This document shows, in pieces, positions 1 to 64,000 of a stretch of DNA of 64,000 nucleotides (position 1 is the stretch's first letter; each line of letters opens with the position of its first letter). The position numbers and the translations under genes were made by a program. The notes beneath the pieces were generated by a model. That model made no database searches and was not told the origin of the DNA. It worked only from the letters and a program-made list of their open reading frames with translations. The stretch comes from Gloeocapsopsis dulcis (lineage in GTDB: Bacteria > Cyanobacteriota > Cyanobacteriia > Cyanobacteriales > Chroococcidiopsidaceae): assembly GCF_032163395.1 (NCBI RefSeq), contig NZ_CP119968.1, positions 3,250,001 through 3,314,000 on the forward strand. The letters are read 5' to 3'.

Positions 1-845
1 GATAGCAATACTAATGGATATAAAATAATTGCTTGACGAAGTTTTTGATATGCTTGCTTAGCTCCAGTATTACCAGGAATATAACTCAAGCATAAGTGAG
101 CTAAAAACTCATATATATTAGCTAAACTCTGATTCTTCAGAAACTGAAGTTCTGGAGAAGCCAGGCGAAATCCACGCTCGTGAACAATCAAAAGATGTTT
201 CTCCATGACTTCAACTTTAGATGACATAGCTGTAGTAGATTGGCGGTAGATAATTTGATATTTAGGTACGACAGCGAAAGCACATTTAGCAGCTAAACGC
301 AGCCAATAATCCCAATCTTCGCAAGAGCGTAATGTTGGATCGAAGTATCCTACCGATGCGATCGCCTGTTTACGAATCATTACATTAGAGCCACTTGCAA
401 TAAAATTCTTTAACAACAATTGAGGTAGAATGTTACCTTGAAAATAAATCGGCTCACTTTGATGAAAAGATGTACCTGCTTCGTTTAAAAATAACGTCCA
501 ACTATACACCACGTCAGCTTCTGGATGTTGCTGTAAAGCAGCTAACTGCAACTCTAATTTGTCAGAAGTCCACAAATCGTCAGCATCAATAAATGTAATA
601 AATTCTCCTATTGCATTGGCTATTCCACGATTTCTGGCTACAGGTAAGCCACCATTTTCATAGGAAATCACTTTCATCCGTGGTTCGCAGATTTGTGCGA
701 GCAGTTCTAATGTACAGTCGGTTGAACCATCATCAATAACAATCAACTCAAAATGAAAAAAGGTTTGTTTCTGAATTGATTCAATTGTTGCTAATATAGT
801 TTTTTCACCATTGTACACAGGAACAATTATAGATATTTTAGGCAT
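1..845 (-). CDS. Family 2 glycosyltransferase (3' end outside window)
   Basis: The frame is open from an ATG at 845 to the window edge, giving about 281 residues without a stop. The N-terminus (MPKISIIVPVYNGEKT) is the nucleotide-binding start of GT-A family 2 enzymes. An Asp-rich motif, DADD at residues 87-90, would hold the metal and sugar nucleotide. Such enzymes add single sugars from nucleotide sugars to a growing lipid-linked or surface glycan on the cytoplasmic side of the membrane. The next gene downstream on this strand's upstream side (954-1982) is a relative with the same start and motif layout, 108 bases away and co-oriented, so the two probably belong to one polysaccharide operon. 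Donor and acceptor cannot be read from sequence. Confidence 0.88.
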   Translation of the reverse strand, partial: MPKISIIVPVYNGEKTILATIESIQKQTFFHFELIVIDDGSTDCTLELLAQICEPRMKVISYENGGLPVARNRGIANAIGEFITFIDADDLWTSDKLELQLAALQQHPEADVVYSWTLFLNEAGTSFHQSEPIYFQGNILPQLLLKNFIASGSNVMIRKQAIASVGYFDPTLRSCEDWDYWLRLAAKCAFAVVPKYQIIYRQSTTAMSSKVEVMEKHLLIVHERGFRLASPELQFLKNQSLANIYEFLAHLCLSYIPGNTGAKQAYQKLRQAIILYPLVLL

Positions 846-953
846 AAAATTAGTTTTTTAGAGTTCAGACTTATTCATAATAGTTAAGGATTTGCGTATA
901 AACATAGATGGATACAGAGTCTGCAATATCAAATGGTATTAAAATCATCTAAA

Positions 954-1982
954 CTAAAGACTTGCTTGCTTAATCAAGTAACGCTTCTGGCTAATCTCTG
1001 TCACTTTTAAAGCTATAGCTTCTATTTGGTTATAAAAAACTTGTGGGAGCAGTAAAAGAAAATAAGCAGCTATCCATGTCAGCAGTGTCCGACGTGGCTC
1101 CTCAAGTAAAATACGCCAGTAGGTAGTTACAGAGCGGTTTATTAGCTCTACTGCCATAGAAGGTGTTCGTAGTGTAACTGCTCTACGCGCCAAATAGCGT
1201 AATTGGTAAGCTTTAGCTGGTTTTTCCCACTGAGAAATTAGTTCTGGAGCAAAGGCACGTATCTTTTCAATCACTCTTTGCCAAGACTCAAACTGTTCTA
1301 CCCAATTTGCTGACAGTCCGTGGGAATTAATTCTGTATAATGTCAAAGCTTCTGAAATGCCTTCAAACTGCCAAGAGGTTTGAATTGCAATACGTACCCA
1401 ACACTCAATATCTTCTGAACGTCGGCAGTGAGGATCAAAATAACAACTTTCTACTAGAGCACCTTGCTGCTTAAAAAACTTGATTGCTTCAAACACTTGT
1501 TTTCGGATTACAGGCGCAGAACCATTTCCGATGGGATTACGACAAATAATATACGATGGCGTAATTCCTTGAAGCTTCTTAGGCATTTGATAAATACCTA
1601 TATTCTGCCCTTCTTCATCTATAAAGGCAGAGCAACTGAAGCTAACTCCAACCGAAGGAGAATGATCTAAATGGGTAACGTGTTTTTCTAACTTTTCTGG
1701 AAGCCACAAGTCATCTCCATCTAAAAAAGCAAGATATTCTCCTTGTGCATAACGAATACCAGTATTTCTTGCCCCAGCTAATCCGCGATTTTTTTGATGG
1801 ATAATCTTAATTCTAGAATCTGTAAACTGCTGGCAAATTTGTATACTCCGATCCAGAGATTCATCATCAATGATTAGGAGTTCAAAGTCTGAGTAAGTTT
1901 GTGCTAGCACTGAGCTTACTGTAGCAGTAATATACTTTTCAACATTGTAAACTGGAATAATAACTGAGACTTTCGGCGGCAT
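954..1982 (-). CDS. Family 2 glycosyltransferase
   Basis: A 342-residue GT-A glycosyltransferase starting at an ATG. It has the MPPKVSVIIPVYN start, the IIDDES loop near residue 40 and the DGDD motif at 88-91 that binds metal and nucleotide sugar. A hydrophobic stretch near residues 300-320 may anchor the protein at the membrane. It resembles its neighbour at 1-845, so the two probably act in sequence on one repeat unit. The STAS-sugar transferase at 2042-3037, which would start the glycan, lies just upstream with only 59 bases between. The sugar added cannot be predicted. Confidence 0.9.
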   Translation of the reverse strand: MPPKVSVIIPVYNVEKYITATVSSVLAQTYSDFELLIIDDESLDRSIQICQQFTDSRIKIIHQKNRGLAGARNTGIRYAQGEYLAFLDGDDLWLPEKLEKHVTHLDHSPSVGVSFSCSAFIDEEGQNIGIYQMPKKLQGITPSYIICRNPIGNGSAPVIRKQVFEAIKFFKQQGALVESCYFDPHCRRSEDIECWVRIAIQTSWQFEGISEALTLYRINSHGLSANWVEQFESWQRVIEKIRAFAPELISQWEKPAKAYQLRYLARRAVTLRTPSMAVELINRSVTTYWRILLEEPRRTLLTWIAAYFLLLLPQVFYNQIEAIALKVTEISQKRYLIKQASL

Positions 1983-2041
1983 AAAGATTGCTGAGGTGGT
2001 AATGTTTCATAGTTTGCGCGATCGCGTAAAGAAGTATTGCC

Positions 2042-3037
2042 TTATAGCGCGTTGCTTTTCTCTTGAAGAACAATCAATATTGTCTTGATAATTAGCTTAA
2101 TATCGTATGGAATACTCCAATTTCTTTGATAATCTAAATCTAGTTCTAATACCTTATTAAAATCACAAATTTCTGAACGACCATTGGTTTGCCATTGACC
2201 AGTAATACCTGGTTTAACGTTAAGCCGCTGCCACATCTGCAGAATATACTGCTCAACTTCGTCACAGGTAGGAGGTCGAGTTCCTACTAAACTCATATCT
2301 CCTTTAAGAACATTCCAAAACTGAGGTAGCTCATCTAAGCTTGTTCGCCTCAAAAAAGAACCAAATTGCGTAATCCGTGGATCGCTTTTACTTTTAAAGA
2401 ATGGTCCTTTTACTTGATTATCAACTTGCTCCTTCAATGCTTCAGCATTGACAACCATCGAACGAAATTTCCATATCCGAAAGCGTTTTCCTAGCAAACC
2501 ACAGCGTATTTGACTAAAAAAAACTGGACCAGGACTATCGAGTTTAATTGCAATAGCAATAGGTATAAATAGAAGTGATGTCAGTCCTAAACCGATTAAT
2601 GATCCTATAATATCTATGGCTCTTTTAATTCTAGAATTAACTGATAAATGCACTTTTGCATGCTGATTGTTTATTTTCTCATTATTGATTAAAGAAATAG
2701 CATCCGTCTCATCAAAAATCAATAATGGTTCAATTCCAGCATTAACTAATACTCCTTTAATACGCGAACTAATACTCCAAACTATTACATTAACACCTTG
2801 TTTTTCAGTTTTCTTTAAAAACTGAATCAGTACTCCTATACCGCTACTATCAATAAAGGTAGTCTGGCTAAAATCAAGAATTATGCATTCTGGCTTTTGT
2901 AGTAAAAGGTATTGTGAAGTTTCTTCTAAATCTAGAGATTCAACCAAATTCAAGTTAATAGGTAGTTGAATTAAAGGAACTTTATTTAAAACTGTGATCT
3001 TTAAATTTTTACTTGCACAAGGCATTTCTAAAACCAT
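2042..3037 (-). CDS. STAS domain fused to polyprenyl-phosphate sugar-phosphate transferase
   Basis: A 331-residue protein with two parts. Residues about 12-115 look like a STAS (anti-sigma-factor antagonist) domain: ILDFSQTTFIDSSGIGVL carries the D-S-S-G turn whose serine (64/65) is phosphorylated in SpoIIAA/RsbV proteins. Residues about 135-331 are a bacterial sugar transferase (WcaJ/ExoY/PglC type). That part has an RIKRAIDI start, a membrane segment at 140-166, KFRSM at 190-194, the catalytic-type Asp-Glu pair at 235-236 and GTRP at 252-255. Family members transfer a sugar phosphate to undecaprenyl phosphate, the first committed step of exopolysaccharide or O-unit assembly. The ATG at 3037 has a good ribosome site (AAGGGAG). 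The fusion suggests that priming is controlled by serine phosphorylation or a STAS partner; this is inference. Confidence 0.88.
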   Translation of the reverse strand: MVLEMPCASKNLKITVLNKVPLIQLPINLNLVESLDLEETSQYLLLQKPECIILDFSQTTFIDSSGIGVLIQFLKKTEKQGVNVIVWSISSRIKGVLVNAGIEPLLIFDETDAISLINNEKINNQHAKVHLSVNSRIKRAIDIIGSLIGLGLTSLLFIPIAIAIKLDSPGPVFFSQIRCGLLGKRFRIWKFRSMVVNAEALKEQVDNQVKGPFFKSKSDPRITQFGSFLRRTSLDELPQFWNVLKGDMSLVGTRPPTCDEVEQYILQMWQRLNVKPGITGQWQTNGRSEICDFNKVLELDLDYQRNWSIPYDIKLIIKTILIVLQEKSNAL

Positions 3038-3111
3038 ATAAGCTCCCTTGAATACTGAGAAATAATATTAATCAACTACTTCTTAGAAAAATGAAAATAT
3101 ACTATTTTCTA

Positions 3112-3576
3112 TTATTTAAAGCGGTTATGTAGCTGCTGACAAACACTTGTAGCCGAAATGAGCGTTGTAGGAACTAGTCGTGGCAAAGCTAAAAATCTTA
3201 CTAAATCACCTGGAGACCAAGCAATAGGAACATCTAATTGAGCAAGAGCTTCTGCTAGTTCAACTTGATGATTATCAATGTGTTCTTTATACTTTTGGCT
3301 CCGAGGTACTAAGATATAAGGCTTAGCAGTAGCTGCTAAGAGAAGAATAGTACCTTCTCCACAATGTCCTATAACTATGCGGGCTTGTTTAATGACTGAA
3401 TGAAACTGTTCTGGTGGAAGTACAGAATAAGAGTTAACTCCAGTAGGAATATTAGTAGAGCTACCGTATTGAACTACAACTTCTTCAGCAATAAAGCCAC
3501 GCTTAATTAAGACTTGAATCCATGTCATTAGTCGATTAAAGGGGAACTGTTCAGTACCAACAGTAACGAAAATCAT
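3112..3576 (-). CDS. Alg13/PssE-like glycosyltransferase subunit (donor-binding half)
   Basis: A 154-residue protein resembling the C-terminal half of GT family 28 enzymes. It has MIFVTVGTEQFPFNRL at the start, VIGHCGEGTILL around residues 85-95 and the PRSQKYKEHIDNHQ nucleotide-sugar segment near 100-115. In Alg13 and PssE this half binds the donor and works only with an Alg14/PssD partner, which is encoded immediately upstream. I chose the ATG at 3576 because family members begin exactly at this MIFVTVG. An in-frame TTG at 3606 would add ten residues and make the gene overlap its partner by 4 bases. The likely product is the second sugar on the lipid carrier after the STAS-transferase encoded next. 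Confidence 0.85.
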   Translation of the reverse strand: MIFVTVGTEQFPFNRLMTWIQVLIKRGFIAEEVVVQYGSSTNIPTGVNSYSVLPPEQFHSVIKQARIVIGHCGEGTILLLAATAKPYILVPRSQKYKEHIDNHQVELAEALAQLDVPIAWSPGDLVRFLALPRLVPTTLISATSVCQQLHNRFK

Positions 3577-3602
3577 AGTAGATGTTAAAGGGGGAAATTT
3601 AC

Positions 3603-4046
3603 TCAAGAATCAATTATTTTCGCTCTTGGGTAACGTGCTTGTAGTTGCGGCCAATGTACATATAAAGTATCTAGAAATGGTAAAGCTAGCCTGGCAGACA
3701 AGCTTAACTGCTTTACGCGTGTAATAGACTCGATAAAAATTGTTTGACGACCTAACAGCTTTGCCAAAATTAAAAAAGGTACTGCTACTCCTGCACCTGT
3801 AGAAATAACTAAATGCGGTGTCTCTTGGGAAAGAATTTGCCAAGCTAAGAAGAAGTTACGTACCAAATTTACGAGATTGCGATTTGTAGGGCTCCAAGCC
3901 CAATACACTCTTTCTGTATCTAAAGTTGTTTTGGTATTCTCACTATAAAAAGTAACCCAGATACGCTGGTGGTTTCTCCAAAAAGGATGTAAGCTTTGCA
4001 TTGCCTGAAAATGCCCTCCAGTAGAGCAAACGAGTATAACTTTCAT
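3603..4046 (-). CDS. Alg14/PssD-like glycosyltransferase subunit (membrane/acceptor half)
   Basis: A 147-residue protein with the Alg14/PssD signature: MKVILVCSTGGHFQAM at the start and LVISTGAGVAVPFLILAKLLG near residues 80-105. In eukaryotes and in rhizobial and streptococcal polysaccharide loci this protein recruits the catalytic Alg13/PssE partner to the membrane and helps bind the acceptor. It ends 26 bases before the ATG of its partner at 3576, so the pair is almost certainly co-transcribed. It appears to be the first gene of the minus-strand polysaccharide operon, because the next 1.5 kb upstream holds no gene. Sugar specificity (GlcNAc or GlcA in known pairs) is not readable. Confidence 0.85.
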   Translation of the reverse strand: MKVILVCSTGGHFQAMQSLHPFWRNHQRIWVTFYSENTKTTLDTERVYWAWSPTNRNLVNLVRNFFLAWQILSQETPHLVISTGAGVAVPFLILAKLLGRQTIFIESITRVKQLSLSARLALPFLDTLYVHWPQLQARYPRAKIIDS

Positions 4047-5532
4047 TGTTTGCTACCCAGACAAGGTGCTTATGAATATAGTATTGAACTACAAAACTGA
4101 ATTTCAGGTGTTGTTATGAGTATGATAGATTCACTACAGCTTACTCAATAAACATTACTTAATTCACATTTATATGTTCTAGTGACAGTAAATAAATGTC
4201 TATACAGAGAAGTTAAGAGGTTTATTTTTTTAACTACTGAACTTAAGGCGTACTTTGTCCTACAAAAAATTAAAATGAATATATTTAAATTACTCTTAAT
4301 ATTCTTTGTGCTGCTCTACTCAGCAGAGTAAGCTCTCTTGAGTTACATTTTTTAAACTAACATCGTAAGCTTGAAGAAGTTTTGTTTTTTGTATAAAGGT
4401 ATTTTTTTGTTATGTATTAAACTTGCTACATACACTTTAGATGTAGGCAATATTTCAAGTTATGCAATTTACTCAGTAGAGTTTTTGGTGAGAAACTGAA
4501 TATATAGGTATTGAATATTTGACCAAAGAACGTACGAAGCAAGTAATCCAAATGACAATAGTAAAATAGTTATCTGGTATACTAAAATTTAAATTTATAC
4601 TTAACTTATGTATCAAACTCTGCAGGTAGACTCTTTTAACAACAAGCTCTTAATTCAATATAGTAAAGTCTTTGAAGTAGCCAACTGCATATCATTCTTA
4701 TATAAGCCATCTATAGTATTATTATCAAGTTATAATAATACTATAGATTTTGTGAGTATCAGCTCTTTATTACTCTAAGTCAGAAATATTAATGACTTAA
4801 TTAATCTTTATTAACTCTCTAGAAAAGTTTTCTAGATAACATACTTAGAAAAGCAGTACAACTTAATGTAGTACTTATCGACTTTCCTCAAGAACTAGTT
4901 TGGTGAAAAACAATCTATGGAATCTCTAATCCAAGTATCTACATTGCTAAGCAGGATTCTTTTAGGACTTTTCTATCATAAATTCTTGCTTAATAATCTG
5001 ATTCAAACATAGTGTGTTTCTGTTTACTGCGTACAACGTACTGTGATTTAGATCACTGACATTAGGTACCAATTAACTTAGGAGTTAGTGTAGTGGTGAG
5101 TGAGCTAAGAGTAGTAATCGTAGGATTATATAAACGTATTCCTTTAAGTTTTTCTTTCCATTTTAGTAAGGTAAAATTGGTGACTTAGCTGAAGTTATCG
5201 GTAAGCTTCAGCTATTGTAGGGATGTAATATATTAGCTTGAGAAGGATGGATTCTATAGCATCGCTTAGCTGAGTACCATATTTTGTGGATCTGATAGAT
5301 GTAAGAAGTAGGGCTGTAGTAAAACTATTTTCTTCTAAACCTCCTAAAACCTATGAAACCACTACCTTTAAAAATAATTGAATTCTCACCTGGGAAGATA
5401 TTGGTAATATCTTATTACTGCACTTCAATCAGTCAGTATCTTCAACATTAGACTACCACTGTAGAAAAGCTATGGATGTACAGTAAATTAGTTAGCTTTC
5501 ATGGATAACTGCTAGCCATTTACATCAAAGCT
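4047..5532. other. Gene-free AT-rich interval, 1.5 kb
   Basis: No open frame of gene length is present on either strand and stops are dense in all frames. I see no tRNA-like, CRISPR or transposon ends. The interval lies between the 5' end of the minus-strand polysaccharide operon and the 3' end of the gene at 5533. It must hold that operon's promoter; otherwise it looks like decayed DNA. Confidence 0.6.
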
Positions 5533-5922
5533 TTACTCTCTAGAATAGGTTTGTAATCCTAACAAGACTAAATGAGTCAGCATTTCTATCTGCGATCGCT
5601 GGCTTGATGCTGCAAGCTGATCTACTTGCTCAATAGGTATCTGTTGTTGTAGTAATGCCAAAGACTGCTCTAATTCTTGAGCTAACGTGCGGTTGCTACT
5701 ACGAGCATTTTCTCGCACTTGTTGACCGATGGGTGATAAAAGCAGAAAGCTTAACAAGCTAGAGATAAAGCCAGAGCGAGAATTGCGTTCGCGCTGGGCT
5801 TGGATCTGAATAGCTCTTAGCAATTCTTCTGACATATAAAAGGTTGGACGGCTTGTTGCATCGGGATTGTGTCGCCCGTAACCATTAGTTCTAGCTTTAT
5901 CTTCTGAGTGTGAATGATACAT
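5533..5922 (-). CDS. Small ribbon-helix-helix-like protein, function unknown
   Basis: A 129-residue protein from the ATG at 5922; an in-frame GTG at 5943 would add seven residues. The centre, RPTFYMSEELLRAIQIQAQ followed by SRSGFISSLL, has the strand-helix-helix spacing of CopG/Arc DNA-binding proteins. The C-terminal half is Gln- and Leu-rich helix (LAQELEQSLALLQQQ). It could be a repressor, perhaps for the neighbouring polysaccharide genes or for itself, but no operator was recognised and no toxin partner lies next to it. The family assignment rests on pattern only. Confidence 0.6.
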   Translation of the reverse strand: MYHSHSEDKARTNGYGRHNPDATSRPTFYMSEELLRAIQIQAQRERNSRSGFISSLLSFLLLSPIGQQVRENARSSNRTLAQELEQSLALLQQQIPIEQVDQLAASSQRSQIEMLTHLVLLGLQTYSRE

Positions 5923-5943
5923 CGAGCTTTTTTTTGTAAACAC

Positions 5944-6394
5944 TTATCTTTTTTATGTATCAATTTTATAAATATGGCTAGTCAATAAAGTTCTGGAAAT
6001 CAAGTTAATAAGCTCTGCTCATCAGATATAAAAATCCTCAAATTCAGAATAAAACTAAAAGTTATGGTTAATTAATTGAATATTTTTTCATTAATCAGAC
6101 TTATAAACTCTGTAAAATAGGAGTTTTTTTATGAACTTTAACTTAATAATAGATTAAGTATTTTCAAATGAACGGTTTTATTCTATTATTGTTTACTAAA
6201 GTACGATTTAAGGTTGTGATTGTGCTTCATTATTGAGTCTTAATATTATGTTAACAAAGCAAAGGAATTTCCTAATTATAAATAATCTAATTCCTGCAGG
6301 ACTCTAAATTTACTGGGCTAAAGAATTTAGGGGATTTGGGTAGAAGCTTTGTTTTTGAGTATGGCAGCTAATTTTAAGTAGGTAGAGGTAAAAG
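5944..6394. other. Intergenic region upstream of the STAND gene
   Basis: About 450 bases of very AT-rich DNA between two divergently transcribed genes (minus-strand gene at 5533, plus-strand STAND gene at 6395). It must carry both promoters. I could not pick a convincing -35/-10 pair or a dyad operator by eye. GTAGAGGTAAAAG just before 6395 is a plausible ribosome site. Confidence 0.4.
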
Positions 6395-9300
6395 ATGAAC
6401 TATTCAGAATCTGACTTGGACTTAGGTAATAAAGAAGAATTTAAAGCTGCAGATAATGCTGTTTTTGCTACACAAGGAAGTTATTTAACAGACATACAAA
6501 AAATTATTCTTAAGGGCGCGTGGTTAGGTTATACCTATGAAGAAATTGCTGACAAAGAAGGATACAGCGATAATTACTTAAAACGAGACGTCGGACCTAG
6601 ATTATGGAAAATACTTTCGGATGCTTTAGGAGAAAAAGTTAGTAAAAAGAACTTTCGTACTGCATTGCAACGAAAACTAGAAGAAGTAAGATCATCACCA
6701 CCTCAAGAAAAAAAAATTACAGGTACTCAGCGAGATTGGGGAGAAGCAGCAGATGTGACAATGTTCTATGGTCGTGTCCAAGAGATATCTGCATTAGAAC
6801 AGTGGGTTGTCAGCGATCGCTGTCGTGTAGTCACCATTTTGGGTAGGGGAGGTATTGGCAAAACAGCCTTGTCGGTTAAATTAGCCCAGCAGGTACAAGA
6901 TAATTTTGAGTATGTTATTTGGCGATCCCTACACCATGCTCCGCCGATTAAAGATATCTTGGCAGAACTAATCTATTTTCTTTCGCAAAATAAAGAAACT
7001 GATTTGCCAGAAAATATTAGTTTACGTGTTCTACGACTACTGGATTACTTACGCAAACATCGCTGTCTGCTTGTGCTTGATGGTTTTGATACTGTTCTAC
7101 ATAACAGTAATAATAAAGAATTTCACCGAGAATACGAAGGTTACTTGCAGTTGGTTGGGTGTATAGGAGAAACATTGCATCAAAGTTGTTTGCTATTAAC
7201 TAGTCGAGAGAAGCCCAGAGATTTCTTCCTAAAAGAAGGCACACAACGCTTAAAAACATTACAGTTAGGTGGCTTAAATCTAGAAGAAGGAGAGCAAATT
7301 ATTAAATCTAGCCAATTGCATGGAACGGAGGCAAGCTTTGAAAAAATTATGAAAATTTATGGAGGTAATCCTCTGCTATTAAAGATGGTTGCCCCCATCA
7401 TTCAAGATGTTTTTGATGGTAATGTTACAGATTTCGTAAATTCAGGCAAAACAGTCTTTAGCAATATTAAAAATCTATTCGACCAAGATTTTGAGCGTCT
7501 ATCACGGATGGAGCAAGATATTATGTACTGGTTGGCAATCAACCGCGAACCAGTTTCATTACGGGAACTCAGCGAAGATCTTCTCCAAGAAGTACACCCC
7601 CTAGAATTAGCCGAAGCTCTAGAATCCCTGCGACAACGTGCGCTGCTTGAAAAAGCTTCAGGGCTATTTACGCAGCAACCCGCGTTCGCCGAGTATACAA
7701 CTGATCGTTTTATCAAGCAAATATGCTTTGAGTTGAACACACAACAATTAGTACTTTTTAGGAGCCACGCTTTAGTAAAAGCTCAGGGCAAAGAGTATCT
7801 TAGAAATGCTCAAACTCGCTACATTCTGCAACCTATAATTAATCAGCTTTTTGCTGATAGCGGAAGCCGCAAGAGTATTACTAATCACCTCCACAAAATT
7901 ATTAAAAACTTGCAAGAGCGATCGCCGCTACAACCAGGTTATACCAGTGGCAATATTCTTAATCTTCTCTGCCATATGCAAGTTAACCTAAACGGATATG
8001 ACTTGTCTCACTTAAAAATATGGCAAGCCTGTCTTGACGTCAATTTACATCAGGTGAACTTAGCGTACTCGGATTTAGATAAATCGGTCTTCTTGGCAAA
8101 TTTTGGTAGTATCCTAGCAATCGAATTTAGTTCTAATGGACAATTTTTGACTGCGGTTGACACGAGTGGTGCAACATATATCTGGCACGTTCCTGAAATG
8201 AAGCTACGACACTTGAGTAAGGGATACAATACATGGTTGCGCGTCGCTACTTTAAGTCCAGATGGGCAGACGCTTGTTTGTGCGAGCGATCGCACGGTGA
8301 AGCTAGGCGATGTGAGTACAGGTCAATGTCTTAAATCCTTGCGTGGACATATTAATTCAGTCTGTGCAGTCGCGGTTAGTCCTGATAGTCAAGTACTTGC
8401 GAGTGCAAGTTATGACGGCATCGTTAAATTATGGTTTGCGGATACTGGAGAATCTTTAGCTACACTGCACGGAGACACTGACCATATAACATCATTAGCA
8501 TTTAGTCCTAACGGTGAACTTCTAATTAGTGGTAGCAGCACCGGAACAATTGAGTTGTGGTCCGTTAGCTCACAAAAACGGCTCACAACCTTACAACAGC
8601 ATACCAGCGAAATTCAATCGGTGGCGTTTAGTCCCGACGGTCAAACTCTTGCAAGTAGTAGTAGCGATCACACGATTAAATTATGGTCGGTAAGTACGTG
8701 TGAATGTCTAAAGACACTACAAAACCATACCAGCGAAATTCAATCGGTGGCGTTTAGTCCCGACGGTCAAACTCTTGCAAGTAGTAGCGATCGCACGATT
8801 AAATTATGGTCGGTAAGTACGGGTGAATGTGTCACAACATTTAAAGGACACACTGGTCAAGTACGCACAGTCACCTTTAATCCTGACGGTCAAACCCTTG
8901 CAAGTAGTAGTAATGACCAAATTATCAAAATATGGAAGGTTAGCACTGGTCAATGCATTAGAACTTTACGCGCCTATACAAATTGGGCTGCATCCCTTGC
9001 TTTTAGTTCTGATGGGCTAATGGCAAGTGGTAGCAATGATACAACTATCAGATTGTGGAACCCTGAAAATGGAGAAAATATCAGGAGCTTGCAAGGTCAT
9101 ACTAGCCGAGTACAGTCGGTTACTTTCAGTCCAGATAATCTAACTTTAGTGAGTGCTAGTAACGATCAAACACTAAAACTATGGTCAGTTAGTACAGGTG
9201 AATGTTTAATAACCTTACACGGACACCAAGATCAAGTCCGTTCTGTAGCGTTTCATCCCGATGGTTCAACAATTATTAGTGGTAGTGACGACCGCACCGT

Positions 9301-9946
9301 AAAGCTATGGGATGTCACAACAGGAGAATGCTTGAGTACAATGCAACATCCCAGCCAGGTACGTACAGTTGCGGTAAGTTTAAATGGTCAGATAATTATT
9401 AGTGGTAGTAACGATCGCACTGTAAGACTTTGGGATTTCTCTACTAAACAATGCTACAAAATCCTCCGCGGACATACAAGTTGCATCAAGTCTGTTGCCT
9501 TAAGTCCCGATGGTCAATTCTTGGCGAGCGGCAGTGAGGATGGTATGGTTAAGCTTTGGGATCTCAGTACAGGTCAATGCTTGCAGTCGCTTTTAGCAGA
9601 TCCGAGTACGATATGGGCAGTTGTATTTAGTCCTGATGGTCAAATGTTAGCAACGAATGGCGATCGCTGTAGTGTTAAATTATGGGACGTCACAACGGGT
9701 GAATGTCTACAATCGCTGCAAGGTCACAAAAGTTGGGTGAGGGCGATCGCTTTTAGTCCTGATGGTCAAGTGGTGAGTAGTAGTCAAGACGAAACAATTA
9801 AGTTTTGGCACATCAAGACCGGAGAATGTCAGAAAACATTAAGAACTGCTAGACCTTACGAAAGTATGAATATTGCTGATATCGAAGGTTTAAGTGATGC
9901 TCAAAAAACTGCTTTAAGAGCATTAGGAGCCGTTGAGTTGTCCTAG
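6395..9946 (+). CDS. STAND NTPase: vMAP-type HTH, NB-ARC domain and 14 WD40 repeats
   Basis: A 1183-residue protein. Residues about 31-97 match the helix-turn-helix domain at the N-terminus of vWA-MoxR-associated proteins (LTDIQKIILKGAWLGYTYEE ... LKRDVGPRLW). An NB-ARC NTPase follows: P-loop GRGGIGKT at 150-157, Walker B LLVLDGFD at 225-232, LLLTSREKP at about 267-275 and GGNPLLLKM near 325. A winged-helix stretch follows, then 14 WD40 units from about residue 560 to 1150, enough for two seven-bladed propellers. STAND proteins are switches that oligomerise on NTP binding when the repeat domain senses a ligand. No enzymatic effector domain is visible, so the HTH is the likely output. The setting among polysaccharide genes suggests a regulator; a conflict or defence sensor is the alternative. 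HIP1 sites are present, so the gene is not freshly acquired. Confidence 0.9.
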   Translation: MNYSESDLDLGNKEEFKAADNAVFATQGSYLTDIQKIILKGAWLGYTYEEIADKEGYSDNYLKRDVGPRLWKILSDALGEKVSKKNFRTALQRKLEEVRSSPPQEKKITGTQRDWGEAADVTMFYGRVQEISALEQWVVSDRCRVVTILGRGGIGKTALSVKLAQQVQDNFEYVIWRSLHHAPPIKDILAELIYFLSQNKETDLPENISLRVLRLLDYLRKHRCLLVLDGFDTVLHNSNNKEFHREYEGYLQLVGCIGETLHQSCLLLTSREKPRDFFLKEGTQRLKTLQLGGLNLEEGEQIIKSSQLHGTEASFEKIMKIYGGNPLLLKMVAPIIQDVFDGNVTDFVNSGKTVFSNIKNLFDQDFERLSRMEQDIMYWLAINREPVSLRELSEDLLQEVHPLELAEALESLRQRALLEKASGLFTQQPAFAEYTTDRFIKQICFELNTQQLVLFRSHALVKAQGKEYLRNAQTRYILQPIINQLFADSGSRKSITNHLHKIIKNLQERSPLQPGYTSGNILNLLCHMQVNLNGYDLSHLKIWQACLDVNLHQVNLAYSDLDKSVFLANFGSILAIEFSSNGQFLTAVDTSGATYIWHVPEMKLRHLSKGYNTWLRVATLSPDGQTLVCASDRTVKLGDVSTGQCLKSLRGHINSVCAVAVSPDSQVLASASYDGIVKLWFADTGESLATLHGDTDHITSLAFSPNGELLISGSSTGTIELWSVSSQKRLTTLQQHTSEIQSVAFSPDGQTLASSSSDHTIKLWSVSTCECLKTLQNHTSEIQSVAFSPDGQTLASSSDRTIKLWSVSTGECVTTFKGHTGQVRTVTFNPDGQTLASSSNDQIIKIWKVSTGQCIRTLRAYTNWAASLAFSSDGLMASGSNDTTIRLWNPENGENIRSLQGHTSRVQSVTFSPDNLTLVSASNDQTLKLWSVSTGECLITLHGHQDQVRSVAFHPDGSTIISGSDDRTVKLWDVTTGECLSTMQHPSQVRTVAVSLNGQIIISGSNDRTVRLWDFSTKQCYKILRGHTSCIKSVALSPDGQFLASGSEDGMVKLWDLSTGQCLQSLLADPSTIWAVVFSPDGQMLATNGDRCSVKLWDVTTGECLQSLQGHKSWVRAIAFSPDGQVVSSSQDETIKFWHIKTGECQKTLRTARPYESMNIADIEGLSDAQKTALRALGAVELS

Positions 9947-10041
9947 AAATTAGCATAAAACTAACTTTCCACTATCCAATCATAAGGAACAGCATGAGTT
10001 ATTCTCAGCAAGCCATCGTCACCTTCAACCTACATCTTTCT

Positions 10042-10105
10042 CCCAAATTTGGGTAAGGGATTTTGAAAACAAGCACCCCTTCTTTTAATCTTAAGAGAAG
10101 GGGTG
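10042..10105. terminator. Convergent-gene hairpins
   Basis: Between the stop of the STAND gene and the stop of the minus-strand glycosyltransferase lie a perfect palindrome CCCAAATTTGGG (10042-10053) and a 10-bp perfect stem, CACCCCTTCT (10074-10083) with AGAAGGGGTG (10096-10105). There is no clean T tract on either side, so a bidirectional terminator is likely but not proven. Confidence 0.5.
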
Positions 10106-10130
10106 AAGGATGAGGCTATTCTAGTTAAAC

Positions 10131-11405
10131 TTACCTTACTTGCGATGATTGCAGTGAAGGTAAATAATTGCCTAAGCGTGAAAAAACTTCTTGTTTAACG
10201 TATTTCATTAAACCGGTTCTATAGCTAACTACATCTTCATCTACTTCTTGTAATCTTTCTGTTGTAAACTGTAGAACTTGCTCTGCTCTGTTATCCCAAG
10301 TAAAATTTTGCACCTCTTGAAAAGCACATTCAGCAATAGTATTAGCTAGCACAGGATTTTCAAATAATTTCAATATAGCTTTTTTAAAGGAATCAGGATC
10401 ATCTGGCTCTGCTAAAAGAGCATTCTGTTTATCTCTTGCTACTGTCATTATTGTTGGTAATGCTGAAGCTACAATTGGTCTTCGAGAAACCATATAGTCA
10501 AACAGCTTAAGCGGACAAGTGGCTCCAGCTAAATCCCAGTACTTACTTGTAGGAAGGATTAATACATCTGCTGCATATAAGTAAGAAGCTAATTCTGTCT
10601 GATTGACATGACCAACAAGTGTTATATTGCTTAACCCAATTTTTCGGGAAGCTTCTTGTACTTTCTGAATATCATCAGCCCATCCTCCTACAAGTACAAA
10701 TTTATAATCTGGAAGAAGACGAGCAGTTTCTAAAATTGTTGGAATACCTTTATACTCATACAAATGTCCTGAGTACAAAACTATTTTATCTTCTTGGCAA
10801 ATAGATAATTTTCTGCGGGCTAATTGTTTATCTTGATAGGGTAGAAAATTTTTAAGATCAACTGCATTAGGTGCAACTAGTATTCTGTCCCTCAGTAATC
10901 CATTGTAAATATAATTTTCAGCCAAATGAGGCAAGGTAGTCACAATACCAAGCAAATTTTTATTATTCAAAATTGCCTGATAAAAAGAACTTGATGTTTC
11001 TGGTATCGGTTCATGCCATTCCCATAAAACAGGTACACCAATTTTTAGCAGAAGATCAGCAATAGCAGGAGTACGAGTGTACACAACAGAAGGAGACTTT
11101 AAACAAGCATATAAAATAGCTATCTTATAGAAAGTTTGATTTTCATAATTGTGAGGAAAGGGGTACTTAATTTTGAGGTGAATTGGTAAGCGTATAAGCT
11201 TAAATTTATGATGCAAACCATACCAAGCTTGAAAATCTGAACTCATGCCTTGAATAGCTGATAAAATATCTCCAGAAGTAACTAACTCAAAATTCTTAAG
11301 TTTTTGAGAGAAGGCTTGAGCCATTTTAGCTATCTGTATTGTATGAGCCATTTTTGAAGGCAAATTACCTTTTGTTAAATAAATCAAATTATTTAATGTT
11401 TTCAT
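10131..11405 (-). CDS. Family 4 (GT-B) glycosyltransferase, paralogue A
   Basis: A 424-residue GT-B enzyme. The ATG at 11405 is chosen because a ribosome site (AGGA) lies directly upstream and because the paralogue at 12342 aligns from this point (YLTKGNLPS against YISEGNLPS). A GTG at 11483 would add 26 unlikely residues. The C-terminal donor domain has LYSGHLYEYKGIPTILETA, VGGWADD, LVGHV and the PLKLFDYMVSRRPIVAS element, which contacts the nucleotide sugar. It probably transfers a hexose in polysaccharide assembly. The gene is convergent with the STAND gene and divergent from its paralogue. It lies in the HIP1-free AT-rich segment. Confidence 0.88.
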   Translation of the reverse strand: MKTLNNLIYLTKGNLPSKMAHTIQIAKMAQAFSQKLKNFELVTSGDILSAIQGMSSDFQAWYGLHHKFKLIRLPIHLKIKYPFPHNYENQTFYKIAILYACLKSPSVVYTRTPAIADLLLKIGVPVLWEWHEPIPETSSSFYQAILNNKNLLGIVTTLPHLAENYIYNGLLRDRILVAPNAVDLKNFLPYQDKQLARRKLSICQEDKIVLYSGHLYEYKGIPTILETARLLPDYKFVLVGGWADDIQKVQEASRKIGLSNITLVGHVNQTELASYLYAADVLILPTSKYWDLAGATCPLKLFDYMVSRRPIVASALPTIMTVARDKQNALLAEPDDPDSFKKAILKLFENPVLANTIAECAFQEVQNFTWDNRAEQVLQFTTERLQEVDEDVVSYRTGLMKYVKQEVFSRLGNYLPSLQSSQVR

Positions 11406-11848
11406 TTTTCCTGTACATTCAAGTATTATTGATGGTTTATTAAAAAGCAGAGAATAAATTAAGACTTGTCCAAAAGTAGGCACTTAATATTTTATTAAAA
11501 TTTTATTTCTTATAATTATATAAAAGTTCAGTGTTTTACCTACTCTATAAATCTGTTATTTTCTTTAAAATTAAATTGTTTGTTTAAGCTTAGCATATAA
11601 TTTTAAACGGTTCTTTCCCTTCATAGCAAATGCAACAATTAAATACAGTTATTTTTTACTACTCTTTTACTTCATCAGAATTGGTTAACATACTTTACGA
11701 GTTAAACCAGTATGTCTGAAAAACTAAGTTTCATATGGATAATTTAGTTCTGTAATCCTCCTAAACAAATCTATCTTTTCTGTATAGACAAACCTTTATA
11801 GCTAGTAGAATATAGAAGTATTTTAATAACACCTAAGGAAGTAACTCA

Positions 11849-12284
11849 ACTCTAAGCTAAAGTAGTGGTAATTGCTGCTCATAGTGCTAGTCTTACAAAT
11901 ATAATATTTGCCCAAAGTTTAATTGCTATTAAACCTTTTGTTTCAATAAGCGTTTTTTTTATTAGCGCAGGCATTAGATTTTCAACATGGATATTTAGTA
12001 TCAGAACTAGATACAGAAAATCAGTAAAATGAGAATTTTAAAGATATAGTAATCAAGGCTGATAAAATACAGTGACTAGTATTAAAAATGCTACAAGCAG
12101 ATTAAAGCTTGATAGCTAGCCTAACACCTGTTGATAAAACTACCTAGTAATTACGGACGCACTCTTGCGCACAAAATAAACTACTGAAGTTTTATATATT
12201 GACCCTCATGAACTTTTAGTAGAGCATAGCAATAAGTCAATATTGGCTAAAGTAGGTGTTACTAATACTTTGATGTTTAACTGA
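11849..12284 (+). pseudogene. Decayed coding remnant between two glycosyltransferases
   Basis: The plus strand shows protein-like pieces broken by frame changes and stops. One is an AKVVVIAAHSASL-like stretch from about 11856. Others are an AQALDFQHGYLVSELDTENQ-like piece near 11965 and LIASLTPVDKTT near 12115. An open piece at 12180-12281 reads VLYIDPHELLVEHSNKSI and ends in TGA at 12282. The pieces keep one strand and order, as expected of a dead gene of about 140 codons or more. I cannot name the family. It lies directly upstream of the glycosyltransferase at 12342, so it was probably part of the same cluster. Chance open pieces in AT-rich DNA are the alternative. Confidence 0.4.
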
Positions 12285-12341
12285 TTGGCTACAAGCCTCA
12301 TTGAAAATAAAAAGACTCGGCTAGATTATTCGGAGATAGCT

Positions 12342-13562
12342 TTGAAAATAATCTACATTTCTGAAGGCAACTTACCTTCTCAAGAAGCAAATTCTATACA
12401 AGTTGCCAAAATGGCTCAAGCTTTTGCTCAAAAGGTTGAAGAATTTGAACTCGTTACTCTAGGTGATTTATGGTCTTTTGTAAGAAATTATAAGTTTGAT
12501 TTTCAGAATTGGTATGGACTAACCCGAGAATATAAAATTACCCAACTACCTTTACTTTGTAAAACTACTTATCCTTTTCCTCGAAAATATCGCAATAAGT
12601 TTCGCAGTCAACATTTCTCGCGCTGGGCAGCTTTTTATGCTGGCATGAAATCTCCTGATTTAGTATATACTAGGTCAAAACAAGCAGCAAAAATTGCACT
12701 AAAGTTAGGTTTAAATGTTTTGTACGAATGGCATTTACCTGTTGAGAAGGGCTTTTTCCCAAAACAAATTACTAAACACAATTTTTTAGGTATTGTAACT
12801 ATCTCCCAACAATTAGCAAGTGAATATGTCACAGCAGGTCTTCCTGTAGACAAGGTACTAGTTGAGCATGATGGCGTCAATTTAGAACACTTTCTTCCCT
12901 ATCAAACCAAGGAAGAAGCTCGGCAAAAATTAAATCTTCCTTTGAGTACACCAATAGTAGTATATGCAGGTCACTTATATGACTTTAAAGGAATACCAAC
13001 TATTTATCAGGTAGCTCAATTAATACCAAATTGCTTATTTCTGTTAGTAGGAGGCTGGAAAGAGGATATCGAACAAGCTCGACAAGTGTGTCAACGTGAT
13101 GGTCTTGTGAATGTAAAAATTGTTGGACACATACCTCAAACTCAAGTACCCACATATTTGTATGCAAGTGATGTTCTTATCTTACCGAATAGTGGCAACC
13201 ACATTTGGTCAGCGACAACTTCTCCGCTAAAACTATTTGAATATATGGCAACACATCGACCAATAGTTGCTTCTGCTTTACCCAATATTACTACTGTTCT
13301 ACAACATAAGAAAAATGCCCTCTTAGCCAAACCAGACTGTCCTAAATCATTCAAGCAAGCAATAGAAGAATTGCTCATCAGTCCTCAAATAGGAAAAGCA
13401 CTTGCAGAACAAGCTTTTCAAGATGTCCAGTACTACACCTGGGAACATCGAGCTGAACGTATTCTTCAGTTTCTCACAAATAAACTTCAAGAAGCCGATT
13501 ACGTTCCCCAATCTAAATTTTATCTTCAAGTTTTGAAGACATTAGCTAGTAAAACTGGCTAA
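12342..13562 (+). CDS. Family 4 (GT-B) glycosyltransferase, paralogue B
   Basis: A 406-residue relative of the gene at 10131: same GNLPS start, AKMAQAF, WYGL, YPFP, YEWH, and the donor-site run LYDFKGIPT, VGGWKED and PLKLFEYMATHRPIVAS. An in-frame stop at 12282 bars a longer start. I prefer the TTG at 12342 because GGAG at 12332-12335 is correctly spaced and the paralogue starts here; a TTG at 12285 would add 19 residues. The enzyme probably adds a sugar to the same polysaccharide as its neighbours. The two paralogues face away from each other across a decayed gene, which points to duplication followed by rearrangement. Confidence 0.87.
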   Translation: MKIIYISEGNLPSQEANSIQVAKMAQAFAQKVEEFELVTLGDLWSFVRNYKFDFQNWYGLTREYKITQLPLLCKTTYPFPRKYRNKFRSQHFSRWAAFYAGMKSPDLVYTRSKQAAKIALKLGLNVLYEWHLPVEKGFFPKQITKHNFLGIVTISQQLASEYVTAGLPVDKVLVEHDGVNLEHFLPYQTKEEARQKLNLPLSTPIVVYAGHLYDFKGIPTIYQVAQLIPNCLFLLVGGWKEDIEQARQVCQRDGLVNVKIVGHIPQTQVPTYLYASDVLILPNSGNHIWSATTSPLKLFEYMATHRPIVASALPNITTVLQHKKNALLAKPDCPKSFKQAIEELLISPQIGKALAEQAFQDVQYYTWEHRAERILQFLTNKLQEADYVPQSKFYLQVLKTLASKTG

Positions 13563-13664
13563 TGACTACTGAAATACTATATTTTAATTAGATTGCTCTG
13601 ATGTTTTTATAAGTTAAATAAGAAGCTGATTTTCACATCAAAACATTAAACCAGGAATTAATAT

Positions 13665-14351
13665 ATGCTAAAAAAAATACATAAAAAATTTTATAATTCT
13701 GTTAACTATGCTTCTAAACAAATATCTCGAAAAGGTATTTACAGCTTTCTAGAGAATGAGTTTACTCAAATTCAAGCAAAAGAAAAAGTTCTGAATGTTG
13801 GTGCGGGAGGCGACATTGGTCTTCTCATAAACGAATATGCACAAAAAAACGACTTTCAAGTAGTTTCTCTAGATATTGACGCGCAAACTAATCCAGATAT
13901 TGTAGGAGATATATGTACTTACAATTTTGGTGATAAAGATATTTTTGATTGTATTGTTGTTTGTGAAGTTCTTGAACATGTAAGCTTACCCCACTTAGCT
14001 ATTGAACAAATTTACACATTATTGAAACAAAATGGTAGACTTATTCTTACAGTTCCTTTTATTTTTCCTCTTCATTGTCGTCCCTACGACTATTATAGAT
14101 TTACAAAATATGGTCTAGCATTTTTGTTAAAAAAATTTAGATATTTAAATATTATCGAGAGAAACTCCTGGGCTGATGCTATTAATGTATTAATCCTTAG
14201 ATTGGTTAAAGAAAAGAGAAAAAAGACTATAATGATTGCACCATTTTTAATCACTTTTTCTTGTTTATTAATTCCTGTTAATTGGTTATTTGCAAAAATT
14301 ATTCCTACAGATTTTATTACAACAGGATACGTAGTAACAGCAAAAAAATAA
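13665..14351 (+). CDS. SAM-dependent class I methyltransferase
   Basis: A 228-residue protein. Motif I is VLNVGAGGDIGLLI (about residues 44-57). An acidic end of strand 2, VSLDID, is near residue 70, and VVCEVLEHV near 103 is the methyltransferase_11 signature, followed by GRLILTVPF. HCRPYDYYRFTKYGL after strand 5 is common in methyltransferases of polysaccharide clusters. It probably methylates a sugar or a lipid-linked intermediate. It is 18 bases from the sulfotransferase downstream, so both are probably tailoring enzymes of one transcript. The coding region is AT-rich and contains no HIP1 site. The C-terminus has a hydrophobic stretch near residues 190-210 that may touch the membrane. Confidence 0.83.
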   Translation: MLKKIHKKFYNSVNYASKQISRKGIYSFLENEFTQIQAKEKVLNVGAGGDIGLLINEYAQKNDFQVVSLDIDAQTNPDIVGDICTYNFGDKDIFDCIVVCEVLEHVSLPHLAIEQIYTLLKQNGRLILTVPFIFPLHCRPYDYYRFTKYGLAFLLKKFRYLNIIERNSWADAINVLILRLVKEKRKKTIMIAPFLITFSCLLIPVNWLFAKIIPTDFITTGYVVTAKK

Positions 14352-14369
14352 TTAATATATTAAACAAAT

Positions 14370-15305
14370 ATGAAATCTAAAATCAACTTGATTGATTGCC
14401 CTTTTTTTATTGTTTTTGAGCCAAGATCAGGCTCTACTTTGCTTGCCAACTTACTGGTGAAATCGGCAGATATAGCTTTGCCACCAGAAAGTAACTTTAT
14501 CAAGGTAATTCTGTCAAATTATCCCAAGAATTTAGTAGAAGACGAGCAAGATTTACAGATAATAACAAGTATATTATACAAGGATATAAAGTTTGAAGAT
14601 TGGAATATTAATGTAGAGGAAATAACTAGGTTTGTTCAACCAAGCTTACCTATCAGTGTAAAAGATTTTATTTTAACCATATGTACAATTTATAAGAACA
14701 AGAATTTTCCAACAGCAAAAATATTTGGATTAAAGCATACTTACTATTTAATAGAATCTGAAAAGATAAAATTGATGTTTCCAAGTTCTAAATTTATTGG
14801 GCTTGTAAGGGACGGAAGAGCCGTTTTTAACTCTAAAAAGAATAGTATATATTCGGTTACTGGTCAACCATTTGAAACCAATCCTTATAGAGCAGCGAAG
14901 CAATGGTGTAAAACCCTAAACCTCCTAAAAAAACTCAGTACAAAGTATCCAAAAGACACATTTACTTTATATTACGAAGAATTAATAAATTCACCTGATG
15001 AAACCGTTAGATTACTATGTATTTTTTTAGGCGTTGCATATAGAGGTAATAATTTAGATAGAAAATATACAGTTCCTAGAAGATATGGTAATTTGCATAA
15101 AAATATTTATAAAGAAGCAATGCCTGACCGAATAGAAGTATGGAGAAGTTCTTTATCAGCTAATGAAATATATGCATTTGAATCAATTGCATATAAATAT
15201 CTAATTTTAGCAGGCTATGAATTAATTAATAATTATTTCATCCTTAAAATGAAGCGTATTAAAGAAATTTTACAACTACCTTTTAAATACCTATTGAGCA
15301 GCTAA
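14370..15305 (+). CDS. PAPS-dependent sulfotransferase
   Basis: A 311-residue protein. The 5'-phosphosulfate-binding loop FEPRSGSTLLANLL lies at residues 17-30 and the 3'-phosphate motif LVRDGRAVFNS at 145-155. A downstream YYEELINSPDETVRLLCIFLG segment and the KYTVPRRYG region correspond to the usual sulfotransferase helices. The enzyme would transfer sulfate from PAPS to a hydroxyl, most plausibly of a sugar in the exopolysaccharide encoded around it. It follows the methyltransferase by 18 bases. The gene is among the most AT-rich in the window, unlike the housekeeping genes from 15659 on. The substrate could also be a lipid or a peptide; the neighbourhood argues for glycan. Confidence 0.85.
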   Translation: MKSKINLIDCPFFIVFEPRSGSTLLANLLVKSADIALPPESNFIKVILSNYPKNLVEDEQDLQIITSILYKDIKFEDWNINVEEITRFVQPSLPISVKDFILTICTIYKNKNFPTAKIFGLKHTYYLIESEKIKLMFPSSKFIGLVRDGRAVFNSKKNSIYSVTGQPFETNPYRAAKQWCKTLNLLKKLSTKYPKDTFTLYYEELINSPDETVRLLCIFLGVAYRGNNLDRKYTVPRRYGNLHKNIYKEAMPDRIEVWRSSLSANEIYAFESIAYKYLILAGYELINNYFILKMKRIKEILQLPFKYLLSS

Positions 15306-15658
15306 GTTGGAAATTTACAGCAGTGGAAGCTGAATCAAGCAAGTGAAGAAGTTTCTTTTGTTGCTAACTCAATAGAAATCTTGTTAACTTACGAAATCAC
15401 GTAAGTTACGATTATAGCAGCGATACGAACACCAGTACCTAAGAAATGGAGTTGCTAGCAACGAAACAAAAGGTTTGTCTTCTCATACGAGTCTTCCAAA
15501 ATGCCTGGGCTTATCGGGCTATTAATGTTTGTTTCATCTGATCCTGCTAGCCTGATATAGTAGTTATCTAATAATCTACAGAAGAATTCCTTTATTAAAA
15601 TTTATTGTGATAGGGAAAGGCTTGTGTAAAAGCTCTGATGTGTCTAAGCACTAAGCGT
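15306..15658. other. Intergenic region with palindromes
   Basis: About 350 bases without a gene. A perfect 8-bp stem, AACTTACG (15386-15393) with CGTAAGTT (15100+300 to 15407), loops over six bases and may end the sulfotransferase transcript, although no T tract follows. GTTGCTAGCAAC at 15451-15462 is a perfect palindrome. No promoter is clear for the next gene. Confidence 0.4.
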
Positions 15659-16267
15659 ATGGGCAAGTATCGCTACATTCTATTTAATAAGCCATACGGT
15701 GTTTTAAGTCAATTTACCGATAATAGTGACGAAGCGAGACGTACGCTTAAGGACTATATCGCGGTTCCTGGGGTGTATCCTGTTGGACGCTTAGATTGGG
15801 ACAGCGAAGGGTTGATGCTATTAACTGATCGCGGACAGCTGCAACATCGTCTCTCACATCCACAGTTTCAGCACCTCCGTACCTATTGGGTACAAGTTGA
15901 AAGAATTCCTGACGCTGCGGCGTTGCATCAATTACAGCAAGGAGTCGTCATTGATAACTACCAAACGCGACCAGCAGCAGTGCGGTTATTTGATGTTGAA
16001 CCAGCAATTCCACCACGATCGCATCCCATTCGCTTTCGGAAGAATGTTCCCACTGCTTGGTTAGAAATGACACTGACAGAAGGTAAAAACCGTCAGGTAC
16101 GAAAAATGACTGCAAAAGTAGGTTTTCCGACTTTACGACTAATTCGAGTAGCGATCGCTCACCTGCAACTAGGAGATCTTCAACCTGGACAATGGCGCTA
16201 TCTGAATCCTCAAGAAGAATCTTTATTAAAACTCTTATGGCAACAACCGCAGCATTATAAACATTGA
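15659..16267 (+). CDS. RsuA/RluE-family rRNA pseudouridine synthase
   Basis: A 202-residue enzyme that isomerises a uridine in rRNA; RluE acts on 23S rRNA near U2457. The start YRYILFNKPYGVLSQFT is the RluE subgroup signature. GRLDWDSEGLMLLTDRG holds the catalytic aspartate (about residue 42), and KNRQVRKMTAKVGFPTLRLIR is the usual C-terminal motif. There is no S4 domain, as in RluE. I start at the ATG at 15659; an ATG at 15638 would add seven residues and neither has a clear ribosome site. HIP1 and normal base composition resume here, marking the end of the AT-rich segment. Confidence 0.88.
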   Translation: MGKYRYILFNKPYGVLSQFTDNSDEARRTLKDYIAVPGVYPVGRLDWDSEGLMLLTDRGQLQHRLSHPQFQHLRTYWVQVERIPDAAALHQLQQGVVIDNYQTRPAAVRLFDVEPAIPPRSHPIRFRKNVPTAWLEMTLTEGKNRQVRKMTAKVGFPTLRLIRVAIAHLQLGDLQPGQWRYLNPQEESLLKLLWQQPQHYKH

Positions 16268-16408
16268 TCGCCTGATCGTCAAATCAGTCGCGATAACTAA
16301 ATTAAATACAGAACTGCTAAGTAATTGTGGGCAGGAGCCATAAATTGTGGCAAGTTGGATGATGTAGCCAATCACAAAGTGCTATATTGCCTCAAAGCTA
16401 TTGATAAT

Positions 16409-18325
16409 ATGCTGATTTGCCCCCAGTGTCAGTTTGAAAATCCAACTCACAATAAGTTCTGCCAACAGTGCGGTACTTCACTCACGCATAAACCTTGTGC
16501 AGAGTGCGGCACAACTGTGGCACTAAATCAAGAACGATGCCACAACTGCAATGCTGTCACCGGAACAATTTGGTTAGCAATTGCTCAAAATCAATCCTCG
16601 TTGATCGCTTCTACTATTAGCCAGACGACGTGTCGAACAGATACAGCAGCAACTGTAGACAACACCTCTAATTCAGCAGAAGAACAAAATGTGCCGCTTC
16701 CTTTTTTGCCAAAACCAGAAGTCGGAGCATTTATAGATCAACAGCAGCGCTATCAAATTCTTGACTTACTGACTACATCAGCTGATCAAACTGAAATCTG
16801 CTGGCGAGTTCTTGATTGTCAACCATTGCAATTATCACCCCTCCTCGCAGGTGCAGCAGCTGTAGCAGAAATTCCGACGATCGCGAAAACTTATCTAACG
16901 CTGCAATCACAACTCCACCAAGTCGTTCCGGCGGTTCAGGATACATGGCAAAGCGACGATGTGCAATTTGTTTTGATTGAGGATCGTTCTCATTGGCAAC
17001 AGCTGGTGACTTTATGGCAAGATAACCAAACTTCCCCTCTGCAAATTTTGCACTGGCTGCACGAGATGATGCAACTTTGGGTAGCACTCGAACCTTGGCA
17101 ATGTCGGCAAAGCTTGTTGGAACTGGCTAATCTGCGGGTAGACGAAGATGGAGTACTTGCACTACAACGCCTATACGGTGAAAATGCTGGAACAACACTG
17201 CAAGACTTAGGAAATCTCTGGTATCAGCTATTTCAAGAGTCTCAACGAACTCAATTTGGCTTGGTAGTTGAACTGATTAACACGCTACAAAGTGGCAGCA
17301 TTCAATCGACAGATGAGTTGCGATCGCACCTAGAATCCATTGCTGCAGAACTTCAAGACCAGTTTGCACCCACAACAACTTCCGATTCCGCAATAACACT
17401 TGATGATGTTGATGATGCTCTCCAAGAAGAAGACACGCAAATTTATACCGAAAGTATGCCAACACTAATACTACCTGTAACATTATTTAGCTTAGAAGAG
17501 GTAGGAAGTACAGATGTCGGTCGCCAGCGCGAACACAATGAGGACTTCTTCGGTATTGAGACAACGATTCATAAACTAGATACTCCAGGCGATCGCACCC
17601 TGCAAGCGCGGGGGTTATATATTCTTTGTGATGGCATGGGCGGACACGCTGGCGGCGAAGTTGCTAGCAAACTTGCAGTAGATTCTCTCAAACAATATTT
17701 TGAAACACATTGGCAATCCGATCAGTTACCCGATGAAAATACAATTCGCGAAGCTGTGCAATTGGCAAACCAAGCAATTTACGATCTGAATCAACAGGAC
17801 GCCCGTGCAGGTGTTGGGCGCATGGGTACAACCTTAGTCATGGTTTTGATGCAAAATACTCAAGTTGCTGTTGCTCATGTTGGTGATAGTCGTCTTTATC
17901 GCTTATCACGTCAGCGCGGACTCGAACAAGTAACGACAGATCATGAAGTCGGGCAACGCGAAATCTTACGTGGGATAGAACCTCATATTGCCTATGGACG
18001 TCCTGATGCTTACCAACTCACGCAAGCTTTAGGTCCTAGAGACGCAAGTTATGTTAGTCCTGATGTTCAGTTTCTTGAACTCAGCGAAGATACATTGCTA
18101 ATACTAACTTCTGATGGTCTTTCGGATAATGACCTTATGGAACATCACTGGCACACACACTTAGAACCACTTCTGAGTTCGGAAGCAAATTTAAACCAAG
18201 GTCTTGCTAATTTAATTGATTTGGCAAACCATTACAATGGTCACGACAATATTACAGCTATCCTAATTCGGGCAAAAGTTCATCCGAATCGTGACGCTGT
18301 GGAAGCAACGATACCTTCAACTTAA
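16409..18325 (+). CDS. PP2C-family Ser/Thr phosphatase with N-terminal zinc ribbons
   Basis: A 638-residue protein. Two zinc-ribbon modules open it (CPQCQFENPTHNKFCQQCG, then CAECGTT with CHNC). A long middle region of unknown function follows and resembles a degenerate kinase-like domain by length only. The PP2C domain starts near residue 362: VGSTDVGRQREHNEDFF, LCDGMGGHAGGE near 408, VAHVGDSRLYRL and GHDNITAILI. The Asp residues binding Mn/Mg are intact. It dephosphorylates Ser/Thr phosphoproteins and is 44 bases upstream of an FHA-kinase gene, so the two form an antagonistic pair. The ATG at 16409 puts the zinc ribbon at the N-terminus as in relatives; a TTG at 16325 would add 28 atypical residues. 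Confidence 0.88.
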   Translation: MLICPQCQFENPTHNKFCQQCGTSLTHKPCAECGTTVALNQERCHNCNAVTGTIWLAIAQNQSSLIASTISQTTCRTDTAATVDNTSNSAEEQNVPLPFLPKPEVGAFIDQQQRYQILDLLTTSADQTEICWRVLDCQPLQLSPLLAGAAAVAEIPTIAKTYLTLQSQLHQVVPAVQDTWQSDDVQFVLIEDRSHWQQLVTLWQDNQTSPLQILHWLHEMMQLWVALEPWQCRQSLLELANLRVDEDGVLALQRLYGENAGTTLQDLGNLWYQLFQESQRTQFGLVVELINTLQSGSIQSTDELRSHLESIAAELQDQFAPTTTSDSAITLDDVDDALQEEDTQIYTESMPTLILPVTLFSLEEVGSTDVGRQREHNEDFFGIETTIHKLDTPGDRTLQARGLYILCDGMGGHAGGEVASKLAVDSLKQYFETHWQSDQLPDENTIREAVQLANQAIYDLNQQDARAGVGRMGTTLVMVLMQNTQVAVAHVGDSRLYRLSRQRGLEQVTTDHEVGQREILRGIEPHIAYGRPDAYQLTQALGPRDASYVSPDVQFLELSEDTLLILTSDGLSDNDLMEHHWHTHLEPLLSSEANLNQGLANLIDLANHYNGHDNITAILIRAKVHPNRDAVEATIPST

Positions 18326-18369
18326 TTCTTATTGCGATACTTTAATCTTTTCATCTTATCTTATTTGGT

Positions 18370-19572
18370 GTGGTTGCACTATACTTACTAGATCCTCAAC
18401 AAAAAACACCACTACAGCAGTGGCAATTTGACAATCAATCGCTGATTCGGATTGGTCGTTCTCCAGACAATAACATCGTATTAAATGACTTGATGGTTTC
18501 CCGCTATCACCTCGAACTACAGCATGTTCCTACTGGACATCAAAGTGCTTGGTACCTTACGAATCGAGGAACAAATGGCACTTTTCTAGATGGTATTTTG
18601 GTGACACACAGTCTTGTTGCTGATAATTCGATTATTCAGTTGGCGCGAGGCGGTCCTCTCCTCAGATTTCAGCTTGATACACCAGGAAATATTGCTGTAA
18701 CTTCTAGCTTGCGCTGCGATCATATCGGAAATTTACCAAACAGCCTTTTTTGTGTTCGTTGCGGTCAACCTCTGACAGTTTTGCGCCAGATTCGACAATA
18801 CCAAGTATTACGTATCCTCGGACAAGGAGGTATGGGAACAACTTATTTAGCATGGGATGCTACCAAGACAATCGCTGGACCTCCCCAACTTCTTGTTTTG
18901 AAGGAAATGAATGCGGATATGGCAAAAATTGCCAAAGCACGAGAGTTGTTTGAACGCGAGGCCCGTACTTTAGCTACATTACAGCATCCAGGTATTCCTC
19001 AATATTATGATTTCTTTTTACAAGATGGCAAGAAATATCTGGCAATGGAGCTGATCCACGGTCAAGATCTTGAAAGACGTGTATTAGAGCGAGGACCTGT
19101 GACACCAGCACAAGCGATCGCCTGGATGTTGCAAACTTGTGATGTAGTAGATTATCTCCACACTCAAGAGCCTCCTCTAATTCACCGTGATATTAAACCC
19201 GCCAATCTACTAGTGCGCCGCGCAGATAACCACATCGTAGTATTAGACTTTGGTGCAGTGAAAGAGAGCAGTACGGCTCCTGGAACTCGGATCGGTGCAG
19301 AAGGATTTGCCGCACCTGAACAAGAGCGAGGACAACCATTAATTCAGTCAGATCTTTATGCAGTAGGAGCTACATTAATTTTTTTACTTACTGGTGAAAC
19401 TCCCTTTAAGTTTCTTAAACAACGCGGTACAGGGTATCACTTTGATGTCTCTCGTGTCCCTACAATTACACCACAATTACGAAGAGTTATTGAAAGAGCA
19501 ACAGAGCCAAATCCCAGCGATCGCTATGCTACCGCTACAGAACTCGCTACTGCTCTAAAATCGGCTAGTTAA
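18370..19572 (+). CDS. FHA-domain Ser/Thr protein kinase with zinc ribbon
   Basis: A 400-residue protein starting at GTG. An FHA domain (RIGRSPDNNIVLNDLMVSRYH, about residues 32-52) binds phosphothreonine. A short zinc-ribbon-like linker follows (C-x12-CVRCG, about 118-136). A Hanks-type kinase fills residues 145-395: GQGGMGTTY, LKEMNAD with the ATP-site lysine, HRDIKPANLL near 272, DFGAVKE near 294 and APEQERG. No membrane segment is visible, so it is cytoplasmic. The phosphatase gene lies directly upstream. Its FHA domain probably recruits phosphorylated partners, possibly the phosphatase; that is inference. Confidence 0.9.
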   Translation: MVALYLLDPQQKTPLQQWQFDNQSLIRIGRSPDNNIVLNDLMVSRYHLELQHVPTGHQSAWYLTNRGTNGTFLDGILVTHSLVADNSIIQLARGGPLLRFQLDTPGNIAVTSSLRCDHIGNLPNSLFCVRCGQPLTVLRQIRQYQVLRILGQGGMGTTYLAWDATKTIAGPPQLLVLKEMNADMAKIAKARELFEREARTLATLQHPGIPQYYDFFLQDGKKYLAMELIHGQDLERRVLERGPVTPAQAIAWMLQTCDVVDYLHTQEPPLIHRDIKPANLLVRRADNHIVVLDFGAVKESSTAPGTRIGAEGFAAPEQERGQPLIQSDLYAVGATLIFLLTGETPFKFLKQRGTGYHFDVSRVPTITPQLRRVIERATEPNPSDRYATATELATALKSAS

Positions 19573-19586
19573 CTACCGCTAATAAC

Positions 19587-19805
19587 TTATTCTTCATCCC
19601 ACGCTTCAACCGCTAATAGCTCACTGACAGGATCTTGCATCGCAAAACCAAAGTCTAATAACTCTTGTTTCCAGTAATGCCATTCATTACCATACAATAG
19701 AGCAATTTTCCAGATGCTATCACTTGGTTTAAGGATGTTCGATTCTACCAGCGATCGCACGTGATGTTGCAACTTCACCATTGGGTGAATAACTTGCTGA
19801 GACAT
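19587..19805 (-). CDS. DUF4327-like small protein
   Basis: A 72-residue soluble protein. It shares its layout with the protein at 45758: a VRSLVESNIL helix, a short central segment with GNEWHYWKQEL, a Gly/Phe-rich turn and a tail DPVSELLAVEAWDEE that matches RIGDLLGHEEWDND. The other copy looks like DUF4327, a cyanobacterial family without known function, so this one is a diverged member. It is convergent with the FHA kinase gene with 14 bases between their ends. No operon partner is visible. Confidence 0.65.
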   Translation of the reverse strand: MSQQVIHPMVKLQHHVRSLVESNILKPSDSIWKIALLYGNEWHYWKQELLDFGFAMQDPVSELLAVEAWDEE

Positions 19806-20087
19806 AACCTCGATTTGATGTTTAATAAAGTTTGGTCAATACTCGACTAGAGAAGCGCCTTCAATTTGATTTAATCTGCAATGCTCTAGCTTCTCAAGCT
19901 CGAAAAGCATTTTCTATTAACTTAGAGTACCACAAATATTTTCACTTGGTGTATGTATTTGCTCTTGAAGTACGGTAATCACTACCATGTTTGTTTTGTG
20001 CTATCAAGCTAGGCACTAAGATACTACTTGTGCAAAAGTGGGTAGCTTAAAAGTAGACATAATACATTCAGTGATAATAAAAGACTT

Positions 20088-20453
20088 ATGGATGAATATC
20101 AAGATAGTTCTCGCAAGCGTTTTCAGCGAATTGTAACTTGGATATCGATTGTAGCTTTTTTTGGCTCAACACTATATGGTGCTATTAGTACTATTAACCA
20201 TGCTTTAACTCAACCTAGCCCGAATGCAGCAGTATTGCCAGAATCACAACTGCAAGCACAAGCACAAGGGTACGAAGTCGTTTTGCAACGAGAGCCAGAA
20301 AATCAAGCTGCATTAGAAGGATTAGTCCTGACACAGTTGAAGATGAACTCTGCAAATGCAGCGATCGCTCCCTTAGAAAAACTTGTAAAACTCTATCCTG
20401 AACGCCAAGACTATAAATCAGTATTAGAGCAAGTCAAGCAACAGAGTGACTAA
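20088..20453 (+). CDS. Membrane-anchored TPR-like protein
   Basis: A 121-residue protein. One transmembrane segment (about residues 15-35, VTWISIVAFFGSTLYGAI) is followed by a linker. About two helical repeats of TPR type come next (YEVVLQREPENQAALEGLVLTQLKM, then APLEKLVKLYPERQDYKSVLEQV). The positive N-terminus (SRKR) predicts an N-in orientation with the TPR outside or in the lumen. Small anchored TPR proteins often act as assembly scaffolds; no partner is evident here. A hairpin at 20478-20508 follows and may end the transcript. Confidence 0.72.
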   Translation: MDEYQDSSRKRFQRIVTWISIVAFFGSTLYGAISTINHALTQPSPNAAVLPESQLQAQAQGYEVVLQREPENQAALEGLVLTQLKMNSANAAIAPLEKLVKLYPERQDYKSVLEQVKQQSD

Positions 20454-20477
20454 AGTTATGCTTTAGGCTATGGGCAG

Positions 20478-20510
20478 GCAAGATGCCTACTCGACATCTC
20501 ATCTTGCTTT
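20478..20510 (+). terminator. Hairpin with short T run
   Basis: GCAAGATG (20478-20485) pairs perfectly with CATCTTGC (20500-20507), followed by TTT. It lies 25 bases after the stop of the TPR protein gene. The sequence also resembles a widespread cyanobacterial palindromic repeat, so termination may be secondary. Confidence 0.5.
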
Positions 20511-20639
20511 ACATAGTACACGATTTAAAACAGCAGCAAGACCAACAAGCAGATAAAGAATATCTGCCAAGGCGGGTGAAAAGACATCCCAACCAAATCC
20601 AAATCCTTGGATTGAACCCATTGCACCAAGGAGGTGACA

Positions 20640-21155
20640 ATGACTCAAGAATTATTTAATTTGAAACTCAGTATTTTAGAAGGACGCTACGAAGATGCTC
20701 TAACTCTGGTTGATGAGCTAGAAGGGATGAGTAAACAAGCCATCTTACGAAATATTGAATCATTTTTAATTAGATTGATCGTACATTTAATAAAAAACCA
20801 GATTGAGGAGCAATTAACAAATTCTTGGGTAGCTTCGATTTCAGACTCAATTTTGAAAATTAAAAAATTAAATATTAAAGACAATAAAGTGTCTTATTAC
20901 ATCAAATCAGATGAGTGGCAACCTTTTTTGGAAGAAGCGATTGAGGCAGCAATTGCGCCTACAAGTGTTGAGGTGTTAAATGGTCAATTAACTCCAATTC
21001 AATTGAGTGAGCGAATTGATAGAAATCAAATTATAATGAATGCACAAAGTTTACTTGATTTGACATATGCTTATTCAGCAAAAGAATTGCCTGCGATCGT
21101 GAATAAAAGTCTAGCTGAATTACCTGGAGGTCAAGCTTGGTACAAAGGCACATAG
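20640..21155 (+). CDS. DUF29-like family protein
   Basis: A 171-residue soluble protein with features of the DUF29 family: an acidic helical start (LSILEGRYEDALTLVDELEGMSKQ), a central LIVHLIKNQ helix and a long C-terminal region. Its function is unknown. The start is fixed by an unusually perfect Shine-Dalgarno sequence, AAGGAGGT at 20628-20635, placed four bases before the ATG at 20640; the GTG at 20634 lies inside that site. Family identification is tentative. No toxin, antitoxin or transposase partner is adjacent, and the gene has no close downstream neighbour. Confidence 0.65.
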   Translation: MTQELFNLKLSILEGRYEDALTLVDELEGMSKQAILRNIESFLIRLIVHLIKNQIEEQLTNSWVASISDSILKIKKLNIKDNKVSYYIKSDEWQPFLEEAIEAAIAPTSVEVLNGQLTPIQLSERIDRNQIIMNAQSLLDLTYAYSAKELPAIVNKSLAELPGGQAWYKGT

Positions 21156-21644
21156 ATACATTATTAATTTGCCTCAATCATATTCTACTTGAGTTCTTCA
21201 TAATTTCTTTCACACGTATTTACTGCATTACCTCACAGCTTTTTTGAAACCTTGGTAAGCTTATAAACACAGTCAATTAATATTGAGGAATGGCATTCAA
21301 ACAAATTGGTGAATACAAATCGCTGAAGTTTATCAATTTTAGAAAAAATATTTCTAGAGTAATTACTAGGAATTGAAACGGGAAATCTTGGTGGATAAAT
21401 TACCGTGTTATCAAGAGAGTGCAACCATAGCGATCGTATTTTTCCATCTTTAAAAACAAGATTTATATTCTCAATGAATGCATCAAGCCCAAGTTTCAGA
21501 ATCTATCTGTGCTTAGCTACGTAGTTCATCCTAGCTTGCTTGTGAAAGAGCGATCGCCATCTTTATCCTCACTATGATGTCATATCAGTAATAGACTTTA
21601 GCCATTGTGAAATTTTGAGAATATATGTCAATAGAATACTGATT
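21156..21644. other. Intergenic region with a possible gene remnant
   Basis: About 490 bases between the DUF29-like gene and the IS1 relic. On the minus strand, 21233-21508 reads without stops for about 88 codons (…ENINLVFKDGKIRSLWLHSL…), but lacks an ATG at a sensible place and is preceded by a stop. It may be the 3' end of a gene cut off earlier. No promoter or RNA gene is recognisable. Confidence 0.3.
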
Positions 21645-22555
21645 GGTTGTGCATCAGGCAAGCGTGGAATAAACAGCAATATCCAGCCAAGTCCAGGGTT
21701 CTGCCGTTAGGTCTGCACGTTGAGCTGCCGTAGTGCCTAAACGGGAATGTACCCAAATCCAGTTGAAGTAGGTAATGACTAAGCGCAAGGTAATTTTCGT
21801 CTGCTCCCAGACCTTACCAAACTTGTTCTGTTGTCGATGCCAACGTCCGGTCTGTTGCCGTAAGATGCCATTGGTTCGCTCTAACTGTTGTGTCAAGGCT
21901 TTACTGATGTAATGGTCAACATCATCGTTACGCAGTACTCGCTCATATCCTCCCCAACCATCGGTGTTCCACTCTTTGCAGTTGGTCTTGCCTTCAGTAC
22001 GGGTGACTAGCTCAATAGCTAAGGAGTCAGTATGCTTGCCCAGACGACCTGTGAGAACTAAACCATTCAACTGCGCCAAGCTTAACGCTATCCAACAATC
22101 TCCGGTTTCGACTTCTTTTAGCAAGCAGTGCTTTTGTTTTTTTGGACAAACGACCACAATTCGTCAGCAGCGATCGCATCTGTATCCACAGAAGATACTT
22201 CGGCGTTGTGTACCATCTGTGCTTTTTGACTTGCGGCTCGAATCAAGCTAACCCCGGTGTTGTAGGACAATCCGCTAATCCGACTAATGCCACGTAAACT
22301 GGTTCCCTCGCAATGAGATTGTCATACAATCCGTACTTCTTCAAAGCTTACTTGCCGTCGATAATCAATGCTGTCAAAGGTGCTGGTATACGTTTGTTTG
22401 CAGTTTAGACATCGGTAGCGTTGGCTACCCGAACTTGTTTTACCGTGTTGAGAGGTTTTATCGTGAGTGCCTAGTGGGCAAGGCATGGCTTCTTAGAACA
22501 GGAGTAATTTTCTACCTCTGTATAATATCATTCCACGTTTTCCTGACGCACGATC
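21645..22555 (-). mobile_element. IS1-family insertion sequence, decayed
   Basis: A 911-bp element bounded by imperfect inverted repeats. The left end reads GTGCATCAGGCAAGCGTGGA from 21649; the right end, read on the minus strand from 22551, is GTGCGTCAGGAAAACGTGGA. The 22-bp arms differ at three positions, and outer bases starting GGT at 21645 fit IS1 ends. No target-site duplication is visible in the flanks, so the insertion is old or the flanks have changed. It carries one transposase gene on the minus strand split by a frameshift site and one nonsense mutation. Confidence 0.8.
21654..22486 (-). pseudogene. IS1-family transposase with -1 frameshift site and internal stop
   Basis: The first frame starts at an ATG at 22486 with a zinc-ribbon-like start (GKTSSGSQRYRC) and an HTH segment (GTSLRGISRISGLSYN). 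It meets an in-frame TGA at codon 55 (22324-22322) where relatives have a Leu codon, then continues to DELWSFV, the first catalytic acidic motif. At 22142-22136 lies A-AAA-AAC, the slippery heptamer of classical IS1. A -1 shift there gives WSFVQKK-QKHCLLKE and joins the second frame (21654-22157), which holds NTDGWGGYERVL and the HRQQNKFGKVWEQTK tail. The frameshift is thus probably programmed, whereas the stop is inactivating unless read through. One N-terminal cysteine also seems lost. Confidence 0.8.
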
Positions 22556-22569
22556 AGAACGACCTACCT

Positions 22570-23859
22570 CTATCCTGACTTATTCAGGACTACCTCTCCT
22601 GATTTTGACAACCAAGTTTGGACAACACGACCAACTAATGTTTGTCGCAACCAAGGAGTATTGGCGGAAAGTGATTTTAGCGTTTGTGACTCTACTGTCC
22701 ACATCTGCTGAGGATCAAAAAGAATCATTTCTGCTGATTTATGAGGGGAAATTGTACTAGGGCTTTGTTGTAAACACTGTGTTGGATGAGTGCTGAGACT
22801 GCGCCATAATTCAACTGCTGACCATTCATCCGTTTCTACAAGATTTTGCCATAGTAAAGGCAAAGCTAATTCTAAACCAATCGCACCAGGAGGAGCTTCA
22901 GCAAACGCAACGGTTTTTTCTTCATAGGTATAAGGAGTGTGATCGATAGCGATCGCGTCTATAATTCCGGAACGTACCCCCTGACGTAGTGCTTGAAGAT
23001 CGACGGTATTTCCCAAAGGTGGTTCTAATCGCAGATGCGGATTGAAACTTTTCACAGCTTGCGTATCGAGGAGTAAGTGCATCCAAGTCGTACTCGCCGT
23101 AATTGGTAAGCCTTGTGCTTTTGCCGTTTGAATTAATTGAACACTACGTGCGGTCGAAACCCGCATGATATGTACGGGAGTGCCAATCGCAGCGACGATT
23201 TCCAGAATAGCCGCTAGCGCTGCCGTTTCCGCGATCGCGGGATTTCCTGGCAATCCAAAGCGAATTGATTGAGTGCCTTCACGCATCACACCATTTCCTG
23301 CCAACTGCGAGTCACACGCCCAAAGTGCAACAGACTTGTTGATTGGTTTGAGGTATTCCAGTAAGCGTCGTAGTAATGCTAAATTTTCAATCGCGCGACC
23401 ATCAGTAAAACCCACTATATGAGATTCGCTAGCTAATGCCAATTCGATCATTTGTTGACCTTTAATACCAAGCGTCAGTGCTGCCCAAAAATTAACTTTG
23501 ACTGCAGCTTCTTCTAGTTCCTGCTGTAGCCGAGTTAACACTGACAGATTATCAACAGCAGGCATAGTATCCGGCAAAATATGCAATCGCGTAAAACCAC
23601 CAGCGGCTGCAGATGCAAGCAGCGATCGCCAAGTTTCCCGTTCTTCAAAACCTGGTTCGCCGGAGTGGCTATACAAATCGACTAATCCAGGTCCTAACAC
23701 AAGTCCGCGACAATCGCGTACCTGCGTATCTGTGGGATAATCAGAAATCTTTTCCTGTAGTGCTTGAATCACACCATCAGCAACTAAAACATCAGCCACC
23801 TGATCAGTATTCGATACAGGATCAATTACCCGAACTTGTTGTAGCAATTCACTTTTCAT
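22570..23859 (-). CDS. Dihydroorotase-like amidohydrolase lacking metal ligands
   Basis: A 429-residue amidohydrolase-fold protein of the dihydroorotase family, which in active members closes carbamoyl aspartate to dihydroorotate in pyrimidine synthesis. Usual motifs are altered. The metal motif D-x-H-x-H-x-R is DLYSHSG (61-67), so the first His and the substrate Arg are missing. The TPHHL element is TWMHL. The later HIMRVST and AIDHTPYT elements persist, as does GAIGLELALPLL. It is probably a non-catalytic homologue of the PyrC' kind, which serves structurally with aspartate carbamoyltransferase in some bacteria. ATG at 23859 chosen; an upstream TTG lies in a repeat. The double histidine phosphatase gene lies 63 bases upstream in the same direction. 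Confidence 0.8.
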   Translation of the reverse strand: MKSELLQQVRVIDPVSNTDQVADVLVADGVIQALQEKISDYPTDTQVRDCRGLVLGPGLVDLYSHSGEPGFEERETWRSLLASAAAGGFTRLHILPDTMPAVDNLSVLTRLQQELEEAAVKVNFWAALTLGIKGQQMIELALASESHIVGFTDGRAIENLALLRRLLEYLKPINKSVALWACDSQLAGNGVMREGTQSIRFGLPGNPAIAETAALAAILEIVAAIGTPVHIMRVSTARSVQLIQTAKAQGLPITASTTWMHLLLDTQAVKSFNPHLRLEPPLGNTVDLQALRQGVRSGIIDAIAIDHTPYTYEEKTVAFAEAPPGAIGLELALPLLWQNLVETDEWSAVELWRSLSTHPTQCLQQSPSTISPHKSAEMILFDPQQMWTVESQTLKSLSANTPWLRQTLVGRVVQTWLSKSGEVVLNKSG

Positions 23860-23892
23860 AGGTTTTGATTGGGTACAGTCGCACCTGTGACA

Positions 23893-23920
23893 CCAATTAC
23901 CAATTACCAATTACCAATTA
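23893..23920. repeat. Four tandem CCAATTA heptamers
   Basis: Four perfect copies of CCAATTA lie between the phosphatase stop and the dihydroorotase-like start. A similar TTGGTAA-type run occurs upstream of gatC near 32645-32665. This is the short tandemly repeated repetitive (STRR) kind known from cyanobacteria. Confidence 0.85.
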
Positions 23921-23922
23921 CC

Positions 23923-25281
23923 TTACAACGCCCCTGCGGCTGTTTTATCAAGAACACCTCCACCAAGATGAGTTGTGATATTCATTGCTTGCAGTACAGG
24001 GAAACCTGTGGCACCTCGCGGATAATCAATCACGCTGACAGCCCCATTTCCTTGGCGGAAGTTCCAGAAATGCGCAGGTGATAAACCCAAAACATGACAA
24101 AGTAGCACTTTATTGGTTGCATCATGCGCCACGATCAATCCAGTGGTTTGACTTGCTGCTGACTCAAGAATACTTTGCCACGCAGTGACACTACGTTCCC
24201 AAACTTGCTGTAAATTCTCACCTTGTGGCATCTGTACCTCTGCTGGTACTGTCCGCCATTGATGTAATTCACCTGGAAAAGCTTGCTCAATTTCTGCTTC
24301 TAATTTACCTTCCCAAAGTCCGTGATTAATCTCTTGGAGATCGGCGTGTAACTGCAGTTGAACTTCAGGGTGATACTGAAGAATAATCTCCGCTGTTTCC
24401 TTAGGACGCAGCATCGGGCTACTTACTGCAAAATCAAGTTGGACATTCTTGAGAAATTCTGCAGCTTTTTGCGCTTGTTGCCGACCATTATCATTGAGGG
24501 GAACATCTATTTGCCCTTGAAACCGAGTTTGGCGATTCCATTCAGTTTCACCATGGCGCACGAGCAAAAGGCGCTGTCCTTGATGACTTGGCCGCAGTGA
24601 AGGCAAAACTTCGCCTAAATGTGCAGTTTGATTGAGTGATTCTAGCTGCACCGCCCCCCACTTGCTGTCTTTCTGGTGTGAGGGAGTCGCTGGATCGAAA
24701 TTCAGTACCGTTACATTACAGTTCGATTGCTGGATCGAGTGGTAGCGTTGTGGTGAAATTCCCAAAGCGGTACTAATCAAAGCACGGTTAATACCGTTAT
24801 GCCCAACAATGAGAATTGTTTCTCCTGGATGACGCGGCAAAGTTTCCTCCCAGAACTGCCTTGCTTGTTCGTACAAACTGAGGATCGGGAAGTGCTCGTT
24901 ATTTTCGCGCGATTGCACCATCATCACAAGTTGATCTGGATTGTCATGCCACAAACGGTAAGCATCAGGAAATTTTTCGCGTACTTCAGCCGCAAGCATT
25001 CCTTCCCACAAAGGCAAATCAACTTCCATCAAGTTACTAGAGGGTTGGGGCTTTAGTGGTGTAGCCAAGCATCGGCAGATAATTTCTGCAGTATGTTTTG
25101 CTCGCTGTAGGGGGCTAGTATAAACTGCAGCAAAATTTAAGTGACTCAGTGCAGTCCCCACTTTACGGGCATCGTTTTGCCCTTTTTCAGTTAAAGTTGA
25201 CACATCACTACGACCCTGAATACGCTTTTCGGTGTTGTAGCTGCTTTGACCGTGACGCACAATGATCACACGAGTGGTCAA
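23923..25281 (-). CDS. Histidine phosphatase with two phosphoglycerate-mutase-like domains
   Basis: A 452-residue protein made of two tandem branches of the histidine phosphatase superfamily. The first begins IIVRHGQSSYN with GRSDVSTLTEKG and later VGHNGINR. The second begins near residue 230 with LLVRHGETEWN, QIDVPLNDNGR and VAHDATNK, where the second catalytic His is kept. Candidate substrates in this superfamily include phosphoserine, alpha-ribazole phosphate and phosphoglycerate; none can be singled out. The start is a TTG at 25281, supported by GGAGGA ten bases upstream and by the catalytic RHG so close to the N-terminus. It probably shares a transcript with the dihydroorotase-like gene. 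Confidence 0.85.
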   Translation of the reverse strand: MTTRVIIVRHGQSSYNTEKRIQGRSDVSTLTEKGQNDARKVGTALSHLNFAAVYTSPLQRAKHTAEIICRCLATPLKPQPSSNLMEVDLPLWEGMLAAEVREKFPDAYRLWHDNPDQLVMMVQSRENNEHFPILSLYEQARQFWEETLPRHPGETILIVGHNGINRALISTALGISPQRYHSIQQSNCNVTVLNFDPATPSHQKDSKWGAVQLESLNQTAHLGEVLPSLRPSHQGQRLLLVRHGETEWNRQTRFQGQIDVPLNDNGRQQAQKAAEFLKNVQLDFAVSSPMLRPKETAEIILQYHPEVQLQLHADLQEINHGLWEGKLEAEIEQAFPGELHQWRTVPAEVQMPQGENLQQVWERSVTAWQSILESAASQTTGLIVAHDATNKVLLCHVLGLSPAHFWNFRQGNGAVSVIDYPRGATGFPVLQAMNITTHLGGGVLDKTAAGAL

Positions 25282-25418
25282 TCTAGTTATCCTCCAACAA
25301 CACGTCTATTACATCGTTCACTGCATTCGCAGCACAGGCAAGCCAGCGTTATTTTAACGTGTAGCGAACACTTGTTAACAACAGAATATTAAAGACAGGG
25401 GCGAGGGGCTAGTGATTA

Positions 25419-25462
25419 GTTTTGAGTTTTGAGTTTTGAATTAAAAGAATTTTCTTAACTCA
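25419..25462. repeat. 44-bp interspersed repeat, copy 1
   Basis: Identical over 44 bases to 39997-40040. It begins with two GTTTTGA-type units, passes AAAGAATTTTCTT and ends TTAACTCA, so it can fold on itself. The flanks also share CTCAACACTTCACGAC (25466-25481 here). It lies in the gap between two divergent genes. Confidence 0.85.
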
Positions 25463-25581
25463 ACACTCAACACTTCACGACTCAACGCTTATAACTCCTA
25501 GTCTCCTATAGCTCTCTTTCCTTGCTATGATTCCACAAGGGTGTGATTCGCACTCCTATAAGGCTGTAACAGGGGGAATTG

Positions 25582-27162
25582 ATGACAATTAAGCGGATCA
25601 TCTTAAGTTTGCTGACAGTAGTCGCAATTTTATTTGCTGGTGCGTCTTTGTGGGAAAGCTGGCAGCAACCACAAATTCAAAGTCGCTTAGAACTGTACCA
25701 AGCTAATCTCCTCCTTCACGCGCAAGAGTGGCAACCCCAAGGTGATGACAGTGGGAGTCTTAGTAATGCCCGCAGTACTTTACTCGGAGAACAACCGCTT
25801 AATTCTGCGTTAGAGCAATATCAAGAAGCAAGAACATCAGCACAGATTAACTTAGATAAAGCTAACAACAAACTCAAACAGTTGCAGTCAGAACCTGTAA
25901 CTACCCCCGCGACTCCCAAACCACAGTCAGAAATTGCACCAATCACTGATACTTCCCGCTTGCGCCAGCAGCAACAATTGCAACAATCCCGCGCTCAATT
26001 ACAAAGACTGATTGCAGAATTAGATCTGCGGCTGGGACTTTTACAAGTGCAGCAAGGACAAACCGATGCCGCGATTCAAACTTGGACAAACTTTCAACAG
26101 CAACAACAGCAAGCAGTGTTAGCAGATACCGCAACTGTTTTGATTGGACTTTGGAGCGATCCGCCTCGAATATTACCTGATGCAGAACAACTACTTCAAA
26201 ATAACTTAGATGGTTGGTTTCGCTACCGTGCTTTATCTCAGCTATATCAACTTCAGCAACGCCAAGAAGTACTGACACAGTTACAAGCAACTGAACAAGT
26301 AACAGCCCAGCAAGCTTTAGTGAAACTCGCGTTCATTGGAAGTCTACCAGCTTTCGGTGGCATAGTGGGTATCGGACTACTGCTGTTTTTATGCGTTCAG
26401 CGTTTATTTAAGGGCAAAGATGCCCTACTAGCAAAAAATGAAGATGCCCGCTGGTCAACTCCTTGGACTGGAGAAACCGTTTGGCAGGTGTTCATCCTCG
26501 GCTTTTTTCTCATGGGTCAAATTGTTGTCCCTTTGGGATTTGCGCTACTGCAAATTAGACCACCATCAGGTTCAGGTGTGCGCGTTCAAGCTTTTTATAT
26601 CTTGACGACTTACCTAACGGTTGCTTTAGGCGGTTTGGCAGTGCTGTATTTATCAATTAAGTCCTTCTTCCCACTTCCTCAAAATTGGTTTCGCTTCGAC
26701 TTAAAGGGCAATTGGTTTTTATGGGGGTTAGGAGGTTATTGTGCTGCACTACCACTTGTTGTGATTGTGTCAGTGATTAATCAACAAATCTGGCAAGGGC
26801 AAGGAGGTAGTAACCCACTTCTATCTTTAGCATTGCAAGCACAAGACCAAGTAGCACTGGCTGTCTTCTTTTTTACCGCTGCGATCGCCGCGCCGATCTT
26901 TGAAGAAATACTGTTTCGTGGTTTTCTTTTACCCTCGGTGACACGTTATGTATCGGTTTGGGGCGCAATTATTCTTAGTTCGCTGCTGTTTGCGGTTGCA
27001 CACCTTAGCGTCGCCGAAATTTTGCCGCTGACAGTTTTAGGAATTGTCTTAGGTGTTGTTTATACGCGATCGCGTAATCTCCTCGCACCAATGTTACTCC
27101 ACAGTCTTTGGAATAGTGGCACGCTTCTGAGTCTTTTTATCTTGGGCAGTGGTTCTACTTAA
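25582..27162 (+). CDS. CPBP-family intramembrane metalloprotease with periplasmic coiled coil
   Basis: A 526-residue membrane protein. One N-terminal membrane segment (residues 5-22) precedes a long Gln-rich helical region of about 230 residues outside the membrane. A block of about seven transmembrane segments with the CPBP/Abi signature follows: EEILFRG near 439-445, FAVAHLS near 470 and a later LHSLWN near 508. These Glu and His residues form the zinc site in Rce1-type proteases. In cyanobacteria the natural substrate is unknown. The ATG at 25582 follows AGGGGG, a good ribosome site. The extra coiled-coil region suggests substrate recognition or a complex. Confidence 0.87.
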   Translation: MTIKRIILSLLTVVAILFAGASLWESWQQPQIQSRLELYQANLLLHAQEWQPQGDDSGSLSNARSTLLGEQPLNSALEQYQEARTSAQINLDKANNKLKQLQSEPVTTPATPKPQSEIAPITDTSRLRQQQQLQQSRAQLQRLIAELDLRLGLLQVQQGQTDAAIQTWTNFQQQQQQAVLADTATVLIGLWSDPPRILPDAEQLLQNNLDGWFRYRALSQLYQLQQRQEVLTQLQATEQVTAQQALVKLAFIGSLPAFGGIVGIGLLLFLCVQRLFKGKDALLAKNEDARWSTPWTGETVWQVFILGFFLMGQIVVPLGFALLQIRPPSGSGVRVQAFYILTTYLTVALGGLAVLYLSIKSFFPLPQNWFRFDLKGNWFLWGLGGYCAALPLVVIVSVINQQIWQGQGGSNPLLSLALQAQDQVALAVFFFTAAIAAPIFEEILFRGFLLPSVTRYVSVWGAIILSSLLFAVAHLSVAEILPLTVLGIVLGVVYTRSRNLLAPMLLHSLWNSGTLLSLFILGSGST

Positions 27163-27170
27163 TTTGCTGG

Positions 27171-27629
27171 TCATTGATGTATCTCTAGTTTTAAGAGATA
27201 ACGCCCTAATTGCACATTTTGTGACCACAACTCATACTCAACTTGTAGTCGCTGCAGTAATGGGTAACTCACTAAAGTTAACTGCCGAGTAAAGTTACGC
27301 AGTTGCAATATATTTTCGCTACCTTGAAAAAACCCATTTCCTAACCAATAGCGGCTAGTTCCGTAAACTCCACGCTCCCAAAAGTGACGATAGCATACTT
27401 GATTTTCTGCTTGTCTAGTCATAATGATTCTATAGGGTGAAATTTCTAACCAAAGAAGACTGGGGCTAGTAGGTGGATGCGGAGTTTTTCGTAAAGGTTC
27501 CGTTATCAAGAGATGAAAATTCTCACGATCTTTCTGTTCTAACGTAGCTACAGTTTGCACAACGTACCGCAAGGGTAAATCTGTAGAAATGAGTGAGAGC
27601 GATACTGATTGACGGTAACGAGTCAGCAT
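27171..27629 (-). CDS. Conserved protein of unknown function
   Basis: A 152-residue protein that I do not recognise. It has no signal peptide or membrane segment. It is rich in aromatic residues in the middle (WLEISPYRIIMTR, CYRHFWERGVYGTSRYWLG) and ends in an amphipathic helix (LLQRLQVEYELWSQN). The ATG at 27629 is preferred over a TTG two codons upstream. It is convergent with the CPBP protease gene, with 8 bases between their ends, and lies about 148 bases from the 3' end of the PIG-L gene. Confidence 0.65.
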   Translation of the reverse strand: MLTRYRQSVSLSLISTDLPLRYVVQTVATLEQKDRENFHLLITEPLRKTPHPPTSPSLLWLEISPYRIIMTRQAENQVCYRHFWERGVYGTSRYWLGNGFFQGSENILQLRNFTRQLTLVSYPLLQRLQVEYELWSQNVQLGRYLLKLEIHQ

Positions 27630-27777
27630 GAGCAAAAAGACCGCATGGCTAGTACAGCGCTAGTTTATCTTGAACAAGTCTAATCCAACTGTTCTGAAAG
27701 CAAAGCTTAATACCATCACACCAACCATGCAGTACAAACATTCAGACGTCTGCAAAATGTATTGCAATGATTGTTTG

Positions 27778-28557
27778 TTACGACGCTTTAAAAAAGATTT
27801 CGTAGGGAGAAAAGAAACACTGCATAAAACCTGGTGGAAGGATTGGCTCAATACCAGGAATTATACTGGAGTACTGCGATTGGTAAGCTTCCAAAGCCTT
27901 AATTTTTTTGTTAATTACGTTATTAATTGGTAATCTATAAACGTTGGCAAGTTCTACTGATTTAAAATCAAGTTGGTGTGGTACCCAACGCGTCCACACG
28001 GGATACTGCAACACTTCAATTGGTAAGTTTGATTTTTGCACTGCAGCTTGTACTAAAGCATAAGTTTCTTTATGGTCAGGATGTACATCTTGTTTGTAGG
28101 GTACATATACCTCTTGCGGTTGGCGATCGCGTAACAATTGTACGAGTTGATTGACCGTTTCCTCACGTTCTCTAGCAGATAAGTGTGACAAACCACCATC
28201 GGGTTTACCAAGAAAGTAAATTGCGGATGGTGGAACACCCAAACTTTTAAGGGCAGCGATCGCTTCTTGCTGACGAGTTTGGACTAACTGATCGGGGCAA
28301 ATTTGCGGATACTCTGCATAAGATGCCCTACCATCTGTTAAAAATACAACATCTAAAGGAACTCCCTGTTCGCACTTCAGGGCAATTGTGCCACCACACC
28401 CTAGCGTTTCATCATCTTGGTGAGGTGCAAAGACGATTGCTGATTTCTGATTCGAGGCGATCGCTTTGCTTTTCTTATACAACCACCATAAATAAATAAT
28501 TCGAGATTTTAAAAGTAGCCGCTGTTTAATTTTTTGATAGTATTTATTCACAAACAT
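27778..28557 (-). CDS. PIG-L family N-acetylglucosamine deacetylase-like enzyme
   Basis: A 259-residue zinc deacetylase. FAPHQDDETLGCGG (43-56) contains the HxDD metal and catalytic motif, with VFLTDG after strand 2 and VHPDHKETY as the third zinc-ligand region. The family removes acetyl groups from N-acetylglucosamine attached to lipids, small thiols or antibiotics. It starts at an ATG five bases after the stop of a family 2 glycosyltransferase (28563-29480), so the two are co-expressed and probably make and deacetylate a GlcNAc-containing glycolipid or polysaccharide. An N-terminal basic-aromatic stretch may sit at the membrane. Confidence 0.87.
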   Translation of the reverse strand: MFVNKYYQKIKQRLLLKSRIIYLWWLYKKSKAIASNQKSAIVFAPHQDDETLGCGGTIALKCEQGVPLDVVFLTDGRASYAEYPQICPDQLVQTRQQEAIAALKSLGVPPSAIYFLGKPDGGLSHLSAREREETVNQLVQLLRDRQPQEVYVPYKQDVHPDHKETYALVQAAVQKSNLPIEVLQYPVWTRWVPHQLDFKSVELANVYRLPINNVINKKIKALEAYQSQYSSIIPGIEPILPPGFMQCFFSPYEIFFKAS

Positions 28558-28562
28558 ATTTC

Positions 28563-29480
28563 CTAATTAGCTGTAATAATTTTTACTTCTTGGCTAGTGT
28601 TATTCATTGTCATATTTTTAAACGTGATCTGGGAATACTTGATACTTCCTTTTAAAAGTCCAATGTTCCAACTAAGTACCCATAGCCATTCTGCCAATTC
28701 ACTTTTATTTTTGAGGTAAAAAACAATTTTAAGAGGATATAATATACTTTTCATTAAATAGCCAAGTACCATAATCTTACTAACTGAAGCACCGTATAGT
28801 AAACGAAGATAAATATGGCTTTCAGCCCAGTTCTTGCCTTGCCTGTAAATATCTTTAAATGTATGACGTAGGCGAATTTGAGCAACTGCATCTCTAATAA
28901 AATGCAGTTGAGTACCTATTAACTGCACTCTGAAACAATAGTCAGTATCTTCAGCATATATTAAGTCTTCATTAAAGCCACCTACAGCTTGATGCAGTGC
29001 TGTTTTAATACCAAGATTTCCACTTCCTGCAAAAGGTAGATAAGGTGGAAATTCATACTGCGAAAGCCCTGCTTTTTGAACCTGAAAGATGCCACTATTG
29101 ACTAGCCACGGCTCGTTGAGTTGAGTGTAATCAAACTGTCCAGCCACAAAATCATATTTGAGAAGTGCCTTTCCCATTGCACTTAGCCAGCCTGGCTCAA
29201 CTTGATCGTCTGCATCACAAAATAGCAGTGCTTCTCCAGTTGCAGCTTTAACACCAACATTACGTGCATAAGCAGCACCAGGACGATCGCTTGCATGAAT
29301 TAAGCGGAGGTTTGGGATTTGTTTTTGATATTTCTCAACAATTGCGATTGACTCATCTGTAGAGCCATTGTCAACAACAATAATTTCCCAATCTGTCCAT
29401 GTTTGATTTGCCAGTGCGTCTAATTGTACAGCAATTGTTTTTGCTGCATTATAACAAGGAATAATAACACTTATATTCAT
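28563..29480 (-). CDS. Family 2 glycosyltransferase
   Basis: A 305-residue GT-A enzyme. MNISVIIPCYNAAKT opens the nucleotide-binding fold, VVDNGSTDES follows, and CDADD at 88-92 is the metal motif. AEDTDYCFRVQ near 185 corresponds to the catalytic-base ED motif. It is first in a two-gene operon with the PIG-L deacetylase. With that partner, GlcNAc is the most likely sugar donated, but this is inference from context. Confidence 0.9.
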   Translation of the reverse strand: MNISVIIPCYNAAKTIAVQLDALANQTWTDWEIIVVDNGSTDESIAIVEKYQKQIPNLRLIHASDRPGAAYARNVGVKAATGEALLFCDADDQVEPGWLSAMGKALLKYDFVAGQFDYTQLNEPWLVNSGIFQVQKAGLSQYEFPPYLPFAGSGNLGIKTALHQAVGGFNEDLIYAEDTDYCFRVQLIGTQLHFIRDAVAQIRLRHTFKDIYRQGKNWAESHIYLRLLYGASVSKIMVLGYLMKSILYPLKIVFYLKNKSELAEWLWVLSWNIGLLKGSIKYSQITFKNMTMNNTSQEVKIITAN

Positions 29481-29861
29481 TTTCTTTTAACCATTTATTT
29501 TGCTTAGTAAGCGTGTTTTTTTGTGACGTTTTGATACTAGGATTTACCACAGATAAAATCCTTTTTCAAAGTTTGAATTTATTAATAAATATCTTCAGTA
29601 ACTTATTTTTTGGTAAACTCGAATATTACTAATAAACTGTATATTGAGATTATGTATGCAAATATACTGACAGTTGAACTGGAAAAAGTAAACTCTAATG
29701 TTGCTACTTAAACAATGCCTTTATACTGTTAGTCGTTTTATGAATTTTTAGTGAGAAGGCACGAAGGCTAACATTTCACCGATGCGGCTAGATTGACGTT
29801 GTAAGTAGTTCAGCGTTCAGATTAGGCAAAACTAGAGTATCTAAGTGCTAATACTGCGGTA
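29481..29861. other. Divergent intergenic region
   Basis: About 380 bases between the minus-strand glycosyltransferase and the aroA leader. It must hold promoters for both. It is AT-rich at the left. I see no clear dyad operator apart from the hairpin described next. Confidence 0.4.
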
Positions 29862-29895
29862 GGATAAAACGCACGTATATTACGTGAGTTTATCC
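29862..29895 (+). promoter_or_regulatory. Strong hairpin abutting the aroA start codon
   Basis: GGATAAA (29862-29868) pairs with TTTATCC (29889-29895), and CACGTA (29872-29877) pairs with TACGTG (29881-29886) around a TAT loop. Only a small internal loop interrupts the stem. It ends two bases before the ATG at 29898 and no separate Shine-Dalgarno sequence is seen. As RNA it would occlude the ribosome-binding region; as DNA it is a large dyad for a repressor. Confidence 0.6.
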
Positions 29896-29897
29896 CC

Positions 29898-31244
29898 ATG
29901 TCGGTTGTCACCACGCAAGAAACGACGAATCGTCAACAAAATCTCATTATCAAGACTGCGGCTGGATTATCTTTACAAGGTCGTATCCGAGTTCCAGGGG
30001 ATAAATCTATTTCCCATCGGGCTTTAATGTTAGGTGCGATCGCCTCTGGTGAAACGCGCATTCAAGGTTTATTGCTAGGTGAAGATCCGCGCAGTACTGC
30101 AAGCTGTTTTCAAGCTTTGGGTGCGGAAATTTCTGAGTTAAATACTGAATTAGTCATCGTTAAGGGTATTGGATTAGGGCAACTACAAGAACCCGTTGAT
30201 GTCCTCAACGCCGGAAATTCTGGCACAACACTACGGTTAATGTTGGGAATTTTGGCTTCGCATCCAGGACGGTTTTTTACCGTTACAGGCGATCATTCGT
30301 TGCGATCGCGTCCAATGTCACGTGTCGTTAAACCTTTGCAACAAATGGGGGCGCAAATTTGGGGACGTAAAGAGAATTCCTTAGCCCCACTAGCAATTCA
30401 AGGACAAACACTGCAACCTATTCATTACAATTCTCCCATTGCTTCTGCACAAGTCAAATCGTGTATTCTTCTAGCAGGGCTGATGACTGCAGGAGAAACA
30501 ACTGTCACCGAACCTGCATTGTCCCGCGATCACAGCGAACGGATGCTACAAGCTTTTGGCGCACAACTCAGCGTCGATCCGGAAACGCACAGTGTCACGG
30601 TAACAGGTTCAGCCCAATTGCAAGGACAAAGCGTGATTGTTCCTGGCGATATTAGTTCTGCGGCTTTTTGGCTAGTTGCAGCAGCAATTGTTCCCGATTC
30701 CGAACTAATCATTGAAAATGTAGGGGTCAATCCCACGCGCACAGGTATTTTAGAAGCCTTATCGATGATGAATGCGGATGTTCAGTTAGAAAATCAGCGT
30801 TTAGTTGCGGGAGAACCTGTGGCAGATTTACGCGTTCGTTCCAGTCAGCTTAAAAGTTGTACGATCGCTGGTGATTTGATTCCGCGATTAATCGATGAAA
30901 TTCCAATTCTTGCAGTAGCCGCAGTTTTTGCGCAGGGAACAACAGTGATTCGCGATGCGGCTGAATTGCGTGTTAAAGAAAGCGATCGCATTGCGGTAAT
31001 GGCAAATCAACTGCAACGCATGGGGGCTAAAGTCACTGAACTTCCTGATGGTTTAGAGATCGTTGGGGGAACTCCGCTTACAGGTACAGATGTCGATAGT
31101 CATACCGATCATCGTATTGCGATGAGTTTAGCGATCGCCGCGCTTAATAGTGCAGGGACAACCACAATTAATCGTGCAGAAGCTGCGGCTATTTCCTATC
31201 CAGATTTTGTGCCCACACTTGAACAAGTTTGTTGTAGTACTTAA
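29898..31244 (+). CDS. aroA: 3-phosphoshikimate 1-carboxyvinyltransferase (EPSP synthase)
   Basis: A 448-residue enzyme of full length. It joins shikimate 3-phosphate with phosphoenolpyruvate in the sixth step of the shikimate pathway. Signatures seen are [19 protein letters not shown] near residue 33, [15 protein letters not shown] near 103, a central RDHSERML and the C-terminal LRVKESDRI and DHRIAMS motifs. An alanine follows at the glyphosate-contact turn (NAGNSGTT), similar to other class II enzymes, so tolerance cannot be judged by eye. It is a single-gene unit that nearly abuts the convergent glutathionyl-hydroquinone reductase gene. The leader hairpin suggests translational or transcriptional control. 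Confidence 0.96.
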
Positions 31245-31258
31245 GTGTTTTACACTTG
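31242..31258. terminator. Short dyad between convergent genes
   Basis: AAGTG-TTTTA-CACTT overlaps the stop of aroA and the end of the opposite gene. Only five base pairs form the stem, so it is a weak candidate for a shared terminator. Confidence 0.3.
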
Positions 31259-32233
31259 CAAAGTAGTACCTAACCGATAGCGATTATGAGGTGCATCTAA
31301 ATCAAGAAGTGGTCCTTTTGGAACAATACGTGTCGGGTTAACTTTTGGATGACTCATGTAGTAGTGCTTTTTGATGTGGTCAAAGTGACACGTTTCTTTG
31401 ACACCTTTTTGTTGGTAAAGGTCTTTGAGGTAATTCCAGAGATTAGGATAATCAGCAATTCGCCGCAAGTTGCACTTGAAATGAACGTAATAAACAGGGT
31501 CAAAGCGCAGTAGTGTTGTAAACATACACCAATCAGCTTCAGTTAAGCGATCGCCACATAAATAACGTTGCTCAGATAAGACTTTTTCCCAGTAATCTAA
31601 TGCTTGAAACAATTCTGTGACTGCTTCTTCGTAAGCTGATTGAGTCGTAGCAAAACCTGCGCGGTAGACTCCATTATTGATGGGTTGATAGATCGCATCA
31701 ATTGTTTCTTCAATTTTTCCCTGCAGTTCTTGCGGATAGAAATGAATATCTTGTTTGGCGTAAGCCTCAAACTCAGTATCCAACATCCGGATAATTTCGC
31801 GGGATTCATTATTGATAATTGTGCCAGTTTCTTTATCCCATAAAACAGGTACAGTTACTCTACCACTGTAATCAGGCTCAGCTTTCAAGTAGACTTCCCA
31901 CAAGTAATTTGTATGGTTAACTGTATCAGGAATACTACCTGGTTCATCCTCAGAAAATTCCCAGCTATTTTGATCGATAACGGGTGCGACCACAGAAAGA
32001 CCAATAACATCTTCTAAACCTTTCAACCGCCGCATAATAGCGGTACGCTGCGCCCAAGGGCAAGCCCAGGAGATGTAAAGATGATACCGTCCTGGTTCAG
32101 CTTTAAAACCACTTGAACCGTCAGCAGTAATGGTGTCGCGGAAGGTTGTAGAAGGACGTACAAACCGCCCTCCTTCATCTTCTTGTTCGCGTTCTGACAC
32201 CCATTTGCCATCAATGAGAACTCCCAAACCCAT
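31250..32233 (-). CDS. Xi-class glutathione S-transferase (glutathionyl-hydroquinone reductase)
   Basis: A 327-residue protein of the YqjG/ECM4 type. The N-terminal thioredoxin fold contains SWACPWAQRT with the catalytic Cys58. NNESREIIRML (glutathione-binding) and an all-helical C-terminal half containing TEADWCMFTTLLRFDPVYYVHFKCN follow. These enzymes remove glutathione from glutathionyl-hydroquinones and help protect quinones. The start ATG at 32233 has GGAG upstream. It is convergent with aroA, and no operon partner is seen. Length and motifs are typical, so the function call is firm, though the natural quinone is unknown. Confidence 0.92.
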   Translation of the reverse strand: MGLGVLIDGKWVSEREQEDEGGRFVRPSTTFRDTITADGSSGFKAEPGRYHLYISWACPWAQRTAIMRRLKGLEDVIGLSVVAPVIDQNSWEFSEDEPGSIPDTVNHTNYLWEVYLKAEPDYSGRVTVPVLWDKETGTIINNESREIIRMLDTEFEAYAKQDIHFYPQELQGKIEETIDAIYQPINNGVYRAGFATTQSAYEEAVTELFQALDYWEKVLSEQRYLCGDRLTEADWCMFTTLLRFDPVYYVHFKCNLRRIADYPNLWNYLKDLYQQKGVKETCHFDHIKKHYYMSHPKVNPTRIVPKGPLLDLDAPHNRYRLGTTLQV

Positions 32234-32339
32234 TGTTAGAATCTCCTTTATTAGCTTGCTGTGAATTAACAGCAGTTATCACTTAGATAAACAACAAAAC
32301 TTACTACTCCCCACCTTCATATCTTAAAAATTGCTGTAA

Positions 32340-32633
32340 CTACTCTTCTACATTCAGAATTTGTGGCACTTTGAAGTATTCGCCCTCTTGTTCTGGCGCA
32401 CTGCCGAGAATTGCGGCGCGTTCCTGATAAGGTTGGAGTTCATCAGGGCGTGTCACATTTTTTACCTCAATTGCTCTTGCGGTTGGTGGTACGTCCGTGA
32501 CATCGAGTTCACTGAGTTGTTCAAAGTAATCTAGAATACTACTTAATTGTGTAGTAAATTGTTCTTCCTCTTGTGGAGTCAACTCTAACCGAGCTAAAAG
32601 CGCCACTTTTCGGACTTGTTCGCGATCAATCAT
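32340..32633 (-). CDS. gatC: Asp-tRNA(Asn)/Glu-tRNA(Gln) amidotransferase subunit C
   Basis: A 97-residue subunit of the GatCAB amidotransferase, which converts Glu-tRNA(Gln) to Gln-tRNA(Gln). [18 protein letters not shown] and the C-terminal FKVPQILN are GatC signatures. GatC wraps around and stabilises GatA. The ATG at 32633 is the family start; a longer in-frame extension to 32699 is made of intergenic repeat (TTGGTAA type). It follows ycf3 on the same strand by 83 bases, so the two may share a transcript. gatA and gatB are not in this window, as is usual for cyanobacteria, where the genes are scattered. Confidence 0.93.
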
Positions 32634-32716
32634 GGTAAGAGTAATGGATAATTGGTAATTGGTGTTGGGTAATGGAATAACACTGAGCTTTCTACTCACT
32701 AGTTACTCATCACTCA

Positions 32717-33232
32717 CTAAAAGTTTTCATGCATTCTGCCGGTAGTTTTGAGCCAGTTTTGAGCTTCTAGGTAGTTGTTGGGAGCGATGCTAATGGCGCT
32801 TTTCCAATAATCAGCAGCTTTTTCAAATAAAGCTTCTGCACCGTCACTATCGCCTAATTCTTTTGCTTTTTCGCCTTGGTAGTGATAGATCACAGCGATG
32901 TTGTTCAGGGCTTGGATCAGGCGAGGATTTGTTTCTAGTGCAGCGTGATAGTAGTTCAGAGCTTTTTCGAGGTCCCCATTACTCGCATGGATCAACGCCA
33001 TGTTGTACAAGATGTAACTGCGATCGTATAGGTCTTCTTCTAATTCTAAGGCTTCGTTATAGTTTTCTAAAGCTTCGGCATAGTCTCCATCTGCTTGTGC
33101 TGTCATGCCATCGCGGTAGTAGGCGAAGGCTTCTTTGGCTTTTTTGTTCGTAGGCAGCATCTTAAGAATTAGATCTGCCATGACGGTAAAAGATTTATCG
33201 ATAAAGTCATTGTTACGTTGATTTCTTGGCAT
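32717..33232 (-). CDS. ycf3: Photosystem I assembly protein Ycf3 (TPR)
   Basis: A 171-residue protein made of three tetratricopeptide repeats from about residue 35 to 155: [28 protein letters not shown], then [24 protein letters not shown], then a third containing [10 protein letters not shown]. It opens with [15 protein letters not shown], the typical Ycf3 start, and ends near the family's normal length. Ycf3 binds the thylakoid membrane peripherally and helps assemble PsaA/PsaB and peripheral subunits of photosystem I. This gene marks the organism as an oxygenic phototroph. It precedes gatC on the same strand. Confidence 0.95.
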
Positions 33233-33449
33233 ATCTGCTTCTGATTATTAAAGGTATCTGCTATTAATGGCTTCCAAGAATATTGTAGTTGAGAGCAGGG
33301 TAATCATTAGGCGATCGTACTAGAGATTGTTATGCGGCTTCATAATGCTGGTGAGGGTAGTAGTTGATAAGTTTTGTGTTGGCACTCAGCATTAAATCAA
33401 ACTCAAAGCTACATAAATTAACACGATCAGTGTAAAACCAGTCATTTCT

Positions 33450-33980
33450 ATGAGAAAAGTAGAAGTTGTTCCGCATAATCCCAAGTGGCGAGATGCCTTT
33501 GCACAAGAAAAGCAGCAAATCTGGCAAGTGTTCGGTGACAATGTCGTTGCAATTCACCATATTGGCAGCACTGCAATACCTGATATTTATGCGAAACCGA
33601 TTATTGATTTGTTGGTGGAGGTAAAAGCGATCGCAAAAATAGATCGATGCAATCCATCAATGGCAGCTTTAGGCTATGAAGCGATGGGTGAGTTTGGTAT
33701 TCCAGGCCGCCGTTTCTTTCGCAAAAACGACGCAGCGGGTGTTAGAACACATCATGTTCATACATTTGAAGTTGCCGAACCAGAAGTGGAGAAGCATTTA
33801 GCATTCAGAGACTACATGATTGCCCATTTGGAAGACGCACAGCAATATAGCGAGTTGAAGCGCGAGTTAGCGAGAAAGTATCCATACGACATGGATAGTT
33901 ACATTGATGGGAAGCATGGATTTATCCAACAGATGAATAAAAAAGCAGCAAAGTGGCGTGAGTTACAGAAAACTAGCTAA
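33450..33980 (+). CDS. GrpB-family (nucleotidyltransferase-fold) protein
   Basis: A 176-residue protein of the GrpB/UPF0157 family. Family marks are VEVVPHNPKWRDAF at the start, AIHHIGSTAIPDIYAKPIIDLLVEV near residues 34-55 (helix-turn of the nucleotidyltransferase fold) and THHVHTFE near 105. Its natural role is unknown; some homologues occur as fusions with CoA-related enzymes. No partner lies next to it. The ATG at 33450 is the only sensible start. Confidence 0.88.
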   Translation: MRKVEVVPHNPKWRDAFAQEKQQIWQVFGDNVVAIHHIGSTAIPDIYAKPIIDLLVEVKAIAKIDRCNPSMAALGYEAMGEFGIPGRRFFRKNDAAGVRTHHVHTFEVAEPEVEKHLAFRDYMIAHLEDAQQYSELKRELARKYPYDMDSYIDGKHGFIQQMNKKAAKWRELQKTS

Positions 33981-33985
33981 TTGCC

Positions 33986-34004
33986 TATAGGTTTCAACCG
34001 CTAA
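33986..34004. repeat. Short interspersed motif GGTTTCAACCGCTAAGC
   Basis: GGTTTCAACCGCTAAGC reappears as its reverse complement near 54609-54626, within GCTTAGCGGTTGAAACCGC. It contains the perfect stem GCGGTT/AACCGC in the second copy. It looks like part of a small palindromic intergenic repeat family. Confidence 0.6.
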
Positions 34005-34065
34005 GCACTTTTCCATCGAACTGACGTTAATATTGAACAACTAATGAAAAAAGAGAGGTGAAACA

Positions 34066-34629
34066 GTGACCTCTACAACATCCAAAATCACTTTGGCAGA
34101 GTTCCTCAAGCTTCCTGAGACGAAACCAGCAAGTGAATACATCAATGGAGAAATCGGCCAAAAGCCGATGCCTAAAGGGAGACACAGTCGCTTGCAAAGT
34201 AAGCTGTGTGCCGTAATTAATGACATTACAGAGGAACAGAAGATTGCCTATGCTTTTCCTGAACTACGTTGTAGCTTTGGCGATCGCTCAATTGTCCCAG
34301 ATATTGCTGTCTTCCAGTGGCAACGAATTCCCTTTCATACTAATGGGGAAGTTCCTGATAACTTTGAATTACCTCCAGATTGGGTAGTAAAGATTTTTTC
34401 TCCAAATCAACAGCCAAACAAAGTCATTGGCAACATTCTTCACTGTTTACAACATGGAAGTCGCTTAGGTTGGTTTGTTGACCCCGACGATCGCAGTGTA
34501 TTAGTTTTTCTGCCAAGTCAGCAACCGCAACTGATACAACGCGATCGCTTACCTGTACTAGCAGAAATTCCGATAGAGATAACCACGGCGCAGGTTTTTG
34601 ATTGGCTGAAGATGGCAAAATCACTCTAA
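34066..34629 (+). CDS. Uma2-family (DUF820) nuclease-fold protein, catalytic Glu replaced
   Basis: A 187-residue PD-(D/E)XK-fold protein typical of cyanobacterial Uma2 families. It starts at GTG with GAGAGGTG upstream. The first acid is present in DRSIVPDIAVFQW. In the usual PDWVVEILSP motif the Glu is Lys (PPDWVVKIFSP, AAG codon). The later GWFVDPDDRSVLVF is normal. Loss of that acid should remove metal-dependent nuclease activity, so this copy may be inactive or altered. Its last bases overlap the end of cobN by nine bases on the opposite strand. Related genes are common in cyanobacteria and mobile in many genomes, and their function is unknown. Confidence 0.88.
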   Translation: MTSTTSKITLAEFLKLPETKPASEYINGEIGQKPMPKGRHSRLQSKLCAVINDITEEQKIAYAFPELRCSFGDRSIVPDIAVFQWQRIPFHTNGEVPDNFELPPDWVVKIFSPNQQPNKVIGNILHCLQHGSRLGWFVDPDDRSVLVFLPSQQPQLIQRDRLPVLAEIPIEITTAQVFDWLKMAKSL

Positions 34630-37600
34630 TGTTTTCTCAATGCTTGCTTCAGCATGATGAACGAGCGATCGCAAATTTTCCAACATCTCGCGATCGACAT
34701 CGCGCCACAAACCTCGTTGCTGCGCTTCTAATAATCTTTCTGCCATATCACGCAAAGCCCAAGGATTCTTTTGTTGAATAAACTGCTGGACATCTGGATC
34801 GAATAAGTACGCTTGTGCAACTCCTTGATACATATGATCTTCAACGCAATTAGCAGTCGCGTCATAGGCAAATAAATAATCCACCGTCGCCGCCATTTCA
34901 AACGCACCTTTATAACCGTGGCGCATAACTCCCGCAATCCACTTCGGATTAATAACACGGGAACGGTAGACGCGGGCAATTTCTTCTTTGAGTTGACGCA
35001 CGCGGGGGTTAGTAGGAATCGAATTGTCGCCAAAATAAGTTTGCGGGTTTTTTCCCTGTAAAGAACGGACTGCTGCGGTTAAACCACCCTGAAATTGGTA
35101 ATAATCGTCCGAATCGAGTAAATCATGTTCGCGGTTGTCTTGATTGTGTAAGACGATTTGCATTTGCTGTAGACGCTGTGCAAAAGCTTCGGGAACTGCT
35201 TGTCCTTCAGCCGAATGCGAGTAGGCGTAGCAACTCCAGTTAATATAAGCACGGGCTAAATCTTCATCATCTTGCCAATTATGCGCTTCAATTAAGCCTT
35301 GGAGTCCTGCACCATAAGCACCAGGTTTTGAACCAAAAATGCGATAACGCGATCGCACCTCAGCTTGTTCTAAAGTTAACCCCGCCGCTTGCCATAGTTG
35401 TGTTTCCTGAGAAACTTGGGTAGCTAAAGGGTTTTGTTCAGGCGGTTCATTAAGTGCAGCTACAGCAGCTACAGCAGTATCAAACAAATCAATTAAATTC
35501 GCAAAAGCATCGCGGAAAAATCCTGAAATTCTCAAAGTCACATCCACGCGCGGACGTCCTAACATTGATAGCGGTAAAATCTCCAAATCAACAACCCGTC
35601 GCGAGACACCATCCCATACAGGTTGCACTCCCAACAACGCCAACGCTTCGGCAATATCATCACCCCCAGTCCGCATTGTCGAAGTTCCCCAAATTGATAA
35701 ACCCAAAGTTTTGGGATACTCGCCATTGTCTTGGGTATAACGTTCAACCAAAGCCTCCGCAGCTTTACGCCCAATATCCCATGCCGTTTCTGTGGGAATT
35801 GCGCGAATATCAACCGAGTAAAAATTGCGACCAGTCGGCAACACTTCAGGACGACCGCGAGTCGGCGCACCTGCAGCCCCACTCGGAACATACCGTCCAT
35901 CTAAACCACGTAATAAGTTCGTAATTTCTTGCTGTGTTTGTTGAAGTGCAGGTAAGAGGCGATCGCGTATCCAGTGGAGAATAGGGGTGAGGGGGAGCCA
36001 GTGCGTTGCGGAGGTGTCCTCCGTTGTAGCAACTGGCGTTGAGGGGTGAGGGGTGAGAGGGTGTTCTACACTTAGTAGTATTTGTTCGATTAAGGTGGTG
36101 GCGTGGTTTTCTATGGCTTCTACAGCATCACCGATCGTGTAACAGGGATGTTGCGTTTTTTCTGATAATAGCTCGATTTCGGTTGCTGATAGCCTTTGGC
36201 TGAAATCTGTAGTGAGAGGATCAAAATCTAATCCCCAAGCTTGGGCAATTGCACGAGTGAGTCCTATGCGATCGCTACTCGGCATGCGGGCGATCGCCAC
36301 AATCAGATCGCAAAGTTGTCTTCCTTGAGGACACTGACCAAAAATGTGTAAACCATCACGAATTTGGGCTTCTTTCAGTTCGCAAAGATAGCCATCGATA
36401 TTGCTAATGGTTAATTGTGCATTGTCACTTGCTACACCAAGATCAAGATGAAGATTTTCTTGCAGAACTAGATTGAGAATGCGATCGCTAATTAGTGTTA
36501 ACCGCGCCGGATCTAAACTCTGCGCCTCATAATACTCATCAACCAACCCCTCCAACTGCTGTAAAGGTCCATACAACTCTGCGCGAGTCAACGGCGGCGT
36601 CAAATGATCTAAAATTACAGCTTGAGCGCGACGCTTAGCCTGCGAACCCTCACCAGGGTCATTCACAATAAACGGATACAAATGCGGTAAAGCCCCCAAT
36701 GCCACCTCGGGATAACACCCCTCCGACAAAGCCACACTCTTTCCTGGTAGCCACTCCAAATTGCCGTGCTTACCCACATGAACCACCGCATCAGCGCTAA
36801 AACATTCCCGCACCCAATAATAAAACGCCAAATAAGCATGAGTAGGCTCTAAATCAGGAGCATGATAATTCAAAGCCGGATCAACATCATAACCCCGCCC
36901 TGGCTGAATCCCCACAAACACATTACCCAAACTAATCCCAGGAACCGCGATCGCCTCCTCTGTTCCTTTTTTCTTCTCTTCCTTTGTGCCCTTTGTGTCT
37001 AGCCTTCGGCAACCCCTGCGGGGAATGTGGTTCGTTTCCCCCAAACTCCCCCACCGTCCAGAAATCCCCTGTTGCACCCCCAAAGGTAAACTCATAAAAT
37101 ACTCGCGATACTCCTCCCAACTCACACTTTGCAACACCGGACGCAATTCTCTCCCCTCCGGATCATTCGTCACCCCACTCGTCAAGCGCTGCATCAACTC
37201 TTCCCCACTCTGCGGCAGATTCTCTACCTGATATCCAGCCCTTTGCAAAGCCCGCAAAATTTCTACACAACTTGCTGGAGTATCCAACCCCACACCATTC
37301 GCCAGACGCCCATCACGATTAGGATAATTTGCCAAAATCAGTGCAATTCGTCGTTTGTGTGGTGGCAACAACCGCAACCGTACCCAACTCGCGGCTAAAT
37401 CCGCAACAAAAGCAATGCGATCGCACCGTGGTTTATACACCACAACATCCGTCTCTAAATCAGCATTCCAAGTTTGCACTGCTTTAAACGAAACCGCACG
37501 GCTAATAATCCGCCCATCCACCTCAGGTAGTGCAACATTCATCGCCATATCACGCGGTGAAAGCCCATGAAATTGAGCTTCCCAAACATCTACAGGACCA

Positions 37601-38481
37601 CTACTCAAGATCGCTTGCAACACAGGAACATCTAATTTTTCCCAGAAATCTAATTGCAGCGTTGCTTCTAACCGCGCCAGCGAAAAACTTGTCGTATTCA
37701 GCAATAGTTGAATTTGCGGTTCTGCTTTCGGTTGAAAATAAGAAACTAGCTCATCTTGCACATCGCGATCGCGTAAGGAAGACACAAAAATTGGAACAGG
37801 TTCTAAATTTCTTTCCCACAGCCCTTGACAAAACGCATCGATTACACTTAAATTACCTGCTAAATAATGCGCGCGATAAAACAAAATCCCAACTCTAGAC
37901 TTTCCCCCTGATCCCCGATCTTCGATTCCCGATCCCTCATAAAAACCCACACGCGGTATAACTTGAGGTTGCGGTGGATGATAGTTAGTTTCCAGACACA
38001 CATCGCAGACAAACTGCAAGCCATTGACGATATTTGCTACACCGCCTTCGCTGAAGTATCGCCAAATTTGGTTAGCAGCGGTTAAAGAAACTGTAGAATG
38101 TCCAATTAAACTGGGATCGAGAACGTCATCTCCAGGAAGGATGATCAGTACTGCTCCAGTACGCTGTACAGTTTCCTGCACGACTTCTAAGCCGTAAGAC
38201 CAGTAAGAGCGCCCCCCCAGTAACCGTAAAATAATAATTTGAGCTTTTTCTAGTACCTCCTCAGCGTAGGTATCAACTGTGAGTTGTTGCTGTAGCTGCA
38301 ATAAATTAGCAACACGCAATGCAGGAAACCCCACTGGTAATTTAGGAATCGCTGCTGCTATGGTTTGAATATCGGTATCTGCAGCAGTCAGAAACACGAT
38401 TGGCGCTGGAGTCTGCTCTAGAAAAATTACGCCCTCTGATTGAGGATTCCAACCTCCTGGCGTGGCATTAATACGATGCAT
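34621..38481 (-). CDS. cobN: Cobaltochelatase subunit CobN
   Basis: A 1286-residue large subunit of the ATP-dependent cobalt chelatase, which inserts Co(II) into hydrogenobyrinate a,c-diamide in aerobic cobalamin synthesis. Family marks include HRINATPGGWNPQSEGVIF at the start, ILRLLGGRSYW near 86, PRVGFYEGS and GLQPGRGY-like text near 520, HVGKHGNLEWLPGKSVALS, and WGTSTMRTGGDDIAEALALLG near 925. Related ChlH is longer and differs at the start. Residues about 481-507 are not family sequence but an interspersed repeat inserted in frame (SLGETNHIPRRGCRR plus a Lys/Glu-rich tail). The protein is otherwise intact. Direct repeats overlap the start codon. Confidence 0.94.
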   Translation of the reverse strand: MHRINATPGGWNPQSEGVIFLEQTPAPIVFLTAADTDIQTIAAAIPKLPVGFPALRVANLLQLQQQLTVDTYAEEVLEKAQIIILRLLGGRSYWSYGLEVVQETVQRTGAVLIILPGDDVLDPSLIGHSTVSLTAANQIWRYFSEGGVANIVNGLQFVCDVCLETNYHPPQPQVIPRVGFYEGSGIEDRGSGGKSRVGILFYRAHYLAGNLSVIDAFCQGLWERNLEPVPIFVSSLRDRDVQDELVSYFQPKAEPQIQLLLNTTSFSLARLEATLQLDFWEKLDVPVLQAILSSGPVDVWEAQFHGLSPRDMAMNVALPEVDGRIISRAVSFKAVQTWNADLETDVVVYKPRCDRIAFVADLAASWVRLRLLPPHKRRIALILANYPNRDGRLANGVGLDTPASCVEILRALQRAGYQVENLPQSGEELMQRLTSGVTNDPEGRELRPVLQSVSWEEYREYFMSLPLGVQQGISGRWGSLGETNHIPRRGCRRLDTKGTKEEKKKGTEEAIAVPGISLGNVFVGIQPGRGYDVDPALNYHAPDLEPTHAYLAFYYWVRECFSADAVVHVGKHGNLEWLPGKSVALSEGCYPEVALGALPHLYPFIVNDPGEGSQAKRRAQAVILDHLTPPLTRAELYGPLQQLEGLVDEYYEAQSLDPARLTLISDRILNLVLQENLHLDLGVASDNAQLTISNIDGYLCELKEAQIRDGLHIFGQCPQGRQLCDLIVAIARMPSSDRIGLTRAIAQAWGLDFDPLTTDFSQRLSATEIELLSEKTQHPCYTIGDAVEAIENHATTLIEQILLSVEHPLTPHPSTPVATTEDTSATHWLPLTPILHWIRDRLLPALQQTQQEITNLLRGLDGRYVPSGAAGAPTRGRPEVLPTGRNFYSVDIRAIPTETAWDIGRKAAEALVERYTQDNGEYPKTLGLSIWGTSTMRTGGDDIAEALALLGVQPVWDGVSRRVVDLEILPLSMLGRPRVDVTLRISGFFRDAFANLIDLFDTAVAAVAALNEPPEQNPLATQVSQETQLWQAAGLTLEQAEVRSRYRIFGSKPGAYGAGLQGLIEAHNWQDDEDLARAYINWSCYAYSHSAEGQAVPEAFAQRLQQMQIVLHNQDNREHDLLDSDDYYQFQGGLTAAVRSLQGKNPQTYFGDNSIPTNPRVRQLKEEIARVYRSRVINPKWIAGVMRHGYKGAFEMAATVDYLFAYDATANCVEDHMYQGVAQAYLFDPDVQQFIQQKNPWALRDMAERLLEAQQRGLWRDVDREMLENLRSLVHHAEASIEKTLE
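36963..37041. repeat. Interspersed repeat inside cobN
   Basis: The segment resembles intergenic copies at 40112-40147 and 43019-43052: CTTTGTGCCCTTTGTGTC followed by GTGGTTCGTTTC. Between these halves lies CCTTCGGCAACCCCTGCGGGG, a second palindromic unit, so the repeat is nested. The insertion keeps the cobN frame and codes for a basic, glycine/arginine and lysine-rich stretch. Confidence 0.7.
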
Positions 38482-38508
38482 AATGTTATTTAATACAATG
38501 CATAATGT
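38476..38508. promoter_or_regulatory. Direct repeats over the cobN start
   Basis: ATGCATAATGT occurs at 38476-38486 (covering the cobN start codon) and again at 38498-38508, a spacing of 22 bases, about two helical turns. Such spacing suits a dimeric or paired repressor. No cobalamin riboswitch is seen in the leader. Confidence 0.4.
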
Positions 38509-38597
38509 AGATTTATATTAGAGGTTAGAGGTCAGTTGCAATGGGAGAAAAGCTGCAGTGAAAAGCTATTTAGCCAAGATTTAAGAAACCTTAGAAT

Positions 38598-39053
38598 ATG
38601 CTTCATTCTGAAGATTTGAGCTTTCATGGCACATTATCTGTGACACTTTTTGAGCAACTAAAGCAGCTGTTGTATCAAATGGCTCAAGTAGTGGAAACGG
38701 AAGCTGTGGTGTTAACACAAGAAATCCTCTTGTCAATTCCTGTTTTTTGGGGAAAGCAGCAATTTACCATAATCATATCTCAGGGCTTTAGTGCGCTGCT
38801 GTTGGGAACGCCGTTGGCTCAGGAAAAAGAAGAATCCGAACCATCAAACATTCAAAATTCAGTCAAAATGCCAGACGCTGACGATGCTGCGTATATCTCA
38901 TCGATTCCTGCCGAATTTTTATCATTTGGTGCACGCGAGTCGCTGATTGATGTAAATCTAACGTTTGATCGCGATGTGATCGCCCATTTCTTGAGACAAC
39001 TCAGTCATACACTTCAGCATGACTTCCAAGCTTACCAAACACTTGCTCAGTAA
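38598..39053 (+). CDS. Small protein resembling a kinase-associated sensory domain
   Basis: A 151-residue soluble protein. The layout (long helix LFEQLKQLLYQMAQVVETEAVVLTQEIL, then strands FTIIISQGFSALLLG, then a closing helix FLRQLSHTLQHDF) resembles the N-terminal sensory modules found before histidine kinases or cyclases in cyanobacteria. Here it stands alone, with no kinase domain before the stop. It starts at an ATG at 38598, divergent from cobN by 116 bases, so the two could share a regulatory region. The ligand is unknown, and the call rests on pattern. Confidence 0.55.
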   Translation: MLHSEDLSFHGTLSVTLFEQLKQLLYQMAQVVETEAVVLTQEILLSIPVFWGKQQFTIIISQGFSALLLGTPLAQEKEESEPSNIQNSVKMPDADDAAYISSIPAEFLSFGARESLIDVNLTFDRDVIAHFLRQLSHTLQHDFQAYQTLAQ

Positions 39054-39165
39054 TGTCAAAGCTTGCAACCAAATGATGCCAAGGTGCAAAGTTACTTTAC
39101 TTTTTACAGTTTGGTTGCCAGGAGTAGAGGGGCGAGGAGCGTTAGCGTTCACGAAGTGTAGCAAA

Positions 39166-39231
39166 GCGTCTAGCGTCTAGCGTTTAGCGAGACGAAGTCC
39201 GGAGTGAGGAGTGAGGAGTGAGGAGTGAGGA
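39166..39231. repeat. Two heptamer tandem arrays upstream of nanE
   Basis: GCGTCTA-like units run 39166-39193 (GCGTCTA, GCGTCTA, GCGTTTA, GCGAGAC). Four exact GGAGTGA units run 39201-39228. Both periods are seven bases, as for the CCAATTA array at 23893. Confidence 0.85.
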
Positions 39232-39257
39232 ATAATAAAGTAACAAATAATACTTGT

Positions 39258-39947
39258 ATGGTTGATGAGTTTAATAGTGTAGTTGCAAAGTTTAAGCAAG
39301 GTTTAATAGTTTCGTGTCAAGCGCCGGTTGACTCGCCGTTACATGAGCCGATGGTAATTGCGGCGATCGCTCAAGCGGCTGTGAATCAAGGTGCTGTGGG
39401 CGTCAGAATTGATACACCTGCACATATTAGTGCAGTAAGACAGCGCTGTACAGCACCTATTATTGGGCTATGGAAACAACAAATACCTGGCTACGACGTG
39501 TATATTACACCGCAGTTTCACCATGCAGCAGCGATCGCCCAAGCTGGAGCAGATATTATTGCCATTGACGCAACGCAACGCCAGCGCCCCGAAGGAGAAA
39601 CACTGACTTCTTTAATTAAACGAATTCATCAAGAACTAGGCAAACCTGTGATGGCAGATGTCGATACGATTGAATCGGCGATCGCCTCTGTCACTGCGGG
39701 CGCAGATATTGTCGGAACAACTCTCTACGGCTACACGGGTGAAACAGCACACTTATCGCCCCCTGGCTTTGAACTCCTGACACAAATGGTAGAAAAACTC
39801 CCAGTTCCAGCAATTTGTGAAGGCGGTATTTCTTCTCCCCAAATAGCACGTCAAGCACTAAATTTAGGAGCCTACGCCGTAGTTGTCGGTACAGCCATCA
39901 CAGGAATCGATTATTTAGTAAAGGCATATAGGGCTGCGATTAGCTAG
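39258..39947 (+). CDS. nanE: Putative N-acetylmannosamine-6-phosphate 2-epimerase
   Basis: A 229-residue TIM-barrel protein. GLIVSCQAPVDSPLHEP at the start, GADIIAIDATQRQRP near 100, VMADVDTIESAI near 130, GYTGET and CEGGISSPQIARQAL with AVVVGTAITG are NanE signatures. The enzyme interconverts ManNAc-6-P and GlcNAc-6-P, linking amino-sugar recycling to sialate or cell-wall metabolism. I start at the ATG at 39258; the in-frame GTG at 39225 lies in the GGAGTGA repeat array and would be spurious. No other nan genes are adjacent, so the role may be amino-sugar salvage. Confidence 0.9.
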   Translation: MVDEFNSVVAKFKQGLIVSCQAPVDSPLHEPMVIAAIAQAAVNQGAVGVRIDTPAHISAVRQRCTAPIIGLWKQQIPGYDVYITPQFHHAAAIAQAGADIIAIDATQRQRPEGETLTSLIKRIHQELGKPVMADVDTIESAIASVTAGADIVGTTLYGYTGETAHLSPPGFELLTQMVEKLPVPAICEGGISSPQIARQALNLGAYAVVVGTAITGIDYLVKAYRAAIS

Positions 39948-39996
39948 CTAGTTTTGAGTTTTAAAAAGCGCAGCGTGCCGGAGGCAATTATTCTAA

Positions 39997-40040
39997 GTTT
40001 TGAGTTTTGAGTTTTGAATTAAAAGAATTTTCTTAACTCA
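39997..40040. repeat. 44-bp interspersed repeat, copy 2
   Basis: Identical to 25419-25462. It lies between nanE and the proline-rich membrane protein gene, beside a CTTTGTGTCCTTTGTGCC-type repeat (40112-40147). Shared flank text CTCAACACTTCACGAC follows both copies, so the repeated unit may be near 70 bases. Confidence 0.85.
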
Positions 40041-40111
40041 TAACTCTCTAAGCTCAACACTTCACGACACCTAGCCTCATAGAACTTACACAAGGACTCT
40101 CTGAAACTCTT

Positions 40112-40147
40112 ATTCCTTTGTGTCCTTTGTGCCTTTGTGGTTCATTT
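40112..40147. repeat. CTTTGTG-type interspersed repeat
   Basis: TTCCTTTGTGTCCTTTGTGC followed by CTTTGTGGTTCATTTC, related to the cobN insert and to 43019-43052. It touches the stop codon of the minus-strand gene at 40147. Confidence 0.7.
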
Positions 40148-41052
40148 CATACTTGTCGTTTCAAAATCACCATATTCTCCCCGACAACTGGGCTGCGTGC
40201 GAGTAAATTTCCTTGGGGATCGACAACTTCTAAATAAATAAAATCGAGTTCCTTGGCTCGCTGAAACATTTGCACGGTTAATTTGTCTTGTTGTGAGGGT
40301 TCTAGATTGTACCAATCAGTCTTTAATATCACCGTAAGACTATTCGCCGGAAAATTGACTTGAAGTGACTGAATGATCCCATCACCATAGCGATCGCTAA
40401 CTTGGGCAACTTGCTTTTCAATTGCTGCAATCAAACTCTGTTCGGGTGTGGGTTCTACAACAGGTAGCATAGGCTCAATAATTGGCTCAGAAGGTACTTC
40501 TGAGGGGACAGGTGAAGGGGCTTCCGTAACTGCTTGCGGTGGTTCTGGTGCAACTAATTCTGATGGTGCAGGTATTGGCTTAGGCTCTTCTTGTATAGGT
40601 TCTACAATTGGTTGTGACGGTTCCGGTACAGCTATTGGTGGTATTGTTCGCTTAGGTTCCTTCTGAACAAGAATTTGTGGTGCCTCGGCGACTTCTGGTG
40701 GCGATGACTTTGGCGATAAGAAAAAGGCTGTTGTTCCTACAACGAAAATAATTCCAGCAGTGATACCTGTCAGCGCTGTATCTGATATTGAAATATTTCT
40801 AGGTAAAAAATTGCGAATTGTAGCCAAAACCCTACTCCATCCGCGTTGCAGTTGCTCCCAGATTGGTGTCGGAGGTGTTGTTGGTTCAGCTTCAAGTTTT
40901 GTTACTAATCTTTCTAGGGCATTAATTGTCCCACGCAGAACTTTAACACTCTGTTTCTTGACAAACCCTGGATTTGAGGTAACTTGTGGCGTTTGGGTGT
41001 CTTGTCCTTGCGGTTGAGAAGATGGCGGTTGTGAATTGGGTGGTTGTGACAT
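40147..41052 (-). CDS. Proline-rich membrane protein, function unknown
   Basis: A 301-residue protein. A Pro/Gln-rich N-terminal tail and a basic-helical region (VKVLRGTINALERLVTKLEA, residues about 37-56) precede one transmembrane segment (ALTGITAGIIFVVGTTAFFL, about 93-113). A long Pro/Glu-rich linker follows, then a compact C-terminal domain of about 90 residues (LIAAIEKQVAQVSDRYGDGI ... LDFIYLEVVDPQGNLLARSPVV). The C-terminal part likely lies in the periplasm. I know the architecture from cyanobacterial genomes but not a function. The ATG at 41052 follows a TTG at 41055, and either gives nearly the same protein. Confidence 0.72.
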   Translation of the reverse strand: MSQPPNSQPPSSQPQGQDTQTPQVTSNPGFVKKQSVKVLRGTINALERLVTKLEAEPTTPPTPIWEQLQRGWSRVLATIRNFLPRNISISDTALTGITAGIIFVVGTTAFFLSPKSSPPEVAEAPQILVQKEPKRTIPPIAVPEPSQPIVEPIQEEPKPIPAPSELVAPEPPQAVTEAPSPVPSEVPSEPIIEPMLPVVEPTPEQSLIAAIEKQVAQVSDRYGDGIIQSLQVNFPANSLTVILKTDWYNLEPSQQDKLTVQMFQRAKELDFIYLEVVDPQGNLLARSPVVGENMVILKRQV

Positions 41053-41163
41053 CAATCTATACTAAGGCAATAGATTACACATCAATTAAGTTTCATTCTG
41101 ACGTTGCTGCCTACTCAGCCTTAATCTATCATTGTGAGGTTTAATTCCCCAACGGTGTGAATT

Positions 41164-42069
41164 ATGCCCCTCAAACGTCGTCAGTTTGTATTTCTCAGTG
41201 GTATCAGTGGTTTTGGCTTGGCTTTCTTGAGTAAAATTCAGAATCACAGCAGCGATCGCAACCCCAATCTCAACTTAGTATCTCAAGCTCAATCGCTCAC
41301 ATCTGAACCAACTTTACGATTTGTTTCGTTAGCCGACACAGGAACTGGTGCAAAAGGTCAATATGCTGTTGCTCAAGCAATGACACAATACCACAAGCAA
41401 AATGCTTTCGACCTAGCCATTTTAGCCGGAGACAATATTTACAACGATGGAGAAATTGAAAAAATCGGTGCAGTTTTTGAACGTCCTTATGAACCTTTAT
41501 TACAACAAGGCGTTAAGTTTCGTGCTTGTTTAGGAAATCACGATATTCGCACCGCAAATGGCGATCCCCAAGTCAAGTATCCAGGGTTTAATATGCAAGG
41601 GCGTTACTACACTTTTCGGCGTGATGCAGTGCAATTCTTTGCTTTAGATACTAACAATAATGCTGATTGGAAATTACAATTACCTTGGCTAGAAACAGAA
41701 CTCAGCCGCAGTGATGCACCCTGGAAAGTTGTCTTTGGACATCACCCAATTTATTCTTCTGGTCATTACGGCACAAACCAAGAATTTATCAAAAACTTAA
41801 CTCCACTATTTCAAAAATACAACGTGCAGTTATATATCAATGGACACGATCATAATTACGAACGTACTCGTGCGCTCAATGACATAACTTATTTAACTTG
41901 TGGAGCAGGTGCTGGAGTTCGCCCCGTAGGACGTTCAGAATGGACAGAACATTCCGCCGAAAAATTGAGTTTTGCTGCGTATGAAGTGTATGGCGATCGC
42001 ATCGAAATTTCTGCCATTGATACTAAAAACCAAGTTTTCGATCAAGGTATAGTTCAATACATGGGCTAA
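41164..42069 (+). CDS. Tat-exported metallophosphoesterase (purple-acid-phosphatase-like)
   Basis: A 301-residue protein. It opens with a twin-arginine signal (KRRQFVFLSGISGFGLAFLS, residues about 4-23). The calcineurin-like fold follows: FVSLADTGTG, LAGDNIYNDGE, CLGNHD, FGHHPIYSSGHYG and NGHDHNYER, carrying the usual metal-binding Asp, Asn and His residues. It would hydrolyse phosphate esters in the periplasm. Tat export implies folding with metals in the cytoplasm. Members are often phosphate-starvation-induced in cyanobacteria, but no Pho box was identified here. It is convergent with the Dam-like methylase gene. Confidence 0.9.
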   Translation: MPLKRRQFVFLSGISGFGLAFLSKIQNHSSDRNPNLNLVSQAQSLTSEPTLRFVSLADTGTGAKGQYAVAQAMTQYHKQNAFDLAILAGDNIYNDGEIEKIGAVFERPYEPLLQQGVKFRACLGNHDIRTANGDPQVKYPGFNMQGRYYTFRRDAVQFFALDTNNNADWKLQLPWLETELSRSDAPWKVVFGHHPIYSSGHYGTNQEFIKNLTPLFQKYNVQLYINGHDHNYERTRALNDITYLTCGAGAGVRPVGRSEWTEHSAEKLSFAAYEVYGDRIEISAIDTKNQVFDQGIVQYMG

Positions 42070-42081
42070 TAAAAGTATCTG

Positions 42082-42912
42082 TTAGATAGTAATTAATACT
42101 TCTGAAATTTTACCCCGCTTTGTGGCGTTTGAGTTAATCGCTCTAGCAGCCTTTATTTCATAAATTTTAAAATCTCTATAGAGTTCTCTGATGAAAAGAC
42201 AATCCGAGTTAGATTGCATCACTTTTACTCCTCTGTGAGCTAACTCTACACACACATCTTTCAATTTAATCTGATCGTCCTTATTAAAAGCGTCCCGACT
42301 ATAAGCAGTAAAGTTGCTAGTATTACTTAGGGGATAATAAGGAGGATCGAAGTACACAAAATCTTCAGGACTTTTAGCATAATTCAAAACTGCCTCAAAC
42401 GGTTTTACTTCTATTTGAGTCACTTGTAGTGCTTGCGCTACAGCACGCAGTAATTCTGAATTACAAATTTGCAGATTTTTGTACTTCCCCATTGGCACAT
42501 TAAATTCACCTTTAGAATTTTCACGATACAAGCCATTAAAACAAGTTTTATTTAAATAAATTAACCGTGCGGCTCGCTTTACAGAATTTTCTGTATTATA
42601 AGAGCGCATATAGTAGTAGTATTCTTGATTATGGTTCTTTTGATGTTGTTGTAATAAAGAAATAACGGCTTCAACATCATGTTTTATACATAAGTACGTA
42701 TTAATTAACTCAGGATTAATATCTGAGAGAAAGGTGGAATTCAATAAATAATTATTATACAGATAAAAAAAGACAGCACCACCTCCCAAAAATGGCTCAT
42801 AGTAGTTGGCAAATTCCTGTGGAAAACAAGAAATATATTGCTGAATTAACTTATTTTTTCCACCTGCCCACTTCAAAAATGGTTTGGGATAACTAGGTTC
42901 TTGAGTCAACAT
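42082..42912 (-). CDS. Dam-type N6-adenine DNA methyltransferase (D12 class), orphan
   Basis: A 276-residue amino-methyltransferase of alpha type. FLKWAGGKNKLI (12-23) is the SAM-binding motif; FDPPYYPLSN near residue 187 is the catalytic DPPY motif. INPELINTY and LYRENSKGEFNVP are further D12 marks. Length and order match GATC methylases of the Dam family. No restriction endonuclease gene lies next to it, so it is solitary. A GATC specificity would cover every HIP1 site (GCGATCGC) in this genome. Specificity cannot be read directly from the sequence. Confidence 0.9.
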   Translation of the reverse strand: MLTQEPSYPKPFLKWAGGKNKLIQQYISCFPQEFANYYEPFLGGGAVFFYLYNNYLLNSTFLSDINPELINTYLCIKHDVEAVISLLQQHQKNHNQEYYYYMRSYNTENSVKRAARLIYLNKTCFNGLYRENSKGEFNVPMGKYKNLQICNSELLRAVAQALQVTQIEVKPFEAVLNYAKSPEDFVYFDPPYYPLSNTSNFTAYSRDAFNKDDQIKLKDVCVELAHRGVKVMQSNSDCLFIRELYRDFKIYEIKAARAINSNATKRGKISEVLITI

Positions 42913-43018
42913 TAATAAAAACGCAATTTGAGTATGAAGCCCAAGTCAATTTTACAGAATATTTTAGTAATTTAATATTATAGTAGCGACCCTAGAAAAG
43001 TTATAAAATTCTCTCTTT

Positions 43019-43052
43019 CTCGACTCTCTGGGCCTCGGTGGTTCGTTTAGAG
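43019..43052. repeat. Diverged CTCTGTG/GTGGTTCG repeat
   Basis: TCGACTCTCTGGGCCTCGGT followed by GGTTCGTTTAGAG resembles the repeats at 40112 and 36963 (shared GTGGTTCGTTT end). It sits upstream of the DUF751 gene and the Dam-type gene, between two divergent units. Confidence 0.5.
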
Positions 43053-43132
43053 AAGTATTTCATAACCAAATACGATTGCTATATAATATTAAGCAAATAA
43101 GAAAACTCTCAAAAATATTTCAATAACACAAG

Positions 43133-43339
43133 ATGTTCGATGGATTTTGGCAAAATGTTTCTCGCTACCCCCGCTATTTTATTACGATCATTCTAGGGGT
43201 GTTTTTAAATGCATTTGCACCGCTAGCACCATTGTTCCAGCGTCCAGTAACAGCGATCGCAGTCATTGGTGTATTCATTGGGATGATTGTTTTTGTCACA
43301 TTTACGCTGCGTGCCATGCTAGGGATAGATCCAATTTAA
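43133..43339 (+). CDS. DUF751 membrane protein (Ycf33-like)
   Basis: A 68-residue protein with two membrane segments (YFITIILGVFLNAF and AVIGVFIGMIVFVTFTL). The start MFDGFWQNVSRYPRYF and the end LRAMLGID are typical of DUF751, a cyanobacterial and plastid family (Ycf33-like). Its function is unknown. It is followed after 55 bases by rbfA, an order common in cyanobacteria, and rbfA by nagZ after 68 bases, so this is probably a three-gene operon. Confidence 0.9.
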   Translation: MFDGFWQNVSRYPRYFITIILGVFLNAFAPLAPLFQRPVTAIAVIGVFIGMIVFVTFTLRAMLGIDPI

Positions 43340-43394
43340 GCTAGAGCGAGAAAGAATAAGTAAATACACCATACAGTGAGGAAGTAGAACAGTA

Positions 43395-43808
43395 ATGGCT
43401 ACTAGTCGTCGCGTTTCTCGCGTTGCCGAATTAATCAAACGCGAAGTCAGCCAAATGCTGCTCCACGACATCAAAGACGATCGCGTGGGTGCAGGAATGG
43501 TTAGTGTCACAGACGTCGATGTTTCGGGCGATTTACAGCACGCCAAAATCTTTGTCAGTATCTATGGTACTGATGAAGCACGAGCAGAAACAATGGCTGG
43601 CTTAAAGTCTGCAACTGGATACGTCCGTAGTGAATTAGGGCAAAGAGTTCGCTTACGGCGAACACCAGAAATTGTCTTCCAAGAAGATCGTTCGATCGAG
43701 CGCGGTAATAGAGTCTTATCACTGATTAACCAACTTAATCAAAATCGTCAAATTGATGATGCAGAAGCAACAGAAGAGGATTTTGATGAATTTAATGGCG
43801 ATGAATAA
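43395..43808 (+). CDS. rbfA: Ribosome-binding factor A
   Basis: A 137-residue protein of the RbfA KH-like fold. [18 protein letters not shown] at the start and [25 protein letters not shown] near residues 35-60 are signatures, followed by [18 protein letters not shown] near 95-112. RbfA binds the 30S subunit and helps late 16S rRNA processing at low temperature. An acidic tail closes the protein. It lies in an operon with DUF751 (upstream) and a family 3 glycosidase (downstream). Confidence 0.95.
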
Positions 43809-43876
43809 GAGCTGTTAGCTAATTGCTTTTAAATGATATATAAGCCACAGCACACACTTTAACAATACTTACCGTA

Positions 43877-45433
43877 ATGCAATCGCTTCCTGATATCAAT
43901 AGCCTTTCGCTAGCCGAACAAGTTGCCCAAATGATTGTCGTTCGCGCCTCTGGCTATTTGTTCGATCATCAAATTCAGTACCCACAGTGGGAACCCCCCG
44001 CAGCAAAGCTGCAGTATTGGCTAGAAAAACTTGGTGTTGGTGGCGTTATTTTATTAGGAGGTAGCGCCGGAGAAATCGCGCTGCGATCGCAGCAACTCCA
44101 AAATTGGGCAAAATTTCCTTTACTGATTGCAGCAGATATTGAAGAAGGAGTCGGACAACGTTTTGCGGGTGCGACCGAGTTTCCCCCACCCATGGCACTT
44201 GGTGCGATCGCACAGCGAGATCTGGATACTGCTATACAATACGCATCACAAATGGGAGCCGTTACTGCGCAAGAAGCATTAGCAATTGGCATTAATTGGG
44301 TATTAGCGCCAGTCGTTGATGTCAATAACAATCCGGCAAACCCTGTAATTAATGTTCGTGCCTTTGGGGAAACTCCAGAAATCGTCAGTCAATTGACGAC
44401 GGCTTTTATTCAAGGCGCTAAAAAATACCCCGTACTCACCGCAGCAAAGCATTTTCCAGGACACGGCGACACCGCAACCGATTCGCATCTTGAATTACCT
44501 GTCGTGCCACATGCGCCTGAAAGATTAGCAGAAATTGAATTACCACCATTTCGAGCCGCGATCGCTGCTGGTGTTGATGCTGTCATGAGCGCGCATCTCT
44601 TGATTCCTGCCTGGGATAGCGAATATCCAGCAACACTCTCGCAAAAAATCTTAACTCAGCAATTGCGTAATAATCTATCATTTGATGGATTAATTGTGAC
44701 TGATGCTTTGGTAATGGGAGCAATTGCCAACCGCTACGGCACTGAAGAAGCCGCAGTTTTAGCCGTAGAAGCAGGAGTAGATATTCTATTAATGCCACTT
44801 GATCCTGAAGCCGCAATTCAAGCCGTATGTACCGCAATTGAGAGTGATCGCATTTCTTTAGATCGAATTCGGACTTCAGTAGAGCGCATCTGGCAAGCTA
44901 AACAGCAGGTTGAGTATGCTATGTCTACACTACAAGAATTAGCTCAACCCGCAGCCTGGGGGACAGTTAACAATATTTTGCAAGAAACACAAATTATCTC
45001 TGGATCTGTGCCTATTAGTGGGGATGCGACTTCTCGTGCTTTACGCAACTTAGTAGTCGTCGATAATCTCCTCAACTGCGATTTCTTAAGTGAGATTAGC
45101 CCAGCGATTGCGGTTCCGAAACAATTAGGTTATACAACTGAACTGATCGATTGCCACACTTCAGTTACAGCCTTTGAGAGCCAAGCTACCTTGTTACAAC
45201 TATTTATTCGTGGTACTCCATTTCGAGGGAGTGCTGGTTTAACTCAATTAGCCCAAGACTTATTTAAGAGATTGTTCCAATCGGGCAATTTGCAAGCTTT
45301 GATCGTCTACGGTAGTCCTTATGTAGTACAAGAGTTTCTACCGACTTTGCCTACAACAACGCCTTACTTGTTTTCCTATGGGCAAATGGCCGCTGCTCAG
45401 TTAAAAATTATGAATAGCTTATTCGATTTATAA
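43877..45433 (+). CDS. Family 3 glycoside hydrolase, probable beta-N-acetylhexosaminidase (NagZ-like)
   Basis: A 518-residue protein with an N-terminal family 3 barrel. Features are a substrate region AADIEEGVGQRFAGATEFPP near residues 94-113, the family signature KHFPGHGDTATDSH at 196-209 with catalytic-dyad His/Asp, and IVTDALVMGAI with the nucleophile Asp near 275. NagZ cleaves N-acetylglucosamine from anhydromuropeptides in peptidoglycan recycling. The C-terminal 170 residues (VVVDNLLNCD on) form the second family 3 domain, which NagZ of enterics lacks; this is usual in cyanobacterial members. No signal peptide is apparent, so it is probably cytoplasmic. A terminator follows at once. Confidence 0.9.
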   Translation: MQSLPDINSLSLAEQVAQMIVVRASGYLFDHQIQYPQWEPPAAKLQYWLEKLGVGGVILLGGSAGEIALRSQQLQNWAKFPLLIAADIEEGVGQRFAGATEFPPPMALGAIAQRDLDTAIQYASQMGAVTAQEALAIGINWVLAPVVDVNNNPANPVINVRAFGETPEIVSQLTTAFIQGAKKYPVLTAAKHFPGHGDTATDSHLELPVVPHAPERLAEIELPPFRAAIAAGVDAVMSAHLLIPAWDSEYPATLSQKILTQQLRNNLSFDGLIVTDALVMGAIANRYGTEEAAVLAVEAGVDILLMPLDPEAAIQAVCTAIESDRISLDRIRTSVERIWQAKQQVEYAMSTLQELAQPAAWGTVNNILQETQIISGSVPISGDATSRALRNLVVVDNLLNCDFLSEISPAIAVPKQLGYTTELIDCHTSVTAFESQATLLQLFIRGTPFRGSAGLTQLAQDLFKRLFQSGNLQALIVYGSPYVVQEFLPTLPTTTPYLFSYGQMAAAQLKIMNSLFDL

Positions 45434-45461
45434 GGCTTTTTATCAATAAGAAGAGCCTTTT
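45432..45461 (+). terminator. Rho-independent terminator after nagZ-like gene
   Basis: AAGGCT (45432-45437) pairs with AGCCTT (45454-45459), extended by the T and A runs, followed by TTTT. The stem starts within the stop codon TAA at 45431-45433. Confidence 0.65.
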
Positions 45462-45757
45462 AAAGTACACATCTATCTAAAGATAGAATTTTAAGATGAT
45501 ACTGTGTTTAACCATAGACGACATCAACGGAGATTTATGTTTACTATGGCTTATATCAAAAACTTTATAAGTGAAATTGTCACGTTTTCTTGACTGCTGC
45601 AATATTTATTAATATTATAATAGAAAAGAAGAGATGAAAATAGAATAAAGTTCAGTATAGCAAAATACAAAACCTAAAGTTACTGCTAAAACTATCAAGC
45701 CTGCCATAGCTAGAGAGAGTTGAATACTATATCCCCAATTTTCCTGGTTTAAAAATC
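45462..45757. other. Intergenic region
   Basis: About 300 bases, AT-rich. No gene, tRNA or recognisable motif seen. It must carry the promoter of the small DUF4327-type gene at 45758. Confidence 0.35.
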
Positions 45758-45991
45758 ATGAGTGTGAATACATTGCCACCTGTTCGGTACTCGTTAGACG
45801 TGATTCAAGACGAGGTGCGTCGTTTGGTGCAAAAAGGAGTGATCAGCCGTCAACAACCAATCTACACATTGTGCCAATTTATTCCCCCACGGGAATGGGT
45901 TTGCTTGGAAGGAGAACTCGAAAAGTGCGATTTTTTGCTACGCGATCGCATTGGCGATCTCTTGGGACATGAGGAATGGGATAACGATTAA
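45758..45991 (+). CDS. DUF4327-type small protein
   Basis: A 77-residue soluble protein. YSLDVIQDEVRRLVQKGVIS, the middle YTLCQFIPPREWVCLEGELE and the tail LLRDRIGDLLGHEEWDND match my memory of DUF4327, a small protein family confined to cyanobacteria. Function is unknown. It has no operon partner and is closed by a strong terminator (46100-46140). The protein at 19587 is a diverged relative. Confidence 0.82.
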   Translation: MSVNTLPPVRYSLDVIQDEVRRLVQKGVISRQQPIYTLCQFIPPREWVCLEGELEKCDFLLRDRIGDLLGHEEWDND

Positions 45992-46099
45992 ATCGTCTGT
46001 GCTGCTAGAAGAGTAATTGAGTATTGCGATCGCTTTTATCTAACCATTATCAAGTTTCACTAAATAGCACAATTAACATAGAATTTTTCTATATCCTTT

Positions 46100-46140
46100 A
46101 ATTGTTTTGCCAAAGAGTAGTTAGGCAAAGCAATTTTTTT
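46100..46140 (+). terminator. Strong Rho-independent terminator
   Basis: AATTGTTTTGCC (46100-46111) pairs with GGCAAAGCAATT (46124-46135) over a 12-base loop, with one mismatch-like G-T pair. A run of seven T (46134-46140) follows. It would end the DUF4327-type transcript. Confidence 0.8.
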
Positions 46141-46217
46141 ATCTAAGGAGTTTTTATGACCTAGCTAGACTGCAACAGAGTGATAACGTTGCAGCAGCTT
46201 GATTTAAGAGTTGTGAT

Positions 46218-46565
46218 TCAACTTACCTGTTCCAAATAAAAATTGAGGTCTTCAGTAATTCGAGTTAATTCTGCTTCAGTCGTAAGACGAATATGAGTAT
46301 CGCGTAGCGTAATCAAAACTTTAGCAGCAAAAGGTGTAGGCCAAATATTAGGATTACAAAAAATCTCTAAAAATACATCGCCAGTATAACGATATTCTAA
46401 AGGCTGCTGCGGAGTAGCTTTAGTACCAGGAGTGACCTTAGTACTAACGGTTTTGAGACTTTGCATCAATTGTGCGATCGCACTTTGTAACTCACGTGCA
46501 GCTTGTGGTGAGAAACTAAAAGAAACAGAACCCTCAACCAAGTTTAAAGTTAGCTTTGAGGACAT
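46218..46565 (-). CDS. Conserved small protein of unknown function
   Basis: A 115-residue protein starting at an ATG. KLTLNLVEGSVSFSFSPQAARELQSAIAQLMQ is an N-terminal strand-helix unit. A linker (KVTPGTKATPQQPLEYR) follows, then a second unit (GDVFLEIFCNPNIWPTPFAAKVLITLRDTHIRL) and a closing helix. The small, regular fold resembles nothing I can name. It has no membrane segment. It is divergent from the cation efflux gene at 46729 with a 163-base gap. It looks like a real gene by codon pattern and by its balanced composition. Confidence 0.6.
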   Translation of the reverse strand: MSSKLTLNLVEGSVSFSFSPQAARELQSAIAQLMQSLKTVSTKVTPGTKATPQQPLEYRYTGDVFLEIFCNPNIWPTPFAAKVLITLRDTHIRLTTEAELTRITEDLNFYLEQVS

Positions 46566-46728
46566 AAGCGTAATTTATCCAAACGTGCTATTTTATGTTA
46601 CCTGTTACAGCGTAGTTCCTTTAGTACACGGGCTACTTTCCACCGAAACTTCAATAAAATTTTGGTTTGAGAATACTATATATGTATTAATCAGATGTTT
46701 TCTAACCGAAACGAAATAGAAAAATTAT

Positions 46729-47658
46729 ATGGTTAGAGATAACCGTGCAACTGTGCGGAAAGTGTTGCTCATCACTCTGATACTCAATGTATTTGTGATG
46801 ACATTAAAAGCTGTAGTAGGTTGGTGGACTGGTTCTTTAAGCTTACAGGCTGATGCATTACATAGCGTGACAGATGGTGCTAATAATATCTTAGGGTTAA
46901 TCGCCAGTCGCTTTTCTTCTCCACAACCCGATCGCGATCATCCTTACGGACATCTCAAGTTTGAAGCCATAGGCGCGTTAGGAATTGCTGCGTTTTTAGG
47001 TATCGCTTGCTTTGAAATTCTTCAAAGTGCAGTTGAGCGACTGCTGAATGGTGGTGAGCCTGTTAGAATATCATCTTCAGAGTTATGGTTACTGTTAATT
47101 GTACTTGGAATTAATATCTTTGTTGCCTTCTACGAACGTACTGTCGGTCAACAGGTAGGTAGTCCGATTTTAATTGCTGACGCTAAACATACAATGAGTG
47201 ATGTTTGGGTAACAATTACCGTAATTGTTGGATTAGTTGGGATATGGCAAGGAAATGTTTTAAATTTGCCACACCTACAATGGTTCGACGTTATTCTTGC
47301 TTTTCCAGTAGCGTTATTAGTTTTTAAAAGTGGCTGGTCAGTATTAAAAGAAAACTTACCTTGGCTCGTCGATGAAATGGCGATCGCACCTGAAGCAATT
47401 TATCCACTTGTTATGCAAGTTCCAGGCGTGATTAACTGTCATGATATTGCTTCTAGAGGTGTTGTTGGGCGACAAGTTTTTATTGAAATGCATTTGATTG
47501 TCAATGCTATAGATGTAGAAACAGCTCATAAAATAACTGAAGAAGTTGAAGCAAAGCTGATAGAAAAATTTAGTCCTGTACGTATTTCTATTCATATTGA
47601 GCCACCGGACTATCAAAGCGATCGCATCAGCTATGAGACTGAATCAAATAATTCTTGA
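46729..47658 (+). CDS. Cation diffusion facilitator transporter
   Basis: A 309-residue membrane protein of the CDF family, which exports Zn, Co, Fe or Mn by proton antiport. About six transmembrane segments fill residues 12-215. Metal-site motifs are LQADALHSVTDGANN (HxxxD) near residue 40 and ADAKHTMSDVWVT (HxxxD) near 150. A cytoplasmic ferredoxin-like domain follows from about residue 220 (GVINCHDIASRGVVGRQVFIEMHLIV). No metal sensor gene is adjacent. Substrate metal cannot be set from these residues alone. Confidence 0.92.
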   Translation: MVRDNRATVRKVLLITLILNVFVMTLKAVVGWWTGSLSLQADALHSVTDGANNILGLIASRFSSPQPDRDHPYGHLKFEAIGALGIAAFLGIACFEILQSAVERLLNGGEPVRISSSELWLLLIVLGINIFVAFYERTVGQQVGSPILIADAKHTMSDVWVTITVIVGLVGIWQGNVLNLPHLQWFDVILAFPVALLVFKSGWSVLKENLPWLVDEMAIAPEAIYPLVMQVPGVINCHDIASRGVVGRQVFIEMHLIVNAIDVETAHKITEEVEAKLIEKFSPVRISIHIEPPDYQSDRISYETESNNS

Positions 47659-47733
47659 AAAAATATTTATCTTATAAGTGATTACAAAGATTCACTTTCT
47701 GAAAAAGTACAGTAGTAAGATTACTTGTGATAG

Positions 47734-47862
47734 TTTCGTCATGAAGATGGACGGGAAACAACGATTTCATTTCATAAAAGGCGTGACATATCGCCAAGGT
47801 TGCTACGACAAATTGCAAGTGAGATTGGCTTGACAATTGAAGAAATGCTAGAGGAACGATGA
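47734..47862 (+). pseudogene. HicA-like toxin, C-terminal remnant
   Basis: The frame reads RHEDGRETTISFHKRRDISP followed by LLRQIASEIGLTIEEMLEER and a stop at 47860-47862. This is the C-terminal half of a HicA mRNA-interferase-like protein (the GRETTISFHK strand and LLRQIASEIGL helix). Upstream in frame are stops within 10 codons, and no start or N-terminal G-SHH motif remains. No HicB partner is seen downstream. It is thus a dead toxin-antitoxin fragment. Confidence 0.6.
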
Positions 47863-47884
47863 AATACGACCAAACTTGTGTACA

Positions 47885-48307
47885 TCATCGTGCGATCGCT
47901 TTTTCTATGCCTAACTGTTGCATTAAAGCCACCATGTCAGCTTGTCCCCAATGTTCTACAACTTTACCCTTGACAACGCGATCAATATGAACGATTGAAA
48001 ATGTAACTTGCTTTCCTGTCGGAGAAACGCCCATAATTTCTGCCAAATGAGTTCCACTAAACGTTCCACGCGTAACGACTTTATCATCTTCAGCGATGAC
48101 ATCTTCAAAAGTGTGGCGACCATCTGGAAAAGCACCACGCATCCTCATTGCATACTCGAAGAAAGCGTCAGCCCCTTTAAGTTTGTGACTTCCCATTACG
48201 CAACCAGTAATATCTGGTGCGATTAACGCTCTACCTTGCTTGATATCTCCTCGATCAAAAGCATCGTATGCTTGCAGGACAATAGATTTATTTTCTTCTA
48301 ACGTCAT
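47885..48307 (-). CDS. SnoaL-like (NTF2-fold) protein
   Basis: A 140-residue protein of the SnoaL/ester-cyclase superfamily: ENKSIVLQAYDAFDRGD at the start, FFEYAMRMRGAFPDGRHTFEDVIAEDDKVVTRGTFSGTH in the middle and HWGQADMVALMQQLG at the end. The fold is an alpha-beta barrel that binds small hydrophobic molecules. The reaction cannot be inferred. A Crp/Fnr regulator gene lies 69 bases upstream on the same strand, so the two are probably co-expressed. Confidence 0.83.
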   Translation of the reverse strand: MTLEENKSIVLQAYDAFDRGDIKQGRALIAPDITGCVMGSHKLKGADAFFEYAMRMRGAFPDGRHTFEDVIAEDDKVVTRGTFSGTHLAEIMGVSPTGKQVTFSIVHIDRVVKGKVVEHWGQADMVALMQQLGIEKAIAR

Positions 48308-48376
48308 CGTAGGTTCTTTTTACAGTATCCTGTTACGAATTTACTTTGTAAAGTCCGTGACTTGCATTGACTTGGG

Positions 48377-48958
48377 TTAAGATTTTTTCTGATAAATTCT
48401 TCGTTTTAATCGACTTAAAGATTCTGGTTCAATACCAAGATATGAGGCTAAATAATATTGAGGAATGCCCTGTAATTCAGGTTCTGTTTGAACGAAGTCA
48501 AGATAGCGCTGTTCTGGCGAATCTCTGAAAAGAGAAAGCAATTTATCTCGCAGCATAAACGCGAGATACTCTGCATGAAGTCTCAAGAATTTTTGACCAT
48601 CCGGTAATTCTTCAAAAGCACTCAATACTTGATGGTTGACAATTAGAACTTCAGAGTCCTCAATCGCCTGACACGAGAAACACGCAGGTTTTTGCTTGCG
48701 AAAACTTTCATAATCACCAACAGGTCTGTGTTTGGGATGAAAAAACAGAGTAAACTCCTTTCCCCCTTTTATAAGAAACGTTCTTAGACAACCTTTGAGT
48801 GTGATGCCGACAAATTCACAAATATCATTTTCCCGAAAGAGAAATTCTCCCTTGTAAATTGTTTTTGATTTTAACAGCGGCTCAATACGCATAACATCAA
48901 CTTTGAAGCCAGGTGAAAGCTGCTGAATAAAGACTAGCAATGTCGTCGTACATATCAA
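48377..48958 (-). CDS. Crp/Fnr-superfamily regulator with short DNA-binding end
   Basis: A 193-residue protein. An N-terminal cyclic-nucleotide-binding fold (IEPLLKSKTIYKGEFLFRENDICEFVGITLKGCLRTF, about residues 25-60) is followed by a dimer helix. A compact HTH closes it (LQGIPQYYLASYLGIEPESLSRLKRRI). This layout is the Bacteroidetes-like Crp/Fnr group, shorter than NtcA. The start is likely the TTG at 48958, since the FIQQLSPGF stretch before Met23 matches the group's N-terminus. It may control the SnoaL gene downstream. Its ligand is unknown and the cAMP-contact residues are not apparent. Confidence 0.82.
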   Translation of the reverse strand: MICTTTLLVFIQQLSPGFKVDVMRIEPLLKSKTIYKGEFLFRENDICEFVGITLKGCLRTFLIKGGKEFTLFFHPKHRPVGDYESFRKQKPACFSCQAIEDSEVLIVNHQVLSAFEELPDGQKFLRLHAEYLAFMLRDKLLSLFRDSPEQRYLDFVQTEPELQGIPQYYLASYLGIEPESLSRLKRRIYQKKS

Positions 48959-48999
48959 TCTTGACTACAAGGAGGTTGGGAGCCGTAAAACAATATTGA

Positions 49000-50604
49000 T
49001 TACTCCCACTCAATTGTTCCAGGTGGCTTGGAAGTAATGTCGTAAACGACGCGATTCACACCGCGAACTTCGTTAACAATGCGGTTAGAAATCGTCTCTA
49101 GTAAGTCGTAAGGAACCCGTGCCCAATCCGCAGTCATCCCGTCTTCGCTAGAAACTAAACGTAAGACTATTGGATACGCGTAGGTACGCTGATCGCCCAT
49201 CACACCAACGCTACGGATTGGTAACAATACTGCGAACGCTTGCCATAACTGATTATAGATTCCATTACGGTTAATCTCCTGACGCACAATTAAATCCGCA
49301 TCGCGTAAAATTTCTAAGCGATCTTCCGTAACTTCGCCTAAAATCCGAATGGCTAAACCTGGACCTGGGAATGGCTGTCGTTGAACAATTTCATCAGGTA
49401 AACCAACGGATCGCCCGACTTTACGTACTTCATCTTTAAATAACTTACGCAGTGGTTCGACAAGCTTAAAGCGTAAGTCTTTGGGTAAGCCGCCGACGTT
49501 GTGGTGACTCTTAATTTTGACTGCGACACGTTCCCCTGTTTTGGGATCAACATTGGTATCCGCCGATTCAATCACATCAGGATACAAAGTCCCTTGTGCT
49601 AAGTAGTCAAAAGGTCCCAAGCTCTTGGAAGCATCTTCAAATGCTTTGATAAATTCGTGTCCAATGCGACGGCGCTTTTCTTCAGGATCAGTAACACCAG
49701 CGATCGCTACTAAAAAGCGATCGCGTGCCTTGACATGCTCCACCGGAATATGAAACTGTTCTTGAAATAACTTGACTAACCGCTCTGGCTCTAACTTACG
49801 CATAAAGCCTTGGTCAATAAACACACAAGTCAGTTGATCGCCAATTGCCTTGTGGAGTAAAAACGCTAACGTCGAAGAATCGACACCACCAGAAAGGGCT
49901 AGCAATACACGCTTATCGCCAACTTTGGCACGAATTTCCCGAATTGCTTCATCAACAAAAGCTTCAGTTGTCCACGTCGGTTCGCAGTCGCAAATGTGAT
50001 AAACAAAGTTACGAATCAACGCCATTCCACCTAGTGAATGCACCACCTCTGGATGAAACTGTACGCCGTAAAGCTTTTTCTCGTGGTGGGCGATCGCTGC
50101 GCAAGAAGTATTCTCCGTGTGAGCCAAAACCTCAAAACCTTCTGGCAATGCAGTACACGAGTCACCATGACTCATCCACATGATTGTGCCATCTTCGACG
50201 TTTGTCAGTAAGTCGGTCGGATCGTCAATTAAGAGTGATGCTTTACCATATTCACCGCGTTCGGCACGAACGACATTGCCACCGAGTTGGTTTACCATCA
50301 ACTGCATTCCGTAACAAACACCAAGAATGGGAATACCCAACTCCCAAATCTGGGGATCGCACTGGGGAGCGCCAACATCATAAACTGAGTTAGGACCGCC
50401 AGAAAGGATAATTCCCTTGGGGTTGAGTTGCTGTAATTGCTCTACAGTGGTGCGATAGGAAACTACCTCTGAATAAACTTGAGTTTCCCGAATGCGACGG
50501 GCAATCAGTTCAGAGTATTGGGAGCCGAAGTCCAAGATGATAATCATTTGGCGATCCAGCTGCCCCGAAGTCATTTGAGGCGGTGTTTGTGTCTGGATAG
50601 TCAC
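49000..50604 (-). CDS. guaA: GMP synthase (glutamine-hydrolysing)
   Basis: A 534-residue enzyme that amidates XMP to GMP. The N-terminal GATase has GVCYGMQLM with the nucleophile Cys near residue 100, and VQFHPEV. The ATP pyrophosphatase domain has [10 protein letters not shown] near 235, and the C-terminal dimer domain ends in PPGTIEWE. Length and motif order are typical. The start is a GTG at 50604. cbiD lies upstream on the same strand (gap 139 bases), an order seen in many cyanobacteria. Confidence 0.96.
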
Positions 50605-50743
50605 AGATGGATTCCCGATGAAGAAGGTGTGCAGCGACGAAGGTTAAAAATTTCTATCTTGGTAATACGTATTATTAAACACCTACCAGACGATAGATCC
50701 CTAGAAAGCTATTTATTAGTATCTAATATATATTTTTCTTAAG

Positions 50744-51853
50744 TTAACACAAATGTGTGAGCAAAGTGGAACCTATTTCACTTTTAACGATAATTTGGCG
50801 ATCACGGTCAAATAACACCGAACCAACCTGAAGTTGGCGAGTGCATTGTTTAAAGATGTACTCTTGAGCACGTTGATCAATACTGTGAGCGATCGCACCG
50901 TAAACGAGATTTACCCAGTTGCTACCTTCTTGTATGTCTACTTCCCGCAAATACTTCAGTGCGGCTTCTGCCGTGGAACTTGTAAACAGAGTTTGAAGCA
51001 CTGGTGTTGGTAAACCTACGTTTGCAGCATAAGCGGTAAGAATTTCTCGACGTCCATCTGCAAGGTGGTGATGCGTATGAAAAATTCCACCCGCGAGTTT
51101 CATCAACTTTCCGTGATAACCAAACAGTAAAATTGCTGCAACTTGCTGTACTGCCGCTTCTACAAGTAAAGGTCCCAACCAATTCGCGGTTTTTACCAAG
51201 CGGTGAGTATCAATGCCCAACCGAGTTGCTAAATCCAAGCCATTTTCCCCAATACAGAACACCAAACAATCAAAATGACGTTTTGTCTGTAATTCCTCAC
51301 GGAAGGCTTCGAGTTGCCCAGGAGCACTTAATGGTTGAGCAATTCCAGTAGTTCCTAATAAAGATAGTCCTTCCACAACACCAAACGCGGCATTCGATGT
51401 CCGCTCGGCTAATTGTTTACCTTCTGGGAGAATAATCGTGACAGTGATTTTTTCACCTGGTTGTAGTAACTGCGTTAAGTTCTCTTGTAACAATTGCTGT
51501 GCATAGCTATAAATAGCCGCTTCCCCCGTCGTACTCAGCTTCCCAATTCCTTCACCGCCTCGGATAGCGATCGCTTGCCCTTCACGATCGCACTGTTCTA
51601 CCAATGCCCAAATCGGTGTATTCCGAGTTAAATCGAGGTTATCACCAGGATCGCTGCGCGTAATTGCCAATGCACCTTGATGGATACCTGAAACTTGCTC
51701 AATTGGAATTTCTACAATTTCTGCGGGATAAATAAGATTAACGTCAACCGACGTCATTACTTGCTTTTTGTGTAACCAATGCAAAGCTGCGATCGCCGCC
51801 GCACAAGCAAACACCGGTAACGTATACCCAGAAAGAAGTTGACCAGGATTCAT
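50744..51853 (-). CDS. cbiD: Cobalt-precorrin-5B (C1)-methyltransferase
   Basis: A 369-residue enzyme that methylates C1 of cobalt-precorrin-5B in cobalamin synthesis. It starts with LLSGYTLPVFACAAAIAALHWL and has ITRSDPGDNLDLTRNTPIW, IRGGEGIGKLSTTG and LLGTTGIAQPLS; these are CbiD marks. I start at the ATG at 51853; a TTG two codons upstream gives nearly the same protein. Together with cobN it shows that the cell makes cobalamin-type corrinoids. It lies upstream of guaA. Confidence 0.93.
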   Translation of the reverse strand: MNPGQLLSGYTLPVFACAAAIAALHWLHKKQVMTSVDVNLIYPAEIVEIPIEQVSGIHQGALAITRSDPGDNLDLTRNTPIWALVEQCDREGQAIAIRGGEGIGKLSTTGEAAIYSYAQQLLQENLTQLLQPGEKITVTIILPEGKQLAERTSNAAFGVVEGLSLLGTTGIAQPLSAPGQLEAFREELQTKRHFDCLVFCIGENGLDLATRLGIDTHRLVKTANWLGPLLVEAAVQQVAAILLFGYHGKLMKLAGGIFHTHHHLADGRREILTAYAANVGLPTPVLQTLFTSSTAEAALKYLREVDIQEGSNWVNLVYGAIAHSIDQRAQEYIFKQCTRQLQVGSVLFDRDRQIIVKSEIGSTLLTHLC

Positions 51854-52059
51854 AAACAATCATAACCAGCAATGAGTAGGTAGAACATTATTACTGCTTA
51901 CCCTAACCTCTTCCTCCAAAGATTTGTAATTGTAACCAGCGACAGAGAGAATATTATCTTTATTTTTTGTTTCAATAGATTGAGAAACGTATCTTGCTAC
52001 ACTGCCCTCGTTGCATAGTTAGCTAACCCAAAGTTGAATTCAAACTTGGATAATGCCTA

Positions 52060-53526
52060 GTGGAAACCATCTCTCCTCCCACCATAGAAACTAGAGAACA
52101 CCGTCACTTGTTAACGGTGCCACCAAGCAAACTACCGCCCCAAATTTCGCCGCAAGAAATTCGGACAAGCCTCAAAGCATCAACTATAGATGGGATCTTT
52201 GCAGCAATTTTCTCTAGTATTACCAGTGGCGTCTTGCTCACCAATTTTTTATTGCACTTAGGAGCAAGTTCTGTAGAGATTGGGATGCTCTCATCAATTC
52301 CCATGGTAGTTAATTTGCTACAGCCTTTAGGAGCTTACTTTGCAGATAGAACCACAAGCCGTCATAACTATTGCTTATATATCTTTGGTGTATCTAGGCT
52401 ACTTTGGTTAATTCTAGTTGTAGGAATTGGTTGGGTATGTTGGTCAGGCGCGAATTTACATCAACTGGTTAGTTGGACGCTAAGCATGATCTTAGTGACA
52501 CACATCCTCAATGCTCTAGGTAGTTCTTGCTGGGTAAGTTGGATGGCAGCCTTGGTTCCCCATCGCCTACGCGGACGCTATTTTGGCTTTCGCAACAGTG
52601 CCATTAGCCTCACAACTTTGCTGAGTGTACCAATCTTTGGTGTTGCGGTTTCAGCATGGCCCAATAGTAGTGTCCAAGGATACGGGATAGTACTGCTTCT
52701 AGGTGTTGTTACTGGATTAATTAGTTTGGGATGCCAGTTTTTTATGGCAGACGTGAATCCTTTACAGCCTAGAGATGCTGCCTCTTATCGATCCAAAGCA
52801 AAAGCCGCAGAATCTTTGAATGTAGTTGATGAGAGTTCCCGTATACAGCCAAGTATTTTTCAGGACACTAACTTCTTAAAGTTTTTACTTTATTTTGGAT
52901 TGTGGACGTTTGCAGTTAACTTAAGCGCACCGTTTTTTAATTTGTATCTGTTAGATAATTTACATCTAAATTTAAGCTGGGTAACAACCTACACCAGTTT
53001 GACGGCTGGGGCAAATCTCGTGATGCTGGTGTTGTGGGGCAAAATGGCAGATCGCATAGGTAATCGTCCACTGCTACTTTTTGTAGGAATCTTAGCCGCA
53101 ATTACACCAATATTCTGGCTAGGGGCTGGTGCTGACTCATTGTCGCGGTGGATCTGGTTGCCCTTAATTCATATATTCAGCGGTGGAACTTGGGCAGCAA
53201 TTGATTTATGTAGCAACAACATTCAGATGGAAGTTGCCCCTGTTGAACACCCTTCTAAATATTTTGCGATCGCAGCAGCAATTTCTGGTGTTTGTGGTGC
53301 TTTTGGCACAACCACTGGCGGCTTTCTGGCACAATTATCTGTCATTGGGGGTTTACCTGGATTATTTGCGCTTTCAGTACTTGTACGCCTGATTGCCCTA
53401 TTTCCGCTCGTTTTTGTCCGCGAACCCCGCAGTCAATCGGTGCTCAAAATTTTGCGCAATTTCCTTCCCTTTAAGCCACAACTGACACCAGTTCCTGCAG
53501 TAGGAGTTGGAGATAGTTCAAAATAG
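52060..53526 (+). CDS. Major facilitator superfamily transporter
   Basis: A 488-residue membrane protein with about twelve hydrophobic segments. The N-terminal bundle begins near residue 45 (IFAAIFSSITSGVLLTNFLLHLG), with LQPLGAYFADR as loop 2-3. After a cytoplasmic loop of about 40 residues near 240, the second bundle begins FLLYFGLWTFAVNLSAPFFNLYLL, and LWGKMADRIGNRPLL repeats the MFS loop motif. The transported substrate is unknown. The start is a GTG. The gap to moaA is 56 bases on the same strand, but the two need not be linked functionally. Confidence 0.88.
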   Translation: METISPPTIETREHRHLLTVPPSKLPPQISPQEIRTSLKASTIDGIFAAIFSSITSGVLLTNFLLHLGASSVEIGMLSSIPMVVNLLQPLGAYFADRTTSRHNYCLYIFGVSRLLWLILVVGIGWVCWSGANLHQLVSWTLSMILVTHILNALGSSCWVSWMAALVPHRLRGRYFGFRNSAISLTTLLSVPIFGVAVSAWPNSSVQGYGIVLLLGVVTGLISLGCQFFMADVNPLQPRDAASYRSKAKAAESLNVVDESSRIQPSIFQDTNFLKFLLYFGLWTFAVNLSAPFFNLYLLDNLHLNLSWVTTYTSLTAGANLVMLVLWGKMADRIGNRPLLLFVGILAAITPIFWLGAGADSLSRWIWLPLIHIFSGGTWAAIDLCSNNIQMEVAPVEHPSKYFAIAAAISGVCGAFGTTTGGFLAQLSVIGGLPGLFALSVLVRLIALFPLVFVREPRSQSVLKILRNFLPFKPQLTPVPAVGVGDSSK

Positions 53527-53582
53527 AAAAAATAGCAATTAGCGTTAAGCTAACAGCTAATTACTAATGGCTTATTGGCATT

Positions 53583-54569
53583 ATGAATGCGGTAGACTAC
53601 CTCCGGATTAGCTTAATTGACCGCTGTAACTTTCGGTGTCAATACTGTATGCCGGAAGGTGCTGAGTTAAATTATGTTTTGCGGCAACAGCTATTAACCG
53701 ATGAGGAACTACTTAGATTAATTCAAGAAGTATTTATTCCTGTCGGGTTCACTCGGTTTCGGTTGACGGGCGGAGAACCGTTACTGCGTCCAGGTGTGAT
53801 AGAAATTGTCCGTGCGATCGCTGCTTTTCCTCAAACCCAAGACTTGGCAATGACAACCAACGGGTTTTTACTTGCGGGTATGGCACAAGCACTCTACAAT
53901 GCTGGACTGCGGCGAATTAACATTAGTTTAGATTCCCTCGATCCCGATACGTTTGACCAAATTATTGGCAATCGCGGTCGTTCGCGCTGGCAACAAGTCT
54001 GGCAAGGCATTCAAGCCGCCTATCAAGTTGGTTTTGATCCTTTAAAGCTCAATGTTGTGGTCATTCCTGGTGTGAATGACCGTGAAGTTTTAGATCTAGC
54101 TGCTTTGACTATTGACCGTCAATGGCATGTCCGTTTCATTGAATTTATGCCGATTGGCAATTCTCAACTCTTTGGCGATCGCGGTTGGATTGCTTCCGAA
54201 GAACTCCGCCAACGCATTCGCGATTCTTTTGGCTTGACAGAATCACAAGTACGTGGTAGCGGTCCAGCAGACGTCTTTCAGATTCCTGGTGCTAAAGGAA
54301 CCTTGGGATTTATAAGTCAGATGTCCGAATGCTTTTGCGATCGCTGCAACCGAATGCGGCTTTCTGCCGATGGTTGGTTACGTCCGTGCTTGCTTAACGA
54401 AGGCAATCAAATCGATCTCAAAACACCCTTACGTGCTGGCACGCAAATGGCACAGTTACGCCAAGAAGTACGCCAACTTTTAGCAATTAAACCAGAAATT
54501 AACTTCAAGCAACGTGAATCAGGGACGACTGGTGCTTATAGCCGCACGATGTCTCAAATTGGAGGTTAA
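53583..54569 (+). CDS. moaA: GTP 3',8-cyclase (molybdenum cofactor)
   Basis: A 328-residue radical SAM enzyme that makes 3',8-cyclo-GTP with MoaC acting next. The cluster motif [10 protein letters not shown] lies at residues 13-22 (C15, C19, C22), TGGEPLLRP near 60, and a second cluster binds the C-terminal [20 protein letters not shown] run. The last residues are GG, which is needed for activity in MoaA. Length is typical. It gives molybdenum cofactor for nitrate reductase and similar enzymes, though no other moa genes are in view. Confidence 0.95.
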
Positions 54570-54571
54570 AT

Positions 54572-54762
54572 TTGATTTTAGATTTTGGATTTATTTTGAT
54601 TATCAAAGCTTAGCGGTTGAAACCGCAGCTAATTAGATAAAACCTGTCAAAGCAATTGGCAATTAGCAATTGGCAATTGGCTAAGCGCTAACAGCTAATA
54701 GCTTAAATTAAGCTGCGACTTTAGTCGCCAGGTTGATAATCTAAAATCCAAAATCCAAAATT
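54572..54762. repeat. Inverted-repeat-rich spacer between moaA and rpsD
   Basis: Arms rich in GATTTTGGATTT at 54576-54605 and AATCCAAAATCC at 54738-54762 face each other. Between lie a perfect hairpin GCGGTTGAAACCGC (54613-54626), runs of CAATTGGCAATTAG, and GCGACTTTAGTCGC (54715-54728). CGACTTTAGTCG recurs at 60872-60883. The stretch can fold as a long stem and may end both transcripts. Confidence 0.65.
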
Positions 54763-55371
54763 TTATGCTTGTCGTGAGTAGTACTCAACAACCAACAATT
54801 CATTAACTTGTAGCGCTACCCACTCGCGCTCAACCAAGCTGTTAACTTTACCTTCCAGTTTGTTTTTGTCGAACTCCAAATGACTAGGAAGGTTTGCTAA
54901 TCCTGGATATTGTAAGTTAGCTTCTACCAACTTACGCGAAGCTTCGCGATCTCTGATTTTAATCGCGTCGCCTGGACGACATTGATAACTAGCAATATCT
55001 ACAACTCGACCGTTAACTGTGATATGACCGTGATTCACTAGTTGCCGTGCAGCCGGAATCGTAGGAGCCATTCCCATGCGGAAAATGGTATTATCCAGAC
55101 GCATTTCTAATAGTTGTAATAGCACTTGTCCGGTTGAGCCAGTAACTCGTCTAGCACGGCGGACATAGCGTAACAATTGCTTTTCGGTTAAACCGTAGTT
55201 CAAACGAAGCTTCTGCTTCTCTTCTAGACGCACAGCATATTCAGAACGCTTCTTACGGTTCTGTCCGTGCTGTCCTGGTGGATATGAACGACGGGCGCTT
55301 TTCCGAGTTAATCCTGGTAACTCTCCTAAACGACGTACAACTCTTAATCGTGGTCCTCTGTATCGGGACAT
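54763..55371 (-). CDS. rpsD: 30S ribosomal protein S4
   Basis: A 202-residue primary 16S rRNA-binding protein. [21 protein letters not shown] at the start, the basic [17 protein letters not shown] region, the S4 RNA-binding domain around residues 90-155 ([31 protein letters not shown]) and the family length all fit. It begins with GAGGAACCCATG, a good ribosome site. Cyanobacterial rpsD stands alone, as here. In other bacteria S4 controls its own operon. The leader here can fold (see 55394-55450). Confidence 0.97.
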
Positions 55372-55393
55372 GGGTTCCTCTTTACTACCTTGT

Positions 55394-55450
55394 CAAACTT
55401 CTCCCAAATTGACCATTATAAATCTGTAATAATCAGATTGGCAAAGTTTG
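55394..55450 (-). promoter_or_regulatory. Foldable leader of rpsD
   Basis: On the minus-strand transcript CAAACTT pairs with AAGTTTG (55394-55400 with 55444-55450) and, inside it, AATCTG pairs with CAGATT (55421-55426 with 55434-55439). This nested stem lies about 25 bases upstream of the rpsD ribosome site. Confidence 0.4.
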
Positions 55451-55544
55451 GAGTAATTAAACTCTATCAAATGCCGCTGCGGACTTTAACATAGCGGAAA
55501 ATAAAGTTTTATCGCTTTGGAATACTGAATCGAGTAAAGGTGTT

Positions 55545-56156
55545 ATGGCAAGAAGAAAAAAGCACATCCAAATCGCTGCTATCCCATTAGCGATCGCGGT
55601 ACTAGCAATATCTACTGTTCCCAGTGTTGCAGCAACAATTACGACTTCTTACCGCAATAGTTTTCGTGTTTGCACTGCCCGCCTCCTAAGTGTCGGTATT
55701 ACAGATGTCGCAGCAGCTAATGCTTGTGCTGCAGCACTCAATCCTCGTACGCTATCTAGCTGTGTTGTAAGTATTGAGCAGCGCACAGAAATTGCCGCCG
55801 GTGATGCACTGGCGACTTGTAGACAGGTACGACGTCCAGATGAGTTAGCCACCTGTGTCGTCGGAATTAGCCAGACTAGCCAAGAACAACCTGCTAATGT
55901 TTTAGATTACTGCGGTCGCAGCTTATTACCAGTACGCTTTGCCGAGTGCGTTGTTGGTTTACGCAGTGAAATTAATTTTACGCCGGTTCAGGCAATGGAT
56001 AGTTGTATTGATGCCAGCGATCCTTTAGGAAACCTTTCTCCTACCTTTGTGCCCGCAATTCAAACACCTGGAATTCAAACGTCTCCAGTACCAATTACTC
56101 CAGTACCACCAGAAGCTCAACCTATCCCCGCACTAACTGAACCAGTGACTCCGTAG
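55545..56156 (+). CDS. Exported protein with four Cys-pair repeats
   Basis: A 203-residue protein with a Sec signal peptide (residues 1-29, ending TVPSVAA). Four repeats of about 31 residues follow. The cysteines fall at 43/61, 73/92, 104/123 and 135/154, each pair 18-19 apart, and three repeats carry the motif CVV(S/G)(I/L). The C-terminal 40 residues are Pro-rich. Even cysteine count and spacing suggest disulphide-bonded helical hairpins outside the cytoplasm. I do not know the family's role. No operon partner is close; it is divergent from rpsD. Confidence 0.8.
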   Translation: MARRKKHIQIAAIPLAIAVLAISTVPSVAATITTSYRNSFRVCTARLLSVGITDVAAANACAAALNPRTLSSCVVSIEQRTEIAAGDALATCRQVRRPDELATCVVGISQTSQEQPANVLDYCGRSLLPVRFAECVVGLRSEINFTPVQAMDSCIDASDPLGNLSPTFVPAIQTPGIQTSPVPITPVPPEAQPIPALTEPVTP

Positions 56157-56314
56157 TTGAAAGGCAACAGAGCAATTACTATAGATTTCGCTAACCACTA
56201 CTCACTCATTCCGTTCTAGGTTTTGTGCGATCGCACGTAGCGCTGCGCTGGAAGCGATCGCACTCACACTTACCAATCTCAAAACAAGCCAAGTGGACAC
56301 TATACAAGTTAAGT

Positions 56315-57190
56315 ATGTACAAAGCATCTGCAACTGCGCAGAAACTCGACAAAATGTTAGGCACAGCAACAGAAATTAAACTGCTTGTCCTCGATATCGA
56401 TGGCACGATCGCAGGAGAATCGAACACAATTCGTCCAGTGGTGTGTCATGCAATCCAAGCAGCAAAAGCCAAAGGTGTTGAAGTTGCACTAGCTACAGGT
56501 CGGATGTATTGCTCTGCCTTACGCTTTCATCAAGACATTGGCTCAACGATGCCATTACTAGCCTACCAAGGAGCTTGGATTCAAGATCCCCATACGCAAA
56601 AAATTCATCGTCATTTACCCGTTGCTAAAGAAACCGCAGCGCAGTTATTAGATTACTTCGAGCAACCTCAACTGCGATCGCTGCTGTCAGTGCATTTTTA
56701 CATTAACGATCGTCTCTATGTGCGCGAACTCACATCAGAAACTCTACTCTACTCAGAACGTTCTGGAATTGAAGCAATCGCTGTCGGTGACTTGCGTAAA
56801 GTTCTCGCTGATGAACCAACAAAAGTGCTTGCACTTAGCGACGATGTTGCCTTGATTGATCGTCTTTTAGGAAGCTTACGGCGACGCTACACGCCTGCTG
56901 AACTGTACATGACAAAATCAGTTGCGACTTTTTTTGAAGCAACCAATCCACTAGTAAATAAAGCAGCAGCCGTACGCTACTTAGCAGAAGAATGCCTCGG
57001 TATTCAAGCTGCAAACGTTATGACAATTGGCGATAATTTCAATGATGTGGAGATGCTTGAATATGCTGGTATTGGCGTTGCGATGGGTAATGCACCTACA
57101 GCCGTTAAAAATATTGCCCACTGGGTAGCACCGAGTGTTGAAGAAGATGGAGCAGCAGCGGCGATTAAAGAATTTATTTTGCTTAAGTAA
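56315..57190 (+). CDS. Cof-type HAD phosphatase
   Basis: A 291-residue haloacid dehalogenase phosphatase of subfamily IIB. LLVLDIDGTIAGESN (motif I) has the nucleophile Asp. ALATGRMY is motif II, NKAAAVRYLAEECLG carries the motif III lysine, and IGDNFNDVEML is motif IV. A cap domain lies between about residues 100 and 200. Substrates in this group are sugar phosphates, FMN or pyridoxal phosphate. Several starts are possible: GTG at 56225, ATG at 56315 and ATG at 56354. I chose 56315 as a compromise, since the upstream part is not protein-like and 56354 starts directly at the fold. Confidence 0.88.
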   Translation: MYKASATAQKLDKMLGTATEIKLLVLDIDGTIAGESNTIRPVVCHAIQAAKAKGVEVALATGRMYCSALRFHQDIGSTMPLLAYQGAWIQDPHTQKIHRHLPVAKETAAQLLDYFEQPQLRSLLSVHFYINDRLYVRELTSETLLYSERSGIEAIAVGDLRKVLADEPTKVLALSDDVALIDRLLGSLRRRYTPAELYMTKSVATFFEATNPLVNKAAAVRYLAEECLGIQAANVMTIGDNFNDVEMLEYAGIGVAMGNAPTAVKNIAHWVAPSVEEDGAAAAIKEFILLK

Positions 57191-57228
57191 TATATTTCAT
57201 CTGAGCATTACCCTCAAACACAGAAAGA

Positions 57229-57261
57229 GTACCGACGACTGGCCGTGTTTCGTCTCGGTAC
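57229..57261. terminator. Strong hairpin between HAD gene and DALR gene
   Basis: GTACCGACGA (57229-57238) pairs with TCGTCTCGGTAC (57250-57261), leaving a two-base bulge. It lies between convergent genes and is probably a bidirectional terminator, although neither side has a strong T run. Confidence 0.5.
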
Positions 57262-57450
57262 CCTGACTGGTTCGCTCCTCACACACTTGCAATATTATCT
57301 GAACTCTATCTATTTGTCACTGCTTTATGCAAAACTTTCTATCTAAAGGCAGAGGTTACAAATGTCATATCAGAAAAATAAAAACTTTAAGTAATTAGGG
57401 TTTAAAATTTATAGGTTTGGCAATATGTTCTGATCCCTACAAGTTCTGCC

Positions 57451-58347
57451 CTATAGTTCGGTTGGCGCATAAATTTCTAACTTGTCGTTTAGGAATACAG
57501 CTAAAAGACTTTGAGTTAATGACGTTAATCCCAATCGTGCCTGTGCTAGAAATAGATTATTTTGCTTGACTTCACCCCAGATCCGGCAGTGAGTATAAAA
57601 GTTTTGCCACGATTGACATAAATTTAGTGTTGTTTTTTCCCACTGGGCTTTTGGCTCAGTACTGGGATAGTATAAGTTATCAAGTAACACTAATAATTGC
57701 TTGATTAAAGCTTGCTCAGTTGGATGACGACAAAGAAGGCGTTGTTGAGAATCAAGAAAAGAAATTGGTGTCTGCTCTGAGACAACAGGAAAGTCATCTT
57801 TAGCAGGCTCTCCGCGTGATTTTAGTGTAATTAATCTTTCTTGTGCAGCTAGCTGTAAAAGTGAGCAACAACGAGCATGAGTATACTGAAGAGTGAATGG
57901 AAGCGAAGCACCACTGCCTTTTTGCGAGCAATATTTTTCTACTCTTGGAGGGTTAATAGTAAAGTACTGTAGCCAACTGCCAACAGTGACATCTGTTAAT
58001 TCTAAATAAATTAAACCTGATGGTGCTACTTGAGTAACGATCGCGGTCGAGCTAATAGCATTTTCTGCAGATAACTTTGTTTGTGGTATAGCAGGAGAAA
58101 GTGCTGTAGTGTCAATAAATTGCATCATCCTCGTCGCAATTTGCATTGCAGGGAGCTTTTGCACTGCACTCAACTGCAAAGCGATCGCCCAGATATATGT
58201 AATTTGATCGTTTTTTGAGTTCCAATAAAACTTAATTTTTGGCTTAATGTCAAACAATTCTTGATTCAAGTATAAATCAAGTGCTATTTGTAGTTGCTGC
58301 AATAACACTTGTTTAATTGTGCAGTAGTTAGAAGCAATTGACTCCAC
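57451..58347 (-). CDS. ArgRS-like protein with N-terminal and DALR domains but no catalytic core
   Basis: A 298-residue protein. The first 110 residues have the N-terminal add-on domain layout of arginyl-tRNA synthetase. From about residue 160 the text YTHARCCSLLQLA and the all-helical C-terminal segment (LLVLLDNLYYPSTEPKAQWEKTTLNLCQSWQNFYTHCRI) match the DALR anticodon-binding domain. The Rossmann catalytic domain with HIGH and KMSKS, expected between, is absent. It cannot activate arginine and may bind tRNA(Arg) or regulate. The start is GTG at 58347. It is transcribed away from the DevH-like gene. Confidence 0.8.
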   Translation of the reverse strand: MESIASNYCTIKQVLLQQLQIALDLYLNQELFDIKPKIKFYWNSKNDQITYIWAIALQLSAVQKLPAMQIATRMMQFIDTTALSPAIPQTKLSAENAISSTAIVTQVAPSGLIYLELTDVTVGSWLQYFTINPPRVEKYCSQKGSGASLPFTLQYTHARCCSLLQLAAQERLITLKSRGEPAKDDFPVVSEQTPISFLDSQQRLLCRHPTEQALIKQLLVLLDNLYYPSTEPKAQWEKTTLNLCQSWQNFYTHCRIWGEVKQNNLFLAQARLGLTSLTQSLLAVFLNDKLEIYAPTEL

Positions 58348-58703
58348 GCGTAAATTTTAGGCAAAATTCAACGACAACCACGCTTATTTTATGATTCCAA
58401 ACACATTTTTACTCGTGAGTAGTCTAGACATCCGCTTTGTCCACCAAATCTTCTATCCAAATCAGTTTCATTCGATACTAAGATTTTACTGATATTCTCA
58501 TGTGTTAAAAAATACTTACAAATGTGACGAAGATCACTGACAAACTAATTAATAAGGATAGATAGTCCTGGCACTGTGTCTTACTGTATATGCTGACATT
58601 GCCTGTGTTGACATTGTTTCAATTTCGCCAAACTTTATGTTGTTTTAATATTGAATTAGGCGATCCCTCAAACTAAAAAACTGCAAAAATTAGTAAATAT
58701 TAA
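58348..58703. other. Divergent intergenic region
   Basis: The left part of a 517-base region between the DALR gene and the DevH-like gene. It is AT-rich. No gene seen. A DNA-protein site of NtcA type is at 58704. Confidence 0.35.
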
Positions 58704-58743
58704 GTAACATCTAATACTAGGATTGTTTTGTAAGACCTATAAA
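58704..58743 (+). promoter_or_regulatory. NtcA-type site and -10 box upstream of DevH-like gene
   Basis: GTA-ACATCTAA-TAC (58704-58717) matches the GTA-N8-TAC consensus exactly. TATAAA at 58738-58743 lies 20 bases further and could be the -10 box; NtcA-activated promoters usually have about 22. The site is 148 bases before the ATG at 58865. Confidence 0.55.
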
Positions 58744-58864
58744 ACAAATGTAGAGTTAAGCTAACTAGTAGCCGATAAATACACTGGTCTGTTAGGTGCT
58801 GTTAATAGCGTTAACATATCAGTAACGGCTGCATCTTGTTGTAACGTTTTCGGCTAAAAGCCAG

Positions 58865-59611
58865 ATGCTTCGACTTATGCATTCTCCATCTATGCAGTCC
58901 CCAACATTTTCAGAAACACCAAGACCATTTTTAACTTGGCAACGAATTCTTGACTGGGCACAAGAACATTACCGAGTTCGCCCTTTCAATAAAGATGAGC
59001 GAATTCCCGCAAGACCAGGGCTACTGTACTTAGTACAACGTGGTGCGATTAGACTTGTGGGTACTGCCCAGGTTAGCACCACTGCCAGTCAGCTGACCTC
59101 TCGCAGAGTTAACCGCACTCCTGAGGAAGCTTTCTTAGGCTTTGTTGGTGCTGGACAGCCCTTTGAAATTGTTGCTCAGTCGCCGTTTACACTCCAGGCA
59201 CACGCTCATGTCGATCAAACTTCTGTAGTTTGGATGTATTGGCACGATTTAGACAATTGGCCACATTTCCGGCGCGAAGTTCTCGATGCCTTTCGTTACC
59301 AACATCAACGAAAATTATTGTGGCTGAGCGCTTTAGGGCAAAGGCGAACGATCGATCGTCTGCTCGGATTTCTTACACTGTTGGTTGAGGAGTATGGCGA
59401 ACCTTCCTTTAGTCCGGAAGATCCCGAATTACTGCGTGGTTATTGCTTACCATTTCCGCTTACCCATGCTCAAATTGGCAGTGCAATTGGTTCCACACGA
59501 GTCACCGTGACTCGCTTGATGGGTAAATTACGTCAGCGAGGTTTGTTAATCACTCAGGGAGATAACTTGATTTGTTTACCAGCAGATTCAGTCAATATCG
59601 CCAAGAGGTAA
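58865..59611 (+). CDS. Crp/Fnr regulator of NtcA/DevH group
   Basis: A 248-residue protein. A cyclic-nucleotide-binding-like N-terminal fold (RPGLLYLVQRGAIRLVG, AFLGFVGAGQPFEIVAQSPFTL) is followed by a dimer helix (RRTIDRLLGFLTLLVEEYG). The HTH AQIGSAIGSTRVTVTRLMGKLR is nearly the NtcA recognition helix (IGSTRVTVTRLLGDLR). The overall text matches my memory of Anabaena DevH. DevH acts late in heterocyst development there. Here the role outside heterocysts is unknown. The gene follows an NtcA-type site, which fits nitrogen control. Confidence 0.85.
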   Translation: MLRLMHSPSMQSPTFSETPRPFLTWQRILDWAQEHYRVRPFNKDERIPARPGLLYLVQRGAIRLVGTAQVSTTASQLTSRRVNRTPEEAFLGFVGAGQPFEIVAQSPFTLQAHAHVDQTSVVWMYWHDLDNWPHFRREVLDAFRYQHQRKLLWLSALGQRRTIDRLLGFLTLLVEEYGEPSFSPEDPELLRGYCLPFPLTHAQIGSAIGSTRVTVTRLMGKLRQRGLLITQGDNLICLPADSVNIAKR

Positions 59612-59630
59612 AATTAGCTGTACGTTGATG

Positions 59631-60680
59631 TCAGCGAATTCTGACAAAACCAGTTTGCTCGATGAGTTCTTGCCCTTGCGTTGTTAAGAGAAAATTAGCA
59701 TAAGCATCTCCAGCTTGCTCGTCAGTTTGACTATTTTGCTTGATGACAACAAACAAGTTACGCGTAATCGGATATTGACCAGTTTGAAAAGCTTCCAGAT
59801 TGAGGCTATTACGCAAACTTGGGCACTGAGATAAAGGAACAAAGGGTTCTTGGTAGGGTGGAACAAATTCACCTGATCCACGCCCTACAGGTAGGGATTT
59901 AATAGTACACTGCGGGACAACTTCTGGTGCAGAGGCATAATAAATACCACCAGGAGTCACCGCTAATCTGCGCAATGCTTGAGTTGTGTCAGGAACAAAT
60001 TCTACATTTGAGCCAAACGATTGATTTGCCAGAATATCTTGGATAAAAAACTCAACAGTGCCACCATCGCTGCTCCGCCGAGAAAATGGTAGTATTGGTA
60101 AATTAGGACCGCCTACTTGATTCCAATTGGCAATCTTACCAGTGTAGATTGCACGAATTTGTTCGATAGTGAGTCCAGGAATATCCAAATTGGGGTTAAC
60201 TGCGATCGCTAGCCCATCAATCGCCACTGGCGTTTGCTTCAAACCAAATCCGCGCTGTTGGGCACGCGCTATTTCTTGATCGAGTACTGGTCTAGAAGAC
60301 TGTGCAAAAGTAATTGTGCCGTCAACAAGCATCCGAATGCCACTTGCTGAACCTGGTGTATCGCTTGTCGGGTTAACATAACGCAAGCGAAATTCTGGTC
60401 GCGCTGCTTGAATTGCAGAGTCAACTGCTAAACGAATTGGTGCCCAAGTTGTACTACCACCATAGTTAAATAATCCGCTAGGAACATTTTGTACTGAGGC
60501 AAAATTTGTACTGCCAGCTGCAATAGGTGACGAATTGTCATCTTCTGAAGGTGCTGTGAGTCTGCCAAAGTCAATATCAATACCTGATCGATTAGCAAAC
60601 CACCACAAACCACCACCTATTACTGCAAGTGTAATGAAGAGGGCTGACACTAAAACAGCGGTTTCGTTTTTTTGAGACAT
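59631..60680 (-). CDS. Membrane-anchored PstS-like substrate-binding protein
   Basis: A 349-residue protein of the phosphate-binding superfamily. A membrane anchor at residues 9-30 (AVLVSALFITLAVIGGGLWWF) precedes the Ser/Thr-rich phosphate loop start (GGSTTWAPIRLAVDSAIQ), TFAQSSRPVLDQEI and the hinge region GLAIAVNPNLDIPGLTIEQIRAIYTGKIANWNQVGG with SRRSSDGGTVEFF. It has no lipobox Cys. No pst permease genes are adjacent, so it may be a sensor or an independent binding protein. It is convergent with the DevH-like gene. Confidence 0.85.
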   Translation of the reverse strand: MSQKNETAVLVSALFITLAVIGGGLWWFANRSGIDIDFGRLTAPSEDDNSSPIAAGSTNFASVQNVPSGLFNYGGSTTWAPIRLAVDSAIQAARPEFRLRYVNPTSDTPGSASGIRMLVDGTITFAQSSRPVLDQEIARAQQRGFGLKQTPVAIDGLAIAVNPNLDIPGLTIEQIRAIYTGKIANWNQVGGPNLPILPFSRRSSDGGTVEFFIQDILANQSFGSNVEFVPDTTQALRRLAVTPGGIYYASAPEVVPQCTIKSLPVGRGSGEFVPPYQEPFVPLSQCPSLRNSLNLEAFQTGQYPITRNLFVVIKQNSQTDEQAGDAYANFLLTTQGQELIEQTGFVRIR

Positions 60681-60870
60681 AAAATTTGATCAGGCGATCC
60701 TCAAATTGAACTTAATTCAAAATTTAAGCTCAAAAGTTCAAAATGGCATCAGCAATTCGCTCAAAGCTTGGCGAATGAATTCGCTGCTAAATAAACAAAG
60801 TCTACCTCCGTGGACTTGCTGTTAAAAGTTTTTATCTTAGTGTACGAAGGTACACTTTGCTTGAGTAGCC

Positions 60871-60884
60871 CCGACTTTAGTCGG
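60871..60884. repeat. CCGACTTTAGTCGG palindrome
   Basis: A perfect 14-bp palindrome whose core CGACTTTAGTCG is shared with 54716-54727. It lies 14 bases after the stop of the kinase gene on the minus strand and could act as its terminator stem. Confidence 0.6.
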
Positions 60885-60897
60885 AGACCATCTCAAA

Positions 60898-62274
60898 TTA
60901 AAAGATCAAAGAAAGAAGTTTGTATATTAAACGAAATAGCGCTGTAAAAGCGATCGCTGCTGCACCTGTTACTAAGGCAACAAGCAATATACTTGAAATT
61001 GTCTGTCCATTTGGCGATGCTGGAAGAAATAGAATAATTGCCAACGTCACACCAATCAAAATTAATAAATCTTTAATATCAAGCCAGCGTCGAGTTTGGG
61101 CAAAAATAAGTATCCCTAAGATGAACGCAGTTACTGCTAATGTAATAGGTAGCGAATTAAGTAATTCGTAGATAGTAATTCCCAGCAAACCCCCCTCAAA
61201 TCCACTCAATCCTGCACCTGCTACCAACTCCAATGTCGAAAATGTGGGTTGGCGTGATAGTGGCTGATTTGAGTAAGGTACTGCCTTAGCGGTACGAGGA
61301 GGCGGCGGAGATACAGGTGGAGGTGTTGTCGCTGAGGCGATTGCGGATAATACTTCCGAGGCAGATTGAAAGCGTTGATTCGGTGTGACTAACAGCATGC
61401 GATCGAGAATATCAGCGATCGCTGAGGGAACATTAGCATTTGTTCGCCAGTTCCAGCGATTGTTGTAAGCATCAAACAATTCAGCAGGTTCTTTGCCTGT
61501 GAGTAAGATGACAGCAGTCACTGCTAAGGCATACAAATCAGTTGATGGATAAACATTCCCACCAGACATTTGTTCGGGTGGTGCGTATCCCTGTGAATAA
61601 ATTCCTGTTGAACCTTTTATGGAAACTGCAGTTGTTACTTGTTTAACTGCACCAAAATCGAGCAAATAAAGCCGCCCATTGCGATGGCGCATGATATTAG
61701 AAGGTTTGATGTCGCGATGAATCGAACCGTGTTCGTGAATAAACTGCAGTACAGGGAGAATTCCCTGCAGTAATGCCACCACTTCGCTAGCGGAAAACTT
61801 GCCTTTTTCTTGTAATTCCTCCTCTAAATTTTTGCCATCAATGTATTCCTGTACCAAATAGAAAAATTTGTCTTGCCTGTTGGGTTGTAAACTCGGAACC
61901 GTTAATTCAAAAAAAGCATATAAGTTGGGAATTTGGTCATGTTGGTTGCCTAATTCCTCTAAAACTTCAGCTTCCCGTTCAAACAATTGCTGGGCAATTT
62001 GTAGTTGAGTTTGAGTTAAGGTGCCAGAAGGCTGAAATTGCTTAACAACACAGCGTCGCATTCCTGGAGTATAGCGATCGCGAGCTAAGAATGCTGCGCC
62101 AAAACCCCCTTTGCCAAGTAATTTTAACGGTAGATAGCGTCCGACTAAGATCAACGGCATTCCGCAAGCAGTGCAGTATTTTTGTTGAATCGTTTTTAGC
62201 GTTGCGCTATCATCTAAATCCGCAAAATAATTTTGGGGGCGAGAACAACCAGAACGAGTGCAGAAGATTTCCAT
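60898..62274 (-). CDS. Membrane-bound Ser/Thr protein kinase with zinc ribbon
   Basis: A 458-residue protein. A split zinc-binding element opens it (CTRSGCSRPQNYF, then KYCTACGMPL, residues 5-40). The Hanks-type kinase spans about 45-310: GKGGFGAAFLARD, VVKQF with the ATP lysine, HRDIKPSNIM near 165, DFGAVKQV and APEQMSGG. After a Pro-rich linker, about four transmembrane segments (from LGITIYELLNSLPITLAVTAFILGIL to the end) anchor it. It probably senses something at the membrane. Its zinc ribbon and kinase pattern resemble the FHA kinase at 18370. Confidence 0.9.
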   Translation of the reverse strand: MEIFCTRSGCSRPQNYFADLDDSATLKTIQQKYCTACGMPLILVGRYLPLKLLGKGGFGAAFLARDRYTPGMRRCVVKQFQPSGTLTQTQLQIAQQLFEREAEVLEELGNQHDQIPNLYAFFELTVPSLQPNRQDKFFYLVQEYIDGKNLEEELQEKGKFSASEVVALLQGILPVLQFIHEHGSIHRDIKPSNIMRHRNGRLYLLDFGAVKQVTTAVSIKGSTGIYSQGYAPPEQMSGGNVYPSTDLYALAVTAVILLTGKEPAELFDAYNNRWNWRTNANVPSAIADILDRMLLVTPNQRFQSASEVLSAIASATTPPPVSPPPPRTAKAVPYSNQPLSRQPTFSTLELVAGAGLSGFEGGLLGITIYELLNSLPITLAVTAFILGILIFAQTRRWLDIKDLLILIGVTLAIILFLPASPNGQTISSILLVALVTGAAAIAFTALFRLIYKLLSLIF

Positions 62275-62326
62275 GAATCGAGATTGGGGCTAAAGATTGT
62301 TTTAACACCAAATTCCCATCATGCAA

Positions 62327-63337
62327 CTATCCTCCAGCTGAGCTTGGCGTGACTTCTTCTTCATCAAAATCAGGTACGATTGGGCGTTGCGATTTCAACA
62401 CATCCTTATTCCAGCCTGGTTTAGCAAATTGCGGTAAAATTTCGTTGATGAATGCTTCTGCGGCTTTAGAGCGGTAACGGTTCGGGTTAACAATGACCGA
62501 CAACGTCCGCTTGACAACTACACCTTCAATATTGGCACGATGCAATCCTCCCATTTGCAATTCTTTAGCGATCGCTGTAATCGAAACGAAGGCAGCTCCC
62601 AGCCCTGATTGCACGGCATTTTTGATCGCTTCAATCGAGTTGAGTTCCATTTCAATTTTGAGACGACGTGTATCAATATCACAGCGCGTTAGTACTTGGT
62701 CGATCACCTTACGAATTGTGGATTGTGAGTCAAGGGCAATAAATTGTAACTTGTAAAGATCGTCTTTGTAGATTGTGTCTAGCTTCGCAAAGGGATGAGA
62801 CATTGGTAAAATCAGTGCTAGCTCATCTTCCGCATAGGGAATTATTTCTAGTGAGTCTTGCAATTCAGTTGGTACTTCACCGCCAATAATAGCCAGATCG
62901 ACTTGTCCATTGGCTACACTCCAAGCTGTACGCCTTGTGGAATGAACGTGCAACTGAACTGCCACATCAGGATACTGTCGTCGGAACAAACCAATCATCC
63001 TTGGTAACAGGTAAGTTCCTGTTGTTTGCGAGGCACCGACGATTAACGTACCGCCTTGGAGGTTTTGGAGGTCTTCAATAGCGCGACAGGTTTCCTGGCA
63101 AAGCGTGAGAATTTTCTCACCATAGCTGAGGAGGAGATAACCTGCTTCTGTTAGTTGTGCTCGGCGTCCTCCTCTGTCGAACAAAGGGACATCCAACTGT
63201 CGCTCTAAGTTTTGCACTTGGAGACTCACAGCAGGCTGCGAGACGTAGAGACTATCAGCGGCACGCTTGAAGCTCCCTTCGGCAGCGATCGCTTTGAGAA
63301 TGCGTAACTGATCTAATGTGAACGGAAGGTCAGACAT
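62327..63337 (-). CDS. rbcR: LysR-type regulator RbcR/Ycf30
   Basis: A 336-residue LysR regulator. [45 protein letters not shown] is the HTH (residues 1-60), and the effector domain runs from about 95 to 300 ([15 protein letters not shown] onwards). It matches the RbcR family, the activator of CO2-fixation and NDH genes in cyanobacteria and plastids, in length and text. I start at the ATG at 63337, with an upstream in-frame extension to 63454 that is not family sequence. An NnrU-family gene lies divergently upstream. That arrangement, with ndhF often beyond it, is known in cyanobacteria. The regulator probably senses metabolites such as 2-phosphoglycolate-related compounds or NADPH; that is not visible here. 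Confidence 0.9.
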
Positions 63338-63541
63338 ACAGCTAAACCCACGAAGATGAAAGGAGACTTCAGGCAACCAATCTGGCTTAGGGGTCATACC
63401 TAGATGGTTCATAGCCTGCTTGTTTAGGAGACTTAATCTAGTTGACACTATCACAACTCATTCTGATTAAATCGATCCTGTTGAATACTTTGTGCTATTG
63501 GTTGTACTGCACGCTAGTTTTCTTCTAACAACTTTATTTAC

Positions 63542-64000
63542 ATGATTTTCGCTTGGTGGACGCCCAGTCATTTCATCATGCTGGGGCTTTTAATCGGATT
63601 TGCGATCGCTCACAGTGGTTTAGCAGCATTGCGACCTTGGGCAGAAAAACGCATTGGTGCGCGACTTTATCGTATTGTCTTTGCTTTGGTAAGTTTGCCA
63701 TTGGCAGTTGTTTTAATCATTTACTTTATCAATCACAGGTACGAAGGCTGGCAGTTGTGGCAAGTCCAAGGAGTTCCAGGGGTAGAATCAGTCGTTTGGG
63801 TGTTGTCAGCTATTTCTTTTTTATTCCTTTATCCAGCTACGTTCAATCTACTAGAAATTGCCGCCATTCAGAAACCCCAAGTTCATCTTTATGAAACTGG
63901 CATTATTCGCGTTACTCGTCATCCACAAATGGTAGGTCAAATTATCTGGTGCATTGCCCATACCCTGTGGTTGGGAACAACGTTTACACTCGTGACTTCT
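63542..64000 (+). CDS. NnrU-family membrane protein (3' end outside window)
   Basis: The first 153 codons are open to the window edge. MIFAWWTPSHFIMLGLLIGFAIAHSGLAALRPWAE starts with a membrane segment containing His25, and further membrane helices follow (IVFALVSLPLAVVLIIYF, VVWVLSAISFLFLY). HPQMVGQIIWCIAHTLWLGTTF near residue 130 is the NnrU/isoprenylcysteine-methyltransferase-like motif. In proteobacteria NnrU is linked with nitrite/NO respiration; in cyanobacteria the role is not known. It is divergent from rbcR with 204 bases between the starts. Confidence 0.88.
   Translation, partial: MIFAWWTPSHFIMLGLLIGFAIAHSGLAALRPWAEKRIGARLYRIVFALVSLPLAVVLIIYFINHRYEGWQLWQVQGVPGVESVVWVLSAISFLFLYPATFNLLEIAAIQKPQVHLYETGIIRVTRHPQMVGQIIWCIAHTLWLGTTFTLVTS

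Follow-up and report, generated by a model that had tools for sequence, protein, structure and literature searches.

A WD40-bearing STAND NTPase and a divergent ribbon-helix-helix-like gene within a Gloeocapsopsis dulcis polysaccharide locus: a candidate glycan regulator

The STAND protein encoded at 6395-9946 of the window (the whole 64,000-nucleotide stretch of Gloeocapsopsis dulcis DNA under analysis) is a candidate new controller of glycan production, its family branch being often located beside sugar-coat genes. Together with a divergently transcribed gene for a ribbon-helix-helix (RHH)-like protein it forms a module inside a polysaccharide locus, and the pair probably controls the adjacent glycan genes. 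A precedent is provided by XssQ, a STAND activator of the synechan genes of Synechocystis 6803 (pSYSM), as described in PMC8205485. The reading favored here, in which the window STAND adjusts its neighboring glycan genes in parallel to XssQ, is given a little under an even chance. Domain content, the conserved RHH-STAND pairing, repeats between the two genes, the association of the clade with glycan genes, and sulfotransferase-domain genes in six syntenic loci constitute its observed basis; from these we infer DNA binding by the RHH-like or the STAND protein, the regulatory logic, and the target genes.

The STAND protein, its divergent partner, and the repeats between them

5533-5943, minus strand: 136-aa ribbon-helix-helix-like protein (PF01402), divergent to the STAND gene
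5944-6394, no strand: shared intergenic (divergent promoter) region with blocks conserved across six genomes
5988-5999, plus strand: repeat 1, AAGTTCTGGAAA
6010-6021, plus strand: repeat 2, one mismatch to AARYTCTGNWAA, 22 bp after repeat 1
6105-6116, plus strand: repeat 3, AAACTCTGTAAA
6395-9946, plus strand: STAND protein, 1183 aa (HTH-like part, NB-ARC, linker, WD40, C-terminal tail)

Judged by its domain matches, the window protein is a STAND NTPase of the NB-ARC (AP-ATPase) class, in which an HTH-like part (residues ~31-99) and the NB-ARC domain (~124-303) are followed by a linker, a WD40 part (~571-1150), and a C-terminal tail. The NTPase scores 47.7 bits against PF00931 (NB-ARC; cut-off 23.5) and matches NACHT as well; key residues of Walker A (LGRGGIGKT) and Walker B (LLVLDG) are invariant across 21 sequences. 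The C-terminal superstructure sensor consists of 12 WD40 stretches in Pfam. The N-terminal HTH proposed in the first-pass annotation agrees with the predicted helices (480-aa model of moderate quality, pLDDT 61.6), whereas Pfam matches to it all lie below threshold (best Sigma70_r4_2, E 0.069). It is the best conserved part of the protein, sharing 94% identity with the orthologue in genome G001 as compared with 91% for NB-ARC and 82% for WD40. Related Nostoc STANDs carry, by eye, a Cro-like HTH in the same position, so this end of the protein resembles a DNA-binding module that can be swapped. A PDB profile search of the HTH returned 8vd6 as best match; because this entry appears in a protein-design paper (PMC12339374), the match is taken as evidence for an HTH-like consensus only.

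Several known proteins resemble the window STAND in part. WP_011153809.1, a WD40/NB-ARC protein of Synechocystis 6803 pSYSG, is 34% identical over 1192 columns, near full length, with a similar C-terminal tail, but adjoins GNAT genes instead of polysaccharide genes and has no RHH-like gene annotated beside it. PH0952 carries a TPR sensor, and Apaf-1 a CARD rather than an HTH. Both STANDs (PDB 6mfv and 1z6t, respectively) have the STAND/NB-ARC NTPase core in common with the window protein. Sigma-region domains joined to NB-ARC/WD40 accessory domains occur in cyanobacterial sigma-70 homologues, the subject of a domain-content survey whose available part draws no link to a regulon or a glycan (PMC11119718). 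In the literature searched, most subscription journals lying outside its scope, no NB-ARC-WD40 STAND is named as a polysaccharide regulator.

The 136-aa gene at 5533-5943 is missing from the gene list of the first-pass annotation. Its product matches PF01402 with E 0.0031 and 17.9 bits, below the cut-off of 20.5; an AlphaFold model (pLDDT 47.6) was unusable and left aside. The gene is present in 10 of 40 genomes searched, the source genome included, and is in every case (10/10) divergent to a STAND of the window clade. Among these ten RHH-paired STANDs, of which one is decayed, those of G003 and G009 stop before the WD40 part and that of G013 is broken. The STAND, the 136-aa gene, and the family 4 glycosyltransferase (GT4) at 10131 occur together in five related genomes as well, and hence are no artefact of a single assembly.

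Repeats of the pattern AA[AG][CT]TCTG lie between the RHH-like gene and the STAND gene. Each intergenic region of the six syntenic genomes contains 3-4 of them, compared with 0.08-0.16 expected per strand. Genome G006 has two STAND copies: the intergenic region of copy A holds two repeats (0.21 expected), and no repeats are found upstream of copy B, which has no RHH gene. Among RHH-bearing intergenic regions, forward repeats are present in 7/10 and the 22-bp-spaced pair in 6/10; forward repeats are absent in G003, G009, and G013, whose STANDs are shortened or broken. Exact 22-bp pairs occur 29 times in 175 sequences, in every case between the RHH gene and the STAND gene of one of six genomes; they amount to 8 distinct pairs, as the same regions are present several times in this set. 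In the window, AARYTCTGNWAA has 26 matches with one mismatch allowed (18.55 expected; 26 reached by 2 of 100 shuffles), three of which sit in the intergenic region. That the STAND pair shares an operator with the glycan genes was considered and rejected, no repeat cluster or array being found upstream of the polysaccharide genes.

A mechanism can be proposed in which the STAND protein acts as an ATP-switched transcription regulator (HTH, NB-ARC, and WD40). The WD40 part would sense a signal, nucleotide exchange would open the NB-ARC switch, and the HTH of the opened protein would then bind DNA. The RHH-like protein probably binds the repeats directly upstream of its own start and would control its own promoter, perhaps that of the STAND gene too. 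The STAND most likely tunes the adjacent genes of Wzy/PCP/ABC-exporter type as XssQ does those for synechan, albeit from a different STAND lineage.

Composition and turnover of the glycan locus

3-845, minus strand: family 2 glycosyltransferase (Pfam PF10111/PF00535), cut by the left window end
954-1982, minus strand: family 2 glycosyltransferase (PF00535, E 3.8e-40)
2042-3037, minus strand: fusion of a STAS domain and a polyprenyl-phosphate sugar (priming) transferase (PF01740 + PF02397)
3112-3606, minus strand: PssE-type half of a split glycosyltransferase (PF04101; NF041548 of NCBIfam under cut-off)
3603-4046, minus strand: PssD-type half of the same split glycosyltransferase (PF08660; NF041549 above cut-off)
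10131-11483, minus strand: family 4 glycosyltransferase (PF00534)
12285-13562, plus strand: family 4 glycosyltransferase (PF00534), paralogue of 10131-11483
13665-14351, plus strand: methyltransferase (PF13489)
14370-15305, plus strand: sulfotransferase (Sulfotransfer_3; PF13469, E 8.4e-26)

Open reading frames and Pfam matches bear out the previously listed genes: six of glycosyltransferase type (two GT2, PssE, PssD, and two GT4), besides which stand the STAS priming transferase, the methyltransferase, the sulfotransferase, and the 1183-residue STAND. The priming transferase scores 286.8 bits against TIGR03025, slightly below the cut-off of 295.55; its STAS fusion was rejected as a novelty, being widespread in cyanobacteria. 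The cluster extends leftward past the window with Wzy, PCP, and an ABC exporter. Thus, the suggestion that Wzx or Wzy might lie to the left was right for Wzy, found just outside with PCP, but Wzx was not recognised among the part of the left-flank ORFs searched with profiles. Of a Wzy-dependent locus, Wzy, PCP, and the priming transferase are present, with the ABC exporter in place of Wzx; no OPX was recognised among the left-flank ORFs scanned (a part of the total, and without a dedicated OPX profile). This gene content suggests that a glycan is produced and that it is probably sulfated.

In G001 and G002, the polysaccharide genes are either absent from the stretches read (L085-L088) or reduced to 41-72% identity, whereas the STAND (86%), the RHH gene (88-89%), and one GT4 (85-86%) are retained. 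The GT4 at 10131-11483 stays beside the STAND in 5/5 syntenic relatives; for that at 12285-13562, two same-genus relatives show only the weaker match of the paralogue in the stretches read. All six syntenic loci carry sulfotransferase-domain genes, which are not the same genes throughout. Five of the loci (G001, G002, G014, G010, and G004) have Pfam sulfotransferase domains scoring above the cut-off; that of G010 is fragmentary, lying where the stretch ends, and that of G004 marginal (22.7 versus 22 bits).

Clade association and rival explanations

Glycan genes lie within 9 kb of 10/11 members of the window STAND clade, compared with 6/75 other homologues. Because 6/10 of the glycan-linked members share one inherited context, the independent evidence amounts to 3/4 separate contexts. 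Support for the clade is 0.999 in a first tree of 77 tips and 0.909 in one of 86 tips, to which nine homologues, all without glycan genes, were restored after removal by a 300-residue filter on the first matched stretch; both trees omit duplicates and fragments (L086, L091, L054). Glycan genes outside the source genome were recognised by custom GT2, GT4, and priming profiles for which known proteins served as seeds; a custom WztWzm profile was excluded from the counts as it matched general ABC ATPases. Many outside homologues are orthologous to each other, and in control loci such as L030, L031, L047, L115, L127, L133, and L050, among others, a contig end near the STAND may hide neighbors. The control regions (n=40) derive from the best matches of the longer homologue list. 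We regard the polysaccharide link of the clade as real and indirect. It sustains in part the earlier proposal of a STAND tied to polysaccharide genes, together with the sulfotransferase-domain genes of the six loci, although not via XssQ; homologues away from polysaccharide genes, which would speak against such a tie, characterize the wider family and not the window STAND's clade.

The likeness to XssQ lies in its being a STAND with an N-terminal HTH in a polysaccharide cluster with sulfotransferases (PMC8205485). Were the window protein its orthologue, running a second synechan-like glycan with XssR/XssS, these shared traits would be explained, but the suggested kinship fails on domains, best genome match, alignment, and motif. 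XssQ (783 aa) combines NACHT and NCH2 with a weak Cro/C1-type HTH match, lacks WD40, and adjoins XssR/XssS; the window protein has NB-ARC and WD40, lacks NCH2, and adjoins the RHH-like gene. The two align at 24% over 189 NTPase columns. An XssQ search of the genome gave two matches in total, none in the window, and a full-length relative (41% over 1-777) resides at C1:2455871-2458171, 0.8 Mb from the window STAND and adjoining other polysaccharide genes. None of the 93 XssR-like matches in the genome falls within C1:3230001-3314000; by eye, those nearest the window sit in a chemotaxis-like cluster. No enrichment of the XssQ site AAGTTNNAC is seen in 1-15305 (5 versus 4.07 expected from the whole window), and close tandem pairs of it, present in xss DNA, are absent from 1-15305. 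Orthology with XssQ is thus ruled out by sequence, its residual probability being negligible.

Two further readings detach the STAND from its neighbors. A self-contained RHH-STAND pair, engaged in mutual regulation or acting on unlinked targets with the polysaccharide locus a mere neighbor, would account for the restriction of 22-bp-spaced repeats to the space between the two genes in the 175 sequences, with no clusters before glycan genes, and for retention of the pair while adjoining glycan genes turn over. Neither GT2 nor GT4 nor priming genes are found in the 9 kb around the RHH-paired G006 copy A, which also fits. Such a pair is nevertheless judged unlikely, although it deserves serious consideration, in view of the glycan neighbors at 10/11 clade members, against 6/75 others, and in 3/4 contexts. 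Placement by chance, retained through synteny alone, would be eased by a genome rich in STANDs (eight NB-ARC genes over the cut-off and two further NACHT genes) and in GT2/GT4 matches (96, one under cut-off), where a randomly chosen position has at least three GT genes within 10 kb with P = 5%. In favor of a link to glycan genes, a total of 15 GT genes lie within 10 kb of the ten STANDs of the source genome, as against 3.6 in rotations (P 0.006), although this clustering weakens to P 0.037 when the window is left out; at 5 kb, P is 0.056, or 0.09 when the window is left out. Chance placement is judged improbable, since the association recurs in distinct contexts within one clade and the STAND is retained as glycan genes are exchanged.

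It is also conceivable, at somewhat lower probability than the self-contained pair, that the STAND is an NLR-like conflict or defence sensor present here by accident, its WD40 part sensing invaders. The NB-ARC and WD40 architecture resembles Apaf-1-like proteins (a Foldseek match obtained with the moderate 480-aa model), and PADLOC, run on three window proteins, gave weak partial matches for the STAND, among them PDC-S27, a candidate defence protein, over residues 124-166 only. Against this stand the HTH-like N-terminus (weak profile match and predicted helices), the lack of any match to a toxic effector domain, and the 82% identity of the WD40 part to the G001 orthologue, which is therefore not hypervariable between those two.

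Possible implications for slime and sheath control

If control of the glycan locus by the RHH-STAND pair is true, the window clade would add a second STAND lineage beside XssQ. In the literature searched, XssQ is the only case of a STAND that controls a sulfated polysaccharide in bacteria. The strain probably stems from the Atacama Desert, and a polysaccharide coat is thought to be protective against drying. The 136-aa protein, the 22-bp-spaced repeats, and one STAND make up a small testable unit. More tentatively, and on balance doubtful, cyanobacterial exopolysaccharide loci may have been repeatedly wired to HTH-STAND switches of at least three lineages, namely the NACHT-type XssQ, a short HTH-NB-ARC type (~460 aa), and the HTH-NB-ARC-WD40 clade of the window. 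The short clade adjoins PCP, priming, and GT genes; the 15 regions considered cover part of the shorter homologues and include orthologues of the two short STANDs of the source genome already known as linked. In this broader scenario, the window clade would have become a two-protein switch by acquiring an RHH protein together with an iteron-like operator, STAND signaling would represent a general layer of slime and sheath control, and further STANDs would merit attention as candidate controllers of slime production.

The window locus and its counterparts in relatives

All genes named by the first-pass annotation of this Gloeocapsopsis dulcis locus (window C1:3250001-3314000 in an assembly of 5,618,434 bases in 3 contigs) were recovered in place as open reading frames and profile matches. 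The central feature is an NB-ARC–WD40 STAND protein, paired with a ribbon-helix-helix (RHH)-like gene and situated in a probable sulfated-polysaccharide locus; it is not XssQ, the STAND activator of the synechan genes in Synechocystis 6803.

Features of the window
2042-3037, STAS-linked priming transferase
5533-5943 (-), RHH gene, 136 aa, divergent to the STAND gene; RHH match weak
6395-9946 (+), STAND protein, 1183 aa
10131 and 12285, the two GT4 genes
11484-12284, interval between the GT4 genes

The first-pass annotation had proposed that wzx, wzy, or wza may lie to the left. The stretch on that side (L011) encodes a Wzy_C protein and a PCP-like protein (GNVR) together with a GT2, a GH5 protein, an ABC exporter, a methyltransferase, and a GT4; neither Wzx nor OPX was recognized in L011 by a profile search covering part of its open reading frames. 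A type I phosphodiesterase-family protein (PF01663; L011 13147-14868) shares 70-89% identity with its counterparts in five syntenic relatives and is the best conserved left-hand polysaccharide gene in two of these, G001 and G002. Further left (L012) lies a chemotaxis-type cluster, as judged by eye. The STAS domain of the priming transferase is N-terminal and carries a DSSG motif that, presumably as in anti-sigma antagonists, could be phosphorylated. This fusion is common in cyanobacteria, since 58 of the matches listed, including the protein itself, begin at query residue 22 or earlier; in G001 and G002 only the transferase part is matched.

Orthologues of the STAND protein with about 80% identity or more occur in G001, G002, G004, G010, and G014. 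The last three retain most of the locus at 70-93% identity; no match to the window methyltransferase or sulfotransferase was found in G004, and the G014 stretch stops short of the sulfotransferase position. G001 and G002 retain the STAND protein (86%), the RHH gene (88-89%), the GT4 at 10131 (85-86%), and the right-hand flank (87-94%). The stretches read from these two genomes gave no match to PssD/PssE, the methyltransferase, or the window sulfotransferase; the GT4 at 12285 matches its paralogue only, and the remaining polysaccharide genes share 41-72% identity. Sulfotransferase domains above the Pfam cut-off are present in three G001 proteins, one tested G002 protein, one G014 protein, and a fragment at the end of the G010 stretch; that of G004 is marginal (22.7 against 22 bits). 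Between the GT4 genes, G014, G010, and G004 harbor two extra genes of 405, 405, and 401 aa and of 331, 331, and 330 aa (L089 2088-4499, L093 2370-4757, and L092 5889-8291, respectively). Only about 800 bp separate the GT4 genes in the window, as if both extra genes had been lost.

The RHH gene and its upstream repeats

Ten of 40 genomes, G. dulcis among them, carry a single copy of the RHH gene, always upstream of a STAND gene of the window clade and in divergent orientation to it. A search of 386 evenly drawn cyanobacterial genomes retrieved only G. dulcis, G001, and one marginal match (E 9e-4, with stops), and the gene therefore appears confined to the host's family. It persists in G003, G009, and G013 (L097, L098, L112) despite shortened or broken STAND genes: in G003 and G009 the STAND protein stops before the WD40 part, of which tblastn found no remnant in these stretches, and the G013 gene is split across several frames.

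The RHH-STAND intergenic regions measure 423-605 bp. In six syntenic genomes, each contains three or four forward AA[AG][CT]TCTG repeats (0.08-0.16 expected per strand), and that of G006 copy A contains two. Forward copies are absent from the corresponding regions of G003, G009, and G013, of which G003 and G013 have a single reverse copy apiece, and from the region before G006 copy B, a STAND gene without an RHH gene. Six RHH-STAND regions, those of the window, G001, G002, G014, G010, and G006 copy A, have two repeats at a spacing of exactly 22 bp; G004 has no such pair. A search of 175 sequences, amounting to 4.88 million strand-bases and containing 774 single sites, yielded 29 such pairs, every one a copy from one of these six regions. 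The distance from the RHH gene start to the first repeats upstream of it is about 45-90 bp, which suggests that the RHH protein may regulate its own gene.

STAND proteins near polysaccharide genes

In G. dulcis, ten STAND proteins exceed the NB-ARC or NACHT cut-off; 15 GT2/GT4 genes lie within 10 kb of them, as compared to 3.6 expected from 5,000 rotations (P 0.006; 0.037 with the window left out). With and without the window, P was 0.056 and 0.09 at 5 kb, and 0.003 and 0.002 at 20 kb. In a tree of 86 homologues, the window clade has a support of 0.909 (0.999 in an initial 77-tip tree, from which nine had been dropped). Of its 11 members, 10 lie within 9 kb of a GT2, GT4, or priming gene, versus 6 of the 75 homologues outside it. 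Counted by context, three of four are glycan-linked.

Genomic contexts of the window clade
Context 1: six syntenic loci, counted as one
Context 2: G003, G009, G013; GT4, FkbM methyltransferase, GT2
Context 3: G006 copy B; GT2, GT61, and, by eye, ABC exporter and nucleotide-sugar genes
Context 4: G006 copy A; no GT2, GT4, or priming gene within 9 kb

Two short G. dulcis STAND proteins (459 aa, HTH and NB-ARC without WD40) adjoin priming, GT2, GT4, and PCP genes. Among the 16 short STANDs of 15 further regions, 11 have one or more glycan genes close by. One clade of 14 tips (support 0.986) unites two long STANDs with 12 short ones, 11 of which are glycan-linked; two glycan-linked short proteins (L160, L166) fall outside it.

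Short HTH-NB-ARC STANDs of several genomes beside priming, PCP, and GT genes
L017 7480-8859
L019 6887-8266
L152-L158, L161, L163, L166

Joined to the window-clade pattern, this suggests an association of polysaccharide loci with HTH-STAND proteins from several lineages. The short proteins of about 460 aa may be stronger candidate regulators of polysaccharide genes than the window STAND is.

Architecture of the window STAND and its relation to XssQ

NB-ARC and NACHT profiles both match the window STAND within residues 124-303, and its Walker residues are invariant across 21 aligned sequences. The nearest solved structures by sequence are PH0952 (E 3.6e-6) and two plant NLRs; Foldseek, run with a predicted model of moderate confidence, pointed also to Apaf-1 and other NLRs. 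WD40 repeats with a 42-residue period follow the NTPase part. The N-terminus appears HTH-like, with helices predicted at 33-43, 48-55, 59-78, and 87-99 and a weak Sigma70_r4_2 match (E 0.069); most Nostoc-type relatives in the alignment, by eye, have a Cro-type HTH instead. In Gloeocapsopsis crepidinum LEGE 06123, the N-terminal part of the STAND protein is 91% identical. G. dulcis itself encodes three further long homologues, whose matches start at residue 11, 24, or 109 and reach 1181, and a fourth that aligns in separate pieces; each of the four has at most one GT within 20 kb. One paralogue (L016 7733-11437) adjoins a cluster that by eye is of the contractile injection (phage-tail-like) type (L016 647-7452).

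The placement of the STAND gene inside a polysaccharide locus, as first proposed, is borne out by the genes present, and its tie to such genes is partly supported by the glycan linkage of its clade, but kinship with XssQ does not hold. XssQ, taken like XssR from plasmid pSYSM, combines NACHT and NCH2 with a weak Cro/C1-type N-terminal match and lacks WD40, whereas the window STAND combines NB-ARC/NACHT with WD40; BLASTP aligns the two only over 189 columns of the NTPase part, at 24% identity. A closer relative of XssQ, 41% identical over residues 1-777, is encoded elsewhere in the genome (C1:2455871-2458171), next to two GT4, a Wzz/ParA-type PCP, a Wzy_C protein, and two GT2. The genome thus has an XssQ-type STAND beside another polysaccharide locus, and the window STAND represents a different lineage. 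The window protein may work as XssQ does.

According to PMC8205485, XssQ-type STANDs lie beside polysaccharide loci in other cyanobacteria, and G. dulcis is in line with this. Its XssQ-type STAND has 786 aa (L099 9811-12171), and the best XssR match in the genome, confined to the receiver domain, is located about 50 kb away (C1:2405763, L100). With this XssQ-type STAND and the XssR-like receiver, the XssQ model could be tested directly in G. dulcis.
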